Shown in pieces: positions 1 through 62,541 of a DNA stretch of 62,541 nt. Made by a program: the position numbers and the translations under genes. Source of the stretch: Deltaproteobacteria bacterium (GTDB lineage Bacteria > Desulfobacterota > Desulfobacteria > Desulfobacterales > Desulfosalsimonadaceae). The notes beneath the pieces were generated by a model that made no database searches, was not told the origin of the DNA, and saw only the letters and a list, made by a program, of their open reading frames with translations. Position 1 is the first letter of the stretch; each line of letters starts with the position of its first letter. The stretch lies in contig JAADHK010000009.1 of assembly GCA_013151835.1 (NCBI GenBank), forward strand, positions 1 through 62,541, in the 5' to 3' direction.

Positions 1-159
1 TCTTAACCGGGTTGCCTGACTTTTTACGAGATCATCAATTATGACATTCGCTTAATTCAGGAGCTACTCGGTCATAGTGACTTGCGGACAACCATGATTT
101 ATACCCATACGGTCAAGAGTGTTACCATCAAAGAGGTGAAAAGTCCGCTTGATTTTTAA
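1..159 (+). pseudogene. Tyrosine recombinase (integron-integrase-like) C-terminal remnant
   Basis: Reading the frame that ends at the TAA at 157-159 gives [20 protein letters not shown] followed by THT and a tail ending KSPLDF. This is the C-terminal box of tyrosine recombinases, with the nucleophile Tyr in the MIYTH context, and the SPLD ending is typical of IntI-type integrases. Upstream the frame is degenerate: [12 protein letters not shown] stands where a family member would have an HTFRHSFATH-like segment with the catalytic His/Arg, and an in-frame stop lies at 4-6. It is therefore a decayed remnant, not a truncation caused by the window edge alone. What lies to the left is unknown. Confidence 0.6.
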
Positions 160-289
160 ACCGGTCTGTCGGCAGACTGATAGGCCTGATGAGAAGGATC
201 GTTTATAACTTTTCTGTCTATCATAAATTTTACAAGCGCCTGCGTATTGATAACAGACTACCTGACACCTATGAGGCTGGTGGTCGTTT

Positions 290-337
290 AAAAAAGCCGC
301 ATACTCCTTAAAAAAACAGGAGACATGCGGCTTTTTT
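290..337 (-). terminator. Rho-independent terminator, probably bidirectional
   Basis: AAAAAAGCCGCAT, a short ACTCCT/AGGAG inner stem and ATGCGGCTTTTTT form a hairpin with A/T tracts on both sides. It lies about 35 bases beyond the stop of the cyclic-nucleotide-binding protein gene, so it closes the long minus-strand rnf transcript. It could also stop rightward transcription from the integrase remnant. Bases 160-289 between the remnant and this hairpin hold nothing I recognise. Confidence 0.8.
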
Positions 338-372
338 GACCGATCAAAATATGGGCAAGGGCTATACCTGAA

Positions 373-873
373 TCACCATGAATGGAGAACAGCCTGCCCC
401 TTTTCCCGGGCCAACTCTTCTTGGAACTGGTGGAAACGATAGCCCACGACCTTTATCAGGTATGTGAGGACATGGTAGCCCATGAGCGGATCTTTTTCAA
501 AAAGCTCAATCAGGTTCTTTTTCGCGATCCTTATGGTCTGGCACGACCGGGTGGTGCAATAGGCTGAAAGCCGCATCTTGTGAGGCGGCACAAAACAGGA
601 CCATCCAAGGATCTTTTTTCTTGCCTCGTCATCGGCGTCATGGGTAGAGATTGTATTATCCGCTGACGTAGGCCTGTCCCCGGGGAGTTCAAAACGTAAA
701 TCAACCTTTCCGTTCATGACGACCCATAAATGTTGTGCCGGATCGCCCTCTTTAAAGAGCTTCTCCCCCCGCCTGAAATCGATTTTTTCACAAAGGGGCA
801 ACAGGGCCGAAAGCTGATTATCATCCAGGTCCTGAAAGGCCTCTATCTGGTCCAGTTGTTCAAGCGTAACCAT
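373..873 (-). CDS. Cyclic nucleotide-binding domain protein
   Basis: A 166-residue cytosolic protein made almost entirely of one cNMP-binding beta-roll. GEKLFKEGDPAQHLWVVMNG is the classic opening of that fold, and RLSAYCTTRSCQTIRI sits where the phosphate-binding and last strands belong, followed by C-terminal helices. There is no helix-turn-helix after the domain, so it is not a full Crp/Fnr regulator. The ATG is preceded by AAGGAGA. It is the last gene of the rnf transcript, 90 bases after rnfB, and a terminator follows. A sensing or docking role linked to the Rnf complex is only a guess from position. Confidence 0.75.
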   Translation of the reverse strand: MVTLEQLDQIEAFQDLDDNQLSALLPLCEKIDFRRGEKLFKEGDPAQHLWVVMNGKVDLRFELPGDRPTSADNTISTHDADDEARKKILGWSCFVPPHKMRLSAYCTTRSCQTIRIAKKNLIELFEKDPLMGYHVLTYLIKVVGYRFHQFQEELAREKGQAVLHSW

Positions 874-963
874 TCTTGTTCTCCTTGTTGAGTTCCTTCT
901 ATGATCGTGTTGACATAGGTCTTAAATAAAATCAAGAAACGTTTTTTCGGATTCGGGCATTTA

Positions 964-3041
964 TTATGCCGCAACCTTTTGTTTTTTTGTAACATCAGGA
1001 TTATAACAAAGCCTACAGCAGGACAGGCAGCGATTGGACTCTGAAATCGCATCGGATTCGCTAATCACAAGGTCGGTTTCCCTGAAATTATCCACCCGCG
1101 CCGATACCTGAAGTTCTGGCATCTCAATGCGCTTTTTCCGCACGACCCCATTGATTGTTTCAAATATGGTCCCGGAAATATGTTCGCGCCCGAGGGAACG
1201 GGGCGGGGCAGTCACGGGCCTGCCTCTCAGGAACAGATCGATGGAACGGGCGGCCCGCCGCCGATGGCGGAAACTACCAGGGACGGGCCTGTGGCGGCAT
1301 CCCCGGCCGCAAAAATATATTCCACGTTGGTCTGGCAGGTTTCCGGGTTTACATTAAAGGTACTCCATCGCGTGATATCGAGTTCGTCAAGCCGGGTGCC
1401 CTCTTTCCTGAAAGTCATGTCCGGAGACTGACCAACGGCCGTGATTATCATGTCGACATCCAAGACCGTTTCAGACCCTTCCAGGGGCACAGGCCGACGC
1501 CTCCCGCTGGCATCCGGCTCACCCAGTTCCATTTTCAGGTACTCGAGGCCGCCGACCTCATTCTTCTCGTCACCAAGTACGCGTTTGGGGGATGCGAGAA
1601 ACACGAAATCGATCCCCTCGTGCTCGGCTGCAACGATTTCAACTTCGTTTGCCGGCATTTCCTTGCGGGTCCGGCGATAGACAAGTATGACCTGCTCACA
1701 CCCCAGCCTTACCAGGGTTCTGGCGCAGTCGATGGCTGTGTTGCCACCCCCGATAACCGCAGCCCTGCGGCCGAGCTTCACCGGGGTATGGTTCCCGACA
1801 CGGGCCAGAAAGTCAATGCCGGTAAAACACCCTTCAATATCCTCGCCCGGAATCTTCAGGCTGAAATCATTCCAGGCTCCGATTCCGAAAAATACGGCAT
1901 CAAATCCGGCGCCCACAAGAGAACCCAGGTTAAAATCGACACCCATGCGAACATTTGTATGATATTTGATGCCGAGGTTCAGGATTCCCTCAATTTCCCA
2001 GTCGAGAACGGCCTTGGGAAGACGATATTCGGGAATGCCATAGCGGATCATTCCGCCAAGCTTCGGCATTGCCTCAAAGATATTTACGCTGTGCCCTACC
2101 CTGCGCAGGAAATAGGCGCAGCTCAGGCCGGCCGGACCGCCGCCGATCACGGCCACGCGCTTGCCGGTCTTGGGAGCACGACTAATCGGCAGGCGTTTTC
2201 CGGAATTCATTTCAAGATCAGCCACAAAACGCTTGAGCTGGTTGATTGAAACGGGTTCGTCGCCAAGGCCACGGCGGCAGTAGTCTTCACATGGATGCGG
2301 GCATACCCTGCCGCAGGCCAGGAGGAGAGGATTCCTCTCCCGTATGGTATCAACCGCAGATTCATATTCACCTTCCCGAATCTGTGCAATATACCTCGGG
2401 ATATCGATTTGTGCAGGACAGGTCTGCCGGCAGGGGGCAAGGGCATCGTCATGTTCGTTCATATGCAGAAGCCGCTGGGACATGGTCCTTACTTCAAGGA
2501 TATTCTTGGGGCAGGCTTGCTCGCACGCCCCGCACCCCACGCATTTATCCTTGTCAACAACAGGATAGCCGTTATTGCCGATCCTTATGGCATCGAACTT
2601 ACAGGACCGCACGCAGTCTCCGAGCCCCAGGCAGCCGATCTCGCAATCCCTCTTGCCACCGTATAGGAGGGCAAGGGCGCTGCACCTGCTCGCGCCGTCG
2701 TAAATAAATCTGTCGGTGGCACGGTTCCCACCCTGGCAGTTATTATAGGAACGCGCGGCCTCCGCGCCTCCTGCTTCGGTTCCCATGATACCGGCGATGG
2801 CCACGACATTTTCAGCGCCGATCAGGATGCAGGTGCTTGCCGGAGCGTCCTCGGTTACAATGGCATCGGCCGCCGCAGAACATCCGGCATAGCCGCAGCC
2901 CCCGCAATTTGCTCCGGCAAGAAGATTCTCAACCTTTGCGATCCTCGGGTCTTCATATACATAGAAAATCTTTGACGCAACACTTAGAATAAGCCCGCAT
3001 GCGGCTCCGAGCCCGAGCATGAACAAGATGGCTTCAAACAT
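964..3041 (-). CDS. rnfB: RnfB fused to a GltD/NfnB-like FAD/NAD(P) oxidoreductase; reading frame broken
   Basis: The N-terminal part is RnfB, the ferredoxin-accepting subunit of the Rnf complex: a membrane helix at residues 1-25, a CGGCGYAGC cluster motif at 46-54 with a fourth Cys at 71, then two ferredoxin motifs (CLGLGDCVRSC and CVGCGACEQACP). From about residue 190 it continues as a glutamate-synthase-small-subunit-like flavoprotein with Cys-rich entry, an FAD loop (VIGGGPAGLSCA) and an NAD(P) loop (VIGGGNTAIDCA). At about 1252-1256 the frame breaks: the first frame stops at 1227, and the expected sequence (ARSIDLFLRGRPVTAPP) resumes in another frame to the TAA at 964. Restoring one G in a GGG run gives about 692 residues. 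RnfB alone is usually about 190-330 residues. Confidence 0.85.
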
Positions 3042-3108
3042 AACGAATCCTTCTACAGTCTGATTGCAATTACATATAAATTAATTAATAAGCCCGTTCG
3101 CCCCTGCC

Positions 3109-3679
3109 CTACACCATCCCCTGAAAAGCCATGAAGGCCATGGCCAGCATACCGGCGGTCACAAGGCCGATGGAGGTGTCCTGCAAGGGTTTGGGAACCC
3201 GCCCTATGATGATCCGCTCCCGGACTCCCGCAAAGAGGATAAGGGCAAGCCCGAAACCCGCCGCATACGCAAAAGATGCCACCAGGGTCGTAAGAAAAGG
3301 ATACCCTTCCTTCATGTTGATCAGGCAGACACCCATTACGGCGCAGTTGGTGGTTATGAGCGGCAGGAATATCCCCAGGCCCGCATAAAGGGCCGGAATG
3401 CTCTTTTTTAAAAACATCTCAACAAACTGGACCAGGGCCGCGATCACAAGGATAAAGGCTATGGTCTGGAGAAATTCCAGGTCATAGGGCATGAGGATGA
3501 AATGGTCCACGATCCAGGTGATACAACCTGCCATGACCAGTACGAAAATAACGGCCATGGCCATTCCCACCGCAGTCTCCATCTTCTTTGAAGTCCCGAG
3601 GACAGTTGCCCAGGTATTGCGCAAGCAGGATGTTGTTGATAAATATACAACTGATTACCAATAATATGTAGTCTTGCAT
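3109..3679 (-). pseudogene. rnfA: RnfA, Rnf membrane subunit, frameshifted
   Basis: RnfA is a six-helix membrane subunit of the ion-pumping ferredoxin:NAD oxidoreductase. With RnfE it holds a 2Fe-2S cluster in the membrane. The true start is ATG at 3677-3679 (MQDYILLVIS), and translation matches the family up to LAQYLGNCP at residue 27. The frame then changes, and the rest (LGTSKKMETAVG to the end, including ITTNCAVMG) reads in another frame to 3109. Family members read CPFLG here. The observed DNA fits loss of five bases at about 3595-3606, and restoring them gives 191 residues, a normal length. Either a real mutation or an assembly error. Confidence 0.85.
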
Positions 3680-3692
3680 GTTCAGACTCCCG

Positions 3693-4286
3693 TTATTTGT
3701 TCCCCACAAGATTCATGAGACAGAGCATAAGCCCGAGGCAGATAAAAGCGCCCGGGGCCTGGACCATGATCGTAAAAGGATGATAGGACGGCCCGAATAC
3801 CGCATGGCCCATAATGGCGCCGGTGCCGAATAATTCACGGACGGCCCCAAGTGTCCCCAGGGCGAGCGTGAATCCCACGCCGATTCCCAATCCGTCCGCA
3901 GCGGACATAATGACCGAATTCTTGGAGGCAAAGGCCTCTGCCCGGCCAAGGACGATGCAGTTAACGACGATCAGGGGGATAAATATTCCAAGCGTGAGAT
4001 ACAAAGGATATGTATAAGCCTGCATCAGAAGCTGAACCACGGTAACAAAGGTGGCTATGATGATAATATAGCATGCGATCCTGATTTTAGGCGGAATTAT
4101 GCTTCTAAGGGATGAAACCAGGATATTCGAACAGACAAGGACAAAGGCAGTGGCAAGCCCCATTCCAATCCCGTTTTCCATTGATTTCGTGACTGCCAGG
4201 GTCGGGCAGAGTCCCAGAACCAGCCTGAACGGCGGGATTTCTTCCCACAATCCCTTGACAAACTCCTGAGTAATCGTTTTGGCCAT
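3693..4286 (-). CDS. rnfE: RnfE, Rnf electron transport membrane subunit
   Basis: A 197-residue integral membrane protein homologous to NqrD/RnfE. It has about six hydrophobic helices and the two cysteine motifs that ligate the intramembrane 2Fe-2S cluster with RnfA: VLGLCPTLAV near residue 27, and VVNCIVLGRAEAFASKN. Length and ends match the family. It lies between rnfG and rnfA with gaps of 12-13 bases, as part of one co-transcribed set. Unlike its partner rnfA, its frame is intact. Confidence 0.95.
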   Translation of the reverse strand: MAKTITQEFVKGLWEEIPPFRLVLGLCPTLAVTKSMENGIGMGLATAFVLVCSNILVSSLRSIIPPKIRIACYIIIIATFVTVVQLLMQAYTYPLYLTLGIFIPLIVVNCIVLGRAEAFASKNSVIMSAADGLGIGVGFTLALGTLGAVRELFGTGAIMGHAVFGPSYHPFTIMVQAPGAFICLGLMLCLMNLVGNK

Positions 4287-4298
4287 AATACTATACTC

Positions 4299-4892
4299 CT
4301 AACCGGAAAAGGATTTCAGCTTTTCCTCTATTTCGGGTTTCATCTTCTCATAAATTTCACCGGCCCGGGTCACGGCGGCGCAAACGGCCCTGGATGTAAT
4401 GGTCGCACCCGACATCGCGGTGATTTTACCGCCGTCTTTTGTCACCGTTTCCTTTGAATTGACGGGAAGTCCGGCAAACTGCCCGACAAAGGCCGTATCA
4501 TTTTCAACATTGGCGCCCACGCCCGGAGTCTCGTTATGGGTCGTCACTTCGGTCCCTATGATCTTCCCGGTGTCAACGTTGATTCCGACCATCATCCCCA
4601 CGGGTCCGCCAAACCCGGTACCCGAGGCTTCAAATGCCAGAAGGCTGGGCTTGCCGTCGACCTTTCCCACAAAAAAGGTCTCTTTAATATCGCCCTTTTT
4701 AATTGTAAAGCGATCGGCGATGGGGTCGTTTGAAACCTTATTTAAAATCGTCCTTATGGCAGGCCCCTTTACAAACTCCAGGACCTGGCTGTCGATCCGC
4801 TCTTGGGTACGGCTTTTCAATGCAGCCAGCAATCCTCCGGAAAGAGTGCTTAACGCCGTCAGAATAATGACCATTTTAACCATTTCACGCAT
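4299..4892 (-). CDS. rnfG: RnfG, FMN-binding Rnf subunit
   Basis: A 197-residue protein with one N-terminal membrane anchor (residues about 5-24) and a periplasmic FMN-binding domain. The covalent FMN site is visible as SGATITS, with Thr164 the expected attachment residue. The acidic residue usually found a few positions before SGAT is not present (ITAMSGAT). Its start overlaps the end of rnfD by 8 bases, indicating translational coupling. No ApbE flavin transferase gene is in this window. Confidence 0.95.
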   Translation of the reverse strand: MREMVKMVIILTALSTLSGGLLAALKSRTQERIDSQVLEFVKGPAIRTILNKVSNDPIADRFTIKKGDIKETFFVGKVDGKPSLLAFEASGTGFGGPVGMMVGINVDTGKIIGTEVTTHNETPGVGANVENDTAFVGQFAGLPVNSKETVTKDGGKITAMSGATITSRAVCAAVTRAGEIYEKMKPEIEEKLKSFSG

Positions 4893-5868
4893 AATAGATA
4901 ACCCTTTTCGAAGCTTTAGGTCTGATTTTATCGATTAACGGATTGACCAGGTTGATAAACAAAATGGCATAAACAACTCCATCTATATGAGCGCCGATAT
5001 TGCGTATCAGAACGGTGAGGATTCCGCCGAGGGCTCCATATATGAGCATGGGCAGGAACCCGACCGGAGATGATGAGTCCTCGGTGGCCAGGAAAAATGC
5101 ACCCACAAGAGAATACCCGGTAAGGAGATGAAAAACCGGAGATGCGTATACATCCGGCTTGCTTAGGTGGAAACAAAGGGCTGTTGCAAATATACCCGCA
5201 AGAAACGAAAGAGATATTTCCCAGCGGATATACCCGCGAACCATGAGATAAACACCTGCGATGACAAGACCCAGCCCGAATGTCGAACCGATGCCGCCGA
5301 CCTGGTGTCCCATGAAAAGATCCGCCGCGCTGATGCCGGACACCGCCTCCACGCCGAATGATTTTAAAAGGACCAGGGGATAGACCGGCTGAAAGGAAAA
5401 AGAGTAATTGACCAGAGCCGTATTGAAATCAAAAAGATCCTTCCAGGAAAGCATCAGTATGACCATGGCAACCGCCACGGGGTTGAAGGGATTGCCGCCG
5501 ATGCCGCCATAGATCTGCTTGCCGATGATAACCGCAAGCCCGGTTCCGGTGATGACGGCCCACCACGGTGTTATGGCCGGCAGGAGCATGGCAAAAACAA
5601 GGCCGATAACTGCGGCGTTGCCGTCCCCTATGGACACGGACCGCCGGGTAATAAAATTCATTAAAACTTCCCAGAACATGGCGCTGCCCACGGCCAGGGT
5701 CACCACGGAAAAAGCGGGCATGCCGTACTGGAGTATCCCCGCGACAACCGGGATCATGGCGGCAAGGATAATATTGTAACTTTTTTTGGATATCCGGCTC
5801 CCGTTATGGAGAAACGGCGCATGGGAGACCGTCAGTTTGATCTGTTCAGGTTTGATCTGTTCAGGCAT
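4885..5868 (-). CDS. rnfD: RnfD, Rnf membrane flavoprotein subunit
   Basis: A 327-residue polytopic membrane subunit related to NqrB. GGIGGNPFNPVAVAM (residues about 121-135) is a family hallmark, and the C-terminal helices (LINPLIDKIRPK-like) also fit. In characterised RnfD/NqrB an FMN is bound covalently at a Thr in an S-G-A-T motif. Here the matching segment reads EAVSGISAADLF, with Ser180 in place of Thr and Ile in place of Ala. One base separates it from rnfC, and it overlaps rnfG. Identity is secure; the flavin chemistry of this copy is uncertain. Confidence 0.93.
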   Translation of the reverse strand: MPEQIKPEQIKLTVSHAPFLHNGSRISKKSYNIILAAMIPVVAGILQYGMPAFSVVTLAVGSAMFWEVLMNFITRRSVSIGDGNAAVIGLVFAMLLPAITPWWAVITGTGLAVIIGKQIYGGIGGNPFNPVAVAMVILMLSWKDLFDFNTALVNYSFSFQPVYPLVLLKSFGVEAVSGISAADLFMGHQVGGIGSTFGLGLVIAGVYLMVRGYIRWEISLSFLAGIFATALCFHLSKPDVYASPVFHLLTGYSLVGAFFLATEDSSSPVGFLPMLIYGALGGILTVLIRNIGAHIDGVVYAILFINLVNPLIDKIRPKASKRVIYYA

Positions 5869-5869
5869 T

Positions 5870-7135
5870 TTATTCCTCCGCTGAATTCATGCCTGCCACG
5901 GCATGTTTCGCAAGCCTTATATATTGAAATATCGGAATCCTCGATTCACATACATATGAACAGAACCCGCATTCGATACAGGCCATGAGGTCCATTTTTT
6001 CCTCTGCTGTTTCATACTCTCCGGCCTCGATGTATCTTACAAGCATACTCACCGGGACATTGACCGGACAGACACGGATACATTCCCCGCAATTGTCGCA
6101 GGGTGTATCCGAAACATGGACAATATCTCCTGAATTCTGGACGACAATTGTATCCGTATCCGGCATTACGGGATAATCCAGAGTGTAAACGGCCTCTCCC
6201 GTCAAGGGTCCGCCTGAAACAACCCGGTCACCGGATGACGGCATCTGGGCAACGGTCGCGAGGATGTCCGAAAAGCGGGTCCCGATTGGCGCTGAAACCA
6301 ATCTGAGCGAGCCGTCCTTTTTTACAACGGTAACCAGCTTGGTTGATGGAATTCGTCCGGTATTATAAGCCACTCCCAGGGCCGCCACTGACTCGGCCGT
6401 GAAAAACACGGAACTTTCAGGTTCCAGGGATTCGTCTGCCCCCAGGCGCTTTAAAAGCAATTCCGGATGGGCCGTGGGATACTGGCTGCCCGCAGCCTTG
6501 ATGCTTGCGCCGGCAGAACCCGCAACCTGCAGCAGATTTTCAGGGACCACCAGGATCACATCCTGGATCCCCGTAATCTTTCTCAACACCTCGATGCCGG
6601 TTTTAACCGAAACAATGGCGGTCTTGATGACGTGCTGGTTTGTAATGCATTTCAGGTCCCTGTCCACGCCCATGACGACTATCGATTTAATCTTTCGACC
6701 GGGTTGAGTAAAAGGCGTAAAATCGGGCTTCCCCGGAAGAAAACCGAAATATGTCGCGGCAGTCTCAAGAGTTGGGCTTTGCCCGTACGTTTTAAATCCA
6801 TCGTCTGTTTTTGAATCACTATCCTTGCTGACGTCTATGGAGACAGCCGTCATTCGGTTCCCCTTGATCCCGTCAAACCCGGTCATTTCCGTTATGGTCC
6901 CGGCCACGGGAGATATGGCGTAAACAGCATCATTCCCATCAGCCACTATCTTTTCCCCGGCCGCAACCTCATCACCCGGCTTGGCGCAGCCCTCAGCATC
7001 CCCTGCACAGGGCGCGGGAATAAAAAGAACAATCTTTTCCCTGGGAACAACGACAACCGGCTCCGGCTGGGTTTCGGGGATTGCCTCGTATGACAGACTC
7101 GGTCTTGCGAATCCGAAAAAAGACCTCTTAATCAT
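5870..7135 (-). CDS. rnfC: RnfC, NADH-binding Rnf subunit
   Basis: A 421-residue peripheral subunit that binds NAD(H) and FMN in the Nqo1-like fold and carries two 4Fe-4S clusters. The cluster motifs CDNCGECIRVCP and CIECGFCSYVCES lie near the C terminus. The N-terminal part has the Rossmann-like and SLBB regions (VVSGGPLTGEAVY). The ATG follows AAAGG. It is the first rnf gene proper, 42 bases after the octaheme cytochrome gene and one base before rnfD. A basic C-terminal extension, present in some relatives, is absent. Confidence 0.94.
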   Translation of the reverse strand: MIKRSFFGFARPSLSYEAIPETQPEPVVVVPREKIVLFIPAPCAGDAEGCAKPGDEVAAGEKIVADGNDAVYAISPVAGTITEMTGFDGIKGNRMTAVSIDVSKDSDSKTDDGFKTYGQSPTLETAATYFGFLPGKPDFTPFTQPGRKIKSIVVMGVDRDLKCITNQHVIKTAIVSVKTGIEVLRKITGIQDVILVVPENLLQVAGSAGASIKAAGSQYPTAHPELLLKRLGADESLEPESSVFFTAESVAALGVAYNTGRIPSTKLVTVVKKDGSLRLVSAPIGTRFSDILATVAQMPSSGDRVVSGGPLTGEAVYTLDYPVMPDTDTIVVQNSGDIVHVSDTPCDNCGECIRVCPVNVPVSMLVRYIEAGEYETAEEKMDLMACIECGFCSYVCESRIPIFQYIRLAKHAVAGMNSAEE

Positions 7136-7177
7136 CGCTATACCTTTTCTTGATTATATTTAGCTTCCAACACCACA

Positions 7178-7810
7178 TCAATATCCATGACATTTCTTGC
7201 AATCAGCCATGCCGGGACCGGCGCCGGTATCCTCGTGGCACGCCGTGCACTGGTTATGGAAGGCATCCTTGCGCATACGCGGCTTGTGGCAGGCATTGCA
7301 GTCCGATGTTGTGGGTCCGGCTTCCATCTCCTTATGGCAACTGATGCACTTTTTATGGCAGGCATCCTCAATGCCGGGCATATCCTTATCACCCGTGTCC
7401 ATGTGGCACTCGGAACACGCCTGGGGCTTGCCGTCGCTTTGTTCGTCATACATGTGATGACAGTCCTGGCAGCTCAGGCCAAAATCCTCGATGTGCTCTT
7501 CGTGATCAAACAACCCTTTTTTGCCAAGAGCGGGCTTAAAGACGCCGTCGGATTTATGACAGGCGCCGCACGCCTGCTCATTCTTCCCTTTTTTCCCGGT
7601 TATGGAATGGTGGCACTCAACGCACTCAAGGCCGTATTCATCCTGATGTACCTTGTGATCAAAAAGGACATTCTTGCCCGTGGCCTCCAACATGACGCGA
7701 ACAGGCAGGTCCGGGGCCTTTACAGGGTATGCGCCATAGGACACGGCCCCGGCCGCAATACAGACAACTGCGATTAAAACCGCGAGTTTCAATTCATTCT
7801 TGTCAGACAT
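7178..7810 (-). CDS. Octaheme c-type cytochrome of the Rnf operon
   Basis: A 210-residue exported cytochrome. The start is set at the ATG preceded by GAAAGGAAG, giving MSDKNELKLAVLIAV with a hydrophobic N-terminal signal or anchor. Eight CxxCH heme motifs are visible: CVECH, CGACH, CQDCH, CSECH, CISCH, CNACH, CTACH and CKKCH, with extra His residues (HKVH, HEEH) that can serve as distal ligands, as in class III cytochromes. It leads the rnf operon, an arrangement known from sulfate reducers and from Methanosarcina. It probably passes electrons between Rnf and a periplasmic or membrane pool. The upstream extension of the frame is not needed. Confidence 0.9.
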   Translation of the reverse strand: MSDKNELKLAVLIAVVCIAAGAVSYGAYPVKAPDLPVRVMLEATGKNVLFDHKVHQDEYGLECVECHHSITGKKGKNEQACGACHKSDGVFKPALGKKGLFDHEEHIEDFGLSCQDCHHMYDEQSDGKPQACSECHMDTGDKDMPGIEDACHKKCISCHKEMEAGPTTSDCNACHKPRMRKDAFHNQCTACHEDTGAGPGMADCKKCHGY

Positions 7811-7927
7811 CTTAAAATGCTTCCTTTCAAGGACGTATCCCTGACGACTTTGAAAAAAGTCCGTCAATATTAAAAATGTATTACATTTTCTGCTGTTTTG
7901 AAGCGCCGGTCGAAAAAACAAAATATA

Positions 7928-7956
7928 TGTCTATTCTGTTGGTGGTTTTTTGTCAA
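7928..7956 (-). promoter_or_regulatory. Candidate sigma-70 promoter of the cytochrome-rnf operon
   Basis: On the minus strand TTGACA (7951-7956) is followed after 17 bases by TAGACA (7928-7933). The -35 box is perfect; the -10 box is weak. It would give a leader of about 110 bases before the cytochrome ATG. No operator-like palindrome was recognised around it. Confidence 0.5.
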
Positions 7957-8008
7957 GTTTTTTAGGCAATACAGATGATAACAATGATATAACTATTGGT
8001 TATATGAA

Positions 8009-10294
8009 TTATACAAGGTGTTGTCTCAGACATTGTGCGATCGAATCGGCGTCCTCCATTTCGAGAACCATGAGGAGAATATCTTCAGCCGAAGACCGGG
8101 TGATACCCCGGATAAATTTTTTCGCTGCCGGAATCGATGACGGCACCATGCTGATTTGATCCGCTCCCATTCCGATAAATAATAAAATACAGGAAAGCTG
8201 GCTTGCGGCCTCCCCGCAGATGCTCACCGGTTTTTCAAATTGCCTGCAAACCGAGATAATGCTATAAATTGTTGAAATAACAGCCGGATGAAGTATATTA
8301 TACCGGTCGGCAACCTTTCGATTGTTCCGGTCGACCGCTAAAAGGTACTGGATAAGATCATTGGTGCCGATACTTACAAAATCAATATATCGGAGCAATC
8401 GATCCAAAATCGTGACGGCGGCCGGCACCTCGACCATGATGCCCAAAGGGACATCTTTTTCAAAGGCAACGCCGTTTTTTCTTAGAGTTTCTTTCTCCTC
8501 ATCCACAAGCTCGACAACTCGTCTGATTTCTTCAACACTGGTAATCATCGGAAAAAGCATTTTGGTCGAGCCCTTTGCCGCCGCCCGGAGGATCGCCCGA
8601 ATCTGAGTTCTGAACACATCTTCAAGCTCCAGGCTGATCCGGATCGATCGCCAGCCTAAAAAAGGATTGTCTTCCCTGGGATAATGGAGATAAGGCAGGA
8701 ACTTGTCACCGCCGACATCAAAGGTTCGAATGGTCACGGGCAGGCCGCCTGCTTTTTGAATCGCCCGAGTATAAAGGTCCACCTGTTCTTCTTCGGTTGG
8801 AAACGTTTTTCGCAGCAGAAAAGGGAATTCCGTCCGATAAAGCCCGATATGATCCGCACCGTATTTTTGGGCCAGGGCAATATCCGACAACAGCCCGATA
8901 TTCGCACCGAGCCGAACTGAAAAGCCGCAGGTTGTAATCGCCGGCAGATCCTTTAATGCCGAAAGTTTTTTCCCCGCTTTTTCGGCTTCGTCTTTTCGCT
9001 TTTCATATTCAGCTGTTATTTCAGAAGATGGGTTGGCATAGACAAGCCCCGATGCCCCGTCAACGATCAAATAATCGTTTTCATGGACGGTTTCCAGGAG
9101 GCCATCCACGCCTATGACAATCGGAATTTCAAATGATTTTGATAGAATGACCGTATGGGAGGTCCGCCCGCCTTTTGCCAGGACGATCCCCTTCAGGTTC
9201 GGTTGCCGGATCGCCAGTAAATCGACCGGTGAAAGTTCTGCGGCAATGACAATTGTGTCTTTCAGGAACGCCTGGTGGGGATCGTTGGCAACACCCAGAA
9301 GATTCCTCAGTATGCGATGTCCAATATTCATCATGTCTTCGGAGCGTTCGCTAAGGTAGGCATCATCAATCGCTTTGAACATGTCCACGTATTCCAGGAT
9401 GACCTTTCTTAACGCATACTCCGCACAATGGCCGTCCTCAATTTTTGCTATGATTTTCCCGCGCAGGGATTTATCCTTTAAAAACATGAGGTGGGCCTCG
9501 ATTATTGCGGATTCCTGATCGGAAATGTCCTGCGCCTGATCCAGTGAGTGCTTGATCTGTACGGCGGACTGATAAAACGCCTTCTCCAGCCGCTTGATCT
9601 CACCTGCTGAATCATCAACCCGCCGGTTTCGAACCTGATCGAAATCAATATTTTCCGGAAGGTAATGCGCATATCCGGTTGCCACAAGATCGGATACCGG
9701 CGTTCCCCTGAGATGATTCGGTTTCAGATTTGTTTGATTTGCAATATCCGTATTGCCGACACCCGGATATTTGTCGTCTGCATTGAGCCGGACGCGGTTT
9801 TCCTTGAGCCGGGCATAGGCCACCGTTGCGGATATCTGAGAAGCGATATTTAAAAAAACAGGGATATCCGTTTCCTGTATGCCGTTTGGCTCAATAGTCT
9901 GGATAACCAGCACACCGATTATTTTCTGGTGATATATCAGCGGGAGCCCGAGAAATGTCTGGTAAATTTCTTCCCCGCTTCCCTGATAATATTTAAACCG
10001 GGGATGTGCCTGCGGGTCGGTAATGAACACCGGCGCCATGGTTTCAATGGCAAGGCCCGTGAGGCCCTCCATGACATCCATTTTGATCGCGCCGACAGCG
10101 TCACGGTTGAGACCGACCGTCGCCCGTAAAACAAGACTGTTTTCAGATGGATCATAGACATATACCGAACAGACATCGACCGCGAATCTGTCGGCAACCA
10201 TGGAGACGATAATGTCCAGTGACCGGTCGGGGTTTTCCGAAACCGTGATGGCCTGAAAAATGTCTTCCAGAATACGAATTTGCTCTTTTTCCAT
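8009..10294 (-). CDS. ptsP: PtsP, GAF-domain phosphoenolpyruvate phosphotransferase (EI-Ntr)
   Basis: A 761-residue Enzyme I homologue of the nitrogen phosphotransferase system. It autophosphorylates from PEP and passes phosphate to an NPr-type carrier. A GAF domain fills residues 1 to about 165, then comes the EI N-terminal domain with the swivelling phosphohistidine segment GGRTSHTVILSKSF (His380). The C-terminal PEP-binding barrel shows GLYRTEF, GTNDLIQY and SICGEAAS with the catalytic Cys. It lies next to a porin/amtB/glnK group, consistent with nitrogen control. No ptsN or ptsO gene is in the window, so its partners are elsewhere. Confidence 0.94.
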   Translation of the reverse strand: MEKEQIRILEDIFQAITVSENPDRSLDIIVSMVADRFAVDVCSVYVYDPSENSLVLRATVGLNRDAVGAIKMDVMEGLTGLAIETMAPVFITDPQAHPRFKYYQGSGEEIYQTFLGLPLIYHQKIIGVLVIQTIEPNGIQETDIPVFLNIASQISATVAYARLKENRVRLNADDKYPGVGNTDIANQTNLKPNHLRGTPVSDLVATGYAHYLPENIDFDQVRNRRVDDSAGEIKRLEKAFYQSAVQIKHSLDQAQDISDQESAIIEAHLMFLKDKSLRGKIIAKIEDGHCAEYALRKVILEYVDMFKAIDDAYLSERSEDMMNIGHRILRNLLGVANDPHQAFLKDTIVIAAELSPVDLLAIRQPNLKGIVLAKGGRTSHTVILSKSFEIPIVIGVDGLLETVHENDYLIVDGASGLVYANPSSEITAEYEKRKDEAEKAGKKLSALKDLPAITTCGFSVRLGANIGLLSDIALAQKYGADHIGLYRTEFPFLLRKTFPTEEEQVDLYTRAIQKAGGLPVTIRTFDVGGDKFLPYLHYPREDNPFLGWRSIRISLELEDVFRTQIRAILRAAAKGSTKMLFPMITSVEEIRRVVELVDEEKETLRKNGVAFEKDVPLGIMVEVPAAVTILDRLLRYIDFVSIGTNDLIQYLLAVDRNNRKVADRYNILHPAVISTIYSIISVCRQFEKPVSICGEAASQLSCILLFIGMGADQISMVPSSIPAAKKFIRGITRSSAEDILLMVLEMEDADSIAQCLRQHLV

Positions 10295-10340
10295 CAGTAT
10301 CGCCCGGTTTGGGTTTTATAAAACACTGTCTTGTTGCACG

Positions 10341-10380
10341 GTTTTCTCTTCCCCATGCCGGCGCATGGGGAAGAGAAAAC
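10341..10380. repeat. Perfect 18-bp inverted repeat between ptsP and the porin gene
   Basis: GTTTTCTCTTCCCCATGC and its exact reverse complement are separated by four bases. The hairpin lies 12 bases past the porin stop codon and about 47 bases upstream of ptsP. It would stop or protect the porin mRNA, but there is no long T tract. It may be an intrinsic terminator variant or a REP-like element. Confidence 0.75.
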
Positions 10381-10391
10381 GCGTATAAACG

Positions 10392-11177
10392 TCAAAAAGC
10401 AATCGAACAAGTTACCCCGCCGAAAATGAAAGACGATTTATTATTGAAGCTTGTCGACTTCAACAGATGATCCGCTTTTTCCGACAGGAGAAAAGACCAG
10501 GCGATCATCGGGCTTATGGTAATATACTTGTCGACCGGCACCGTAAGGGTGGCCGAAACCAGGCCGTCATGAAACGCCTTGTATTTTTCAGTCGGATCAT
10601 TGACTTCCGTTAAATTATTGGTATTCGAAATGTAGTATCCCGCCGATCCGGCCAGTTCCAGGGATATTTCATGGGGAAGTTTAAAAGCATGCGATACCCC
10701 GAAGTTAATGTAGGTCGCCGGTGAATCCGCGATTTCCCGATATACGGTCAGCGTCGGCGAAAGCAGGGTATCAAGCCCGGCCGACAGATAGACTTCCTGG
10801 GAATCAAATGAGCCGGGAGAGTTAAGCGCATAATATATGTACCCGAATCCGATATTCACGCCGGACAGGCTGGTATCATAGGACAAGGTCATGTCGGTTT
10901 CATTGAATCGGTTAGTCGTAGCCGCACCGGAATCGGTATCGGTGTCCAGGTTCCCCCAGAAGTTAAAGGAAAAATTTCTGTAAGACACCGTGACGGAAGG
11001 CTGGATGACAATACTGCTATCGCTTAATTCATATCCTCTCCAGATATATTTGTTCAACACGCTGATGTCGGCCGAAGCCGTGGGCTCCGTTTCTTCGGCA
11101 GCCATGCAGATGGGCGCCGTGAAAACAAAAACCGCAAGGACCATTAAAAAAATACTTTTTACCATGCTTCGTTTCAT
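10392..11177 (-). CDS. TorF-family putative outer-membrane porin
   Basis: A 261-residue protein with a clear signal peptide (MKRSMVKSIFLMVLAVFVF, cleavage after the CMAA region). The mature N terminus contains SVLNKYIWRGYELSD, the hallmark of the Gcw_chp/TorF putative porin family, followed by alternating-residue beta strands ending in an aromatic C terminus (SIAF), as in outer-membrane barrels. The ATG is chosen because AGGAGG lies six bases upstream; a longer frame reaches 11270. It follows amtB on the same strand after 93 bases, so a role in nitrogen-source uptake is plausible but not shown. Confidence 0.8.
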   Translation of the reverse strand: MKRSMVKSIFLMVLAVFVFTAPICMAAEETEPTASADISVLNKYIWRGYELSDSSIVIQPSVTVSYRNFSFNFWGNLDTDTDSGAATTNRFNETDMTLSYDTSLSGVNIGFGYIYYALNSPGSFDSQEVYLSAGLDTLLSPTLTVYREIADSPATYINFGVSHAFKLPHEISLELAGSAGYYISNTNNLTEVNDPTEKYKAFHDGLVSATLTVPVDKYITISPMIAWSFLLSEKADHLLKSTSFNNKSSFIFGGVTCSIAF

Positions 11178-11221
11178 TGTGACCTCCTGATTGTTTATTA
11201 TTTTCTTTCTTCTCCTGGTTT

Positions 11222-11255
11222 GCCGCGCGTGTTCAATCAAATAAACACGCGCGGC
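11222..11255 (-). terminator. GC-rich hairpin between amtB and the porin gene
   Basis: GCCGCGCGTGTT and AACACGCGCGGC form a perfect 12-bp stem with a 10-base loop, 16 bases after the amtB stop codon. There is no T tract, so it is more likely an attenuating or mRNA-stabilising hairpin than a strong terminator. It would separate porin expression from glnK-amtB. Confidence 0.55.
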
Positions 11256-11270
11256 CTTATACACCAACAA

Positions 11271-12605
11271 TTACTTCTGAGAGTAAGCAGACACCGCAAA
11301 ATCCGGATAGGCGATATTGCCATGTTCACCGAAATCGAGCCCCTCCATTTCTTCTTCCTCTGTAACCCGCAGGCCCATGGTCTTGTCAATAACCTTGAAT
11401 AAAATAAAGCCCATGGTAAATGCCCATGCAAAGCAGGCAACGATTCCCAAAACCTGTACACCGATCATATGCAGGGACGTACCGCCCATATTGAAAATAC
11501 CGGCAGCCAGGGTGCCCCAGGCGCCGTTTACCCCATGAACCGATATGGCGCCGACCGGATCATCAATTTTAATACGATCGAAAAAGACAACGGCAAAGAC
11601 AACCAGTACACCGGCAATCGCCCCTATGATAATCGCGCTTGCCGGGGTCACGGTTGCGCATGGACTGGTTATTGCCACAAGCCCGGCAAGGGCGCCGTTT
11701 AAGCTCATCCCCACATCGGGCTTGCCGAATTTCATCCATGTTACAAACATAGCCAGCACGGCACCCGCGCAGGCGGCAAGATTGGTATTGACAAAAATCA
11801 GTGCGGTGTCCGTATTTGCCGCTGTCGTGGAGCCGGGATTAAAACCAAACCATCCAAGCCAGAGAATAAAGACACCCAGGGCCGCCAGGGGCATATTGTG
11901 TCCCAGAATCGGATGGACTTTTCCGTCTTTCCCGTATTTGCCCAGCCGGGGGCCCAGCACGATGGCGCCTGCAAGGGCAATCCAGCCGCCCACGGAATGT
12001 ACAACACTGGAGCCGGCAAAGTCTATAAAACCAAGGTGTTCAAGCCAGCCCCCGCCGTGAAAGAGACTCCCCCATGCCCAACTCCCGAAAATGGGGTAGA
12101 TCACAAGGCTCACAAGCACACTGTAAATCAGGTATGCCGTAAACTTGGTCCGTTCCGCCATTGCGCCGGAAACGATAGTGGCGGCGGTGGCGGCAAACAC
12201 CACCTGAAACATCCAGAAGGCCAGTACCCATGGGTCTCCTCCCGGCGTATAATCACTCAGGAAAAAACCGGTGGTGCCGAACCATCCTGTTGTGGTTGCG
12301 CCGAACATGAGGCCGAACCCCACGGCCCAGAAAGCGAGCGAGCCCATGGCAAAATCCATGAGATTCTTCATCATGATATTGACGGCGTTTTTGGCACGGG
12401 TAAAACCGGTCTCCACCATGGCAAAACCCGCCTGCATAAAAAAAACAAGAGCTGCCGCAATCAGAGTCCAGACATAGTCGGCGTGTGTCTGGACAAGGTC
12501 TATGGCGACCTTGTTGGAAAGGGCCGTGGGAGCGGTGGTATCACCCGCCCATACTCCGGTGGAATGAATCAATATAGCCAGTGCTGTTAAGATTAATATC
12601 TTCAT
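11271..12605 (-). CDS. amtB: Ammonium transporter AmtB
   Basis: A 444-residue inner-membrane ammonium channel with a cleavable-looking N-terminal signal (ending GVWAGD) and eleven predicted helices. Family features are visible: DYVWTLIAAALVFFMQAGFA at the start, FGSWAWGSLFHGGGWLEHLG, the pore histidine contexts SSVVHSVGGW and SVHGVNGAWG, and a cytoplasmic tail with acidic residues. It is directly downstream of glnK (18-base gap), the usual order, so GlnK can gate it. Expression is probably driven by the sigma-54 site upstream of glnK. Confidence 0.96.
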   Translation of the reverse strand: MKILILTALAILIHSTGVWAGDTTAPTALSNKVAIDLVQTHADYVWTLIAAALVFFMQAGFAMVETGFTRAKNAVNIMMKNLMDFAMGSLAFWAVGFGLMFGATTTGWFGTTGFFLSDYTPGGDPWVLAFWMFQVVFAATAATIVSGAMAERTKFTAYLIYSVLVSLVIYPIFGSWAWGSLFHGGGWLEHLGFIDFAGSSVVHSVGGWIALAGAIVLGPRLGKYGKDGKVHPILGHNMPLAALGVFILWLGWFGFNPGSTTAANTDTALIFVNTNLAACAGAVLAMFVTWMKFGKPDVGMSLNGALAGLVAITSPCATVTPASAIIIGAIAGVLVVFAVVFFDRIKIDDPVGAISVHGVNGAWGTLAAGIFNMGGTSLHMIGVQVLGIVACFAWAFTMGFILFKVIDKTMGLRVTEEEEMEGLDFGEHGNIAYPDFAVSAYSQK

Positions 12606-12623
12606 TGCATGTTCTCCTTATTT

Positions 12624-12977
<354 letters not shown>

Positions 12978-13072
12978 TTATTATATGTAATGAACAGTGA
13001 AAAAAACGGTCCTGCAAAAAATCCTTTCTCTGGTTCGCGTAAAACCGATCATCATAGTTATTTAATATATAA

Positions 13073-13087
13073 GCAAGCTGTGTGCCA
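13073..13087 (-). promoter_or_regulatory. Sigma-54 (-24/-12) promoter of glnK-amtB
   Basis: On the minus strand the sequence reads TGGCACACAGCTTGC followed by T. This matches the RpoN consensus TGGCAC-N5-TTGCW with correct GG/GC spacing. It lies 110 bases upstream of the glnK start, leaving a leader of roughly 100 bases. Such promoters need an NtrC-type activator. Confidence 0.85.
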
Positions 13088-13153
13088 AAAGTGATTTTTG
13101 AAAAAAAATAAGATTTACCTATTGTTATTATGATATATTTAAAGTTTTATAAA

Positions 13154-13194
13154 ATTGCACAACAAAATTAAATATTACAATTTTGTTGTGCAAT
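13154..13194. promoter_or_regulatory. Long inverted repeat, candidate NtrC-type enhancer
   Basis: ATTGCACAACAAAATT and its perfect reverse complement flank a 9-base spacer. The outer halves read TTGCACAA/TTGTGCAA, resembling NtrC half sites (TGCAC). The position is 67-107 bases upstream of the sigma-54 promoter, right for an activator enhancer. A smaller CACAA-AA-TTGTG repeat follows at 13206-13217. It could instead bind another dimeric regulator. Confidence 0.55.
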
Positions 13195-13427
13195 ATGATA
13201 TTAATCACAAAATTGTGTAAAATTAAGGCAGAGTGCTCCATTCCGGATACAATAGGCAAAAGGGTATGTGGCATAGCCTCTCTCGACCCATTTAAAATTT
13301 TACAAGGGCATCAAATGATTGTTCAGGCTTCGGGTATAATTAAAAGGACATTACAGCAGGCAGAAGGCGCAAAAGATTTGCAGACTTTTAAGAAGCACAC
13401 CGGCAGGAAAAAAACGCAGGAAAATAA

Positions 13428-13462
13428 CATGGAGCGGGCTGAAAATTCCAACCCGCTCCATG
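13428..13462 (-). terminator. Terminator of the TolC-like gene
   Basis: CATGGAGCGGG and CCCGCTCCATG form an 11-bp GC-rich stem. On the minus strand it is followed by TTATTTT and further T-rich sequence. It lies about 90 bases past the stop of the TolC-like gene. The stretch 13195-13550 otherwise shows no convincing gene. Confidence 0.7.
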
Positions 13463-13550
13463 CCAAAAGCTTGCCCCGCAGCATGATCTTTTATTAACTT
13501 AAAAATGATCATGTCCGCAGGGGTTATATTATGGAGCCTTGATCATTGCG

Positions 13551-14939
13551 TTACCGCAGGGTATCGGCCCGGCACACATCATTTGATCCAACGGCCCGGT
13601 CCAGCGCAGCCTTTGCGATCATATAGCCGTACCGGGCATTGTAATAATTCATCTCGGCCCGGGTTAAAAAGCTCCGGGCATCGAGCACTTCGGTTGATGT
13701 GGTCACCTGCTGCCGATACTGAAGGTTTGTAATCCGAAAATTTTCTTTTGCCTGGGCCAGCGCTGTTTCAGCGGTTTTGATATTTTCATTGGCAACCATG
13801 AGTTTTTCGTACGCGTCTTTAACCTCCAGGCGGATGCTGTCCCTGATGCCGTCTATTTTTGCCTCAAGGGCCTTCATGTCATGAAAGGCTTTATTCACAT
13901 CGGCCCGGGTCTTTCCCCATTCGAAAAACGGCCACCGGGCCTGGGCCCCTATGATGGTGTTATGGCTGTTTCCGAATTCGTTATTCGTGGCCCTAATATT
14001 ATCCCCCACCTGTTCATAGCGACCCGTCAGATAGACTTTTGGATAATAATTGCTTTTTTCCATGCGGACAGCCTGGGCGGCCTGGCAAACGGCTGTTTCA
14101 AGCGCTTTTAATTCAGGCCGCTGCGCCATGGCGCGCTTAAAGAGCACCGGCAGTTCAAGGCCGGCGGGTGCATGCCAAGGGACGTCTTTTATCCTTGTTT
14201 TTATCGTGATATCCCGATTTAAGATTATATTTAAGGCAGCCACGGCCACATTCAGGCGGCTTGCGGCAGTAACCCGGTTCTGCCTGGCATGGGCAAGGGC
14301 CACCCGGGATTTAAGCAAATCGTTTTCAGGGATAATCTCCTGATCATAAAAAAGCGTTGCATCCTTTGCGTGCCCCTCAAGCTGATTAACCGATTCGTCA
14401 GCCGTTTCCAGATAATGTTCAGCCAGCAGGATATTAAAATAGCCGACACTGGCATGAAGGATGACATCCTGCACGGCCTGCTCCTTTTTTATATCCGCCA
14501 TACGGATGCCAAGCTCAGCGATCCTGCGGCGGGTCATCAGCGCAAACCCGGTGAACAGCGGCTGGGTGACACTGACATCCCATGCGAACCGGTCCTGTTT
14601 CCAGGTGTCGAATTTAGTTGATCCCAAGGGGGGAATATCGAAAAGAAGATATGGTTTATCCTTGAAATGCGCATAGGTGTATTCAACGGATAGTTTCGGA
14701 AGCAGATCGGCTGCGGCGCTCTTTTCGTTCTCCATGGCCGCGCGTTGTTTTTCAATCGCCTGGCGAATCAGCGTATTATTATGTATCGCTTCGGATACGG
14801 CCGCATCCAGGGAAAGGGCAGGCTCCCGTGCCCGGGCTCCGCCGGTAAATGAAAGTACACAGGCCATAAAAACAACTACATAAAGACATATCATAGGAAC
14901 TCTCGTGCGTAAAAAAACGGGCATGCAGATCTTTATCAC
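13551..14939 (-). CDS. TolC-family outer-membrane efflux protein
   Basis: A 462-residue outer-membrane factor. The start is GTG at 14939, preceded by AAGGAGG. The signal peptide lies around residues 15-37 (ending GGARA), and two OEP repeats follow with long coiled-coil helices (NNTLIRQAIEKQRAAMENEK; KTAETALAQAKENFRITNLQ). Motifs such as LLPKLSVEY and VTQPLFTGF are typical. It is transcribed alone, away from the MacAB-like efflux operon that starts 225 bases away. It has no lipobox, unlike the other outer-membrane factor nearby. The intergenic 14940-15164 should hold both promoters, but I cannot assign boxes. Confidence 0.88.
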   Translation of the reverse strand: MIKICMPVFLRTRVPMICLYVVVFMACVLSFTGGARAREPALSLDAAVSEAIHNNTLIRQAIEKQRAAMENEKSAAADLLPKLSVEYTYAHFKDKPYLLFDIPPLGSTKFDTWKQDRFAWDVSVTQPLFTGFALMTRRRIAELGIRMADIKKEQAVQDVILHASVGYFNILLAEHYLETADESVNQLEGHAKDATLFYDQEIIPENDLLKSRVALAHARQNRVTAASRLNVAVAALNIILNRDITIKTRIKDVPWHAPAGLELPVLFKRAMAQRPELKALETAVCQAAQAVRMEKSNYYPKVYLTGRYEQVGDNIRATNNEFGNSHNTIIGAQARWPFFEWGKTRADVNKAFHDMKALEAKIDGIRDSIRLEVKDAYEKLMVANENIKTAETALAQAKENFRITNLQYRQQVTTSTEVLDARSFLTRAEMNYYNARYGYMIAKAALDRAVGSNDVCRADTLR

Positions 14940-15164
14940 TATCGTCCTCCTTGATTTTCAAAACAGCTTTTTTCCATAATCGTCATATGGCAAACCTTGA
15001 TAATTTCGTAAAGAGCAAAAATGACGGGCTCGCAAAAATGAAGATAACCCGGTTGCGATGGATAGGCGGAAAGGTCCAAATTCCAGAATTTTTCTATGGA
15101 CAATTTGCATTGCCCGTGAAAAAAGCATAAGAGCGACAAACCCTGAAAGCTTTAAGGGATTTAG

Positions 15165-16673
15165 ATGAAATCGACTTTAAAAGGCCAAGTCCTGAAAAAG
15201 GCCGCCTCTTATTTTAGAGTAATGGCGGCCGCCCTGGCGTTGTTGTTAAACGGCTGCGCTGCGGTGGGGCCGGATTATGTCCGGCCCCGGGCCAAAACCC
15301 CGACTGCCTGGCACACACAGCTCAAAGACGGACAGGCCAACCGGAAAACCGATCCCCGGACGCTTGCAAAATGGTGGGATACGCTGGATGACCCCGTACT
15401 TTCAAGCCTGATCAACCGGGCTGTTTCCGGCAACCTTGATATTAAAAAGGCAACGGAGCGGGTCCTTCAGGCCCGTGCGCAGCGAGGACTCGCTGGTGCG
15501 GCCCTGTTTCCCACGCTGGATGCAAAAGAATCCGCCACCCGTTCCCGCAGCAGCGGAAGCAATGGATTCGGAGGGCGGAACACGTTTTACTCGACCGGTT
15601 TTGACGCCGGATGGGAACTTGATTTTTTCGGCGGCACCCGTCGTGGTATTGAAGCGGCCAATGCCGACCTGGCTGCGGGCCGGGAAGATCTTCACGACGT
15701 GATGGTGAGTCTGCTGGCCGAAACGGCTCTAAACTACGTGGAGGCGCGCACCTTGCAGGCACGACTGGCGGTGGCGATAAAGGATCTCCGCGCCCGGGAA
15801 GAAACATACCGGCTCGTGTTTTTTAATTATCAGGCAGGGCTTACCGACGAACTCGCCGTGCACCAGGCGCGCTACAATTTAGAAACCACCCGCTCCCGGA
15901 TCCCGACCTTAAAGACCGCTCTTGCAGCGGATTTAAACCAGCTTTCAATCCTGATAGGTGAGGCGCCCGGCGCAATCGATGCCGAAATATCCAGACAAGG
16001 GCCGATACCGATCGCCCCCCTGTCGGTTGCCGTTGGTGTCCCGGCCGACACCCTTCGTCTCCGGCCCGATGTCCGCAGGGCCGAACGGCGGCTGGCGGCT
16101 CAGACGGCCCGTATCGGCGTGGCCAAGGCGGATCTTTACCCAAGGTTCAACCTGACCGGCTCCATCGGGCTTGAAGCCCTTTCGCCAGGCGACCTGCTTA
16201 CGGCCGGGAGCCGGACCTGGCATTACGGCACCGGTATTTCCTGGAAAATTTTCGATGCCAACGCCATACGCGAAAATATCGACGTGCAGTCCTCCCTCCA
16301 AAAACAGGCCCTTATCACCTATGAATCCACGATCCTTGGGGCACTTGAGGAAGTGGAAAACGCAATAAAGGCTTTTTTTGACGAACAAAACCGGCGTGCA
16401 TCACTGGCATCGGCCGTTCTCGCCGCCCGGCAGGCCGAAGCGCTTGCACAGGACAAGTACAAGGCGGGCATGACGGATTTCAACACGGTGCTCGACGCCC
16501 AAAGATCACTCTTTTCCCTCCAGGATCAGAAGGCCGGAAGCGACGGGGCGGTCACATCCGACCTTATCCGGCTCTATAAGGCCCTGGGCGGCGGATGGAC
16601 AACTTTTGCCGCTGCCCCGAATTCATCAGACCTGAAAAAATCAGACGCGAACAAAAAGGAATGGACACGATGA
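15165..16673 (+). CDS. Outer-membrane factor lipoprotein of an efflux system (NodT/OprM type)
   Basis: A 502-residue outer-membrane channel. The lipobox LLLNGC places the lipid-modified Cys at residue 31; it is followed by AVGPDYVRP, the standard start of NodT-family mature proteins. Two OEP domains with helical hairpins follow (e.g. RPDVRRAERRLAAQTARIGV; AQDKYKAGMTDFNTVLDAQR). It opens a four-gene operon in which each gene overlaps the next, so it most likely pairs with the downstream adaptor and ABC transporter. The substrate is unknown. Confidence 0.92.
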   Translation: MKSTLKGQVLKKAASYFRVMAAALALLLNGCAAVGPDYVRPRAKTPTAWHTQLKDGQANRKTDPRTLAKWWDTLDDPVLSSLINRAVSGNLDIKKATERVLQARAQRGLAGAALFPTLDAKESATRSRSSGSNGFGGRNTFYSTGFDAGWELDFFGGTRRGIEAANADLAAGREDLHDVMVSLLAETALNYVEARTLQARLAVAIKDLRAREETYRLVFFNYQAGLTDELAVHQARYNLETTRSRIPTLKTALAADLNQLSILIGEAPGAIDAEISRQGPIPIAPLSVAVGVPADTLRLRPDVRRAERRLAAQTARIGVAKADLYPRFNLTGSIGLEALSPGDLLTAGSRTWHYGTGISWKIFDANAIRENIDVQSSLQKQALITYESTILGALEEVENAIKAFFDEQNRRASLASAVLAARQAEALAQDKYKAGMTDFNTVLDAQRSLFSLQDQKAGSDGAVTSDLIRLYKALGGGWTTFAAAPNSSDLKKSDANKKEWTR

Positions 16674-17965
16674 GCAGCGCAGCAACGGAGTCGAATTCCG
16701 ATATTTCAAAAACCATTGGACTCGATTCCAAAAAAGACCGGCGCCATCGCCTGAAACGATTAATTTTCTGGGGCCTGCCGATCCTGGTGATCGTCATTGC
16801 AGTCATCCGCTGGCAGATCAACGACAATAATTCTAAAATCGAATACAAAACACAGATGGTGAAGCTTGGGAGCCTCACAGTCTTCGTAATTGCCACCGGC
16901 AATCTTCAACCGACAAACCAGGTAAAGGTGGGAAGTGAACTGTCCGGTATCGTCGAATCCGTCGATGTAGACTTTAACGACCATGTGAAGGTCGGAGAGG
17001 TTCTTGCAAAACTCGACACATCGATACTCGATTCACAGGCCCAGCAGGCCAGAGCCACCCTGGCATCGGCTTTGGCCGGCGAAAAGCAGGCACAGGCCAC
17101 CATCACCCAGTCGCGCGATGAGCTCGACCGGATCAAGGCGGCCCGTAAAATGAGCCGGGGCAAGGCGGTCTCACCCCAGGCCCTGGTCGCCGCCCAGGCC
17201 GCCCTTGACCGCGCAATTGCCGGCAAGGCCAGCGCCGAAGCCTCGGTCAACCAGGCGCGGGCCGCCCTTGAAACCATCGATACGAATCTGTATAAATCCA
17301 TCATCCGCTCCCCCATCAACGGCATTGTCCTGTCCCGCTCCGTCGACCCCGGACAGACCGTGGCTGCCTCATTCCAGGCGCCCGTGCTCTTCACCCTTGC
17401 CCAGGACCTGACCCAAATGGAGCTGATCGTAGATGTGGACGAAGCCGATGTGGCCCGGGTGAAATCCGGCCAGAAGGCTGCCTTTACCGTAGATGCCTAT
17501 CCGGACCGAGATTTTCCCGCAAAAATCACACAGGTCCGTTTCGGCCCCAAAACCGTGGACGGGGTGGTCACCTATGAGACCGTATTGAACGTGGGCAACC
17601 CGGACCTTTTGCTTCGCCCCGGCATGACGGCCACGGCCCAAATCATCGTCAAAAAAATTAAACGCGCCCTGCTCGTCCCCAATACCGCATTGCGATTTAC
17701 GCCCCCGAAAAATGCATTGGAATCCCGGACCCGACGAAGCATCTTCACCAGGCTCTTTTCGCGCAGGTCCCACCCTTCTCCGAACCATCGAGAAGCGCCA
17801 CAGGCGAAACCCGACAGGCAGCGGATATGGGAACTCAAAGGCGGGCAACCGTTTTCCGTATATATCACCACCGGCGCCACAGACGGAACATTGACACAGG
17901 TCATCAGCGACAATATCAAACCGGGCGCGGCATTTATCGTCGATACTATGAGTACAAAAGAATGA
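16670..17965 (+). CDS. MacA-like periplasmic adaptor (membrane fusion protein)
   Basis: A 431-residue membrane fusion protein linking an ABC exporter to an outer-membrane channel. The start chosen is the ATG of an ATGA overlap with the previous stop, nine bases after AAGGA. One helix near residues 28-46 anchors it; then come a biotinyl-lipoyl half (GSELSGIVESVDVDFNDHVK), a coiled-coil hairpin (residues about 95-185) and beta-barrel domains. Near the C terminus an unusual basic, proline-rich stretch (about residues 335-370, FTRLFSRRSHPSPNHRE) interrupts the family pattern. The MacA assignment rests on homology type and operon context. Confidence 0.9.
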   Translation: MSSAATESNSDISKTIGLDSKKDRRHRLKRLIFWGLPILVIVIAVIRWQINDNNSKIEYKTQMVKLGSLTVFVIATGNLQPTNQVKVGSELSGIVESVDVDFNDHVKVGEVLAKLDTSILDSQAQQARATLASALAGEKQAQATITQSRDELDRIKAARKMSRGKAVSPQALVAAQAALDRAIAGKASAEASVNQARAALETIDTNLYKSIIRSPINGIVLSRSVDPGQTVAASFQAPVLFTLAQDLTQMELIVDVDEADVARVKSGQKAAFTVDAYPDRDFPAKITQVRFGPKTVDGVVTYETVLNVGNPDLLLRPGMTATAQIIVKKIKRALLVPNTALRFTPPKNALESRTRRSIFTRLFSRRSHPSPNHREAPQAKPDRQRIWELKGGQPFSVYITTGATDGTLTQVISDNIKPGAAFIVDTMSTKE

Positions 17966-18690
17966 AAACAACGGGCATGGACCCAAACCAAAACCAGACG
18001 ATCATCAGGCTGCGGGGCGTGACAAAGGTCTACGGCAGGGGCAGCGCCGCCATGCACGCTTTAAAGGGAATTGATATGGATATCAGGCAGGGTGAATTCG
18101 TGGCCGTGATGGGGCCGAGCGGCTCGGGCAAGTCCACGGTCATGAACATCCTGGGCTGTCTGGACACGCCCACCCGGGGGCAATATTTCTTTTACGGGAT
18201 GGATGTCGGAAAGCTGACCCGCGACCAGCGGGCCCTGCTGCGCCGGCATTACCTGGGTTTTGTTTTCCAGGGATTTAACCTCTTAAACCGCACCTCGGCC
18301 CTGGAAAATGTCGAACTTCCCCTGATCTATCGCGGCACGCCTGTTGCGAAGCGGCGTAAGCTTGCCGTAGAAGCGCTGGCAGCCGTCGGCCTTTCGGCCT
18401 GGGAGTCCCATACTCCCGGCGAACTTTCCGGCGGCCAGCAGCAGCGGGTCGCCATTGCCCGCGCCATCGTCGCCCATCCCCGGGTGTTGCTGGCCGACGA
18501 ACCCACGGGAAATCTCGATTCCTCGCGCAGCCGGGAAATCATGGAACTGATCAGCGCCTTTAACCGGGAGCTCGGCCTCACCATCATCATGGTGACCCAT
18601 GAAACAAGCATGGCGGCATATGCCGGCCGCAGGATTCATTTCATGGACGGACTCATCGACAACGGTGGCGAGCAAAAGGGGGCGCTCTGA
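17962..18690 (+). CDS. MacB-type ABC transporter ATP-binding protein
   Basis: A 242-residue ABC ATPase of the LolD/MacB group. Walker A GPSGSGKST, Q-loop FQGFNLLNRTSA, signature LSGGQQQRVAIARA, Walker B VLLADEPTGNLD and the H-loop IMVTHE are all present. The start is the ATG overlapping the adaptor stop (ATGA) at 17962; a longer upstream frame exists but runs inside the adaptor gene. It energises the permease encoded next, with which it shares a TGATG overlap. Confidence 0.95.
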   Translation: MKTTGMDPNQNQTIIRLRGVTKVYGRGSAAMHALKGIDMDIRQGEFVAVMGPSGSGKSTVMNILGCLDTPTRGQYFFYGMDVGKLTRDQRALLRRHYLGFVFQGFNLLNRTSALENVELPLIYRGTPVAKRRKLAVEALAAVGLSAWESHTPGELSGGQQQRVAIARAIVAHPRVLLADEPTGNLDSSRSREIMELISAFNRELGLTIIMVTHETSMAAYAGRRIHFMDGLIDNGGEQKGAL

Positions 18691-19901
18691 TGCTCTGGGA
18701 AACCTTTCTTCTGGCCCAGCGGGAAATCCGCAGAAACGTTCTGCGGTCATCGCTCACCATTCTCGGGATTGTCATAGGGGTCGCCGCCGTCATCACCATG
18801 GTGACGCTGGGCAGCGGGGCAACGGCGAAAGTCACCGCCGATATCTCGAACCTCGGCAGCAACATGCTCATGCTCCGTCCCGGCCAGGGATTCCATGGCC
18901 CGGGCGGAGCCCGCTCATCCGCACCCATGTTTAAAACGGATGATGCCGAGGCCATTGCCCGGGACATTTCCGGGCTGGCGGCCGTTGCGCCGCTTTCATC
19001 CAAAATGACACAGACCATTTACGGGAGCCGGAACTGGTCAACCTCGGTCATCGGCACCACGGACGACTTCGTTAAGGTGCGAAACTGGCCGCTTGAATCC
19101 GGCCGGCTGTTTACCGAAGGCGAAATGCGGGCAGGCAAAACCGTGTGCGTCCTGGGCGCAACGGTCAAGAAGGAACTCTTCGGCGGCCAGGATCCGCTGG
19201 GCATTTCAATCCGCTTGCGAAAGCTTTCATGCCAGGTGATCGGCGTGCTGCAACCCAAGGGGCAGACGAGCTTCGGCACGGATCAGGACGACCTGGTGCT
19301 TATTCCCATGCGTGCATTTCAGCGCCGCATTGCCGGGAACACCGATGTCAAAACCATCTACGTCTCGGCAGAGGACGGGATTTCCACGGAAAAAGTCAAG
19401 AAGGCTATCGAAACGCTGATGCGGGAGCGGCGTCATATTCCAATCGGCGATGAAAGCAATTTCCATGTCCGGGACATGAAAGAAATCATGGATACCCTGA
19501 CGAACTCGACCCGTGTGCTCACCGCATTGCTCGCCGCCATAGCTGCCGTGAGCCTGCTGGTCGGCGGTATCGGCATCATGAATATCATGCTGGTATCGGT
19601 CACGGAGCGGACCCGCGAGATCGGCATCCGCCTTGCCATCGGCGCCCGGGAGCGTGAAGTCCTGATGCAGTTTCTCGTGGAGGCGGTGGTGCTCTCCTCC
19701 TTTGGCGGCCTGGCGGGAATTGCCCTCGGGCTTGCGGCTGCAGCCGCCGGCGCCCAGGCCCTTAACGTGCCCTTTATCTTCAATATCAAAATCGTCCTGA
19801 TCGCTTTTCTCTTTTCGGCTGCAGTCGGGGTGATCTTCGGATATTTCCCTGCCCGCAAGGCGGCCCGGCTCGACCCCATCGAGGCTCTGCGCCATGAATA
19901 A
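18690..19901 (+). CDS. MacB-type FtsX-like ABC permease
   Basis: A 403-residue permease with the four-helix MacB/FtsX topology: an N-terminal helix at residues about 20-45, a large periplasmic domain (residues 50-270) and three C-terminal helices (LLAAIAAVSLLVGGIGIMNI, then two more). The sequence MLVSVTERTREIGIRLAIGA is the conserved coupling-helix region. In this system ATPase and permease are separate chains, whereas classical MacB is one fused chain. Its stop ends the efflux operon. Confidence 0.94.
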   Translation: MLWETFLLAQREIRRNVLRSSLTILGIVIGVAAVITMVTLGSGATAKVTADISNLGSNMLMLRPGQGFHGPGGARSSAPMFKTDDAEAIARDISGLAAVAPLSSKMTQTIYGSRNWSTSVIGTTDDFVKVRNWPLESGRLFTEGEMRAGKTVCVLGATVKKELFGGQDPLGISIRLRKLSCQVIGVLQPKGQTSFGTDQDDLVLIPMRAFQRRIAGNTDVKTIYVSAEDGISTEKVKKAIETLMRERRHIPIGDESNFHVRDMKEIMDTLTNSTRVLTALLAAIAAVSLLVGGIGIMNIMLVSVTERTREIGIRLAIGAREREVLMQFLVEAVVLSSFGGLAGIALGLAAAAAGAQALNVPFIFNIKIVLIAFLFSAAVGVIFGYFPARKAARLDPIEALRHE

Positions 19902-20010
19902 GAGAAGTTTTTTTTAAATTTGAAAAATGCTGTCGAGGATGTTCAAAGTCCGCTTGCAATAATGAATGATTATTGGTATTTTTCAGTATAATACCATAAG
20001 GAGAAGATCA

Positions 20011-20214
20011 ATGCGATTAAGAGTAATTCTGGAGCCGAGTGAAGAGGGTGGATACACGGTAATCGTCCCATCGTTGCCCGGATGTATCAGCGAAGGAGAA
20101 ACACGGGAGGAAGCGCTGAAGAACATTCAGGAGGCCATAGAACTTTACCTGGAAACCGTCGATGACGATATGGATTTCAGCGAACAGGCTGAATTCCTGG
20201 AAGTGGCTGTATGA
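20011..20214 (+). CDS. hicB: HicB-family antitoxin, now without a complete toxin partner
   Basis: A 67-residue HicB-like protein. MRLRVILEPSEEGGYTVIVP followed by SLPGCISEGETREEALKNIQ is the canonical partial-RNase-H fold of HicB antitoxins. The start is the ATG 10 bases after AAGGAGA; a longer frame begins at 19966 with no ribosome site. In intact modules the mRNA interferase HicA is adjacent. Here the following hicA frame is only 13 codons long and runs into foreign sequence. The antitoxin may therefore be an orphan. Confidence 0.85.
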   Translation: MRLRVILEPSEEGGYTVIVPSLPGCISEGETREEALKNIQEAIELYLETVDDDMDFSEQAEFLEVAV

Positions 20215-20252
20215 CAAAGGTTCCGAGCGTCAACTATGAAGGGCATCATTGA
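20211..20252 (+). pseudogene. hicA: hicA toxin remnant, 13 codons
   Basis: An ATG overlapping the hicB stop (ATGA) opens a frame reading MTKVPSVNYEGHH and then a stop. The first ten residues look like a HicA start (MTKLPxVxxKE-type). The remaining 40-plus residues, including the catalytic His and the RNA-binding segment, are missing. The frame overlaps the end of an acyl-CoA dehydrogenase tail on the other strand, so the junction falls near 20240. Confidence 0.65.
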
Positions 20253-20483
20253 CCTCGTCTTCGATCATGCCGGTCTTTGCGTCACGAAACATCTTTTCAA
20301 TGGAAAATTCCCTTGCCAGGCCATAACCGCCGAATATCTGCATGGCATCTCCGGCCACTTCCGCAGTCGTTTGAGTTGACAGGCCTTTGGCGCAAACCGC
20401 ATGGACCACCGAAGGAAAAAGCGGATTTTCCAGGTTATACAGGGCCAGTTGCCGATATTGATATCAATGTCCCGGTAAGTCAT
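20230..20483 (-). pseudogene. Acyl-CoA dehydrogenase C-terminal remnant
   Basis: On the minus strand, one frame ending at the stop at 20230-20232 reads LSTQTTAEVAGDAMQIFGGY followed by GLAREFSIEKMFRDAKTGMI. This is the C-terminal active-site region of acyl-CoA dehydrogenases. Only about 75 residues remain. The upstream part (MTYRDIDINI) lies in a different frame, so there is also an internal frameshift near 20455. Nothing of the N-terminal or middle domains is present between here and the decarboxylase-like gene. It abuts the truncated hicA. Confidence 0.75.
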
Positions 20484-20500
20484 GGATCACCCCTCCCCTG

Positions 20501-21292
20501 TTATATCATGTCCCATTTCAAAAATGCATAGGGCGAAAATTCAATGGCGTTAACCTCGGCTACGGCCTTTCCACCGAGCATTGAATTATCGCCTACGGTG
20601 AACATGGCTCCCAGCATTTTCACGACCTCCACCTCGGCCCATGGATCATAATCCGATGGCGTAAAAATAATTTCAGCCGACCCGAATTGTATTTCTTTTG
20701 GCTTAAATAGCGTTTCCTGGCGGACAAGCCGGGGGTTATAGTCAAAAGTTCCTCCCTCGGGTGCGGGAAAATGCTTGAAATTATATGAAACCGCCTTTAG
20801 CGATCCATCCGCTTCCATGTTGCTCATGAGTGTTTCGCGGGCTGCGGGGTCATTAAATTCTCCGGTAAGGCTGGCCCGGATTTCCATAAACTTGGTTCCC
20901 CGGCGTTTTGTGGACCCGGATATAGTTTCTCCGTCTTCATTCATTTCAATTTCCGCCATCTTCTTGGGAAATCCAAAAACCTCCCGGCCCCCGGCCATGG
21001 CGATATCACTGGTCACCGGCATGGCAAGGCAATAGGAACCTTCCTCGCCGTTATACGAGGCGGAAATAAAAAGCGCGCTTTCCTTATAAACACAATCGAA
21101 ATTAGTTGCCGGATAATCCGCTACAAAGGCCATGGCAAGCGGCAGGGCCGCGGGTTCCAGCGGAGGCGGCAGCAATTTTGAAATAATTTCGGGCTTGGTT
21201 TCCCAAAAAACGGTCAGCATCCGGGCATCATAAAAATCAGCTGACGCCTTTACATTGGCCATGATTTGTTCAAATGATTTGACAAATCCCAT
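20501..21292 (-). CDS. Acetoacetate decarboxylase family protein
   Basis: A 263-residue cytosolic protein of the ADC fold. GGREVFGFPKKMAEI (Lys110/Lys111) corresponds to the Schiff-base lysine and its neighbour in acetoacetate decarboxylase. The start is the ATG after GGGAGG; an upstream extension lacks support. Many family members act on other beta-keto or keto acids, so the substrate is open. It faces the crotonase gene, with 275 bases of A+T-rich DNA between them probably carrying divergent promoters. Confidence 0.85.
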   Translation of the reverse strand: MGFVKSFEQIMANVKASADFYDARMLTVFWETKPEIISKLLPPPLEPAALPLAMAFVADYPATNFDCVYKESALFISASYNGEEGSYCLAMPVTSDIAMAGGREVFGFPKKMAEIEMNEDGETISGSTKRRGTKFMEIRASLTGEFNDPAARETLMSNMEADGSLKAVSYNFKHFPAPEGGTFDYNPRLVRQETLFKPKEIQFGSAEIIFTPSDYDPWAEVEVVKMLGAMFTVGDNSMLGGKAVAEVNAIEFSPYAFLKWDMI

Positions 21293-21567
21293 GGTGTACC
21301 TCCCTCTCCGGTCCGGCCGGAATACGATGGATAAAAAGAATGCCGATATGTGAATAACACGAAAACCACCTGAAAATATAGCTAAAAAATTTATGCCCCA
21401 AAACAGGCATGACATTATGTCTATAATATATAATGATAGTTATAAAACAAGCGTTTTTTGAAAGGTTTTCTGAAAAAATGTGAAAACTGTACTGTTTACA
21501 CGTAAAGGCAATTTATGATAGAGTCCGGTTAAATTAATAGAAACCGGACTACCGAAAGGACAGAACA

Positions 21568-22284
21568 ATGGAAGAACCCGTATTGTACGCTGTTGAAAAC
21601 CAAACCGCCATAATCACCTTAAACCGGCCGGAACGGCGCAATTCCATTAATCAGGCGCTCTTGACAAAGCTCTATGATTGCATTGAGATGGTCTCGCACG
21701 CCGATGACATCCGGGTTGCAATCATTACCGGCAACGGCAAATCATTCTGCTCGGGAATCGACCTTGATGCCGTTCTCACGGAAAACCTGTTTGACCCGAG
21801 AGGAGACGGCACCGATCTTCCGGACGTCTTTAGCGCATGTGAAAAGCCAATCATAGGGGCCGTAAACGGCCATGCCATAACCGGCGGTTTTGAAATCGCG
21901 TTAAACTGCGATTTTCTCATTGCATCGGAAAACGCCTCATTTGCCGACACCCATGCCAACGTGAGAATCCACCCGGGCTGGGGCATGACTCAATTGCTGC
22001 AGCAGGCCGTCGGACGCAGACGGGCGCGCCAGATGTCGTTTACCTGCCGTTTTATTTCCGCGCAAACGGCTTTGCAATGGGGTCTCGTCAATGAAGTCGT
22101 TGCCCCGGGCAAGCTGCTGGAACGTTCAAAGGAAATCGCAAAACAGATTTGCGCGGTTGATAAGGAGATGCTCGGCGTGGTCAAAAAACTGATCGATTAC
22201 CAGGATACAACGACCCTGGAAGACTCTTTTTCACACGAAAGAAAAGGATTTAAGATATTTGTTGAAACGCATTTAAAAAAATAA
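21568..22284 (+). CDS. Enoyl-CoA hydratase/isomerase (crotonase) family protein
   Basis: A 238-residue crotonase-fold enzyme. The oxyanion-hole segments are SFCSGIDLD and NGHAITGGFEIALNCDF. The region that carries the two catalytic glutamates in true hydratases reads ANVRIHPGWGMTQLL, with no Glu at the usual P-E-V position, so hydration may not be its reaction. The ATG follows GAAAGGA. A small monooxygenase-like gene follows after 17 bases, presumably on the same transcript. Confidence 0.88.
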   Translation: MEEPVLYAVENQTAIITLNRPERRNSINQALLTKLYDCIEMVSHADDIRVAIITGNGKSFCSGIDLDAVLTENLFDPRGDGTDLPDVFSACEKPIIGAVNGHAITGGFEIALNCDFLIASENASFADTHANVRIHPGWGMTQLLQQAVGRRRARQMSFTCRFISAQTALQWGLVNEVVAPGKLLERSKEIAKQICAVDKEMLGVVKKLIDYQDTTTLEDSFSHERKGFKIFVETHLKK

Positions 22285-22301
22285 CACAAAGGAAAAACCC
22301 C

Positions 22302-22595
22302 ATGATCGCGGTTATTGCAAAAGTTCCCATTCAAGCCGAAAAAAAAGAAATTGCCATGGATGCCGTAAAAACGCTCATGGCAGAGGTCGCAAAAGAAGAA
22401 GGCACCCTTTACTATACGCTCAACATTGACGAAAAGAATCCCGACACAATAGTCTTTATGGAGCGTTATCGGGATATGGATGCCCTGACCGCTCACAGTT
22501 CCACGCCTCATTTCAAACAATTCATGGAACAGGCAATGACATTTGCCGCAGGAGCACCGGAAATAAATGTATTAAACGAAATAGATTCCATTTGA
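22302..22595 (+). CDS. ABM-domain (antibiotic biosynthesis monooxygenase/YgiN-like) protein
   Basis: A 97-residue dimeric ferredoxin-like alpha/beta protein. EEGTLYYTLNIDEKNPDTIV followed by FMERYRDMDALTAHSSTPHF is the characteristic ABM pattern, with the F-x-E-x-Y/W and the H-x-x-S/T-x-H elements. Such proteins are small quinol or heme-degrading monooxygenases, or simply stress proteins. In an anaerobe an oxygen-defence role is possible. It is coupled to the crotonase gene. Confidence 0.82.
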   Translation: MIAVIAKVPIQAEKKEIAMDAVKTLMAEVAKEEGTLYYTLNIDEKNPDTIVFMERYRDMDALTAHSSTPHFKQFMEQAMTFAAGAPEINVLNEIDSI

Positions 22596-22643
22596 TTGGT
22601 CGGGTGGATTCAAGGTGTTCCATAGGGATCAAGAAAATGGCCC

Positions 22644-23066
22644 TTAATCACACGCCCCGATCCGTTTTCCCTTCATCCGGACGGTCATGTGCATGTTGCC
22701 TCCTTTTTGGATCATCTCGTTTTCGACCACGCCTTCGAAGCTGTCGCCCTGATAGGTAATCGTCCCCTTGCTCATCATGGACGGGGTAAACTGCGTGCAG
22801 TTCACGGACCACGTGACGGTGTTCCCACTGATTTTAATATCCGGCATTTCGCAGCCTGCCGGCATCTGCGGCGGCGCAGGGGCCGGTTTATCCTTGGTCA
22901 GGCATTCGGTGGTGGTCGAGGCCGGTATTTGCATGGGCATGCCCGGTATTTCCACCCGGGAGGAGATTTCCCACTTCCCGTCGTTCATATCAATGGCCAT
23001 TGCCGCCGAAGCCACCACCATGCAAACGAATACCGCTAAACATACAAAGACATATTTTTTTAACAT
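22644..23066 (-). CDS. DUF3617 domain periplasmic protein
   Basis: A 140-residue exported protein with a signal peptide (residues 1 to about 24, ending SAAMA). The mature part follows the DUF3617 pattern: DGKWEISSRVEIPGMPMQIP, a TTECLTKD segment, a Cys-containing middle and a GVVENEM strand. The function of the family is unknown. It stands alone, convergent with the ABM gene. Confidence 0.8.
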   Translation of the reverse strand: MLKKYVFVCLAVFVCMVVASAAMAIDMNDGKWEISSRVEIPGMPMQIPASTTTECLTKDKPAPAPPQMPAGCEMPDIKISGNTVTWSVNCTQFTPSMMSKGTITYQGDSFEGVVENEMIQKGGNMHMTVRMKGKRIGACD

Positions 23067-23214
23067 AGTTGCTCCTTTTGAGTTATCCGCTAAGATATTT
23101 TTTTGTCGTCTTCCTGCCGCAAATAATCATTCATCAAAATAACGGGACTTTTACGACGTCTGTTGCCCATGTTTTTGTATGGGAAGGGACTTGCCCACTA
23201 TGGCAATCACACAA

Positions 23215-23257
23215 AATCTTAGCATGCAAGACGTCTTGCATGCTAAGATTTTTTTAT
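23215..23257. terminator. Perfect 36-base palindromic terminator
   Basis: AATCTTAGCATGCAAGAC is followed immediately by its reverse complement, then TTTTTTAT. Tracts of A and T flank both sides, so it can end transcription of the acyl-CoA dehydrogenase gene on the minus strand or stop rightward readthrough. A second small hairpin (ATTAGCCTG/CAGGCTAAT) sits at 23280-23303. No gene is evident in 23067-23402. Confidence 0.75.
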
Positions 23258-23402
23258 AACTTTTCCAGGGTGCCCGAACATTAGCCTGTATATTCAGGCT
23301 AATGAGTTTGTGCGGCCTATGCCTGATTGCCGTGCCTTGATATGTGTTGTGATTGTTTCAGCCAACAATTTGCCCCCCGTTCCGGAAACAAGAACTATGG
23401 GA

Positions 23403-25103
23403 CTAAGGATTCATTTCATAGGCTCCGTTGTTTGTCAGGACGTATTTTTGCCATACATGTTGAAAGCGATCAGGGTCCACGACCGGTTTTCTAATCATTT
23501 TCAGGGCGTATTCCATTTGCTGGTCGGTGCTGCTGGGCTTGGAATACAGGGTCAGGGCATGCTTGGAGAAATCGCGCACCAGAAAATCAAAAATCTGGTC
23601 CAGAAGCAAATCATCCACGTCCTTGAGATTTGCGTTTTCGATGATCAATTGACCGTAGGCGATCAGGGTGAAAAGTTCGCCCATGTTCAGCAAAAAATCA
23701 ATGTCTTTGGTCTGTTCTTTGGTGGGGGAGGCATTAATCAAAAGGTCCTTGAGGGCCGCGATTTGGGTTTTGAAGACTTCGGCATTGGGCAGGTTACAGG
23801 TGTCATAGGCGATGTTGTAATCGTGGAATTGAATTTTGCCCAGGCCCCGGGTCGGGCCCTGGTTAAACATGAACGTGTCATGATTCGTGCCGAATTGCGG
23901 ATCAATTTCCGGGAATTCTCCCGGGTTAAACAGGTAATTGGCCATGAATTTGACGATCAGCGCCATGTTGACATGTACCGTGCCTTCCAGTTTGGGCAGA
24001 GCCCGAATCATTCGGGCGGCTTGTTCAAAATAGGTCTCTTTTTCAAAACCACGGGCCGCAATCACGTCCCAGAGCAGGTTGACGACTTCTTCGCCCTGGG
24101 TGGTGACCTTCATTTTGACCATGGGATTGTACAACAGGTAGCGCCGGTCTTCGGCAGACGCGGTGCGCATGTAGTCAATGGCACGAGCGGCAAACAGTTT
24201 CATGGCCGCCAGACGGGTGTATGCGTCGGTGAGAATCTGCTGGATATGGGGAAATTCGGTGACGTATTTGCCGTAGAGGTTTCGATTGGCCGCATGGGTG
24301 ATGGCTTCATAAAAGGCATGGGTGGCAATGCCGATCGACCCCCACCCCAGGTTGAATTTGCCCACGTTGATGGTGTTCAGCGCGCTGTCCCAGGCTTCGG
24401 AACCGGTGGAGAGGATCTCCGTATCGGTGATCGGATAGCTGTTTAAGGCATATTCGGCGACATACATTTGGGAACTGACCACGTTTTTAACGCACTCATA
24501 GTTTTCATGGGTCGTCTCAACCGCAAACCAGACATATTCATCGGTTTCAGAGTTTTTGGCGAAAGTGGATAGAAGCGCGGCTTCATTGCCGTTGCCGATA
24601 TAGTATTTACCGCCGTCCGCCACATATTTGCCTTCGGCCAAAGGGGTGAGAACCATATCGGAAGAATAGAGATCAGCGCCATGCTGTTTTTCAGACAATC
24701 CGAAACCGAAAATCCCGCCGTCTTTTAAGAGCGCGGCGGTTTTCTTTTTCATCTCTTCATTGTTGCCCATCCAAAGGGGGCCTAAACCCAGGATCGTCAC
24801 CTGCCAGACATACCAGTACCCCAGGCCGTAAAAGCCCAGAAGTTCGCTGAATTCAGAATTTCGATAGGTGTCCCAGCGGGCATCAGGATCATCTATGGCA
24901 TATTCAGTCGGGGTCAGCAGGGTAGAAAAGATTTTGTTTTCTTTGATAAAATCCAAAAAATCCCGGTACCAGACGCATTTGTGGTCATCATCCAACAATT
25001 CGACCTTTCCTTTGTTCTCGAAATATTCGATGGTTTTTTGCATGATTTCCCGGGACCGCGCGTCCAATTTGTCATATGTTTCTTTTTTCGGGTGAAATAA
25101 CAT
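23403..25103 (-). CDS. Acyl-CoA dehydrogenase family protein, long form
   Basis: A 566-residue flavoprotein with the acyl-CoA dehydrogenase fold: GFGLSEKQHGADLYSSDMVL in the middle domain and GLGKIQFHDYNIAYDT toward the C-terminal part, plus an extra C-terminal helical region (residues about 440-566) that is absent from the 380-residue short-chain enzymes. The ATG follows AAGGAGG. It lies 77 bases after a MarR gene on the same strand, suggesting it is the regulated target. The substrate cannot be read from sequence. Confidence 0.85.
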   Translation of the reverse strand: MLFHPKKETYDKLDARSREIMQKTIEYFENKGKVELLDDDHKCVWYRDFLDFIKENKIFSTLLTPTEYAIDDPDARWDTYRNSEFSELLGFYGLGYWYVWQVTILGLGPLWMGNNEEMKKKTAALLKDGGIFGFGLSEKQHGADLYSSDMVLTPLAEGKYVADGGKYYIGNGNEAALLSTFAKNSETDEYVWFAVETTHENYECVKNVVSSQMYVAEYALNSYPITDTEILSTGSEAWDSALNTINVGKFNLGWGSIGIATHAFYEAITHAANRNLYGKYVTEFPHIQQILTDAYTRLAAMKLFAARAIDYMRTASAEDRRYLLYNPMVKMKVTTQGEEVVNLLWDVIAARGFEKETYFEQAARMIRALPKLEGTVHVNMALIVKFMANYLFNPGEFPEIDPQFGTNHDTFMFNQGPTRGLGKIQFHDYNIAYDTCNLPNAEVFKTQIAALKDLLINASPTKEQTKDIDFLLNMGELFTLIAYGQLIIENANLKDVDDLLLDQIFDFLVRDFSKHALTLYSKPSSTDQQMEYALKMIRKPVVDPDRFQHVWQKYVLTNNGAYEMNP

Positions 25104-25180
25104 GTCTCCTCCTTGGCGGTTATGGGTGTGGATTTGCATTTTAGCTCAATTATATGTTGGTATGCTAACGGCATCCCCTT

Positions 25181-25627
25181 TTATATCAGGTCCCATAAAA
25201 ATCGTTTGAACAAGAGCTGCTCTTCTAAGGTGAACCCGGACAGCAGGTTTTCATTGGCTTGTTTGCGTAGCTCAATGAGTTCATCCTTGAGGCTGTTCGC
25301 TTTTTCAGACGGATACAACCGGGTGATGCGCCGGTCTTCCGGGTCGGGTCGTTTGACAATCCAATCCGCGTTGCTCAGGCGTTCCAACACCCCTGAAAGG
25401 GTGGCTTTATCCAAGACCAGCAGTTTCCCCAGTTCTGCGGCGGTCTGACCCTCTTGATACCAGAGCCCTTCCAGGATCAAATGCTGGTAGTTGGTCAGGC
25501 CATAGGGTTTTAGTTGCTCCTGAAACAGCCCATGGGCCTTTTGATATGCTTTGGCCAATAAAAAAATAGTGCAATCGGGTAAGGGTTTGCCCGGGCTTAC
25601 GCGTGACGGTTCGATTCTCTTTTTCAT
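25181..25627 (-). CDS. MarR-family transcriptional regulator
   Basis: A 148-residue winged-helix repressor. LTNYQHLILEGLWYQEGQTA, AAELGKLLVLDKATLSGVLE and the wing VKRPDPEDRRITRLYPSEK are standard MarR elements. The start is the ATG after AAAGGATC; a longer frame lacks a ribosome site. It precedes the acyl-CoA dehydrogenase gene in the same direction. GTATAC and related short dyads lie in the upstream region 25628-25670, but I could not define a firm operator. Confidence 0.9.
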   Translation of the reverse strand: MKKRIEPSRVSPGKPLPDCTIFLLAKAYQKAHGLFQEQLKPYGLTNYQHLILEGLWYQEGQTAAELGKLLVLDKATLSGVLERLSNADWIVKRPDPEDRRITRLYPSEKANSLKDELIELRKQANENLLSGFTLEEQLLFKRFLWDLI

Positions 25628-25942
25628 ACGAAGATCCTTTGTATACGAACCATATCTTTTGAAGGGCATGGTGTCAATTTAAAAAACAGCATCCCAAAGC
25701 GAAATGGAGCGGAGAAATGATTTCAGAAGTAGAAATGGGGAAAAATGATGTCACTCATTAAAAGGCAGGGTCAAGACCCAGTATCGATAACTTACCCATA
25801 CTTCATACGTATTTTCATTTATCATGTTGAAAAATCTTTTTATGCAGCTCTACTCGTCGGCTTTTCTTAAATCATTTCAATTTACATACCAACTAATGAT
25901 TTAATTCAAGATGCGACACCATCTACTATCTATCCCTGATCC

Positions 25943-25968
25943 GTTCCCACGCTGGTGCGTGGGAACGA
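25943..25968. repeat. Dispersed hairpin repeat, copy 1
   Basis: CGTTCCCACGC, a four-base loop (TGGT) and GCGTGGGAACG form a perfect 11-bp stem. A second, imperfect copy lies at 49265-49289. It sits just past the stop of the minus-strand gene at 25991. The rest of 25628-25942 is A+T-rich and shows no gene. Confidence 0.75.
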
Positions 25969-25990
25969 GAAATTGTTATCGTAATTCAAT

Positions 25991-26557
25991 TTACTGTTTT
26001 TGCTCTGCGGGACCGAAGGAGCGGATAAAAAGATCATTGAGGGCCTGCCGGCCGTCCTCGGAAAGCTTGCGGGTGCCGGTGCCGGCAAATGTATCTGCGG
26101 TAATAACGGGCGTGTTTTCAACCCATTGACTTTCCTCCCAGGAAAACCATCTCTTTCGGTCCTGATCATAGACGTTCAGGGGCCGGTTAAACAGTTTCGC
26201 CAGCTCGACTCCCCAGCCGGTTCCTCCCTTGACCGTGTTGTCCTCCTGAATCCAGCCGACTGCAATGACATGGTAGCCCTTATTGACCATGTGAAAAATG
26301 GACTGGATGACTTTCCGGATTTTATCCGTCCGGGAGTAAGTCCGGTTCATCCGTTTGGATACAATTTCCATGCTAACGTCGCCCTTTTTAAGCTCCTGGC
26401 CGTCCAGCAACCAAACACCCCTGGTGCGCTCTGCATTGTGCCCTTCAAATGATATATTAACCTCTCTAATTCCCCAGGTCTCGGCGAGTTTTCCGAATTC
26501 CGCCTCAGTCCCCTTGTGTCCGCCGCTGTATAGCGTGATTTTTGAAATATCAGTCAT
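25991..26557 (-). CDS. Conserved hypothetical protein, possibly SLOG-like nucleotide-binding fold
   Basis: A 188-residue soluble protein that I do not recognise as a named family. It begins with a strand-turn segment KITLYSGGHKGTEAEFGKLA, and the middle reads VIAVGWIQEDNTVKGGTGWG followed by VELAKLFNRPLNVYDQ. Glycine-rich turns after hydrophobic strands, with a late strand ending in VYD, resemble Rossmann-like SLOG/LOG proteins that bind nucleotides. The C-terminal helix region has FAGTGTRKLSEDGR. It stands between two hairpins on the minus strand, so it may be transcribed alone. The function is unknown. Confidence 0.6.
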   Translation of the reverse strand: MTDISKITLYSGGHKGTEAEFGKLAETWGIREVNISFEGHNAERTRGVWLLDGQELKKGDVSMEIVSKRMNRTYSRTDKIRKVIQSIFHMVNKGYHVIAVGWIQEDNTVKGGTGWGVELAKLFNRPLNVYDQDRKRWFSWEESQWVENTPVITADTFAGTGTRKLSEDGRQALNDLFIRSFGPAEQKQ

Positions 26558-26596
26558 TTTTCCCCCGAGTTCAATTTAAAATATTATTCAATTATA

Positions 26597-26627
26597 CAAA
26601 AAATACCCCGCTGCGATTCAACGGGGT
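26597..26627 (-). terminator. Rho-independent terminator
   Basis: ACCCCG and CGGGGT flank an 11-base loop; on the minus strand the stem is followed by ATTTTTTGT. It ends transcription coming from the iron-sulfur protein gene at 26799-27677. The gap 26628-26798 holds no recognisable gene. Confidence 0.6.
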
Positions 26628-26798
26628 GGTCCGTACAATAATTCATCTTTTATGTATTTCAACCCAGGCCGTTATATTTTTTCAAATAAACACCGCAATG
26701 TTTTCCTGCAGAACAATTATATTTGGACAGCCGCCTTCGCCATTATGTCATGCATCATGGGATGCCACTATTTCTTATTCCGGCTACAGGCTGGAATA

Positions 26799-27677
26799 TT
26801 AAAAAAGCGTGCCGCCGGATTTTTGCTGGGGAAGTATTTCCGGCCGGATATCTTTCCACCGCTCGCCCACCGGACAGGCACGCATGCACTCAATGCAGTT
26901 GTCCACGTCGGTAATATAGGTTTGTCCGCTTTCCACCAGCAAATCCCGGCGTTTCATATGCTGACGAATCATTCTTATAAATCCAGGCCATTCCCGGAGC
27001 CTTGCCGGCGGCATGCGCCTGAAACCATAAGTCCAGTAAACAAAACAGGGATCCACATCATAACGGTCCGGTTTTAACGCCCCGGATGGGCATGCATCCA
27101 CACATCGGCGGCAATCCTTACAAAGGCCAGGCGTACGCTGTGCATCAGGCTCAAGTTCCGCCTCAGTCACAATGGCGCACAACCGCTGATGAGGCCCGAA
27201 TTCCGGTGTGAGCAGCAGGTTGTTTTTCCCGATCTCGCCCATGCCGCAACTTACGGCCGCGTGTTTCAGAGACAGAAAACCCAGCACCCGGGTCTGGCGG
27301 AATTTTTTCCCGGTTTCAGGGTTAATCTTGAATATCTCAACAGGCTTATCCGCTGAAACAGGAAGGGACAGAAAACCCTCGCGTTCAAGCATGCGGCCGA
27401 CTCTTTCCGCTGTTTCATCCAGCAGGCGGGAGGTCTGCATCTTGCTGCGCGTCCAGAGCATGATATCCGGAGAGTAAACCGCCCCCAGAGAGTGGGCAAC
27501 AGCCATCACGATCACGCTTTTTGCACTTGGCATCAGGTCCGTTGCGGGCCGGGGGGGATAGGCTAAAATCAGATTTCGGGCATCGGCGATCCCCACCAGG
27601 TCAATGCCATTGGAAATGATCATTTTTTTTACAGTAGCGGCATCAAGCTTTTCAGTAATCCCGGATTCCGAGCTCAT
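26799..27677 (-). CDS. QueG-like 4Fe-4S cluster protein
   Basis: A 292-residue protein of the epoxyqueuosine-reductase/reductive-dehalogenase-like group. The N-terminal half resembles the cobalamin-binding QueG core (SAKSVIVMAVAHSLGAVYSP; KHAAVSCGMGEIGKNNLLLT). The C-terminal half has CKDCRRCVDACPSGAL and CIECMRACPVG clusters. It is shorter than true QueG (about 350-380) and lacks the HEAT-like tail, so a tRNA role is unlikely and the function is open. The ATG after GGGAGG lies inside the end of the broken metallo-beta-lactamase frame. Confidence 0.78.
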   Translation of the reverse strand: MSSESGITEKLDAATVKKMIISNGIDLVGIADARNLILAYPPRPATDLMPSAKSVIVMAVAHSLGAVYSPDIMLWTRSKMQTSRLLDETAERVGRMLEREGFLSLPVSADKPVEIFKINPETGKKFRQTRVLGFLSLKHAAVSCGMGEIGKNNLLLTPEFGPHQRLCAIVTEAELEPDAQRTPGLCKDCRRCVDACPSGALKPDRYDVDPCFVYWTYGFRRMPPARLREWPGFIRMIRQHMKRRDLLVESGQTYITDVDNCIECMRACPVGERWKDIRPEILPQQKSGGTLF

Positions 27678-27936
27678 ACGTTCCTCCCTTTTTATCCTTA
27701 CAATAGCTTTTTAAGTTCGCCCAGGTTTGCAAGTGGTCAGAATGAAAATGGGTCAGCAGCACTGCGTCGATCTTCCCGGCCTGAAAGCCCATCAGGTTAA
27801 TATTTTTTGTGCTTCCTTCCCCGGCATCCACGATGTAAAGATGTTTGCCGGCAACAACCGCGATGCACGGCCCTGCGCGTTTTGCATCCGCAAGCGGCGA
27901 GCCTGTCCCGCAAAGGCGGCGTGTTAACAATAACAA
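27652..27936 (-). pseudogene. Metallo-beta-lactamase-fold hydrolase fragment
   Basis: The frame reads LCGTGSPLADAKRAGPCIAV, then a strand ending YIVDAGEGST, and then VLLTHFHSDHLQTW, the HxHxDH metal-binding motif of the RNase Z-like metallo-beta-lactamase family. The protein stops being recognisable about ten residues later, where the frame runs over the start of the QueG-like gene. The N-terminal strand is also clipped: the GRE fusion gene ends at 27924, inside its first codons. About 200 residues that a working enzyme needs are missing, so this is a two-sided remnant. Confidence 0.8.
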
Positions 27937-30900
27937 GTTCTATTAATAATAGCTAATTTCAATTCATCGGAAATGTTATTAAAGTATGAGCAGTAACCGG
28001 CAACACGAACCATGAGGTATTTGTGCTTTCCGGGGTTATTGTATGCATCCAGTAATATTTCCCTGTTAATAACATTAGGTTGAAACTGCATGCCACCTTT
28101 ATTGAAATATGTGCTGATCAGACCAGACAGGTTTCTGACGCCATCAGGACCCTGGAACAATCCCGAATCAATAGTGAACGTAACAGTCGTGCCATTAGGT
28201 GCATAATTTACAAAATCAGCGCCGGCAACAGAATTTAAAGATGATAATAAATCCGTCACTTCCATTCCATAATGAGGCGCAACACTGTTAGCGAGAGGAA
28301 CTCCTCTTAATCTGCCTGAAGGCAGGGCGGGCGTTCTCAATCCATAAATAATATTAACATTCAAGGCATAATAACCGGCAATATATATGCCGTTGCGCGG
28401 ACAGTCCTCTACTGAATTCAACGCATTAACGTAAATCTTTAAAGATTTGTTTATCCACTCCCAGGATTTTCGGGAGCCGTCATCACCAAATTTTGGCACT
28501 TCCAGTAATGCTGATCTGATTTGCTGATAATATTCCCCTTCAAAATTGTTGTCACCGGCTTTAATGATGTCATCAATTGAATACAGCTTTTTCTTGTATA
28601 CAACTTCATCAATGGCATGCAGCGAATCTCCAACATCCGTAATTCCCACCGCCTGAATACCCGCGCTGTTAATCGTAGCGCCTCCTTCGTTCACATCTTT
28701 TCCGCTTTTAATACAACCCGTAAAGAGTGAGGATGCAAGGGGTGTTGTAAAATTTTCAACAATAATTTTTTCAATTTTCTGATGATCCGCCAATATGGAG
28801 GAAGCCAGATGATTCAGACGTTTTTGATAGCGTTCAAGCAATTCATCCATATTCGCAGGAAAATTATAAGAAGATGACGCTTTTTTTATTTTTTTCTTTA
28901 TACGTCTTTTTGTATATTTTGAAAGAAGCGCTTTAAAAAATTTATTATCCCACCTGCTGAGGTTGTATTCTATCGCTTTGTTATTAATTCTCTCAAGTTG
29001 ATCAAAAAACCCAATGTGCCATAACTCATGCTCCTCACCTTTTAGAGCCTGTAAAAAAGGCAAGACAACGTTCATATTGGCGCAGTCGGTATTGCCAAAA
29101 TGATCATCTGAAGCATTGGGTTCAACACAACCAATGACTGCGTAGTTTCGCGAATCCTGTATAGTGGTTTCAGGGTAATATTTTTGTAAAGTTTCAATAT
29201 AAAGTTCATCATTATACAAAGCCGGCATGGGCGCTCCGTTGATATATACCTCTGCAAGCCTGTCCAGATATTCGATGGGGCTGTCTTTATGAATTCTTGC
29301 TGTCATATTTACGGCAAGTGGCTGCAACTCGCAAATATCGAGCAGCATATAGGTAAGATCATTGGTGGCATCCTTACCGTCTTTGCCAAGACCTCCGGCC
29401 GTCACAGCCTGGTCTGTAGACTGAGTCTCAAAAAGTCTTCCGATCCTCAGATAGGTATCGCCATCGTTTACTAAAATAACTTCGTCCATTTTAAGAATAA
29501 ATAAGGCGAGCAGTTCTTTGGCTTTTTCGTAAGTAATTAACCCCGCATTCTTATCCTTTTTATAGTAAGGATATAAAATCTGATCGAGCCGCCCAAAGGA
29601 TACCGCATTTTCAAAAGACTCTATACAAAGTCCGATTTGCAAAAACATCATGCTTTGGAGCGCTTCATGGTATGTGCGGGCAGGGTGTTTTGGAACATGT
29701 CTGCAGATACCGGCCATTTCTTCCAATTCTTTGCGACGTTCCGGATTATTTTCTTTTTTGGACAGACTTAACAAATGGTCCGAATATCGTTTCGCGAACG
29801 CTTCCAAACCCTTTAGGGCAATAATGGCACCATTATAAAAGTCCTGATTATTCTCAGGCTTTTCTTTTTGCATTGTTTCAATTTCTTTTATGATCCCGCT
29901 GGTACCAAGCTTAAGAATCCGTTCGGAGTTAACAACAAAATGTGCTATTGCCGCCATATTATTATTAAATCCGGTACTCAGGTCAGATGCCTGTGCAATT
30001 GTTAACATAAAATCTGAAAAGGATGAATATACCTTGTTGAAAAGGGAGTGTTTTATCCAGAAGGGGAATATTTTAAAATAAAAACTAAACTTGTCCTTAA
30101 GAGAAATTTGGAATGAAATCGGTGTCTGACGATTGATTTGATGAATAATTGAGCTGAACATAACACCACAATGTTCTTCCCATAACTGTCCGCCGACTCT
30201 TTTGGAAGTAAAATTACCGACAAGCAGTTCGTTGGGATAGACAATGACTTCTTTGTTTTCCAATACATACGAAAGGCGTTTCGCCCTATGTATTGGGTTT
30301 GCCTTTTTAAAACCATTCTTCTTATAAAATTTTGTTTTCAGTTTGGCTGCTTCAAGACAAAGGTGATAATCACTTTTTCTAATATCATTTTGTATGTCAT
30401 AAACACGCCTGGTAAAGATGGCTTTATTTGTAAAAGATTCCAAATCAAAGTATTTCGCTTTGATGTCAAAAGATTTGAACAATTCAACTGCGCTTCCTAT
30501 AGCGGCAAGACTTTGATCTGGTGTAATATTTAATGACTCATGCACCAAACGCAAACCTTTGGCTTTCTCTTCGTACATGTTGTGGTACTTCAGCAATTCA
30601 ATTGAGTTATAATTGATAGACTTTAAAAAATCCGCGGCAGCTTTTATACTGCTATTCATATCGTTAAATCCCGGCACAATCACCATGCGGAATTGAATTT
30701 TTGCATCTGCATTTAAATCAATTAGTTTTCTGATATTGCTGTGGATTAATTTGCTGTTTTGTTGAGTGTATTTTTTGTGGAGGGTGTCATCACCAACAAC
30801 CTTTAGATCAATTAAAAATAAATCTATGTACGGTGCGATTTTGCTGATATTTTCCCAAGGTACATGAAGAGCAGTTTCAACGGAAACATGTATTTTCTCT

Positions 30901-31280
30901 TTTCTTAATGATTCCAACAACCGTATCGCACTATCCGGATCCTGCAATAGAGGCTCACCGCCACTTAAAGTCACTCCGCCGCTGGTTTTGAAGAAATACG
31001 CTTTATCTCGCAAAACAACTTCCATTATATCAAAAATTGAATAATTGCTATCAGGCGCTGTGTCGGGTTGAAATGACAGGGCTTCCGGATTTTGGCACCA
31101 TAAACATCTCAGTGCGCATCCCTGAAAGAAAATTGTAGTACGAATACCAGGACCGTCATGAACACAGCTGCGTTGAATGTTCAGGACTCTCAGCTTATCA
31201 GTGCGTAAGTTGTGACTCTCAAAAACAGAGGAACCTGTTTCTCGTTGTTTTAAATGTTGTTTTCTCTGATTAGTTTCCAT
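27924..31280 (-). CDS. Glycyl radical enzyme fused to its own radical-SAM activase
   Basis: A single 1118-residue chain with two complete enzymes. Residues about 30-285 are a glycyl-radical-enzyme activase: IQRSCVHDGPGIRTTIFFQG, then the radical-SAM motif C55-x3-C59-x2-C62 (GCALRCLWCQNPE) and SGGVTLSGGEPLLQ. The ferredoxin-like insert found in many non-PFL activases is missing. Residues about 290-1118 are a full-length GRE: a PFL-type N-terminal domain, the active site VIGCVEP (thiyl Cys718, base Glu720) and the radical loop RVAGYCSYF with Gly1095. GCVE is the signature of dehydratase/lyase-type GREs, not pyruvate formate-lyase, but the substrate is unknown. The ATG follows AGAAGGGG. The DNA is strikingly A+T-rich (11 G/C of 60 at 28861-28920). 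Confidence 0.92.
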   Translation of the reverse strand: METNQRKQHLKQRETGSSVFESHNLRTDKLRVLNIQRSCVHDGPGIRTTIFFQGCALRCLWCQNPEALSFQPDTAPDSNYSIFDIMEVVLRDKAYFFKTSGGVTLSGGEPLLQDPDSAIRLLESLRKEKIHVSVETALHVPWENISKIAPYIDLFLIDLKVVGDDTLHKKYTQQNSKLIHSNIRKLIDLNADAKIQFRMVIVPGFNDMNSSIKAAADFLKSINYNSIELLKYHNMYEEKAKGLRLVHESLNITPDQSLAAIGSAVELFKSFDIKAKYFDLESFTNKAIFTRRVYDIQNDIRKSDYHLCLEAAKLKTKFYKKNGFKKANPIHRAKRLSYVLENKEVIVYPNELLVGNFTSKRVGGQLWEEHCGVMFSSIIHQINRQTPISFQISLKDKFSFYFKIFPFWIKHSLFNKVYSSFSDFMLTIAQASDLSTGFNNNMAAIAHFVVNSERILKLGTSGIIKEIETMQKEKPENNQDFYNGAIIALKGLEAFAKRYSDHLLSLSKKENNPERRKELEEMAGICRHVPKHPARTYHEALQSMMFLQIGLCIESFENAVSFGRLDQILYPYYKKDKNAGLITYEKAKELLALFILKMDEVILVNDGDTYLRIGRLFETQSTDQAVTAGGLGKDGKDATNDLTYMLLDICELQPLAVNMTARIHKDSPIEYLDRLAEVYINGAPMPALYNDELYIETLQKYYPETTIQDSRNYAVIGCVEPNASDDHFGNTDCANMNVVLPFLQALKGEEHELWHIGFFDQLERINNKAIEYNLSRWDNKFFKALLSKYTKRRIKKKIKKASSSYNFPANMDELLERYQKRLNHLASSILADHQKIEKIIVENFTTPLASSLFTGCIKSGKDVNEGGATINSAGIQAVGITDVGDSLHAIDEVVYKKKLYSIDDIIKAGDNNFEGEYYQQIRSALLEVPKFGDDGSRKSWEWINKSLKIYVNALNSVEDCPRNGIYIAGYYALNVNIIYGLRTPALPSGRLRGVPLANSVAPHYGMEVTDLLSSLNSVAGADFVNYAPNGTTVTFTIDSGLFQGPDGVRNLSGLISTYFNKGGMQFQPNVINREILLDAYNNPGKHKYLMVRVAGYCSYFNNISDELKLAIINRTCYC

Positions 31281-31319
31281 TTTAAACCCCTTCTCTCGTC
31301 AATCGTATAAAGTCAAATT

Positions 31320-31337
31320 TTTTTACGATCACTAAAA
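31320..31337. promoter_or_regulatory. Second, degenerate TetR-type operator over the GRE start site
   Basis: TTTTTACGA TCACTAAAA matches the perfect operator at 31371-31388 at 15 of 18 positions, with its centre 51 bp away (about five helical turns). It covers the predicted transcription start of the GRE gene, abutting the -10 box. Binding here would block that promoter directly. Confidence 0.6.
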
Positions 31338-31365
31338 ATATAGTCCAACAGCAACGACCTGTCAA
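31337..31365 (-). promoter_or_regulatory. Sigma-70 promoter of the activase-GRE gene
   Basis: On the minus strand TTGACA (31360-31365), a 17-base spacer and TATATT (31337-31342) form a near-consensus promoter. The leader would be about 50 bases. The promoter is bracketed by two operator copies, so it is probably repressed until the regulator binds its ligand. Confidence 0.75.
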
Positions 31366-31370
31366 TGAGA

Positions 31371-31388
31371 TTTTAACGATCGTTAAAA
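31371..31388. promoter_or_regulatory. Perfect palindromic operator for the divergent TetR regulator
   Basis: TTTTAACGATCGTTAAAA is an 18-bp perfect palindrome. It lies immediately upstream of both -35 boxes: six bases from that of the TetR gene and six from that of the GRE gene. Palindromes of this size between divergent genes are typical TetR sites. Confidence 0.75.
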
Positions 31389-31393
31389 ATATC

Positions 31394-31422
31394 TTGACAG
31401 GATGGTCCGCACCAACCATAAT
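31394..31422 (+). promoter_or_regulatory. Sigma-70 promoter of the tetR gene
   Basis: TTGACA (31394-31399), a 17-base spacer and CATAAT (31417-31422). The expected start of transcription is within a base or two of the ATG at 31430, which would make the mRNA leaderless. Autoregulation through the adjacent palindrome is likely. Confidence 0.65.
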
Positions 31423-31429
31423 ATCAGCC

Positions 31430-32122
31430 ATGGCAGGCCCCAAAAAAATAAAACCAGCGAAAAAAAAAGCGTCTGATCAAAGGGTCGGCAGAAATCAAAA
31501 AAAACCGACCAGGGAAAAAATTATCGACGCTGCCGTAAAAGTGTTTGCCGACTACCCGTATTACGCGGCAAGCATCCGCATGATCGGAAAAGCGGCTGAG
31601 ATTGATCATCCATTGATCAATTATTATTTCCCCACCAAGGCAACGCTTTTTGAAGAAGTGATAAAACACGTGACAGATGAATATTATCAGGCCAATATTA
31701 CGTGGTTTGAAGGTCTTGAGGAACAAAACCCGGAGCGCGGCCTTTCTCTGTATATTGACCGGTTTTTTGATTTTGCCGTAAAACACCCCAAGGCACTACG
31801 AATCGTTGCCCTCAACCTGGTTCAGGCAGGAGACCGGGAAGAGATTCCCGGGTATCGGAGAATAAGGGAATTTTTTACAAATACGAAAGAGTCCTTTAAA
31901 AACGCTATCCCGTTACAGGAATCTTTTCGGGATATCGAAATGTTTACAATTAGCTTCAACACACTGGCGATCAATTATCTCGGCGCCGGCCCGCACTATG
32001 CAAAGCTTTTGGGATTTGAGCCCGGAAGCGGGCAATATTTTAGCTGGGTAAAACAAACCATGATGTTTGTTTTCCTGCCTCAGCTCAAACAGATCATCAG
32101 CGAAAAACAACATACCCGATAA
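31430..32122 (+). CDS. TetR-family regulator divergent from the GRE fusion
   Basis: A 230-residue repressor. After a lysine-rich tail (KKIKPAKKKASDQRVGRNQK) comes the TetR DNA-binding domain (TREKIIDAAVKVFADYPYYA; IDHPLINYYFPTKATLFEEV). The C-terminal ligand domain is of the YfiR/CerR-like length and is not assignable. The ATG at 31430 is chosen because an upstream TTG at 31394 coincides with the -35 box. No Shine-Dalgarno is visible. Sharing a two-operator region with the GRE gene makes it the probable GRE regulator. Confidence 0.88.
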   Translation: MAGPKKIKPAKKKASDQRVGRNQKKPTREKIIDAAVKVFADYPYYAASIRMIGKAAEIDHPLINYYFPTKATLFEEVIKHVTDEYYQANITWFEGLEEQNPERGLSLYIDRFFDFAVKHPKALRIVALNLVQAGDREEIPGYRRIREFFTNTKESFKNAIPLQESFRDIEMFTISFNTLAINYLGAGPHYAKLLGFEPGSGQYFSWVKQTMMFVFLPQLKQIISEKQHTR

Positions 32123-32241
32123 AATACCTGTTGAAATTGATTGATTAAGTAAATAAGATAAAAGGTTGAGAGTGCAATTTAAGCCTGACACGGAAGTTTT
32201 GCAACAAAGGTCAGATTACCGCACAGCGCCTGGAGAAACCC

Positions 32242-32679
32242 ATGTCACATCGTCATAAGATATTTATCGCAACCCTGCTGTTTTTCCTGATCGGGCTTTC
32301 CCCCATTGCATCCTCCCAGGAAAACGGTTCGCCGGCCGGAGGCAGCGCGACTCATCCGGGGATCCTGGATCGGGCCGTAATGTGCGAAAAGGTGACGGAC
32401 GGACAACCGGTGAACACGGCTGTCATTTTTCCCGTTTCCCAAAAAGAGGTATTCTGCTTTACGGAATTTTCATCCATCACCAAAAAAGACGTGATTGTCC
32501 ACAACTGGATCCGCCATGACGAGACTGTTGCGAGGATAAAGCTCACGGTCGAACCCCCCAGGTGGGCCACTTACAGCGGGATCGCCCTGCGTGATATTGA
32601 CCAGGGGCCATGGAGGGTGGAAATCACGGACGCATCGGGCGCGATATTAAAAACACTCAGGTTCAGCATCACACAATAG
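32242..32679 (+). CDS. DUF2914 domain exported protein
   Basis: A 145-residue protein with a signal peptide (residues 1 to about 25, ending IASSQ). The mature part is one DUF2914 domain: RAVMCEKVTDGQPVNTAVIF, then VFCFTEFSSI, VHNWIRHDETVARIKL, and RWATYSGIALRDIDQGPWRV. The family is common in Desulfobacterota but its function is unknown. It precedes the diadenylate cyclase gene by seven bases, so the two are likely co-transcribed. Confidence 0.85.
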   Translation: MSHRHKIFIATLLFFLIGLSPIASSQENGSPAGGSATHPGILDRAVMCEKVTDGQPVNTAVIFPVSQKEVFCFTEFSSITKKDVIVHNWIRHDETVARIKLTVEPPRWATYSGIALRDIDQGPWRVEITDASGAILKTLRFSITQ

Positions 32680-32686
32680 GCAGATC

Positions 32687-34129
32687 ATGGAAAATCTGTA
32701 TATATTCTTTTCAAGCCTCAGATGGCAGGACATTCTCGATATTACTTTAAACAGTTATATCCTCTTCAGGCTCTACATACTGTTCCGGGGCACATCCACG
32801 CTGAGAGTCATAATGGGCCTGGTCATGCTCTGGCTGTTTCAGCGCACTGCCCTGGCCATGGGCCTGATCGTGACAAGCTGGCTCATGCAGGGCATTACCG
32901 CAGCAGCGGCCATTATCATCATTGTGGTATTTGGAAACGAAATCAGAAATGTTTTTCAGGCAAAAAACTTTTTATCCATATTCTGGCGAATACACCATCC
33001 GCCCGAGCTATACGCCTTAGACGAGATCACTAAAGGCATTTTCGACCTGGCTAAGAATCGGATCGGCGCGCTCCTTGTTTTCCCAGGCAAAAAAGACCCC
33101 ACGGATTTTATAAGGGGCGGAATCGACTGGGACGGCGTGGTCTCAAAAGAGATGATCAAGTCAATATTCTGGCATAACAATCCTGTGCATGACGGCGCGG
33201 CGGTGATTGACGGCAAAAGGATATCAAGGGTTGCATGCATCCTTCCGCTTTCACACCGGCTCGGCATCCCGTCTTATTACGGAACCCGCCACAGGGCCGC
33301 AGCAGGACTCGCCGAAGCCACGGATGCCCTGGTAGCCGTCGTTTCCGAGGAACGTGGAGAAGTTACGGTTGCCAGAGGGGACTCCATGAGAATCATCCGT
33401 TCTCCGAAGCAGTTGGAGGAATTCATCCGTGCCCATACCGGGCAAACCATTAAAACAGATAACCACGTTGTAAAAGAAAACGTTAAGATTGCGGGGGCGG
33501 CACTGGCGTCGGTTATCCTCGTATCCATGATCTGGTTCGGGTTCACCCGGGGTATGGATACCCTGGTTTCCCTTGACGTACCGATAAAATTCGCCGAACT
33601 GCCCCCGGAAATGGAAATCGTAAACGCTTCGGCCGGATCGGTGAATGTCAACCTGGCCGGAGCCGCAACCCTCATCCAATCACTCAGGCCCGATCAGGTA
33701 CAGGTTAAAGTCGGCCTTTTAAACGCCCATGTTGGTGACAATAGTTTTAAAATCAAAACGGCCGATATTTCATCCCCGCCGGGAATCCATGTCAACCGGA
33801 TCCAGCCGGAATCGGTTACCGTCACTATCGATATGGAGGCGACCCGTTCCATTCCGGTTCAGGCCGACTTTTCCGGGCGACTGTCCGAGGGCCTGCGGGT
33901 AACCGGAGTTGATGTTAAACCGGCATTCATAAAGGTTACGGGCAGAAGCCTTGCCATAGCGAGGACCTCAACCATATATACCCAAAAGATTCCGGTGGAC
34001 ACGATTACGAAAAGCGGCCAAATCACGGTGAAACCGGCCTTTGAAAACGGCCTTGAACCCGCTTCCGGCACGGGCGGGGACACCATAACCGTGGAATATA
34101 CCGTTATGCCCAAAAATCCCGTAAAGTAG
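32687..34129 (+). CDS. cdaA: Diadenylate cyclase (CdaA/DisA_N) fused to YbbR repeats
   Basis: A 480-residue membrane protein that makes c-di-AMP from two ATP. Three N-terminal helices (residues about 20-85) are followed by the cyclase domain with the active-site motifs HDGAAVI (D169-G170-A171) and GTRHRAA (RHR at 201-203). A fourth helix (about 264-285) leads to an extracytoplasmic region of YbbR-like beta repeats (VDVPIKFAELPPEMEI-type and the later NRIQPESVTVTIDME strands). In Firmicutes CdaA and its YbbR-domain regulator CdaR are separate adjacent genes; here both are in one chain. Cyclase activity is inferred from intact motifs. Confidence 0.93.
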   Translation: MENLYIFFSSLRWQDILDITLNSYILFRLYILFRGTSTLRVIMGLVMLWLFQRTALAMGLIVTSWLMQGITAAAAIIIIVVFGNEIRNVFQAKNFLSIFWRIHHPPELYALDEITKGIFDLAKNRIGALLVFPGKKDPTDFIRGGIDWDGVVSKEMIKSIFWHNNPVHDGAAVIDGKRISRVACILPLSHRLGIPSYYGTRHRAAAGLAEATDALVAVVSEERGEVTVARGDSMRIIRSPKQLEEFIRAHTGQTIKTDNHVVKENVKIAGAALASVILVSMIWFGFTRGMDTLVSLDVPIKFAELPPEMEIVNASAGSVNVNLAGAATLIQSLRPDQVQVKVGLLNAHVGDNSFKIKTADISSPPGIHVNRIQPESVTVTIDMEATRSIPVQADFSGRLSEGLRVTGVDVKPAFIKVTGRSLAIARTSTIYTQKIPVDTITKSGQITVKPAFENGLEPASGTGGDTITVEYTVMPKNPVK

Positions 34130-34281
34130 CCTCTTTACTACGCCATCACCCATTGACACGAGGCACGCCCCCTCCCACGTATCACATATCCGGATTTTTC
34201 CCTGTCTGCCTTCTTGAACATGCCCAATGCCGCCTTATATTATGAAGCAAAATTATGAATCAGCAGGCAAAAGGAGTCAAA

Positions 34282-35223
34282 ATGGGCAACCAGATCAAAA
34301 CAACTGTTCTTCTGGCCGCACTTACCGGAATCATCCTTTGGATCGGGGGGATGTTCGGGGGAAAGGGAGGAATGCTTTTCGCATTTATCCTTGCAGGCGG
34401 CATGAATTTCTCTTCCTATTGGTATTCGGATAAAATCGTCCTGCGCATGTACAAAGCCGAGGAAATAACACCTGAAACCAATCCCGGCGTTTACAGGATC
34501 GTCGAACGGCTCGCGGATAACGCGGGCATTCCCATGCCGCGTATTTACGTGATTCCCCAGGAGGCACTCAACGCCTTTGCCACAGGCCGGAACCCGGAAA
34601 ATGCCGTGATCGCGGTGACCCGCGGCCTTCTGGAATACATGAACGAAGAAGAGCTTGCCGGCGTCATCGGCCATGAGATGGGGCATATCAAGCACCGGGA
34701 CATTCTCATCGGCTCCATTGCAGCAACAATGGCCGGGGCCATCATGATGATTGCAGGCTTTGCGCGATGGGCCGCAATCTTCGGCGGATTTTCCAGAAGC
34801 GGGGACAGCGAAGACGGGGGCGGGATCTTCGGGCTGCTGCTCATGTCGATCATTGCGCCCATAGCGGCCGTGCTGATCCAGATGGCCATATCGCGCTCAA
34901 GGGAATTTATGGCGGACCGTGCTTCAGCCGAATTCAACAGGAACAGCCATGGCCTTGCCAATGCACTCGCCAAGCTCGGTTCATTTTCAAAACAGATACC
35001 CATGAAGGCACGGCCGGAAACGGCCCATATGTTTATCGTAAACCCGCTTTCGAGAAAAAGCCTTGCGAATCTCTTCTCCACCCATCCACCCATTGAAGAG
35101 CGGATAGCAAAACTTACGGGAGTGGATTCAGGAAGATCGGAAGGCAGGAACCAGGGCAATTATAACAGCCCCGACAATGGAATGGAAAACCGGGCGCGAA
35201 ACTTCTGGGACACTTTAAAATAG
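34282..35223 (+). CDS. htpX: Zinc metalloprotease HtpX
   Basis: A 313-residue membrane-bound protease of family M48 that degrades misfolded membrane proteins. [10 protein letters not shown] carries the zinc-binding HExxH, helices flank it, and [13 protein letters not shown] supplies the third ligand region. The start is the ATG six bases after AAGGAG; an upstream in-frame ATG at 34255 is less well placed. It follows the cyclase gene after 152 bases of noncoding DNA. A long C-terminal hydrophilic tail ends the protein. Confidence 0.94.
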
Positions 35224-35232
35224 ATAGTTACA

Positions 35233-35310
35233 GGTTGACGGTTCCTGGTTGACGGTTGCCGAAAACCAACAACCGCAAACTGCGAACCGTCAACCGGTAA
35301 CCGGTAACTA
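35233..35310. repeat. GGTTGACGGTT repeat cluster with inverted copy
   Basis: Direct copies of GGTTGACGGTT lie at 35233-35243 and 35247-35257, and an inverted copy (AACCGTCAACC) lies at 35285-35295, followed by GGTAACCGGTAAC. The inverted arms could fold into a hairpin between the convergent htpX and nfn genes. A further copy is at 57400-57410. Confidence 0.75.
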
Positions 35311-35319
35311 GAAAGCGCC

Positions 35320-36750
35320 CTACCAACCCCAGGTCAGATACTTGTGAATGGAGTCGGCGGAATCCCTTCCGGCGCCCATGGCAATAATGACGGTTGCCTG
35401 GCCGGTAACGATGTCACCGCCCGCCCATACGCCTTTCTTGGTCGTCTTCCCGGTTTCGGGATCGGCTTCGATATAACCCCACTTATTGACATGAATATCA
35501 GGACACTCCTGGGTCAGAAGCGGATTTGCGCCCGCGCCCACGGCAATGACCGCAAGATCACAGTCCATAAGAAACTCCGAGCCCTCGATGGGGACCGGCC
35601 GCCGCCTGCCTGACGCGTCGGGTTCGCCCAGTTCCATCTTTAAACATTCCATGCCGGTAAGCCGCCCTTTTTCGTTGCCGATAAATTTTAACGGAGCGGT
35701 CAGGAGGAAAAACTCGACCCCCTCTTCCTCGGCATGATGGATCTCGGCGGCCCTGGCAGGCATCTCGTTTCGGGACCTCCGGTAAACTATCCTGACCCGG
35801 TCAGCCCCGAGTCGCAGGGCGGTGCGCGCAGAATCCATGGCCACGTTGCCGGCACCCAGGACGACGACATCCTTGCCTTTTACAATGGGCGTGTCGTACC
35901 TGGGAAAAAGGTACGCCTTCATCAGATTGGCGCGTGTAAGGTACTCATTGGCCGAATATATCCCTATGAGTTGTTCGCCTTCGATATTCAGAAACGTAGG
36001 CAGTCCCGCGCCCACGCCGATATAAACCGCATCAAATCCCTGTTCGAAAAGCTCGTCCACGGACACGGTCCGGCCCACAACGGCATTGCAGACGATTTTA
36101 AGCCCCATTTTCTCCATTACCGCCACTTCCTCGGCCACAATGGCCTTGGGAAGCCTGAATTCGGGGATCCCGTAAACAAGGACGCCGCCAGCCTTGTGAA
36201 ACGCCTCGAATATGGTCACATCATGTCCCTTGAGCAACAGGTCGCCCGCAACGGTAAGACCGGACGGGCCGGAACCGACAATTGCTATCTTTTTGCCCGT
36301 GGAAGCTGCCTTTTCAGGAACGGCCCCCTCCCCTTTTTCGCGCTCATAATCGGCCACGAAACGTTCCAGGTTGCCGACTGCAATGGGCTCCCCCTTCCTG
36401 CCCATGATGCACTTGCCCTCGCACTGGACTTCCTGGGGACACACACGGCCGCATACGGCCGGAAGGCTGCTCTTTTCCCATATTTTCCTGATGGCGCCGT
36501 TAAAATCACCTTTTGCCACCATGGCAATGAAACCCGGAATATCAATGCTCACCGGGCACCCGGGGACACAGGCCGGCTTTTTGCACTGCATGCATCGGGA
36601 GGCCTCCGCCATGGCGGCTTCCGGGGTGTATCCCAGAGGGACTTCTTCAAAATTATGCCTGCGGACATCTGCAGCCTGTTCGGCCATGGGCTGGCGCACT
36701 GCCTTTTCTTTTTTATCTTTCTTTTCGGTCATGATTTTATATGTCTCCAT
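35320..36750 (-). CDS. nfnB: NfnB-like large subunit (NADPH-dependent, GltD/SudA family)
   Basis: A 476-residue flavoprotein. An N-terminal Cys-rich segment (CMQCKKPACVPGCP; CGRVCPQEVQCEGKC) holds 4Fe-4S clusters, followed by the FAD loop (AIVGSGPSGLTVA) and NADPH loop (VVLGAGNVAMDSA). With the adjacent smaller subunit it forms the NADH-dependent reduced ferredoxin:NADP oxidoreductase that bifurcates or confurcates electrons. Sequence alone cannot exclude glutamate synthase beta, but the neighbour favours Nfn. The second in-frame ATG (36732, MTEKKDKK) may be the real start, as GGAG lies before it. Confidence 0.88.
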   Translation of the reverse strand: METYKIMTEKKDKKEKAVRQPMAEQAADVRRHNFEEVPLGYTPEAAMAEASRCMQCKKPACVPGCPVSIDIPGFIAMVAKGDFNGAIRKIWEKSSLPAVCGRVCPQEVQCEGKCIMGRKGEPIAVGNLERFVADYEREKGEGAVPEKAASTGKKIAIVGSGPSGLTVAGDLLLKGHDVTIFEAFHKAGGVLVYGIPEFRLPKAIVAEEVAVMEKMGLKIVCNAVVGRTVSVDELFEQGFDAVYIGVGAGLPTFLNIEGEQLIGIYSANEYLTRANLMKAYLFPRYDTPIVKGKDVVVLGAGNVAMDSARTALRLGADRVRIVYRRSRNEMPARAAEIHHAEEEGVEFFLLTAPLKFIGNEKGRLTGMECLKMELGEPDASGRRRPVPIEGSEFLMDCDLAVIAVGAGANPLLTQECPDIHVNKWGYIEADPETGKTTKKGVWAGGDIVTGQATVIIAMGAGRDSADSIHKYLTWGW

Positions 36751-36759
36751 GCTTGCAAT

Positions 36760-37596
36760 TTATTTAGTGCCCGTGATTCGACAATATTCATCGTGAGCCG
36801 CCCGCTCTTCCTCGGTATATGCGGCAAGTCGCTGCATCAACGCATCAAAATCAACCTGGTGCCCGTCGAACTCCGGACCGTCGACACATGCAAATTTCGT
36901 CTTACCGCCTACGCTGACCCGGCAGCCCCCGCACATCCCGGTCCCGTCGATCATGATGGGATTTAGACTCACCAGGGTCTTTACGTTATATTCCTTTGTC
37001 AGCTTTGACACAAACTTCATCATGGGAACAGGCCCTATGGCCACCACCAGATCCACCTTTTCACTTTCCATGACGTCTTTTAGAACCTCGGTGACAAAGC
37101 CCTTGCGGCCGTATGACCCGTCATCGGTGCATACATGTAGCGTATCAGATGCAGCACGCATCTTGTCTTCCAGTATCAAAAGTTCCTTGGTGCGCGCGCC
37201 GGTGATGCTTATCACCTTGTTTCCGGCATTCTTAAAGCCCCTGGTAATGGGGAAAAGGACGGCAACCCCTGTCCCTCCGCCCACGCAGACCACAGTGCCG
37301 AGTTTTTCGATATGGGTCGGCCTTCCCAGCGGTCCTATCACGTCCTGATATGCGTCACCCACAGACATGTCACGGAACTTGGCCGTTGATTTACCAACCA
37401 CCATATATACAACTGTAATTGTGCCTTTTTCTGCGTCAAGGTCGGATATGGTCAAGGGAATCCTCTCACCTTCCTCGTCGGCCTTTAAAATAACAAACTG
37501 GCCCGGCCTGCCCTTTGACGCGATAAGCGGGGCATCGATAACATTTTCGATGACCGTGCCATCTGCATGTTCCTCTCTTTTAATGATTTTAAACAT
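36760..37596 (-). CDS. nfnA: NfnA-like small subunit (sulfide dehydrogenase/DHOD electron transfer family)
   Basis: A 278-residue FAD/NAD-binding protein. It has a ferredoxin-reductase fold with GRPGQFVILKADEEGERIPL (flavin), VVCVGGGTGVAVLFPI (NAD) and a C-terminal 2Fe-2S motif (DGTGMCGGCRVS, then CVDGPEFDGHQVDF). The ATG follows GGAGG at 37596; a longer frame to 37620 has no support. It is followed after nine bases by the large subunit. It is the NADH-oxidising half of Nfn by homology and operon pairing. Confidence 0.9.
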   Translation of the reverse strand: MFKIIKREEHADGTVIENVIDAPLIASKGRPGQFVILKADEEGERIPLTISDLDAEKGTITVVYMVVGKSTAKFRDMSVGDAYQDVIGPLGRPTHIEKLGTVVCVGGGTGVAVLFPITRGFKNAGNKVISITGARTKELLILEDKMRAASDTLHVCTDDGSYGRKGFVTEVLKDVMESEKVDLVVAIGPVPMMKFVSKLTKEYNVKTLVSLNPIMIDGTGMCGGCRVSVGGKTKFACVDGPEFDGHQVDFDALMQRLAAYTEEERAAHDEYCRITGTK

Positions 37597-37734
37597 AAGT
37601 GCCTCCGTATTTTTTGGCAAAATAAATGACTAAAAAAACAAATTGTCAATATATACCGTTAGACTGAAAATGCAAGGTTAAATCCCGTATTGAAACCGGG
37701 CAAGTATGACATCTTATATCGAAAATGTTGTAAA

Positions 37735-38679
37735 TCAGGTGCATGGTCGAAGCTCCAGAAAGGCTTTAACCCGCTGGCTGATCTCGTCCGGCCCGTCCGG
37801 GGTCTGCCATATCATTTCAGGATCTTTTTTAAACCATGTAAACTGTCGTTTGGCATATCGCCTGGTATCCCGCTTCAGGGTAGAAATCGTTTCATCAAGC
37901 GTCATATTGCCGTCTATATAATCCATCATGTGCCGGTACCCGATTGACTGCATGGGTCGCAGGTTCCGGGAATATCCCATGGCAAGCAGGCCCCGGACCT
38001 CGTCTTCCAGCCCCTGTTCAATCATTATCTCCACCCGGCGGTTGATCCGGTCATAAAGCTCTTTGCGGTCGATAACAAGACATATTTTAAGTGTTTCAAA
38101 TCGATTTTCGCCAAAGCCGTGAGACTTCTGGGACTCGGACATGGACCGTCCGGTCAACTCATATATCTCAAGCGCCCGTATGATCCGGTACGTGTCATTG
38201 GGATGTATCCGGCCGGCCGCGTCGGGATCTTTTGATACAAGCCGCTGATAGAGCCAATCCCTGCCACGAGTTTCGGCTGTATGTTTCAGCTCCCTGCGTA
38301 GCTCGGGGTCGGAGGCCCCGGCTTCGAACAGTCCGTGGATCAACGCCTTTATATAAAGGCCAGTCCCGCCCACAACAAAAGGTGCCCTGTGTTGTGAGCC
38401 AAGGGACATAATTATACTCCCGGCATCTCTTGAATATTTTGCGGCATCATAAGGGGAGGCAGGATCAATTACGCCTATCATATGGTGCCGGACACGGCCT
38501 AACTCGGCAAGTGAAGGTTTTGCGGTCCCGATATCCATGTAACGATAAACCTGCATTGAGTCGGCCCCTATGATCTCTCCTCCGAAGGCCTCGGCAAGAC
38601 AAATCGCAAGCGCGGTCTTGCCGATGCCGGTAGGCCCGCAGATCACCACGATTCCGGGACGGTTTATTAAATTTTCCAT
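37735..38679 (-). CDS. miaA: tRNA dimethylallyltransferase MiaA
   Basis: A 314-residue enzyme that adds the dimethylallyl group to A37 of tRNAs reading UNN codons. The P-loop CGPTGIGKTAL, GADSMQVYRYMDIGTAKP, VGGTGLYIKAL and GYRHMMDYIDG are all family motifs. The chosen ATG begins MENLINRPG; a longer frame reaches 38730 but has poorer support. It lies upstream of the nfn genes on the same strand, with 138 A+T-rich bases between them. Confidence 0.94.
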   Translation of the reverse strand: MENLINRPGIVVICGPTGIGKTALAICLAEAFGGEIIGADSMQVYRYMDIGTAKPSLAELGRVRHHMIGVIDPASPYDAAKYSRDAGSIIMSLGSQHRAPFVVGGTGLYIKALIHGLFEAGASDPELRRELKHTAETRGRDWLYQRLVSKDPDAAGRIHPNDTYRIIRALEIYELTGRSMSESQKSHGFGENRFETLKICLVIDRKELYDRINRRVEIMIEQGLEDEVRGLLAMGYSRNLRPMQSIGYRHMMDYIDGNMTLDETISTLKRDTRRYAKRQFTWFKKDPEMIWQTPDGPDEISQRVKAFLELRPCT

Positions 38680-38855
38680 TTCTATTGAATATCCCAATAA
38701 ATCATGAATATCAATAGATGCCTGCAACACCGCCGGGCATAAGCATATAAACCCGGCAACGTTTTAACCGATCGAGAAAAGAGATAGCCAAAGACATGAT
38801 GGCCTCGTAAAAAATCAGTTAACCCGGTAAAGATGGCTAAGTAAAAAATAAATTA

Positions 38856-38884
38856 TTGACATACTATGTTTAAAAAGATAGTCT
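38856..38884 (+). promoter_or_regulatory. Candidate promoter of dsrC
   Basis: TTGACA (38856-38861), a 17-base spacer and TAGTCT (38879-38884). The -35 is perfect and the -10 poor. The leader would be about 72 bases, A+T-rich, ending in a strong AAGGAG. The region 38680-38855 otherwise shows only a short GCCGGG/CCCGGC dyad. Confidence 0.45.
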
Positions 38885-38962
38885 GCAATCTTTAAATTTT
38901 CACCCAAAATAAAAAAGTAGACATCGAACGAATATTAACAAGTAAAAGAAGGAGAATATCCA

Positions 38963-39280
38963 ATGGCAACTGTGGAATATGAAGGCAATACATTTAACGT
39001 TGATGAAGACGGTTTTATCGATTCTTTTGATGGCTGGACCAAGGAATGGGTACAATACGTCAAGTTGCAGGAAGGAATTGACGAGTTAAATGAAGAGCAT
39101 TGGATGGTCATCAATGTTCTTCAGGACTATTACAAGAAAAACGGCATCGCCCCCATGGTCCGGATTCTTTCCAAACTTACCAAATTCAAACTTAAACACA
39201 TCTATGAACTCTTCCCTTCAGGCCCGGGCAAGGGTGCCTGCAAGATGGCCGGACTGCCGAAGCCGACCGGATGTGTGTAA
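38963..39280 (+). CDS. dsrC: DsrC, sulfur-carrier partner of dissimilatory sulfite reductase
   Basis: A 105-residue DsrC. The C-terminal arm reads GKGACKMAGLPKPTGCV, with the two conserved cysteines at 93 and 104 (C-x10-C) that carry the trisulfide made by DsrAB. Both being present separates it from TusE, which has only the penultimate one. The core (WVQYVKLQEGIDELNEEHWM) matches throughout. It stands alone, far from any dsrAB in this window, with its own promoter and a strong terminator, as in several sulfate reducers. Confidence 0.97.
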   Translation: MATVEYEGNTFNVDEDGFIDSFDGWTKEWVQYVKLQEGIDELNEEHWMVINVLQDYYKKNGIAPMVRILSKLTKFKLKHIYELFPSGPGKGACKMAGLPKPTGCV

Positions 39281-39320
39281 ACGGAAATTAAACGATTTTT
39301 ACCCCGTGAGTGTGGTTGTT

Positions 39321-39366
39321 AAAAAAGAAGCCCTGCATATTAATATTTATGCAGGGCTTCTTTTTT
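39321..39366. terminator. Terminator of dsrC
   Basis: GAAGCCCTGCAT and ATGCAGGGCTTC form a perfect 12-bp stem around a 10-base A+T loop, with six A before and six T after. It is a textbook intrinsic terminator 40 bases past the dsrC stop codon, and works in either direction. Confidence 0.92.
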
Positions 39367-39373
39367 ATGGTAT

Positions 39374-39547
39374 ATGGAAGGGAACTCTGCGGCTCATATC
39401 AAGGCAAGCCTCATGGGATCGTCAGTCCATATTGCCGTGACCGGAGGCCAGCCGGTGCTCGGGGCATGGCAGGGAATTTTTTTCTGCGAGTTCGACGGCC
39501 CCCGCACCCGAAAAGTCAATATTTACCTCGAAAACGACAAGGAATAA
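39374..39547 (+). pseudogene. YjbQ/UPF0047 family C-terminal fragment
   Basis: From the ATG at 39374 the frame encodes 57 residues: MEGNSAAHIKASLMGSSVHI, a stretch ending VLGAWQGIFFCEF, and DGPRTRKVNIYLENDKE. This matches the second half of YjbQ proteins (about 138 residues). The first half, with the metal-binding His residues, is replaced by the dsrC terminator. The fragment ends four bases before the siroheme decarboxylase gene, and its last codons include that gene's AAGGA. It may still be translated as a short peptide, but I treat it as a remnant. Confidence 0.72.
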
Positions 39548-39551
39548 CCGC

Positions 39552-40049
39552 ATGCCCGTGAAACCAATCACCGACGACATTGACAAGGCCATATTAAACC
39601 TTATCCAATCTGATTTTCCCATGGAGCAGAGGCCCTTTACCTGTATCTCCGACACATTGGCGCCGGAAATAAAAATAGGCGAAGCCGAAATCATCCAAAG
39701 AGTAAAACGACTGAAAAAAGACGGGATTATCCGGAGGATAGGCGGGAACTTTTCCCCGGACAGGCTCGGGTTTGTGAGTACGCTATGCGCCGCACGGGTT
39801 GACGAACAACACCTTAAACGCTTTGCCGAAACCGTCAACCAATTCCCCGGGATTACCCATAACTATATCCGGGAAAACAAATACAATGTATGGTTTACCA
39901 TAATCGCACCGTCACGGAAACACATTGAGGACATCCTGTCTTCGATCCGGGAGAAAACCGGCATAACCGACCTGATGAACCTTCCGGCCACTCGGGTGTT
40001 CAAGGTCCGGGCTCATTTTAAGCTTCCAACAGGTGACACTGCCGCATGA
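39552..40049 (+). CDS. ahbB: Siroheme decarboxylase subunit (AhbA/AhbB family)
   Basis: A 165-residue protein with an Lrp/AsnC-like winged-helix start (IDKAILNLIQSDFPMEQRPF; RIGGNFSPDRLGF) and the C-terminal domain with THNYIRENKYNVWFT and PATRVFKVRAHF. This arrangement is typical of NirD/AhbB proteins, which decarboxylate siroheme to didecarboxysiroheme in the alternative heme pathway of sulfate reducers. Choice of AhbB over AhbA is tentative. The next gene overlaps by ATGA. Siroheme is also the cofactor of sulfite reductase, so the place beside dsrC makes sense. Confidence 0.82.
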   Translation: MPVKPITDDIDKAILNLIQSDFPMEQRPFTCISDTLAPEIKIGEAEIIQRVKRLKKDGIIRRIGGNFSPDRLGFVSTLCAARVDEQHLKRFAETVNQFPGITHNYIRENKYNVWFTIIAPSRKHIEDILSSIREKTGITDLMNLPATRVFKVRAHFKLPTGDTAA

Positions 40050-40903
40050 AACGCGACATACGCATTGCTCTCATCTGCTGCCGCTCTCTCCTCGGTTGTC
40101 TTGATGAAAATATCGATGTCATGGAAAAATGGACCTCCAGAGCGGCGGGGGCGGGGGTGGAGATTATATGTTTTCCGGAACTTAACATCACGGGCTATCC
40201 TTCGGCCAAAATCAATGACATTCCAGCAGAATCCATCCCCGGGAAATCCACCGGACAGATCCTGAAACTCGCCGCAAAACACCAGGTGACAATCCTTGCG
40301 GGTATTGCCCAGAGCAGAGGCAATGAGACGCTTGCCACTCATATAGTCATCACTCCCCATGGAATTGACGGTGTATACCAGAAGATACACCTCGGGCCCT
40401 CGGAAAAGGAAAGATTTATTGCAGGGGACAAGATCTGCGTATTTGAAATACAGGGCTTTAAATTCGGTATCCAGCTCTGCTATGATTCACATTTCCCGGA
40501 GCTTTCCACCGCCATGGCCGAAATGGGGGTGGACGCTATATTTATTCCCCATGCATCGCCCAATGCGTCTTCACCAAATATATCTTCAGAAAACACATCT
40601 CCAAAAGATGATCCTGACACAAAGTTCAAATCCTGGTCCCGGCATTTAACAGCGCGCGCATACGATAATTCCATATTCATAGCCGCTGTAAACCAGGTGG
40701 GTGACAACGGACATGGATTGACTTTTCCAGGCGTTGCAACGGTCATCGACCCTTCCGGTAACATTTATGAAAAATACACAGGCTACAATGAGACAATGCT
40801 GGTAGCCGATCTGAAAAAATCGGCAATGGATCATGTAAGAGGCCACAGGATGCGCTATTTCCTGCCCAACCGCAGGCCGGAAATCTATGGCAGGCGGAAC
40901 TGA
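40046..40903 (+). CDS. Carbon-nitrogen hydrolase (nitrilase superfamily)
   Basis: A 285-residue amidase-type enzyme. The catalytic triad is clear: Glu45 in FPELNITGY, Lys113 in YQKIHLGPSE and Cys145 in GIQLCYDSHFPE. A serine/asparagine-rich insert (residues about 170-200, NASSPNISSENTSPKDD) follows the Cys. It is coupled to the siroheme decarboxylase gene by an ATGA overlap. The substrate is unknown; omega-amidase-like or carbamoyl compounds are the usual choices. Confidence 0.9.
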   Translation: MKRDIRIALICCRSLLGCLDENIDVMEKWTSRAAGAGVEIICFPELNITGYPSAKINDIPAESIPGKSTGQILKLAAKHQVTILAGIAQSRGNETLATHIVITPHGIDGVYQKIHLGPSEKERFIAGDKICVFEIQGFKFGIQLCYDSHFPELSTAMAEMGVDAIFIPHASPNASSPNISSENTSPKDDPDTKFKSWSRHLTARAYDNSIFIAAVNQVGDNGHGLTFPGVATVIDPSGNIYEKYTGYNETMLVADLKKSAMDHVRGHRMRYFLPNRRPEIYGRRN

Positions 40904-40936
40904 TGAATTCGTAGTCCGTAAACCCTGTTGCGATGG

Positions 40937-41584
40937 CTAGATTGTATCGCTCGCATCAGGTTGAATCCGCTCGCTGTCTGATCCTTTCGGGGAGGGCTGT
41001 TTCAGTATGGATTTAAGTCCATGGAAAAAAATCTTATTCGCGGATTTAAACATATCAATCGTGGCCGATTCGCTTTCAAGCCGCCTGGCCTCATTTCCGA
41101 TCCCGCTTGTGAGAAGAGAGGCAAACCCGTGAGCGAAAAGCCATCCGTAAAACATTACCTTCCTTGCGGTCTCCTCGTCCACCCCCTCGAACATCGGGTG
41201 CCTTGCGGCCATTAGTCGTTTCAGGTTGGCTTCAAAATTAACTTCTCCGCAGCCTGTGTTGATAGCCGAATACTCTTCCGAATGGATGCAGGCAAACAGC
41301 ATGGGCTCGCGCTTTGCAAAAAGGACATACCCGAGCCCCATATCGATATATATATCCCCGCTCGGGGATTCCTCCTGGATTTGCGCCAGTACGTCCCATG
41401 CCTTGCGAACTACGGCTTCTCCGAGTTCGCTCATGGTCTTAACATGGGAATAGACGGGCATTGTCGACGCATCGAGAGCCTGGGCCACGGCACGGGCCGT
41501 AAGCCCGGCCAGCCCCTTTTCCCGTACCACTAAAAAGGCCGCGTCAATGATGTCCTTTCTTGAAAACTTCCGGCTTCTTGCCAT
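40937..41584 (-). CDS. TetR-family regulator of the TRAP operon
   Basis: A 215-residue regulator: RKDIIDAAFLVVREKGLAGL then TARAVAQALDASTMPVYSHV is the DNA-binding domain. The C-terminal part (YSAINTGCGEVNF, MFYGWLFAHGFASLL) is a ligand-binding bundle without an assignable subfamily. It is the last gene of the minus-strand run that includes dctM, dctQ, dctP and tatT, so it may control the transporter. No operator was identified near tatT. Confidence 0.88.
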   Translation of the reverse strand: MARSRKFSRKDIIDAAFLVVREKGLAGLTARAVAQALDASTMPVYSHVKTMSELGEAVVRKAWDVLAQIQEESPSGDIYIDMGLGYVLFAKREPMLFACIHSEEYSAINTGCGEVNFEANLKRLMAARHPMFEGVDEETARKVMFYGWLFAHGFASLLTSGIGNEARRLESESATIDMFKSANKIFFHGLKSILKQPSPKGSDSERIQPDASDTI

Positions 41585-41644
41585 TGTCTGCTCCCTTAAA
41601 AAGCATCTTCAAAACAATCCCCATTTTCCGGACATCAACGGATA

Positions 41645-42925
41645 TCAGCGAATCCCGAACATGGTCACCGGCCACAGGCTTAATTGCGGCACATAGGTGA
41701 TCAGGGCAAGCCCGATCAGGAGTATGGCAATAAACGGTAATGCGGACCGGTAAAGCGTTAAAACCGGCTTGTTGAAACGAAAACAGGCTATAAAAAGATT
41801 CATGCCCACCGGAGGTGTTGAATAGCCGATCTCAAGGTTTGTGAGAAAAATGATTCCCAGATGGACCGGGTTTACGCCGTACCGGGCAGAGATGGGAAGA
41901 ATAAGCGGCACAACGACCAGCAGGGCTGAATAGATATCCATTACGCATCCGACCACAAGGAGGAACAGATTTAGGCCAATGAGAAAAACCCACTTGGATG
42001 TAATAAACCCCTCCATCACATCTAATATTCTCATGGGTATTTGTTCGTCTATCATGAAATTTGTCAGGGCTAGGGCGGAGCCTAAAATTATGAGTATCCC
42101 GCCCACAAGCACCATGCTCTGGTGCATGATAAGGGGCAGGTGACGCGGCTTTATCTCCCTGAAAACCACCATTTCGACAAAAAGGGAATAAGCCACCATT
42201 ATGGCGGCCATCTCTCCCAGGGTCACGTATCCCCCATAGATGCCAAAAATAACGATAAAGGGGATGGCAAGTTCCCACTTGGCCTCGTTTGCAGTCTTGA
42301 TAATATGCAAAAAAGAGACAGGCTCACTCTTGACCCTGCATCGGGTGCCGGTAAACATGCAGTAAATGGAAAGGAGTACGATCAAAAGGATTCCGGGGGT
42401 CATGCCGGCGGCAAAGAGCTGATTAATGCTTGTCTCGGAGACGATTCCATAGATAATGATCGGAAGACTCGGCGGGAACAGCAGGCCCAGGCTTCCCGAG
42501 GATGTCAAAAGGCCCAGGGAAAACCGCTCGGGATAGCGCTCCTTTATCATGGCCGGATAGAGAAGCCCGCCAAGGGCGATAATGGTGACCCCGGATGCGC
42601 CCGTAAATGCCGTGAAAAATGCGCATGCCGCAAGGGCGACTATAGCGAATCCGCCGGGAAGCCGGCCCAGGACCGCCTTGGAAAAATTGACAATTCTGAC
42701 CGCTGCCCTGCTTTCCGACAGGATGAACCCGGCCGCCGTAAAGAGCGGAATGGTGTAGAGGATCGGGGTATTGGAAAACTTGGAGTAAAAATCGACCACC
42801 ATGGCCGGCATGGGTACGCCATTTATAAAAAATCCGAGCCCGGCAAAAGCCGAGATAACCACGAACACCGGGGCACCAAGAAGGGCCATCAGAACAATAA
42901 AAGCAATACAGGCGCCTGTCAGCAT
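41645..42925 (-). CDS. dctM: TRAP transporter large permease DctM
   Basis: A 426-residue membrane protein with about twelve helices and the DctM pattern (LGAPVFVVISAFAGLGFFIN; TGASGVTIIALGGLLYPAMI; LFPPSLPIIIYGIVSETSIN; MDIYSALLVVVPLILPI; LEIGYSTPPVGMNLF). It moves the substrate delivered by DctP at the expense of the sodium or proton gradient. Its start overlaps the end of dctQ by seven bases. Typical length and no gaps. Confidence 0.94.
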   Translation of the reverse strand: MLTGACIAFIVLMALLGAPVFVVISAFAGLGFFINGVPMPAMVVDFYSKFSNTPILYTIPLFTAAGFILSESRAAVRIVNFSKAVLGRLPGGFAIVALAACAFFTAFTGASGVTIIALGGLLYPAMIKERYPERFSLGLLTSSGSLGLLFPPSLPIIIYGIVSETSINQLFAAGMTPGILLIVLLSIYCMFTGTRCRVKSEPVSFLHIIKTANEAKWELAIPFIVIFGIYGGYVTLGEMAAIMVAYSLFVEMVVFREIKPRHLPLIMHQSMVLVGGILIILGSALALTNFMIDEQIPMRILDVMEGFITSKWVFLIGLNLFLLVVGCVMDIYSALLVVVPLILPISARYGVNPVHLGIIFLTNLEIGYSTPPVGMNLFIACFRFNKPVLTLYRSALPFIAILLIGLALITYVPQLSLWPVTMFGIR

Positions 42926-43497
42926 GAACTATTCTCCCCTGCCCCGGAAAAACCGGATACAATATTCACCACGGCCAGCCTCGCAAACCGGACGGCCATA
43001 AGGGCGTATCCAAAGGGGAAAATCACCTCCATCGTCCATACGGGGAGCCCGGCGAAACCCGACGACCCGCCCGATTGATACTCTATATGTATAAACTCCC
43101 ACGAAGCATAAACGAGAAGCGAGCAGACCACAGCCGAAAAAAGGTTTGTGGCTACCTGTGACCACGGCCGGAGGCCTTCGGGCATGGCCCGTGTAAGCGC
43201 GTCTATCTTCACGTGAGACCCGGACCTCGTGGCAATGGCAGCGCCGAAAAAAGCGACCCAGAGCACCAGGTGCCGGACCAGGGTGTCTCCCCCGGGAACG
43301 GCGCTGTTGGCAAAGTAGCGCAAGCCAACCTGGAGCAGCACGACAATAACCATTACGGCAAGAAAAAAAGATATAAGGATGTCCTCGACCCTGCCCATGA
43401 TACGGGCGAACCTGCTTTTTCCCCTGTCCTTTTCCGCGCATGCCGGGCAGCCGTTTTTATCGGGATCAAAATCAACCCCGCATCTAAGGCATTGCAT
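42919..43497 (-). CDS. dctQ: TRAP small permease DctQ with an N-terminal zinc ribbon
   Basis: A 192-residue small permease with four helices in the DctQ pattern (VGLRYFANSAVPGGDTLVRH; WVAFFGAAIATRSGSHVKID). The first 20 residues are unusual: MQCLRCGVDFDPDKNGCPAC forms a C-x2-C...C-x2-C zinc ribbon that ordinary DctQ proteins do not have. The start is supported by AAGGAG eight bases upstream, so the ribbon appears to be translated. It overlaps dctM by seven bases and follows dctP by 13 bases. Confidence 0.9.
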   Translation of the reverse strand: MQCLRCGVDFDPDKNGCPACAEKDRGKSRFARIMGRVEDILISFFLAVMVIVVLLQVGLRYFANSAVPGGDTLVRHLVLWVAFFGAAIATRSGSHVKIDALTRAMPEGLRPWSQVATNLFSAVVCSLLVYASWEFIHIEYQSGGSSGFAGLPVWTMEVIFPFGYALMAVRFARLAVVNIVSGFSGAGENSSC

Positions 43498-43510
43498 ATT
43501 AAAGGGCTCC

Positions 43511-44560
43511 TTATTCTATCTTTATCACATGACTTTCCGGATGGGCTTTCCGGTATTCGGCAAGCAAAGCAAGGGTTTGGTCGAGGAGTTTTTGTGAATA
43601 GAGTTCCCCCACCAGCTTTTCCCTGGCATTTTTCGCGGCTTTAAACACAAATGAAAGCTCGTTGCTCTTTTCGTCAAACGGCACCACTTTTATCCCGCTT
43701 TTTTTCAATACCGCGACACTTTCATAGTTCTGGCGCCGGGCCAGGCTGCTTAATTGCTTGAAATACGCAGGCGCCACCTTGAGGATAATATCCTGGCTTT
43801 TCGGGGATATCTTCTTCCATATCCTTTTAGACACTATGGTCGCGGCCACGACGTTTGTTGTGGGGTATTCGGAAATATAGTTGAACCGTGTGTACCACCG
43901 GAAGGCCACGGCTCCGTATGGCGTAATACTGGCCGAATCGACCAACCGGGTGGAAAGCGATGTCATTACATCGGTAAATGACAATTCCACAGGCGTTATG
44001 CCGAATTCATGAAACATGGCCCGGCTTAAGGCATCTCCTTCCCACATCCACCATTTCTGAGAACGCGCGATTTTTATGGATGTTATGGGGATCTTTGAAA
44101 AATTATAGATAAACCCGACCTCGTCCCAGCCGATTACGACATACCCCTTTTTATCAAAGAGCTTTTCCATCTCCTTGTATAAATGGCTCCTGACATAATC
44201 GACTTCATCATAATTCCAGAAAAGATAGGGCAGTTCCATGACCCGGACCTGGGGCACGAGTTGGCCAAGGCCGTGGCCTGTAAACGCCCCGCCGTTAAGC
44301 TGGCCCATGCGCATCTTTCTTAGCACATCATTTTCATCCCCCTGGACCCCGCCGTAAAACACCTTGAAACCCACCTCGTTTCCGGTCTTTTTTCTTATTT
44401 CGCGGTCCATGGCCTCCATGTTTTTCATGATTTCAGAGCCCCGGGGGGCGAGGGTTGCAATCTTTACCATCACGCGCGGTTTCGGGGGGCGGGCCTGCAC
44501 GGTTACGCAAAAGAAAAGCAGAATAAAACACGAAACAATAAACAGGCGGAAAAACTTCAT
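43511..44560 (-). CDS. dctP: TRAP substrate-binding protein DctP
   Basis: A 349-residue periplasmic binding protein with a signal peptide (residues 1 to about 23, ending VQA). DctP motifs include VKIATLAPRGSEIMKNMEAM, FKVFYGGVQGDENDVLRKMR and GITPVELSFTDVMTSL. The ligand-binding Arg typical of carboxylate binders cannot be placed with confidence, so the substrate is unassigned. It follows tatT on the same strand, matching TRAP systems with a T component. Confidence 0.9.
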   Translation of the reverse strand: MKFFRLFIVSCFILLFFCVTVQARPPKPRVMVKIATLAPRGSEIMKNMEAMDREIRKKTGNEVGFKVFYGGVQGDENDVLRKMRMGQLNGGAFTGHGLGQLVPQVRVMELPYLFWNYDEVDYVRSHLYKEMEKLFDKKGYVVIGWDEVGFIYNFSKIPITSIKIARSQKWWMWEGDALSRAMFHEFGITPVELSFTDVMTSLSTRLVDSASITPYGAVAFRWYTRFNYISEYPTTNVVAATIVSKRIWKKISPKSQDIILKVAPAYFKQLSSLARRQNYESVAVLKKSGIKVVPFDEKSNELSFVFKAAKNAREKLVGELYSQKLLDQTLALLAEYRKAHPESHVIKIE

Positions 44561-44608
44561 GGGCCATCTCCCTTTATGGATTAAAAAAACTTCCGTTAAA
44601 CAATATGA

Positions 44609-45484
44609 TCAGAAAAGATCGTCCACATGCTCGATCATAACTTTTGCTTTTCGGCGTGCAATGGCATTTGCAAATGCCTTTTCCGGCAAAATATCCGGCT
44701 GCGTTGAGACGATCCTTTTAAGGGTCGACAAATAGATATCTTTGTCCTGAATCTGGTATGCATAGTATTTCGCGAATAAAAGATAGAATGTAAGCATTCT
44801 CCCCTTTGATATTTCAAAGGCCCTTTCAAAATGGCTGCGCGAAAGCTTCGGGTTTCCCCCCTCAAGCGGCGACCTGGCCGCAAAATAGGCGCCGAGGCTG
44901 GCCTGGGCAGCGCCGTAATAAAAAGTCTCGTCCAGTTCGCAGCACCGTTTCAACATCTCCTCGACCTTGTCGAGTTCCACCAATGCGACCGGATTATCGA
45001 AATTAAGCCCTATCCAGCTCATCCTCGAGCCCGCAGCCCAGAACAAAGCCGGTACATCTTCTTTATCAAGGGTCTGCAAAGCAGGCTTAAAATCCTTAAA
45101 CGGGCCTAAGAGCGCTTTTGAAAATCTTTTTTTTGAGGCAAGCGCCCGAATGGCATACCCATAACTTTTTTCATAGAGCATGGAAGCCCGGGCCGGGTCG
45201 GTATCCTCGAAAAAGGAAAACCCATATCCATAATATGCCTCCGCCAGCTGAATCATGAAAGCCGTATTTTCCGGGGATGCCTCCAGAAGCCCCTCGAGCT
45301 GGATGATACCTGCGGGCATGGCGTCGCGAACCATCTCGATATCGGTATTCTTGTTTACTGCAAGGTTCATCTTGGCGGTCATGGGAACCATGGAATCGGC
45401 CATGAACCGGGTTGTGCTGCATCCGGACATTGCAATGGCCGCGCAAACCAGACACAGGCATAACGATAGTTTCGATAAATGCAT
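44609..45484 (-). CDS. TatT-like TPR lipoprotein associated with TRAP transporters
   Basis: A 291-residue lipoprotein. The lipobox AIAMSGCSTT gives the modified Cys at about residue 21. The mature protein is helical, with TPR-like repeats (LLEASPENTAFMIQLAEAYY; YEKSYGYAIRALASKKRFSK) and resembles TatT of Treponema, a trimeric partner of DctP (the T-P arrangement). The ATG follows GGGAGG; a longer frame to 45538 is not needed. It opens the TRAP operon, and its position supports the name. Confidence 0.85.
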   Translation of the reverse strand: MHLSKLSLCLCLVCAAIAMSGCSTTRFMADSMVPMTAKMNLAVNKNTDIEMVRDAMPAGIIQLEGLLEASPENTAFMIQLAEAYYGYGFSFFEDTDPARASMLYEKSYGYAIRALASKKRFSKALLGPFKDFKPALQTLDKEDVPALFWAAGSRMSWIGLNFDNPVALVELDKVEEMLKRCCELDETFYYGAAQASLGAYFAARSPLEGGNPKLSRSHFERAFEISKGRMLTFYLLFAKYYAYQIQDKDIYLSTLKRIVSTQPDILPEKAFANAIARRKAKVMIEHVDDLF

Positions 45485-45711
45485 GGTGACCTCCCGTAAC
45501 GGTTGGATCATAATTTTAACATGAGTATCTGGGGACAAGAAGACCGGCTGTTATAAAACAATTGTTATATGTTGCAGAGATACAGGGTTGTTCTTTTTTT
45601 GTCAAATCTTTTGTCGGGCTCGGGATACTTGACACAGGAGGTCTAAAAGACTATTTTGTGCGCGAACGAAAACCGTTGATTAACTTTTTCATCAGAAAGG
45701 TCTTCTTGTCC

Positions 45712-46842
45712 ATGGAAAAAAATGATGCTACAACGCAATTGCTAAAGCAGGCAAGGCAAATGGAAAAATCACTGCATATGCTGCTAAACCAGCCCCTGAG
45801 CTTTATTCAGAAAACCCTGGTGGATGGGCTCTATACATTTTATTTTGATCTGCTTGGGAAAAGCCCTGAAATTGATGAGGATGCTGCAGGCCTGGCACGG
45901 GAAACATTTAAAAATTATTTTCCTGAAACGCTCGAGGAAATGCTTGAACAACTTCTTTCCGATCCGGAGGCTTATCAGCAAAAAGTAATTGCGTTTGAAA
46001 AAGCCTGCCCTCCCGTCTTTGTGGATTTTCCCACAAACCCGGACTATTATCGTGTCATCACCAGCGACCCGTCACGTCGGCTTCAGGAGGTCCTGACCCG
46101 CCTGGCATTCCTGTCTAATTGCGAGTCTTTTGACAGCGATTATTATGCCCTTGATATGGGCACCGGGTACGGAAGGCTTGCACGGGTGATCGAGGATGCC
46201 GCAAAAGCCGTCTACAAAGACGATAAAGCCTTTAGGGTCTTTGGCATGGACATCTCGGATAACAATATTAAAGCAGCAAAGGAATTAAACCACGAGCTGG
46301 GCACGGAGGTAGACTTTTTTACGCGTGATATGAACCAAATCCCTTTTCCGTCGGATTCTTTGAACCTTGTGAATATAACCGACGCATCATATCTTAACTT
46401 CAGGCACAGACGGCCGTTTTATCTTGCCGAGATCGCAAGGGTTCTAAGCCCTGAAGGCGGTGTCTGCTGTATAACCAACCCTAACGAAAACACCACGTTA
46501 AAAGAATACAACTATGTGATGATGCGCACCAATTACAAAACCTATTTTAATCCTTTCAACATCATGAAGGCGACGGTTCTAGGCAAGTGCTCCATATACA
46601 TAGATGCTCTTTCAAAGGCCAGGCCCGACTGGGAACTGACAACCACCGCTGACATGACCCATGCATTGACAAAGGGATTAAAAACCGACATCGTAAAGAT
46701 CAACAACTGGCCTGAACAGGGCGGTCCCGCGATATACAGCGGATTTACCTTTGCGGTTAATGATAACACAAAAAAACAGATTGAAAAGTATACTGCTTTC
46801 AGGGAGCGCAATAAATCCGAAGATGAGTGGTTTGCGACTTGA
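45712..46842 (+). CDS. Class I SAM-dependent methyltransferase
   Basis: A 376-residue enzyme. The SAM-binding motif ALDMGTGYGRLARV sits about 40% into the chain, with GMDISDNNIKAA as the second acidic strand and FPSDSLNLVNITDASYLNFR as motif III. A long N-terminal helical domain (residues about 1-130) precedes it. The ATG (MEKNDATTQLLKQ) follows AGAAAGG; an upstream frame to 45562 has no ribosome site. The acceptor is unknown. It precedes two KAS III-like genes and may act on their product. Confidence 0.82.
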   Translation: MEKNDATTQLLKQARQMEKSLHMLLNQPLSFIQKTLVDGLYTFYFDLLGKSPEIDEDAAGLARETFKNYFPETLEEMLEQLLSDPEAYQQKVIAFEKACPPVFVDFPTNPDYYRVITSDPSRRLQEVLTRLAFLSNCESFDSDYYALDMGTGYGRLARVIEDAAKAVYKDDKAFRVFGMDISDNNIKAAKELNHELGTEVDFFTRDMNQIPFPSDSLNLVNITDASYLNFRHRRPFYLAEIARVLSPEGGVCCITNPNENTTLKEYNYVMMRTNYKTYFNPFNIMKATVLGKCSIYIDALSKARPDWELTTTADMTHALTKGLKTDIVKINNWPEQGGPAIYSGFTFAVNDNTKKQIEKYTAFRERNKSEDEWFAT

Positions 46843-46945
46843 CAACTTTATAAAACACATGTTATATTTGGTTGCCGGAGTGAGACAACACTTTTTATCA
46901 TTATCATAAACAGGGAGAGAGCAAATATGACACCAGAGATTTTTT

Positions 46946-46962
46946 ACTAGAATAACTCTAGT
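46946..46962. other. Small hairpin upstream of the KAS III genes
   Basis: ACTAGA, a 5-base loop and TCTAGT form a six-bp stem inside the 219-base gap between the methyltransferase and the first KAS III gene. Just before it, an AGGGAGAG-led ATG opens an eight-codon frame (MTPEIFY and a stop). This could be a leader peptide or a chance frame; no attenuator structure was established. Confidence 0.3.
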
Positions 46963-47061
46963 GTTTATCCTGTATTATTTCCGTAAACAATCCTGTTGCA
47001 AATGTGTTATTATCAGTATTATCAAAAAATCCGTAAAACCAGCAGAAAGAAGGAGTAAGCC

Positions 47062-48168
47062 ATGGGACAGAATACTGTAATTGAGAGCCTGGGTGTGTAT
47101 ACTCCCGAAGGGAGGCTCAGCACAAAGGAACTTGTTGACGGGTGTGTGGTAAAGCCTGCCCTTGACCTTGAAGATTTGACCGGGATTAAGACCCGGCCTG
47201 TGGTCGCAGAGAATGAATATGCTCTGGATCTTGCCCGGGAAGCGGCATCCAGGTGCTTTAATATCTCCAAATATCAGCCTGAGGATATTGACCTGGTCAT
47301 CTGCACGAATATCTCCCGCTACAACGGTCCTGACTTCAAGGCAAGCTTTGAACCCTCCACTGCCGCCCTGCTGGCCAGGGATTTTAACTTCAGCAATGCG
47401 ATTACATTTGATGAGCCCAATGCATGTGCAGGAATGTTCACCGGCCTTTATATCGTGGACGCCTACCTCAAGGCCGGGCTTATCAAAAGGGGAATGGTAA
47501 TCAGCGGCGAGTCACTTACCTGCCTTGCCCGCAATGCCCAGAAAGAGATGAAAGCGCCCTTTGATCCGCAACTTGCCTGCCTGACCGTTGGTGATGCAGG
47601 GGCCGCGTTTATCCTTGAACAAACGGAAACGCCGGATACAGGGTTTCATGAAATGGATGTGTTTACGGTTGCCGAGCACTGCGACCTGTGCATCGGAACC
47701 TACAGCAGGGAAAAACATGGCGGGTTTGTCATGTATACGGATTCCATAAAAATCCACCAGATCGCCATCGGCATGACTGCGGAGCATGTGGGACGGATGG
47801 TACGGGGAACCAAATGGGAAAACAGTGAAAACCATCATTATATAATGCATCAGACCGGGACAAGAGCAATCAAAACAACCAAGAAAAGCATTAACGACTG
47901 GGTGGGCAAAGAAGTCTGTTCAACACAAAATGCCATCGTTAATGTGATTGAACGGGGGAACGGCGCCTCCACAGCCCATTTTGTAGCCCTATGGGACCAT
48001 ATCAGAAACGGGACCATTAAATCGAAGGATAATATACTTTTTGCGGTTCAGTCATCCGGCATCAACCTGGGGGCCGCCCTTTATACCTTGGATGATCTCC
48101 CCATGCGGGTTATGAACTGGAGCGGAATTGAAAAACATCACGAAATCAAAAAAGCTGCGCAAAGGTAA
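47062..48168 (+). CDS. 3-oxoacyl-ACP synthase III family protein, catalytically complete
   Basis: A 368-residue thiolase-fold enzyme. All three catalytic residues are visible: Cys122 in DEPNACAGMF, His263 in YIMHQTGTRA and Asn300 in ERGNGAST. The N-terminal half (VIESLGVYTPEGRLSTKELV) matches FabH-like proteins. It is longer than housekeeping FabH (about 320) and is not linked to fatty-acid genes. The ATG follows AAGGAGT. A paralogue starts six bases after its stop codon, so the two are probably made together and may pair. Confidence 0.9.
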   Translation: MGQNTVIESLGVYTPEGRLSTKELVDGCVVKPALDLEDLTGIKTRPVVAENEYALDLAREAASRCFNISKYQPEDIDLVICTNISRYNGPDFKASFEPSTAALLARDFNFSNAITFDEPNACAGMFTGLYIVDAYLKAGLIKRGMVISGESLTCLARNAQKEMKAPFDPQLACLTVGDAGAAFILEQTETPDTGFHEMDVFTVAEHCDLCIGTYSREKHGGFVMYTDSIKIHQIAIGMTAEHVGRMVRGTKWENSENHHYIMHQTGTRAIKTTKKSINDWVGKEVCSTQNAIVNVIERGNGASTAHFVALWDHIRNGTIKSKDNILFAVQSSGINLGAALYTLDDLPMRVMNWSGIEKHHEIKKAAQR

Positions 48169-48173
48169 ATACC

Positions 48174-49064
48174 ATGGGAATTACAATTGATAGCATCGGT
48201 TTGTTTGAAAACAGCGACAGATCTGTAAAAACCTCGCTTGAGCTTTGCAGAAAAGCCGCCGTGCCCTGCATCGAACAGTCCGGTTATGAAAAAGAGGATA
48301 TAGGGATTGTTGTAAGCGTTGCCGTTTACAGGGACGATTATTTCTGTGAGCCGTCATTTTCGAGCTTTGTTCAAAAGGATCTTAAAATCAACCATGACAA
48401 ACAAGATTCCACAGGCCCCAAGACCCTGTCTCTTGACGTGTTGAACGGGGCCATGGGTTTTTTAAACGCCTGTCAATTGTCAACCGCCATGATAGCTTCC
48501 GGAAAGGTAAAAACCGGACTGGTGGTAAGCTCCGATATCGTGGATGACAACGTCAGCGAAAAAGGCGATTCCCCGGGTTTTCATCCATCCGGCGCGGCCA
48601 TGCTTTTAACCGGCGGGAATAACAGTGGATCAGGCTTTAAATCCTTTCATTTCAGGACATTTCCGGAGATGCAGGATTCTTTCGAATCATACATGTTCAA
48701 TGATACCATGGGAATGACCCTGATATTTAAAAGGGATTCCAACATCGAGGATGCCTACCTCCGGGCAGTATCACGCGGAGTTTCCGAATTCCTGGAAAAC
48801 GAAAATACTGCGATTGATGATTTTGACCTGATCATCCCCTCTCAGATTTCTTCGGGGTTTATCACAAAAACCGCAGCAATCCTCGGCGTTGAAAGAAAAA
48901 AGATGATTGACGTAACCGTTGATGACGGAGATCTTTTTAACGCATCGCTTCCCGCCGCAATGGATCATGTCTTTAAGCACAATCTGTCCGCGCCCGGCAA
49001 AAAGGCCCTTATAATCAATATTGCCTCCGGGGTACAGGTCGGTTGCGCCGTATATCAATTTTGA
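48174..49064 (+). CDS. KAS III-like protein lacking the catalytic triad
   Basis: A 296-residue relative of the preceding protein, with the same fold markers (LSLDVLNGAMGFLNACQLST; IIPSQISSGFITKTAAILG; DDGDLFNASLPAAMDH). The catalytic Cys is replaced by Ala93 (NGAMGF for NACxGF), the His by Ser223 (IPSQ for IPHQ) and the Asn by Asp253 (GD for GN). It should not form the acyl-enzyme itself. As in PqsB with PqsC, it is probably the non-catalytic half of a heterodimer with the gene just upstream. Six bases separate the two. Confidence 0.85.
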   Translation: MGITIDSIGLFENSDRSVKTSLELCRKAAVPCIEQSGYEKEDIGIVVSVAVYRDDYFCEPSFSSFVQKDLKINHDKQDSTGPKTLSLDVLNGAMGFLNACQLSTAMIASGKVKTGLVVSSDIVDDNVSEKGDSPGFHPSGAAMLLTGGNNSGSGFKSFHFRTFPEMQDSFESYMFNDTMGMTLIFKRDSNIEDAYLRAVSRGVSEFLENENTAIDDFDLIIPSQISSGFITKTAAILGVERKKMIDVTVDDGDLFNASLPAAMDHVFKHNLSAPGKKALIINIASGVQVGCAVYQF

Positions 49065-49112
49065 TGGCGTCGTAAAAAATCCCCATTGGCACGCAGTGTA
49101 AATTTCCGCCAC

Positions 49113-49133
49113 GGGCGGGGATAAACCCCGCCC
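49113..49133. repeat. GC-rich REP-like hairpin after the KAS III pair
   Basis: GGGCGGGG, a five-base loop (ATAAA) and CCCCGCCC form an eight-bp stem, without a T tract. It sits 49 bases after the stop of the second KAS III gene and probably marks the end of that transcript or is a dispersed repeat. Confidence 0.6.
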
Positions 49134-49264
49134 CTACCCGGATATTGTTATTGATTCGCAGCAATACATTCCTCCAAACATGCATATAGATGTCCCGATC
49201 TGACACATCGCCTAAAATTTACTCGATTGCCGTAGAGGAGGGGGTTACCCCCTCCCATTCCCCT

Positions 49265-49289
49265 CGTTCCCACGCCCCGGCGTAGGAAC
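49265..49289. repeat. Dispersed hairpin repeat, copy 2 (imperfect)
   Basis: CGTTCCCACGC is followed by a short loop and GCGTAGGAAC, one mismatch from the copy at 25943-25968. The stretch 49065-49374 holds this repeat and the REP-like hairpin but no gene. Confidence 0.6.
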
Positions 49290-49374
49290 ATATACCTTAT
49301 CTGTATAATCCTTCCGACCCCATACAATTACGATTAATTAAATATATTCAGCACAGTCTTTAATTTTGTATTGA

Positions 49375-49397
49375 CTTAATGATCATTGTTCATTAAG
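49375..49397. promoter_or_regulatory. Palindromic operator candidate upstream of the acyl-CoA dehydrogenase gene
   Basis: CTTAATGA, seven bases, and TCATTAAG form a perfect 8-bp inverted repeat. It lies about 70 bases before the acyl-CoA dehydrogenase start, with a TTGACT just before it. It probably binds the TetR protein encoded two genes later. A smaller GAGC-AAA-GCTC dyad follows. Confidence 0.55.
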
Positions 49398-49468
49398 TTG
49401 AGCAAAGCTCATTATCAATCATAGGCAATGTTACTCTATCCCAAACCATCATAAATCAGGAGGGCCTT

Positions 49469-50749
49469 ATGTACGATTTCATGCTGACCCCGGAAGCCCG
49501 GGAACTGAAAAAAGAAGTCAGGAATTTTGTACGCGAGGAGATTTCAAGTGATTTTCTTCGCAAAATGGACAAAAATGAAATTACATACCCCCGTGAATTC
49601 GTGGAAAAGCTAGCTGCAAAGGGACTTTTCGGGGTCCGTTTTCCCAAAAAATACGGAGGCCGCGAAATGAGTTGGGTGGCTGAAATGGCTGCCATCGAGG
49701 AGATAGGATGCCTTGGCATTGCGCTTGGATGCGCTCATGCCATGCCCTCAATCGTCGGCGAGGCCCTGAACACATTTGGAACTGAGGAACAAAAGGAAAA
49801 ATACCTAAAGCCGTATCTCCAAGGGAAACTGGTCGCAGCCGAGGCTCTTACCGAACCAAGGGGCGGGTCTGATTTTTTCGGGGCAATGACAAAGGCCGAT
49901 CTTCACGGAGACCATTTTATCCTGAACGGCGAAAAACGCTTTGTTGTCGGGGCCGAAGGCGCTGATTTTTTTATTGTTTATTGTCGTACAAACTTTGACG
50001 CTAATGCCCATAAGTACAGCAGACTCAGCCTGCTTTTAGTCGAGAGAAGCGAAGGGGTTTCCACGGATTACCTTTACGGCCTCATGGGTTGCCGGGGCGG
50101 AGGTACCGGCAGGCTCGTATTTCGTGATGTAAAGGTCCCAAAGGAAAACCTGATAGGTGAACTCCACGGAGGCGCTCTTTGTTTTAACAGAATGATGATC
50201 CCTGAGCGCCTGACCTCGGCCGGAGGTTGCCTGGGCGTGTGGGGGTCGCTTGATCTCGCGGTTCGGTATTCAAACCGCCGCAGGGCCTTTGGAAAGGAAA
50301 TCCGCAAATATCAGGGAGTCAGCTTCAAGGTGGCCGATGCCATAACCCGGCTTGATGCAGCCCGGGCCATCACCTACATGGCCGCAAGGGCGGTTGATGA
50401 AAATTACACCAATATGCGTCGTCTCGTCAGCGAGGCAAAGAGTTTTTCTACAAAAGCAGCATGGGATGTCGTCAACCTGGCCATGCAGATCATGGGAGGC
50501 ATTGGCTACACCGAAGTATACCCCATAGAACGCTCCCTGCGCGATACCCGCCTTAGCATGATCTGGACCGGCACCACGGAAATTATGAACCTGATGATAC
50601 AGCATGAATACTACAACGAGATATTAAATGAAAGCTATGACCGCAGGAAAATGGAAGATGATGCCATGAGCCCCGATGAATCCGAAAGATGTTTTACGGA
50701 CGACGACATGATGAGGATCCACGACGAAGGCAAGGCTGGTGGTGATTGA
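49469..50749 (+). CDS. Acyl-CoA dehydrogenase
   Basis: A 426-residue flavoprotein dehydrogenase of standard length. Middle-domain AEALTEPRGGSDFFGAMTK and VVGAEGADFFIVY contact FAD. The C-terminal helical domain has YTEVYPIERSLRDTRLSMIW followed by TGTTEIMN, with the catalytic Glu in GTTEI. The ATG follows AGGAGGG. A TetR gene and a flavin oxidoreductase follow on the same strand. The substrate chain cannot be read from sequence. Confidence 0.93.
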   Translation: MYDFMLTPEARELKKEVRNFVREEISSDFLRKMDKNEITYPREFVEKLAAKGLFGVRFPKKYGGREMSWVAEMAAIEEIGCLGIALGCAHAMPSIVGEALNTFGTEEQKEKYLKPYLQGKLVAAEALTEPRGGSDFFGAMTKADLHGDHFILNGEKRFVVGAEGADFFIVYCRTNFDANAHKYSRLSLLLVERSEGVSTDYLYGLMGCRGGGTGRLVFRDVKVPKENLIGELHGGALCFNRMMIPERLTSAGGCLGVWGSLDLAVRYSNRRRAFGKEIRKYQGVSFKVADAITRLDAARAITYMAARAVDENYTNMRRLVSEAKSFSTKAAWDVVNLAMQIMGGIGYTEVYPIERSLRDTRLSMIWTGTTEIMNLMIQHEYYNEILNESYDRRKMEDDAMSPDESERCFTDDDMMRIHDEGKAGGD

Positions 50750-50862
50750 CGGACTCGTAAAGTCCATCTGTGGCGTTGCGCGAGATGAAAAAGAACTGCC
50801 ATACAAGAAGTACGCCTCCGCCCTTTCTCGGGTCGTGCGTCTCAACTCAATATGGAGGAATT

Positions 50863-51492
50863 GTGGTCACCCCAACATTTGCCACCCTGAAGGAGGAAGA
50901 AAAGGATGCGCGCCGCAGGCTTATTCTGGATACTGCGCGTAAACTTTTTTCCAAAAAAGACTTCCGGAGCGTCACGGTGCGGCAAATCGCCGGGACCGCC
51001 GGTGTCAGCATCGGGACAATCTATAATTATTATGAAAATATCGATGATCTTTTTCTCGATATTTTCATTAAAAGCGGCGAGGAGGTAACACGTCTTCTGG
51101 ATGAAAAAACCGGAAGGATGCCTCAAACTTCCCTTGTGCCCATGTGCGAGGCGTATATTTCCTTTTTAAACGAAAACATGACGTTTTTCAAGATGATGGG
51201 TCACTTCATGTTAAACGGAGGCCTTTCATCCGAGGCTTCGGGAAAGCTGAACCAGATCATGCGGCCGATTATGGACCGGATCGAAAACATTCTTATTGCC
51301 GTCGGGGTATCCAGCGAAACACGGCTTACCGCCCATGCTCTTTTTTCTGCTTTAAACGGTATAATGGTGAGCTATGCAAAATATCCGGGCCGGACGCCCG
51401 GGGAAATCAGCCTGCATACACTTCGATTGTCTAACATTATCGCTAAGGTCTTTGAATCAAATAAGAACATGAATCATAGCTTTAACAATTAA
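50863..51492 (+). CDS. TetR-family regulator
   Basis: A 209-residue repressor. RRRLILDTARKLFSKKDFRS then VTVRQIAGTAGVSIGTIYNY is a clean TetR DNA-binding domain. I place the start at GTG (50863) four bases after GGAGG, giving VTPTFATLKEEEKDARRR; a longer frame to 50770 is mostly noncoding-looking. It is likely the regulator of the acyl-CoA dehydrogenase and flavin oxidoreductase genes that flank it, through the palindrome at 49375. Confidence 0.85.
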   Translation: MVTPTFATLKEEEKDARRRLILDTARKLFSKKDFRSVTVRQIAGTAGVSIGTIYNYYENIDDLFLDIFIKSGEEVTRLLDEKTGRMPQTSLVPMCEAYISFLNENMTFFKMMGHFMLNGGLSSEASGKLNQIMRPIMDRIENILIAVGVSSETRLTAHALFSALNGIMVSYAKYPGRTPGEISLHTLRLSNIIAKVFESNKNMNHSFNN

Positions 51493-51525
51493 GCAGAACT
51501 TATTATTATAAAAGGAGAAAAAACT

Positions 51526-52491
51526 TTGCTTAAAACAAAAATAACCCAATTATTTGATATCAAATACCCGATCATAGGCGGAGCCATGATGTGGATTTCA
51601 AGAGCAGAATACGTGGCGGCCATGAGCGAGGCAGGAGGGATGGGAATACTCGCATCGGCTAATTACAAGTCTAAAGAATCCTTTGCAAATGCGATTGCAA
51701 AGATGAAAGAGCTTACTTCCCTGCCTTTTGGGGTAAACATCAATCTTTTTCCGGCAATGACCCAGATCGACAATACCGAATACATAGATGTGATGGCCGA
51801 TTTTGGGCTCAAAATTGTTGAGACTTCAGGACACCACGCACCTGAAGCCCTGGTGGGCCGGTTCAAGGAGCTTGGCATGACCTGGATTCACAAATGCGTT
51901 GGGGTCAAATATGCGAAAAAGGTCGTGGCAATGGGCGCTGACGTGGTTACCGTGGTCGGATATGAAAACGGGGGAGCCACCGGAAAACTGGACATAGGGA
52001 CTATGGTTCTGGTTCCCGTTGTCGTTGACGCGGTTAACGTGCCTGTAATCGGCGGGGGCGGCATATCGGACGGACGCGGCATTGCCGCCGTCCTTTCTCT
52101 GGGCGCACAGGGAGTTATCATGGGAACCCGGCTTCTGGCAACAAAAGAGGCCCCCATTCATGATGATATTAAAAAGTCGCTTGTAAACGCAAACGAGCTT
52201 GACACCATGCTGATTATGCGGTCCATTAACGCCACCCATCGTGTCCTGGCAAATGATGCGGCCCGCAACTGCCTTTCGCTCGAGGAAAAAAACGCCGAAT
52301 TCATGGAAATCTATGAGGTGATCAAAGGCGAAAACGCCAGGGAAATGTATGAGGAAGGCGATATAAATAAAGGGATTCTTGCCTGCGGACAGGGAATCGG
52401 ACTTGTTCATGATATTCCTTCGCTCAAGGAATTATTTGACCGAATGGCCGCCGGGGCCGAAAAGATAATATCCGGATTGGCCCAGACATGA
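51526..52491 (+). CDS. NAD(P)H-dependent flavin oxidoreductase (nitronate monooxygenase/FabK-like)
   Basis: A 321-residue TIM-barrel flavoprotein. FDIKYPIIGGAMMWISRAEY, GGMGILASANYKS, GYENGGATGK and the phosphate-binding VIGGGGISDGRG with LGAQGVIMGTR are family motifs. The start is TTG at 51526, preceded by AAGGAG. It belongs to the group that includes 2-nitropropane dioxygenase, enoyl-ACP reductase FabK and anaerobic enoyl reductases; placed after an acyl-CoA dehydrogenase, a lipid-related reduction is plausible. Confidence 0.88.
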   Translation: MLKTKITQLFDIKYPIIGGAMMWISRAEYVAAMSEAGGMGILASANYKSKESFANAIAKMKELTSLPFGVNINLFPAMTQIDNTEYIDVMADFGLKIVETSGHHAPEALVGRFKELGMTWIHKCVGVKYAKKVVAMGADVVTVVGYENGGATGKLDIGTMVLVPVVVDAVNVPVIGGGGISDGRGIAAVLSLGAQGVIMGTRLLATKEAPIHDDIKKSLVNANELDTMLIMRSINATHRVLANDAARNCLSLEEKNAEFMEIYEVIKGENAREMYEEGDINKGILACGQGIGLVHDIPSLKELFDRMAAGAEKIISGLAQT

Positions 52492-52620
52492 TCCGGACAT
52501 GACGGGACTTTGATGATCTCATGTATCCGTTCACGGCTGGTTTTTTCCCGCCTTGACCGTGACAGGGCATACCTATATGATAAAAGGGCATGATCCACAT
52601 GAAACAGGATCGAAAAAACC

Positions 52621-53574
52621 ATGAAAAAACACCGAGCCCTCTTTATTTTCTTTCTACTCTGCCTTGTGACGGCATTCTCCGCCTCCGGGTGCCGGCGGGA
52701 AGGACACCCATTGCTGCGGCCCCTGATACATCCCTTGAAGGAGAAGCCTGTCATTGCCTTGCCTGAAGGCCAAGAGGCCCTTGCACGGCTTACGGAAAAA
52801 TCCGGCTCCCTGGGGATGGAACTTGCAAGACTGCCGGAACTCTCCTGTGCTATGACCATCGGCACGGCTACGGCCCTAAAAAGACTGGCACGCGCTTACC
52901 GGGCCGACCCGCCTGCGTTTAACCACGCTTTTAAGCGGATGAAGGCAGTTGGCCTGCAAAAAAACCGTAAATACTGCACGCCCTTGCAGGCCCTTTTATG
53001 GGCCGCAGAAAAAACAGACGGCAAATCATTGAAACTGCTTATCAGAACCTACCGCCTGAAAACACTCCTTAACCTTTCTTGGGATTTCAATGAAAAAAAG
53101 AGGTGGAAAGATTTTAACATTGTAACCGACAGGCTGAACTCGCCGGAACTGGTGGACTTTTATGAGAAAAAATTTTTCCGCTATCAGATCGACCGGATTG
53201 ATGCAGCACAGCCACCAAAACGGCTTTTTAAAACCCGGCAAGGGGACTGCGAGGATTACGCAATCTTTGCCGCCCTCTGCCTTGAACAGGCGGGCTATTG
53301 CACCCGGGTGCTGAATACCTGGTGGGGCCACGGGCTCATGGGCCACATTGTCTGCGTATATGAACAGGACTGTCGGCTATGGGTGCTCGACCGGGCTCCC
53401 GTCTCCGGAGTCATGCCTGGAATCAGCGGCCCCTATGATTCATACCTTAAGATTGGCGAGACAATCGCCTTAGAGTCCGGAGGCGGGCCCATGGCAAAAT
53501 ATATCTGGGTATATGAATGGAAGGATTTTCTTACAAGGTACCGGCATTTTCCGTTGGGCGAATCGCTGATATAA
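52621..53574 (+). CDS. Transglutaminase-like lipoprotein
   Basis: A 317-residue lipoprotein with lipobox SASGC (Cys24). The C-terminal half has the papain-like transglutaminase triad: Cys210 in RQGDCEDYAIFAALCLE, His242 in MGHIVCVYE and Asp257 in LWVLDRAP. Such bacterial domains usually act as peptidases on cell-surface proteins. It stands alone, convergent with purQ. The middle region (residues 60-200) is helical with no assigned domain. Confidence 0.8.
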   Translation: MKKHRALFIFFLLCLVTAFSASGCRREGHPLLRPLIHPLKEKPVIALPEGQEALARLTEKSGSLGMELARLPELSCAMTIGTATALKRLARAYRADPPAFNHAFKRMKAVGLQKNRKYCTPLQALLWAAEKTDGKSLKLLIRTYRLKTLLNLSWDFNEKKRWKDFNIVTDRLNSPELVDFYEKKFFRYQIDRIDAAQPPKRLFKTRQGDCEDYAIFAALCLEQAGYCTRVLNTWWGHGLMGHIVCVYEQDCRLWVLDRAPVSGVMPGISGPYDSYLKIGETIALESGGGPMAKYIWVYEWKDFLTRYRHFPLGESLI

Positions 53575-53582
53575 GGCGCTTT

Positions 53583-54389
53583 CTATCGCCCCTGCAACCA
53601 TTTCACGGCGTTTTCAAAAATACTGATCCCGGTTTGTGAAAAACCGGCGTTTTCCTGCCTGTTCGCCTTTTTTCTGCACCAGTCCGGATGGTTGGTCGGA
53701 TGGTTGAAGCCCTCGGGATGGGGCATGAGCCCGAAAATCCGTCCACTAGGATCGCAGATTCCGGCTATATCATTTATGGAGCCGTTGGGATTTTCCGGAA
53801 ATTTGCCTGCCGCAGATGAGCCATCGGCAAGGGCGTAACGGCATACGACTTGATTTTCTTCCTCAAGCCGATTAATAACTGCGTCATCGGCCGCAAGCTT
53901 CCCTTCCCCATGTCGAACCGGAAGCTCGATGGCATCCATACCCTGGGTAAAAACGCATGGAGAATCGGGATTTACGGCGAGATTTACCCATTGATCCACA
54001 AAATTTCCGGAGTCGTTGTAAGTAAGCGCGAGCCTTCGGCTGGTGTAATTCCCGTCAAACCCGGGCAGAAGGCCCATGTTCACGATGGTCTGAAACCCGT
54101 TGCAGATGCCTAAGATCAGATTTCCATCTTCGACAAACCTTAAAATCCGGTCTCCCGCGTTCTTTTTCATGCGCACGGCCTGGATCACTCCGGCCCCGTG
54201 GTCGTCGCCCCAGGAAAACCCGCCCGTAAAGACCATGATCGAATATTCATCCAGGGGAAAGCCGGGCCGGATCACGTCGTTGATATGGACCCGGTCCGCT
54301 ATAGCTCCCGCAAGCTCGCAGGCATATGCGGTTTCAATATCGCAATTAAGGCCATAACCGGTAAGGACCAGCGCCTTCAGCTCTTTCAT
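53583..54389 (-). CDS. purQ: Phosphoribosylformylglycinamidine synthase, glutaminase subunit PurQ
   Basis: A 268-residue class I glutamine amidotransferase. The nucleophile Cys is in GNLILGICNGFQTIVN, the oxyanion segment is FTGGFSWGDDHGAG, and the His-x-Glu is in GLMPHPEGFNHPTNHPDW. It feeds ammonia to PurL in step four of purine synthesis. It starts inside the purL stop codon (ATGA), so the two subunits are translationally coupled. An upstream in-frame ATG (54416) is unlikely. Confidence 0.94.
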   Translation of the reverse strand: MKELKALVLTGYGLNCDIETAYACELAGAIADRVHINDVIRPGFPLDEYSIMVFTGGFSWGDDHGAGVIQAVRMKKNAGDRILRFVEDGNLILGICNGFQTIVNMGLLPGFDGNYTSRRLALTYNDSGNFVDQWVNLAVNPDSPCVFTQGMDAIELPVRHGEGKLAADDAVINRLEEENQVVCRYALADGSSAAGKFPENPNGSINDIAGICDPSGRIFGLMPHPEGFNHPTNHPDWCRKKANRQENAGFSQTGISIFENAVKWLQGR

Positions 54390-57382
54390 ATCAGCCCTCC
54401 AAAGGGTTTTTTCCACGCCTGTTTGAGCTCGGCCATTTCAACCGAGCAAAGGCTTTTACCGCCGATACCGGTTATATCCAACACCGGCAACTCCGTTACC
54501 CTGCCGATACAGGCAGTGGCGGTATCCGCAAGCAACTCCTCGAACCGGGCGGCGTTTTCATGCGCCACGCTTACGATAAACCTGCCCGCGCTCTCTGAAA
54601 ACAGGAGATGATCATTTGATAGTCCTGTGGATGCCGGGACCTTTTCAAGATCGACTGCCATGCCGAGGCCCCCGGCCATGGCTGACATGGCCAGGTGAAC
54701 CCCAAGCCCGCCCCGGTATATCCCGCGAATCGAGGCCGTCAGTCCCTCCCGGACCGCAGTAGCAAGCTTATTGTATGCGGCAAAGAAAATATCAGGGACG
54801 ACCATGGGAACATTTGCGCCGATATACCCGAACCGGTCATAATATTCCGAGCCGCCTAGTTCGTCTTTTGTCTCCCCTATGACATAGACAAGGTCTCCCG
54901 ATTTTTTTACATCCATTGTAATGCATTTGTTTACATCCTTAATCACGCCAGTAGCTGAAAACTGAAGCGTCTCCAGGGCGGATATTCCGTGTCTTTCTCC
55001 GTAAGGCCCGGGAAGGTGGCCATCCACGTACATGGAATCCTTTCCTGACAAAAGCGGAATCTTATATGCCATGCACAAATCATAAAGTGCGCGGCAGGAA
55101 CGGACGAGCTGGGCTGCCTTGAACTTTCCGTCCGGGTTTGATTTTTCGTCATAAACAATGCTCGGCCAACAGAAATTGTCCACCCCGCCGATGTGGTCAG
55201 GATCACCGCCCACGGCAATGAGCCTGCGTACGGCTTCGTCGATCGTGCAGGCGGTCATGTGATACGCATCAATGGCCGAATAAAAGGGGATTGCGGCCTG
55301 GGAAAATACAAGGCCGCAGCTGGAGCCAAGGACAGGCCGGATAACCGCAGCATCGGAATTGACATCCCTGTCCTTTCCCACCAGGGGTTTTATGACGCTC
55401 CCGCCCTGGACCTCGTGATCGTATTGCCGCGTGATCCATTGTCTTGAACAGATGTTGGGACGGCCCATCATATCAATAAGCAGGGATCTGTAATCATTTG
55501 GTGACGAAAGAACCGGCTCGCTTAGCCCCCGCAGCTCGGGCGGGACCCACTCGGCGACAAATTCCCATTGGGGAAAACCGTGTGTCAAAAGATCGATATC
55601 AACATAGGCGCAGGTTTTTTTATCATAGGTGATATGTAGCTTGCCGGTATCGGTATATTTGCCAATCACCGTGCTTAAAACCGCATGCTTTTCCGAAAGC
55701 GCCATGAAACGATCGAGATGTTCGGGGCGCACCGCGACGGTCATCCGTTCCTGGGATTCGGAAATCCAGATTTCCCACTGATCCAGCCCCTCGTATTTCA
55801 GGGGGACCTTATCAAGCCATACCTCGCATCCGTTTGAAAACCGGGCCGACTCTCCTACTGAAGATGACAGCCCGCCTCCGCCATTATCCGTAATAAAGGC
55901 GATATACCCCTTGTCACGGGCCTCAAGCAGAAAATCGTGCATCTTCTTCTGGGTATATGGGTCCCCTATCTGCACATGGCCCGCAGGCGTGTTTTCCGAA
56001 AATATCTCGGATGATGCCGTAACCCCGTGGATACCGTCCTTTCCCACCCGACCGCCGCACATGACGATGAGTTCACCCGGTTTTGTAACCTTTTGTTCGG
56101 ATGGCTCACCGGCTATACGGGCCGGCATGATACCGAGCGCCGTTACAAATACCAGGCACTTTCCCATATAGCCGTCGTGAAAGATCACCTGGCCGAAGGG
56201 GGTAGGCACCCCGCTCTTGTTGCCGCCGTCCCGTACCCCTTCGATGACGCCGTCTAAAAGCCTGCGGGGATGAAGCCGGGGTGAAAGTTCGCCGCTGTAA
56301 TCCCTGAACCCGGTGCAGAAACCGTATGCACCCATGACAAGGCGCGCGCCCTTGCCGGTGCCCAAAGGATCGCGATAAACCCCGACAATACCGGTTATGG
56401 ACCCGCCGTATGCCTCCATGTTTGAAGGAGAGTTATGGGTCTCACCGGTTATCACGTAATAATTGTCAGCGTCAAACTTCCCTACCCCGGCGTTGTCCCA
56501 CAGGACCGAAACCACCCAGTCCTTTTGTTTTTGAAGTTCAAGGGTCGGAGCCTCGATAAATGTCTTAAAGAGGTTGTCAAAAACCCGGGTTTCCCCGGTT
56601 TCGATATCCTTATAGTTAAAGAGTCCCCTGAAGGTGTTGTGATTGCAATGATCGCTCCTCCCCTGTGAGATATATTCCAGCTCAACGTCCGTGGGGTGGC
56701 AAAGCCCGATGCGTTCACGCTCGGCCATGACTTTCGGGGCGATAAAATAGGACCGTATCACCGGAATGTCTCTGGGGTTTAAGGCCAGATTCCGTTCATA
56801 GCTGACATCTTGCAGAGTTTCGTCGCTTTTAACGTCAATCACGGAAACGGTCGGCACATGATCAAGCCGCACTGCGGGTATTATCATGCCCACCCCGACG
56901 GCAGGGTCCCATTCGGCCCTTGAGTAGACCCTCACCTGCTGGATAATATCATTATGCAAAAGTTCGCGCGCTACCGTTAAAGCCTCCTCTCGCGTCATGG
57001 AAGATGAGCTGATACAATAGCGCCTTGAGGTGTAAACGGCCATGCCGGCCGCAAGCCGCATTCCAAGCACATCTTCGATGGCTTCCACTGCGGTGGCTCC
57101 GGGATTGTCCTTTACACCCGGCCGGTATCCCACCCAGATGCACCAGTCAAAATCTATTGACAGGGGAGCCCAGGACGAAAGCTGAATCACCGGGTTGGTA
57201 AATATCTGCCCGCGAATGATCTCCAGTTGATCGGCGGTAAACTCCGCGTCCATGGTAAGAATGGAGACGCACCGGGCATCGTCAATCCTTATGCCGAAAT
57301 AGTCGTCCGCCTTTCTAACAACGGCTTTCCCCTCGGCATCTAACAATCCAGGTTTTAACGCAATCTCTAGTCTGTGCGGCAT
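54386..57382 (-). CDS. purL: Phosphoribosylformylglycinamidine synthase, PurS-PurL fused subunit
   Basis: A 998-residue synthetase subunit. The first part begins RLEIALKPGLLDAEGKAVVR, which looks like PurS, and about 150 further residues precede the PurL core. Core motifs: SDHCNHNTFRG, TGETHNSPSNMEAYGG, GIHGVTASSEIFSENTPAGH and FSESAGRFIVSV. Separate PurL of the Bacillus type is about 740 residues, while the large single-chain form is about 1300; this intermediate form has PurS fused and PurQ separate. It is followed at once by purQ. Confidence 0.93.
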   Translation of the reverse strand: MPHRLEIALKPGLLDAEGKAVVRKADDYFGIRIDDARCVSILTMDAEFTADQLEIIRGQIFTNPVIQLSSWAPLSIDFDWCIWVGYRPGVKDNPGATAVEAIEDVLGMRLAAGMAVYTSRRYCISSSSMTREEALTVARELLHNDIIQQVRVYSRAEWDPAVGVGMIIPAVRLDHVPTVSVIDVKSDETLQDVSYERNLALNPRDIPVIRSYFIAPKVMAERERIGLCHPTDVELEYISQGRSDHCNHNTFRGLFNYKDIETGETRVFDNLFKTFIEAPTLELQKQKDWVVSVLWDNAGVGKFDADNYYVITGETHNSPSNMEAYGGSITGIVGVYRDPLGTGKGARLVMGAYGFCTGFRDYSGELSPRLHPRRLLDGVIEGVRDGGNKSGVPTPFGQVIFHDGYMGKCLVFVTALGIMPARIAGEPSEQKVTKPGELIVMCGGRVGKDGIHGVTASSEIFSENTPAGHVQIGDPYTQKKMHDFLLEARDKGYIAFITDNGGGGLSSSVGESARFSNGCEVWLDKVPLKYEGLDQWEIWISESQERMTVAVRPEHLDRFMALSEKHAVLSTVIGKYTDTGKLHITYDKKTCAYVDIDLLTHGFPQWEFVAEWVPPELRGLSEPVLSSPNDYRSLLIDMMGRPNICSRQWITRQYDHEVQGGSVIKPLVGKDRDVNSDAAVIRPVLGSSCGLVFSQAAIPFYSAIDAYHMTACTIDEAVRRLIAVGGDPDHIGGVDNFCWPSIVYDEKSNPDGKFKAAQLVRSCRALYDLCMAYKIPLLSGKDSMYVDGHLPGPYGERHGISALETLQFSATGVIKDVNKCITMDVKKSGDLVYVIGETKDELGGSEYYDRFGYIGANVPMVVPDIFFAAYNKLATAVREGLTASIRGIYRGGLGVHLAMSAMAGGLGMAVDLEKVPASTGLSNDHLLFSESAGRFIVSVAHENAARFEELLADTATACIGRVTELPVLDITGIGGKSLCSVEMAELKQAWKKPFGGLI

Positions 57383-57399
57383 ATCGGTTTCCGGTTGTC

Positions 57400-57410
57400 G
57401 GTTGACGGTT
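57400..57410 (+). repeat. GGTTGACGGTT, isolated copy
   Basis: An eleven-base exact copy of the motif clustered at 35233-35295. It lies just upstream of purL, between purL and rseP. Confidence 0.6.
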
Positions 57411-57433
57411 AAAAGATTAATGAACCTATTTGT

Positions 57434-58501
57434 CTATCCTCCACCCACCACCCTCATGATATCATTATAAAACACCATCACCATAAGCATGATCAATATG
57501 GCCAGGCCGACCTGCTGGGCCTTTTCCCGAACCCCCATGTTAACCGGCCTGCCGGTGAAGCCTTCGATGGCGAAAAAAAGTATATGGCCACCGTCCAATA
57601 CCGGGATGGGAAGGAGATTTAAGATACCGAGATTGACGCTCACAAGGGCGATGAAGGCAAGCAGATGGATTGCACCCGCCTCGACCTGGGCTCCGGCCAT
57701 CTGTGCGATCATGATCGGTCCGCCCAGGTTCTTTACGGAAACAATGCCCTGGACAATCTTGACAATGCTTAAAATTGTAAGTTTTATGATGAGCCAGGTA
57801 CGGGAAAGGCTTTCAATCAGGGCTGAAAACGGATTTAAAGGCCGCGACTCGGTCATGCCGGCGGCGGAGACACCGATTACATACCTGTCATGTGCCTGCC
57901 CGAACAAATCCGGTAGGCTGGCCTTTTCAGGCGTAACCACAAGCGTCTGCCTGTTGTTTTTCCGTAAAATCACTATGGATAAGGGTTTGCCCTTGCTTCC
58001 GGAGATGATGTCCGACATCTCGGACCACGCACTTATGGTCCGGCCGTTTAAGGAAACGATGGTATCTTCGGGTAAAATGCCGGCCTTTTGGGCGGGGGAA
58101 CCAGCCCTTATCTCTCCGACCATGGGTTTTACGATAATTATGCCGGAAAGCGAAAAAATGAAAAAAAAGATGACAATGGCAAGCAAAAAATTAAAACACG
58201 GCCCTGCAGCAACAATCAGGCTCTTTTGCAGGAGCGGCTTATGGGTAAAGGAATACTTGAGATCGGATGCATGGACTTCTTCATCGGGGTCCTCACCCAG
58301 AAGCTTCACGTATCCACCCAGGGGGAAGGCCGAGATCATGTACTCGGTCCGGCCAACCGTCTTTCCAATGATTTTAGGACCGAAGCCCAGGGAAAATTTT
58401 TCGACTCCCACATTAAATGCCCGGGCCACTAAAAAATGCCCCAGCTCATGGAAAAAAATGAGCACACCGAGTACTATAACCAGGCCTATGACCATATCCA
58501 T
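57434..58501 (-). CDS. rseP: Intramembrane site-2 protease RseP
   Basis: A 355-residue zinc metalloprotease. HELGHFLVAR at residues about 18-27 holds the HExxH site, and LNLLPIPVLDGGH the third ligand. One PDZ domain lies between (residues about 125-200, with GSPAQKAGILPEDTIVSLNG). It has one PDZ copy, not the two of E. coli RseP. It follows dxr after five bases in the usual cdsA-dxr-rseP order. It would cleave anti-sigma factors or signal-peptide remnants. Confidence 0.94.
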   Translation of the reverse strand: MDMVIGLVIVLGVLIFFHELGHFLVARAFNVGVEKFSLGFGPKIIGKTVGRTEYMISAFPLGGYVKLLGEDPDEEVHASDLKYSFTHKPLLQKSLIVAAGPCFNFLLAIVIFFFIFSLSGIIIVKPMVGEIRAGSPAQKAGILPEDTIVSLNGRTISAWSEMSDIISGSKGKPLSIVILRKNNRQTLVVTPEKASLPDLFGQAHDRYVIGVSAAGMTESRPLNPFSALIESLSRTWLIIKLTILSIVKIVQGIVSVKNLGGPIMIAQMAGAQVEAGAIHLLAFIALVSVNLGILNLLPIPVLDGGHILFFAIEGFTGRPVNMGVREKAQQVGLAILIMLMVMVFYNDIMRVVGGG

Positions 58502-58506
58502 TCTGT

Positions 58507-59685
58507 TTATCCCCTAAGATGCCTTACAAGTGATGCCGTATGATTTCGAGCCCAAAGGTCAGCGTCCATGATTGCATCGATATCAGGGGCCGGCAGCGGA
58601 TTATGGGCTTCCAGAGTCTTCTCGATAAGAGCGGGTATGGATGTAAATGAAACGACTCCCCGCAAAAAAGCGTCCACCGCAACCTCGTTTGCGGCATTGA
58701 GCACACACGGGGCCGTTCCCCCTGACCTCGCGGCGTTGCGGGCGAGTGTGAGGGCGGGGAACCGCTCAAGATCCGGTTTTTCAAAGGTCAGGGAAGCAAT
58801 CTTTGCAAAATCGACAATGGCAAGGCCCACGTCAATCCGCTCCGGGAATGAAAGGGCGTAAGCAATGGCCCCCTTCATGTCCGGCACTCCCATCTGTGCG
58901 ATTACAGCCCCGTCCGTAAACGCAACCATGGAATGAACGATGCTTTCAGGGTGAATCACCACCTCTATTTCAGACAGCCCCACACCGAAAAGATGCATGG
59001 CCTCGATCACCTCCAGCCCCTTGTTCATGAGCGTGGCTGAATCGATGCTTATCTTTTCTCCCATGTTCCAGGTGGGATGCACCAGGGCGTCGGCCGGTGT
59101 AATGGAGTCAAAAGAGGCATTGTTTCGGGTTAAAAACGGACCGCCCGAGGCGGTAAGAAGAATCCTCTTAAGGTCCTGCCTCCGGTTTCCCGAAAGGCAC
59201 TGGAAAATCGCGGAATGCTCGCTGTCAACCGGGAGAATCGCGACCCCTTTGGCCTTCGCCCTTTTCATGACAATGTCGCCCGCCATAACAAGTGTCTCCT
59301 TGTTGGCAAGGGCAATATCCTTTCCTGCAGATATGGCTGCAAGGGTCGGCATGAGGCCGGCCGCGCCGACAATGGCGGAGACTACAATGTCCGCCTCCGG
59401 ATGGAGCGCGGCTTCAATATATCCTTTTTTGCCATACAGTATCCTGGTCAGATTTCCGGGCATGGGAACAACGGCAAGGCGATCTTTTAAGGCCGCAGCA
59501 CCGGCGGCATCACGGACAACGGCCATTTCCGGTGCAAAGCGTTCGATCTGACGGGCCAGAAGATCAATATTCATACAGCCGGTAAGGGCGACGACTGAAA
59601 ACCTGTCCGGATGCATCCCAACGACTTCAAGGGCATTTCGACCTATGGAGCCGGTTGAACCTAAAATGGCAAGACGTTTTTTCAC
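58507..59685 (-). CDS. dxr: 1-deoxy-D-xylulose 5-phosphate reductoisomerase
   Basis: A 392-residue enzyme of the MEP isoprenoid pathway. NADPH-binding LGSTGSIGRNALEV starts it. Metal/substrate segments are LPVDSEHSAIFQCL, LTASGGPFL, HPTWNMGEKISIDSATLMNK and GLEVIEAMHLFGV. Length and motifs are normal. It sits in the pyrH-frr-uppS-cdsA-dxr-rseP run, with cdsA eight bases upstream. Confidence 0.96.
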   Translation of the reverse strand: MKKRLAILGSTGSIGRNALEVVGMHPDRFSVVALTGCMNIDLLARQIERFAPEMAVVRDAAGAAALKDRLAVVPMPGNLTRILYGKKGYIEAALHPEADIVVSAIVGAAGLMPTLAAISAGKDIALANKETLVMAGDIVMKRAKAKGVAILPVDSEHSAIFQCLSGNRRQDLKRILLTASGGPFLTRNNASFDSITPADALVHPTWNMGEKISIDSATLMNKGLEVIEAMHLFGVGLSEIEVVIHPESIVHSMVAFTDGAVIAQMGVPDMKGAIAYALSFPERIDVGLAIVDFAKIASLTFEKPDLERFPALTLARNAARSGGTAPCVLNAANEVAVDAFLRGVVSFTSIPALIEKTLEAHNPLPAPDIDAIMDADLWARNHTASLVRHLRG

Positions 59686-59693
59686 TATAATCT

Positions 59694-60506
59694 TTAAACG
59701 GCGTAAAAGATATGAAAAATATAGGCTATGGGGGCGGCAAAAAGCAGGGCGTCGATCCGGTCGAGAATACCGCCGTGGCCTGGAAGGATAACGCCTGAAT
59801 CCTTGATATCGGAAACCCTTTTGAGTTCCGATTCAAAAAGATCGCCCACCTGTCCGGCAAGTCCGGCAAGAACAATAAAGACGATTGTAACGCCAAAGGG
59901 GAATGACGGGAGGAAAAGCGCCTTGAACAGGAGTCCAACTATCAGGTTGGCGGCCAGGCCGCCGGCGGCCCCCTCGATGGTTTTTTTCGGACTGATTTCA
60001 GGCGCCAGGCTATGCCGCCCGAAGTAGGTGCCCACATAAAATGCACCCACATCGCCGGAAAATATTATAAAAACAAGGAAATAAACCCAGACATCCCCTC
60101 CCGGACCACCCCTTAAAAGGACGATGGTGGCAAGTGACAGCGGAATATAAACGATAAACTGGAATGCCTTTTCAAGATGGCCCAGAATATTTTTTTTAAC
60201 GGAAAACGAAAAAAGGGAAAATACGGCCGCGCCGAGCACTTGAAAAAGGACGATCAGGATCATAAGGTCATGCCGGGAACTTCCGGCGGCAATGACCACC
60301 GCCGCCCCGCACAGCACGGTAAATACAGGGACTGCGGCATACATCCGCGCGGTGCGTCCGGAATAAATGATATAAAAATATTCCCAGCCGGCCACAAGGC
60401 ATACAATTGCAATAAATGCGGCAAAGAGAGCCTGGGGAGAAAAACTTATGAGAATCGCCAGAATCGGCATGGCGACAAAGCTTGTTATCAAGCGTTTTGT
60501 ATGCAT
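59694..60506 (-). CDS. cdsA: Phosphatidate cytidylyltransferase CdsA
   Basis: A 270-residue membrane enzyme making CDP-diacylglycerol. It has about eight helices and the CdsA signature near the C terminus (SDIKDSGVILPGHGGILDRI followed by DALLFAAPIAY). Earlier FSGDVGAFYVGTYFGRHSLA and SPKKTIEGAAGGL are also typical. It starts 17 bases after the uppS stop and is followed by dxr. Confidence 0.95.
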   Translation of the reverse strand: MHTKRLITSFVAMPILAILISFSPQALFAAFIAIVCLVAGWEYFYIIYSGRTARMYAAVPVFTVLCGAAVVIAAGSSRHDLMILIVLFQVLGAAVFSLFSFSVKKNILGHLEKAFQFIVYIPLSLATIVLLRGGPGGDVWVYFLVFIIFSGDVGAFYVGTYFGRHSLAPEISPKKTIEGAAGGLAANLIVGLLFKALFLPSFPFGVTIVFIVLAGLAGQVGDLFESELKRVSDIKDSGVILPGHGGILDRIDALLFAAPIAYIFHIFYAV

Positions 60507-60523
60507 AAATTATAGTTTTCCTT

Positions 60524-61303
60524 TTATTCAGTCCCAACACGCCCGAACCGGCGTTCCCGACCCTGAAAATCCTTCAATATCTCGATAAACTCCTCTTTCG
60601 TGAAATCGGGCCACAATGTATTTGTCACATAAATCTCCGAATATGCGATCTGCCAGAGGAGAAAATTACTGACCCGAAATTCACCGGAAGTCCTGATTAA
60701 AAGCTCGGGATCAGGCATGGCCGAAGTATAAAGATGCTCGGAGAAAGACTGCTCGTCAATGCCCGCCACATCTATTTTTCCGGACAAAACAGAGTCGGCA
60801 AGCGCCCGGGCCGCGTTCAGGATTTCAGTCCGGCCGCCATAACTCAGGGCAAGGGTGAGCTGCATGCCGTCATTATCTCGGGTCTGGTGTATCGTCCGGT
60901 CAATTTCAATACGCACGGAATCAGGAAGGCGCCCGGTCTCACCGATTACCGCGAACCGGATGTTGTTTTGCCTCATTTCCGACAGCTCTGATCTCAAAAA
61001 CCGATTCAATAGCGTCATGAGCGCGGAAACTTCCGTTTTCGGCCTCTGCCAGTTTTCCGTGGAAAAAGCATAAAGCGTTAAAAAGCGAATTCCCGTCTCC
61101 CGGCTGATCCGGACAACCATCCTGACCGTATCGGCCCCTTTTTCATGGCCTTTCACCCGGTTTTGCAACCGTTTTTTTGCCCACCTGCCGTTGCCGTCCA
61201 TGATAATCGCGACATGGGTGGGGAGAAGTGCCGGATCAAGTTGGGTGATTTCGGAATCAGACTTCAAGAATTTCAAGCTCTTTATCGTGAAAAATGGAAT
61301 CAA
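60524..61303 (-). CDS. uppS: Isoprenyl transferase (undecaprenyl diphosphate synthase)
   Basis: A 259-residue cis-prenyltransferase. HVAIIMDGNGRWAKKR contains the catalytic Asp, GHEKGADTVRMVV and LYAFSTENWQRPKTEV follow, and PDPELLIRTSGEFRVSNFLL is the C-terminal signature. The open frame overlaps frr by 47 bases, and the true start may be a downstream TTG (LKSDSEITQ) inside the overlap or the first ATG. The housekeeping order supports uppS. Confidence 0.93.
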   Translation of the reverse strand: MIPFFTIKSLKFLKSDSEITQLDPALLPTHVAIIMDGNGRWAKKRLQNRVKGHEKGADTVRMVVRISRETGIRFLTLYAFSTENWQRPKTEVSALMTLLNRFLRSELSEMRQNNIRFAVIGETGRLPDSVRIEIDRTIHQTRDNDGMQLTLALSYGGRTEILNAARALADSVLSGKIDVAGIDEQSFSEHLYTSAMPDPELLIRTSGEFRVSNFLLWQIAYSEIYVTNTLWPDFTKEEFIEILKDFQGRERRFGRVGTE

Positions 61304-61814
61304 TTTTCTTTATGTGATCATCGGTAAGATTCTGGACACGATCCTGGGCCTTGAACACGTCGTCTTCCGAAGCATCACCGTCTTTTTTAAGAGACTTGAG
61401 GGATTCGTTGGCCTCCCGGCGTACATTCCTGACGGCGACCCGGTAATCTTCGCAGGCCTTGCCGACCTGACGCACGATATCTTTTCTCCGCTCCTCGGTG
61501 AGCGGCGGAATGGAAATCCGGATCACCTTGCCGTCATTTGAAGGCGTAATCCCTATGTTAGATTTCAAAATAGCCTTTTCAATATCCTTGATCACGCCGG
61601 CATCCCAGGGCTGAATAGTAATCAGGCGGCTTTCCGGGACAGAAAGAGAGGCCATCTGGTTCAACGGCGTTGGCGTTCCATAATAATCCACCCGGATGTC
61701 ATCAAGCAGGCTTAAAGAGGCCCGGCCGGTCCTGATCTTCTTTAAGTCCCTTTGAAGTGCGTCGATTGTTTTCCCCATTTTTTCACTGGCTTCATCTATA
61801 ATCAGATCAATCAT
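61257..61814 (-). CDS. frr: Ribosome recycling factor
   Basis: A 185-residue protein with two domains. KMGKTIDALQRDLKKIRTGR ends at the conserved start of the helical bundle, VDYYGTPTPLNQMASL and ITIQPWDAGVIKDIEKAILK are signature segments, and IPPLTEERRKDIVRQV is the second helix pair. Length is exact for the family. It follows pyrH after 13 bases. Confidence 0.97.
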   Translation of the reverse strand: MIDLIIDEASEKMGKTIDALQRDLKKIRTGRASLSLLDDIRVDYYGTPTPLNQMASLSVPESRLITIQPWDAGVIKDIEKAILKSNIGITPSNDGKVIRISIPPLTEERRKDIVRQVGKACEDYRVAVRNVRREANESLKSLKKDGDASEDDVFKAQDRVQNLTDDHIKKIDSIFHDKELEILEV

Positions 61815-61827
61815 GGCATACCATCCA

Positions 61828-62541
61828 TTATAAATTATCGATTCTTGTCCCCACCGGCTCGCCGCAGATCACACGTCGGGCATTTCCGGCCTTTTTCAGG
61901 CTGAAGACCACAAGGGGAAGGTTGTTTTCCATGGCAAGGGATATGGCGGTGGAGTCCATGACACGGAGTCTTTTCTCAAGGACCGTCATGTAATCGACAG
62001 TCTCGATAAAACATGCCGACGGATTCTTCACTGGATCCGAATCATATACACCGTCAACTTTCGTGGCTTTTAGCAGCACATCGGCATGAATTTCCTGTGC
62101 TCTTAAAACCGCTGCCGTATCTGTCGTGAAATAGGGATTGCCCGTGCCTGCCGCGAAAATGACCACCCTCCCCTTTTCAAGGTGGCGCATGGCGCGCCGT
62201 CGAATATACGGCTCGGCCATCTGTCGTATGGTTATGGCGGACTGAACCCGGGTGGGAATATCAAGCCTTTCAAGCGCGTCCTGGAGGGCGAGGCTGTTCA
62301 TAACGGTCGCCAGCATTCCGAGATAATCGGCCGATGAACGATCCATGCCGTCATTGGAACTGGCGGCCATGCCCCTGAAAATATTTCCCCCGCCGACGAC
62401 CAGGGCGGTTTCGACGCCCATATCCACAACAGACCGGACTTCGGCCGCAACGAAGCTGAGCATATCCGGGCTGATCCCGTAAGCCTCGTCACCCATGAGC
62501 GCTTCACCGCTGAGTTTAAGCAGCACCCGCTTGTATTTTGG
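61828..62541 (-). CDS. pyrH: UMP kinase PyrH, N terminus beyond the window
   Basis: At least 237 residues. The frame is open to the window edge ([15 protein letters not shown]), so the initiator lies a few codons outside; a GTG at 62526 is internal and not the start. Motifs: [11 protein letters not shown] (phosphate loop), [40 protein letters not shown] and [13 protein letters not shown]. It phosphorylates UMP in pyrimidine synthesis and opens the run to purQ. Confidence 0.95.

Follow-up and report, generated by a model that had tools for sequence, protein, structure and literature searches.

The window analysed here is a 62,541-nucleotide stretch of contig JAADHK010000009.1 from a Deltaproteobacteria bacterium. 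Within it, a single minus-strand open reading frame begins with an ATG at 31280, ends with a stop at 27924 and encodes 1118 amino acids, while the plus strand over 27924–31280 is closed by many stops. Glycyl radical enzymes (GREs) and their activases are normally two separate proteins. In this polypeptide, an N-terminal activase is followed, with almost no linker, by a complete GRE. The features of the locus are:

27924–31280, minus strand: fused activase-GRE gene, 1118 amino acids, open from ATG to TAA and matched by homologues
30450–31199, minus strand: activase domain, residues 28–277, radical SAM, PflA-like, without a ferredoxin insert (PF04055, TIGR02494, model on 3cb8)
31095–31118, minus strand: radical-SAM CxxxCxxC motif (C55/C59/C62), kept in all 39 rows spanning both halves
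30408–30449, minus strand: joint, residues 278–291, constant in length and variable in sequence (alignment of fused rows)
27927–30437, minus strand: GRE domain, residues 282–1118 (PF02901, PF01228, structural matches)
29118–29132, minus strand: GCVEP, with catalytic Cys718 and Glu720, in 39 of 39 rows
27990–28007, minus strand: glycyl loop RVAGYC, with radical Gly1095 and Cys1097, both invariant across the 39 fusions
31287–31294, minus strand: Shine-Dalgarno-like AGAAGGGG before the fusion ATG, putative
31318–31338, no strand: another putative operator-like site, TTTTTTTACGATCACTAAAAA, lying towards the fusion gene and differing by one base in locus L035
31371–31388, no strand: 18-bp palindrome TTTTAACGATCGTTAAAA, probable TetR operator, unchanged in L035
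31394–32122, plus strand: divergent TetR-family regulator (TetR_N), a homologue of which neighbours the fusion gene in L035, L038 and L069

All Pfam matches of the protein lie above their cut-offs: Radical_SAM at residues 50–207 (60.6 bits), PFL-like with 450.9 bits (best stretch 291–751) and Gly_radical at 997–1101 (69.3 bits), with PF02901 and PF01228 both above the gathering score. The first-pass annotation had placed an activase and a GRE in one polypeptide, and the single frame, both Pfam sets and the fused homologues found elsewhere bear this out; the residues it named (C55/C59/C62, C718, E720 and G1095) are all correct.

The fusion is a real and widespread family. We collected 46 fused rows, of which 39 (window included) hold both halves in one frame and seven are truncated at contig ends (L041, L056, L068, L070, L071, L072 and L076). 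The other members are 49–93% identical to the window protein, and their hosts are metagenome-assembled genomes labelled Desulfobacteraceae, Smithella, Deltaproteobacteria, Myxococcales, Spirochaetes and Clostridia. Of the 44 fused loci from the genome_contigs set, L035 and L075 evidently repeat contigs of the assemblies G018 and G025. Chance and assembly error are excluded because full-length fusions occur in other assemblies (G018, 93%; G025, 92%; G096, 70%), and these homologues make the resequencing of the junction that the annotation had advised superfluous. The genome is a draft of 147 contigs, in which an artefact or a frameshift might have joined two genes, but recurrence in other assemblies at 49–93% identity refutes this reading, whose probability we regard as practically nil. 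The CxxxCxxC, GCVEP and glycyl motifs are kept in all 39 fusions. Values of dN/dS were 0.15–0.22 against L035, L075 and L036 and 0.09–0.11 against L053, whose dS approaches saturation; synonymous sites were saturated in two further comparisons (L047 and G096), and the ratio comes from the other four. By these values (0.09–0.22), both halves are under purifying selection.

A further 36 loci of lower identity (28–32%, one 25%) appeared as fusions in the hit table, which was misleading, as 31 of them are two separate frames. By pattern, four show one motif-bearing frame only (L092, L104, L108 and L114), and L084 is a single frame with the GRE first and then the activase, running off the contig. 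No relatives were found among 73 candidate stretches in viral_contigs. The GRE half is matched by 141 plasmid records, every one below 60% identity, and in the one inspected of the four best (H1–H4) the GRE and activase genes are separate and overlap.

Quick trees, with SH-aLRT support only and several long reference branches, were built with 39 of the 46 fused rows and 19 of the 36 separate loci alongside reference sequences. The fusions form one branch both in the GRE tree (66 rows, SH-aLRT 100) and in the activase tree (72 rows, SH-aLRT 99), which argues that the two halves stayed together while spreading. The same genome carries six Gly_radical and ten activase-like matches, the fusion counted in both, and the activase half could therefore serve other GREs of the cell while a separate activase switches on the fused one. 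Against this stands the joint history of the halves, and we consider such a division of labour extremely unlikely; some cross-activation is possible, given the other GREs and activases.

The joint between the halves is unusually regular. The stretch 247–291 measures 44 amino acids in 44 of the 46 fused rows; L035 carries four more around position 252, which is not part of the joint, and L070, whose 3′ end is cut by its contig, lacks ∼59 residues, the joint among them, and is either a misassembly or a joint-less member. In sequence, the joint ranks last in conservation among the nine stretches measured (0.56–0.59 vs 0.64–0.87). The annotation had also stated that no start lies between the halves. 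This holds for ATG, absent in frame from codons 236–373 (between 235 and 374), but not for other start-like codons, with TTG at 243, 245, 267, 280 and 340 and GTG at 246. Separate production or maturation of the halves, by internal initiation (for example at TTG267, with AGGAAG ∼10 nt before it, or TTG280) or by proteolytic cleavage within the poorly conserved joint, would return the usual two-protein system. We judge this to be very unlikely, considering the lack of an in-frame ATG, a constancy of length that a cleavage linker would not need, and a frame unbroken in 39 of 39 fusions. Near-abutting domains and a joint of constant length instead suggest that the halves meet at a fixed interface and not through a flexible leash, and the earlier picture of a tethered activase thus does not fit.

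AlphaFold2 models were obtained for the window protein (pLDDT 88.2, pTM 0.88) and for L065, a member at 49% identity (pLDDT 88.3, pTM 0.89). By our own arithmetic from the pTM formula, a randomly placed activase would limit pTM to ∼0.78–0.80; the observed values exceed this ceiling, indicating that the activase placement is predicted with confidence. No structure covering both halves was present among the 50 best matches for each model. A QueE match to the window model ranges over 28–1118, a hint that the GRE C-terminus may pack on the activase; the corresponding match to the L065 model covers 3–252 only and does not repeat it. Two benzylsuccinate synthase matches to the L065 model begin at residues 14 and 17. 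Our reading of the protein draws on neither of these hints. GREs are usually dimers, and a joint with hardly any linker restricts the swing of the activase within its own chain, so the activase might act mainly in trans, on the partner chain or on other molecules, with the fusion mainly setting a 1:1 ratio and co-folding. The constant joint and the high pTM of two divergent members speak for a defined arrangement within the chain, although this could be in cis or in a domain-swapped dimer; we hold a mainly trans-acting activase to be unlikely.

The activase half superposes on E. coli PflA with SAM and peptide substrate (3cb8; Z 29.3, rmsd 2.0, 241 aligned), as does that of the L065 model (Z 31.0), and it shares the radical-SAM fold and motif of both PflA and TIGR02494 activases. 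Its TIGR02494 score (205 bits) exceeds the curated cut-off of 174.35, and the CxxxCxxC motif of GRE activating enzymes is found in 39 of 39 fusions. A Cys-rich ferredoxin insert is a usual but not obligatory trait of TIGR02494 proteins, and PflA has none. In all 39 fused activases the insert is absent, the region comprising 35–38 amino acids with 0–1 Cys, whereas in separate partner activases it was present in 18 of 18 measurable cases (87–106 amino acids, 7–9 Cys); a 19th partner, L099, was not measurable by the insert pattern. The fused half is thus of PflA-like size and, unlike both PflA and the TIGR02494 activases, is joined to a GRE. In the tree, the fused activases sit among insert-bearing activases and not with PflA, which sits on a long branch of uncertain position.

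The GRE half carries a mid-protein catalytic Cys and the glycyl motif RVxG[FWY], the form given in the excerpted text of PMC11528403. The GCVE signature and the catalytic residues of eliminase-type GREs (C718, E720, H447, D732 and Y971) are present in 39 of 39 fusions, in agreement with the dehydratase/lyase-type assignment of the annotation. A Cys directly follows the G-Y of the glycyl motif in 39 of 39, unlike in eight reference GREs. Named classes were tried in turn. Pyruvate formate-lyase was rejected, as Gly717-Cys718 offers no adjacent catalytic Cys pair and TIGR01255 gives 107.8 bits, far below its cut-off of 994.2; HypD, HpfG/HpsG, CutC and the indoleacetate and hydroxyphenylacetate decarboxylases were likewise rejected (196–365 bits against equivalog cut-offs of 1000–1150). 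For TIGR01774 (PFL2-3/glycerol dehydratase), the window protein scores 477.9 and five divergent fusions 444.7–511.6, all below the curated cut-off of 678.2.

In structure, the GRE barrel of the window model reaches Z 46.2, with Z 45–46 to propanediol dehydratase, CutC, N-methyl-hydroxyproline dehydratase and glycerol dehydratase. Propanediol/glycerol dehydratase GREs (5i2g, 9rco and 1r8w) share the fold (Z 45.0–46.2 over 765–770 residues; second model similar) at ∼30% identity, but in both models the Z of CutC and of N-methyl-hydroxyproline dehydratases equals that of propanediol dehydratase, and no dehydratase is singled out. By alignment to 1r8w, counterparts of its Asn156, His164, Cys433, Glu435, Asp447 and Tyr640 are identical in the fusion (the Asn in 38 of 39). 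His281 and Ser282, which presumably bind substrate, are replaced by Asn558 and Ala559 in 39 of 39 fusions, so these two residues of propanediol/glycerol dehydratases are lacking, and Tyr339 apparently corresponds to Asp623 (Asp in 37 of 39). In the propanediol-type locus inspected, unlike in the fusion, the activase is a separate gene. The top PDB sequence match is an Archaeoglobus fulgidus GRE (2f3o, ‘pyruvate formate-lyase 2’; E 2.4e-99, Z 44.6), which has an E-x-x-E-x-A-x-S-x-G-R stretch in common with the fusion but is only 29–31% identical, and its solved chain contains no activase.

Two separate pairs from Desulfobacterales, L078 and L106, resemble the fusion in gene order (activase upstream of GRE), in the RVAGYC loop and in identical residues at 558, 559, 732 and 971. 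In the activase tree they are close to the fusions (support 90), and in the GRE tree they fall outside the 46-row branch containing the fusions. They differ from the fusion in being two genes, in retaining the ferredoxin insert, in their 34% identity and in the residues at 439, 606, 623 and 1003.

Neighbouring genes were rejected as a substrate clue, as no conserved partner was found among the genes listed for the 46 neighbourhoods, many of them short (the neighbour rows of L065 and L081 were invalid). Clusters among the matches listed comprised FadR/GntR in 12, a generic ABC ATPase in seven and TetR in four. MFS_2-type symporters occur in six neighbourhoods, each from Bacillota, with the Pfam check covering L060. 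By eye, TetR-like genes also lie beside L046 and L076, and the remaining neighbours are scattered and often housekeeping.

Taken at its best reading, the window protein is probably a self-contained, self-activating eliminase-type GRE. We infer a mechanism in which a [4Fe-4S] cluster on C55/C59/C62, with a flavodoxin or ferredoxin of the cell as its reductant, would cleave SAM, and the resulting 5′-deoxyadenosyl radical would abstract a hydrogen from Gly1095, either of its own chain or of the partner chain in a dimer of the kind usual for GREs. The radical on Gly1095 would then generate a thiyl radical on Cys718, from which a small polar substrate would undergo C-X elimination (C-O being the likeliest) with assistance from Glu720, His447, Asp732 and Tyr971; the substrate-site changes relative to 1r8w (Asn558, Ala559 and Asp623) make C-O elimination a guess. 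The fixed-length, near-linkerless joint would hold the activase docked on the GRE, and we propose that this docking makes the Cys-rich ferredoxin insert unnecessary. The annotation had further suggested fast in-cis activation, which is hypothetical here, and re-activation after oxygen damage. The latter is doubtful, because oxygen cleaves the radical-bearing GRE chain (an oxygenolytically cleaved PflB fragment is mentioned in the excerpt of PMC12338860), which a joined activase could not mend; re-installing a quenched radical is nevertheless possible.

More speculatively, these proteins may represent a GRE lineage with a permanent activase-GRE complex, a tentative idea in which rigid-joint docking would allow the auxiliary Fe-S domain to be shed as needless for docking or electron delivery and the radical to be re-installed repeatedly within the same chain. 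Safe quenching might be served by the invariant Cys1097, which lies two positions after Gly1095, together with the C-terminal Cys1116, and one gene with one regulator would make a complete on/off radical enzyme.

GrcA is an autonomous glycyl radical cofactor, another re-arrangement of GRE parts with no joining of GRE and activase. The engineered PFL-EutD fusion, as described in the excerpt of PMC9850924, re-arranges GRE parts and likewise leaves the activase unjoined. The annotation knew of no characterised GRE-activase fusion, and a full-text search of open-licence PMC papers, in the excerpts covered, also contained no natural one. No activity, EPR signal or solved structure of a family member came to light. 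New here are the constant-length joint, the absence of the insert from fused activases and the Cys after the glycyl G-Y.

The Gly loop must exit the active site to meet the activase (excerpt of PMC12358834), and activase access to the buried GRE glycine has so far been inferred indirectly. Occurring naturally, at a 1:1 ratio and almost without linker, the fusion offers a ready sample for trapping the activase-GRE encounter by cryo-EM. According to the excerpted text of PMC11528403, the auxiliary clusters of most GRE activases are of unknown function, and the clade-wide absence of the ferredoxin insert is a natural experiment on its role. A one-gene GRE that dispenses with a separately expressed activase would be practical for biotechnology, and the fusion family could help to reveal how GREs are switched on.

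The fusion gene lies on the minus strand, running from an ATG at 31280 to the end of its stop codon at 27924, and encodes 1118 amino acids; the plus strand of 27924–31280 is closed by stops. The first-pass annotation, which named no strand, gave these coordinates and the motif residues correctly, and the stop-free frame it described does cross both halves. Its statement that no start lies between them holds for ATG (none in frame across codons 236–373) but not for TTG and GTG, which occur there. Pfam places Radical_SAM at 50–207, a PFL-like domain from 291 and Gly_radical at 997–1101, every match above its cut-off. In NCBIfam, the N-terminal half belongs to TIGR02494 (activating enzymes; 205 bits, cut-off 174.35), and the C-terminal glycyl radical enzyme (GRE) half is nearest TIGR01774 but below its cut-off (477.9 vs 678.2), and near no equivalog of a known GRE.

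The fusion is widespread: it occurs complete, at 92–93% identity, in two further genomes of the 60 relatives. In samples taken at class and phylum level it is present in 4/291 genomes and in 5/395, the latter count resting on match strength and on open frames 1102–1127 residues long; these samples overlap and each counts the window's genome. A genome_contigs scan (84,980 species) used two exact peptide patterns only and is therefore an undercount. From 115 relatives 80 were kept, 44 of them single-frame fusions (L035–L076, L080 and L081), with L035 and L075 evidently the contigs of genomes G018 and G025 again. Both motif sets are carried by 37, including L051, which starts at query residue 50, while seven are truncated at contig ends. 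With the window and genome G096, this gave 39 proteins with both motif sets out of 46 fused rows in total, not all independent (L060 and L063 are identical; L050/L051 and L060/L062 each share a MAG). All 39 keep C55/C59/C62, C718, E720, D732, H447, N558, Y971 and G1095. By record title, the hosts are Desulfobacteraceae, Smithella and other Syntrophaceae, Deltaproteobacteria, Myxococcales (L046), Spirochaetes and Clostridia/Bacillota; a single truncated fusion (L071) sits on a short contig binned as Lokiarchaeia.

The fusions form a single branch in both the GRE tree (66 rows, SH-aLRT 100) and the activase tree (72 rows, SH-aLRT 99), consistent with one fusion event and subsequent spread of the two halves as a unit. 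Purifying selection acts on both halves, with dN/dS of 0.146–0.220 for the window against L035, L075 and L036, and 0.09–0.11 in the comparison with L053, in which dS approaches saturation; for L047 and G096 dS was saturated and the ratio was left out. Between the window and G025, from another genus, the fusion protein is 92% identical and the gene at 34255–35220, which we take to be HtpX-like, 63%; this single-gene comparison suggests that the fusion recently moved horizontally between genera. The corresponding identities to G096 are 70% and 62%, and no match to the HtpX-like gene was found in G018, where the fusion is 92–93% identical. Two Desulfobacterales loci (L078 and L106) hold unfused activase–GRE pairs, only 34% identical to the fusions, with RVAGYC and the activase-first order of the fusions, a possible image of the pre-fusion state.

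The AlphaFold2 model of the window protein has a mean pLDDT of 88.2 and a pTM of 0.88, and that of L065, the most divergent member (49%), 88.3 and 0.89. Using VIA-align, residues 28–277 superpose on PflA bound to SAM and a substrate peptide (3cb8; Z 29.3, rmsd 2.0, 241 aligned), and residues 282–1118 on propanediol dehydratase, CutC, N-methyl-hydroxyproline dehydratase and glycerol dehydratase, which tie as matches (Z 45–46, rmsd 2.2–2.7, 722–770 aligned); the superposition was repeated with the second model. With the first region ending at 277 and the second beginning at 282, the domains nearly abut. The pTM values exceed the ceiling of ∼0.78–0.80 for an unplaced activase, a hand estimate from the pTM formula, and so imply that the predicted placement of the activase relative to the GRE is confident. 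The stretch 247–291 spans 44 residues in 44/46 fused rows, with four additional residues in L035 near 252, outside the joint (278–291), and the joint has the lowest sequence conservation of nine stretches measured. That the length stays fixed while the sequence varies freely suggests that the joint is structurally constrained. One in-frame fused ORF (L070, 9941–11668, plus strand), whose contig stops within the GRE, lacks ∼59 residues spanning the joint and the GRE start, and is either a misassembly or a real exception to the constant joint.

The fused activases also lack the Cys-rich ferredoxin insert. Measured from the third radical-SAM Cys to GGVTLSGG, the span is 35–38 residues with 0–1 Cys in all 39 fusions, vs 87–106 residues with 7–9 Cys in the 18 measurable activases encoded separately at comparison loci. 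Reference spans are 89–95 (HypD, propanediol-type, CutC, Peptoclostridium and Acinetobacter activases), 92 with 6 Cys (YbiY), 64 with 4 Cys (PflC) and 34 with none (PflA); six short stand-alone activases from the class/phylum sample have 39–49 and none. In the activase tree, built with insert columns included and with a long PflA branch, the fusions group among insert-bearing activases, away from PflA and the short activases (SH-aLRT 98). From this nesting, loss of the insert probably coincided with the fusion or occurred close to it. PMC11528403 describes the auxiliary clusters of most activases as of unknown function, and cites a paper whose title reports that a lasting radical in 4-hydroxyphenylacetate decarboxylase requires the ferredoxin-like domain; according to PMC6325248, GRM5 alone among microcompartment activases lacks the insert.

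Cys1097, immediately C-terminal to the G-Y of the glycyl motif, is present in 39/39 fusions, vs 2/19 separate GREs (L078 and L106) and 0/8 references, and Cys1116 in 38/39 fusions vs 1/19 separate GREs. Aligned to glycerol dehydratase 1r8w, the fusion keeps the equivalents of the catalytic residues Asn156, His164, Cys433, Glu435, Asp447 and Tyr640, whereas His281 and Ser282 become Asn and Ala, and Tyr339 apparently Asp. The GRE half is predicted to act in the manner of a diol/glycerol dehydratase or of some other eliminase, and the activase half in that of PflA. Activation is likely to occur in cis; the radical glycine reached may belong to the same chain or to the partner chain. PMC12358834 states that the Gly loop must exit the active site to encounter the activase. 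Within open-licence full-text literature, we found no description of a natural GRE–activase fusion.

Two features lie downstream of the fusion gene in the window:
27655–27936, minus strand, short fragment of a metallo-beta-lactamase (Lactamase_B, 94 aa), adjoining the 3′ end of the fusion gene with a slight overlap
26802–27677, minus strand, protein of 292 aa carrying a 4Fe-4S double-cluster domain (Fer4_16)

The first looks like a gene remnant, and the second has no clustered counterpart beside other fusions. Across the 46 neighbourhoods, many of them short, no conserved partner gene was found. In 12 of them the gene immediately upstream, in the same orientation, encodes a FadR-type GntR regulator (the sole member checked, at L034, is GntR plus FCD), and in four, the window included, a TetR cluster is adjoining and divergent. 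Between the window's fusion and TetR genes lie the palindrome TTTTAACGATCGTTAAAA and another, related site; both are found again beside L035. Whereas CutC, HypD and propanediol-type GREs at the comparison loci adjoin their own activase and pathway genes, the fusion appears to stand as a one-gene unit, frequently accompanied by a regulator of its own.

The window organism is rich in GREs, with five further Gly_radical genes in its draft genome, on contigs C7, C132, C32, C138 and C44. Elsewhere, L084 (1505–4525, plus strand) shows the reverse order, a GRE then an insert-bearing activase in the same frame, its contig ending within the activase. Compared with L083 (86% identical), which has the two genes overlapping in separate frames, L084 is missing 31 bp at the GRE end; it represents either another fusion that arose independently or a gap in the assembly. 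Among plasmids, the GRE half is best matched by GRE genes, accompanied by activase genes, of Acinetobacter towneri (L115, NZ_CP127890.1) and Moraxella osloensis (H1, H3 and H4), species usually regarded as aerobic; at L115 they adjoin a 6-bladed beta-propeller gene and a carboxymuconolactone decarboxylase family gene.

The constant joint, the absent insert and Cys1097 are three features beyond the first-pass annotation, and as a variant of the GRE system the fusion is genuine: its members form one branch, occur in several phyla and show consistent structural adaptations.
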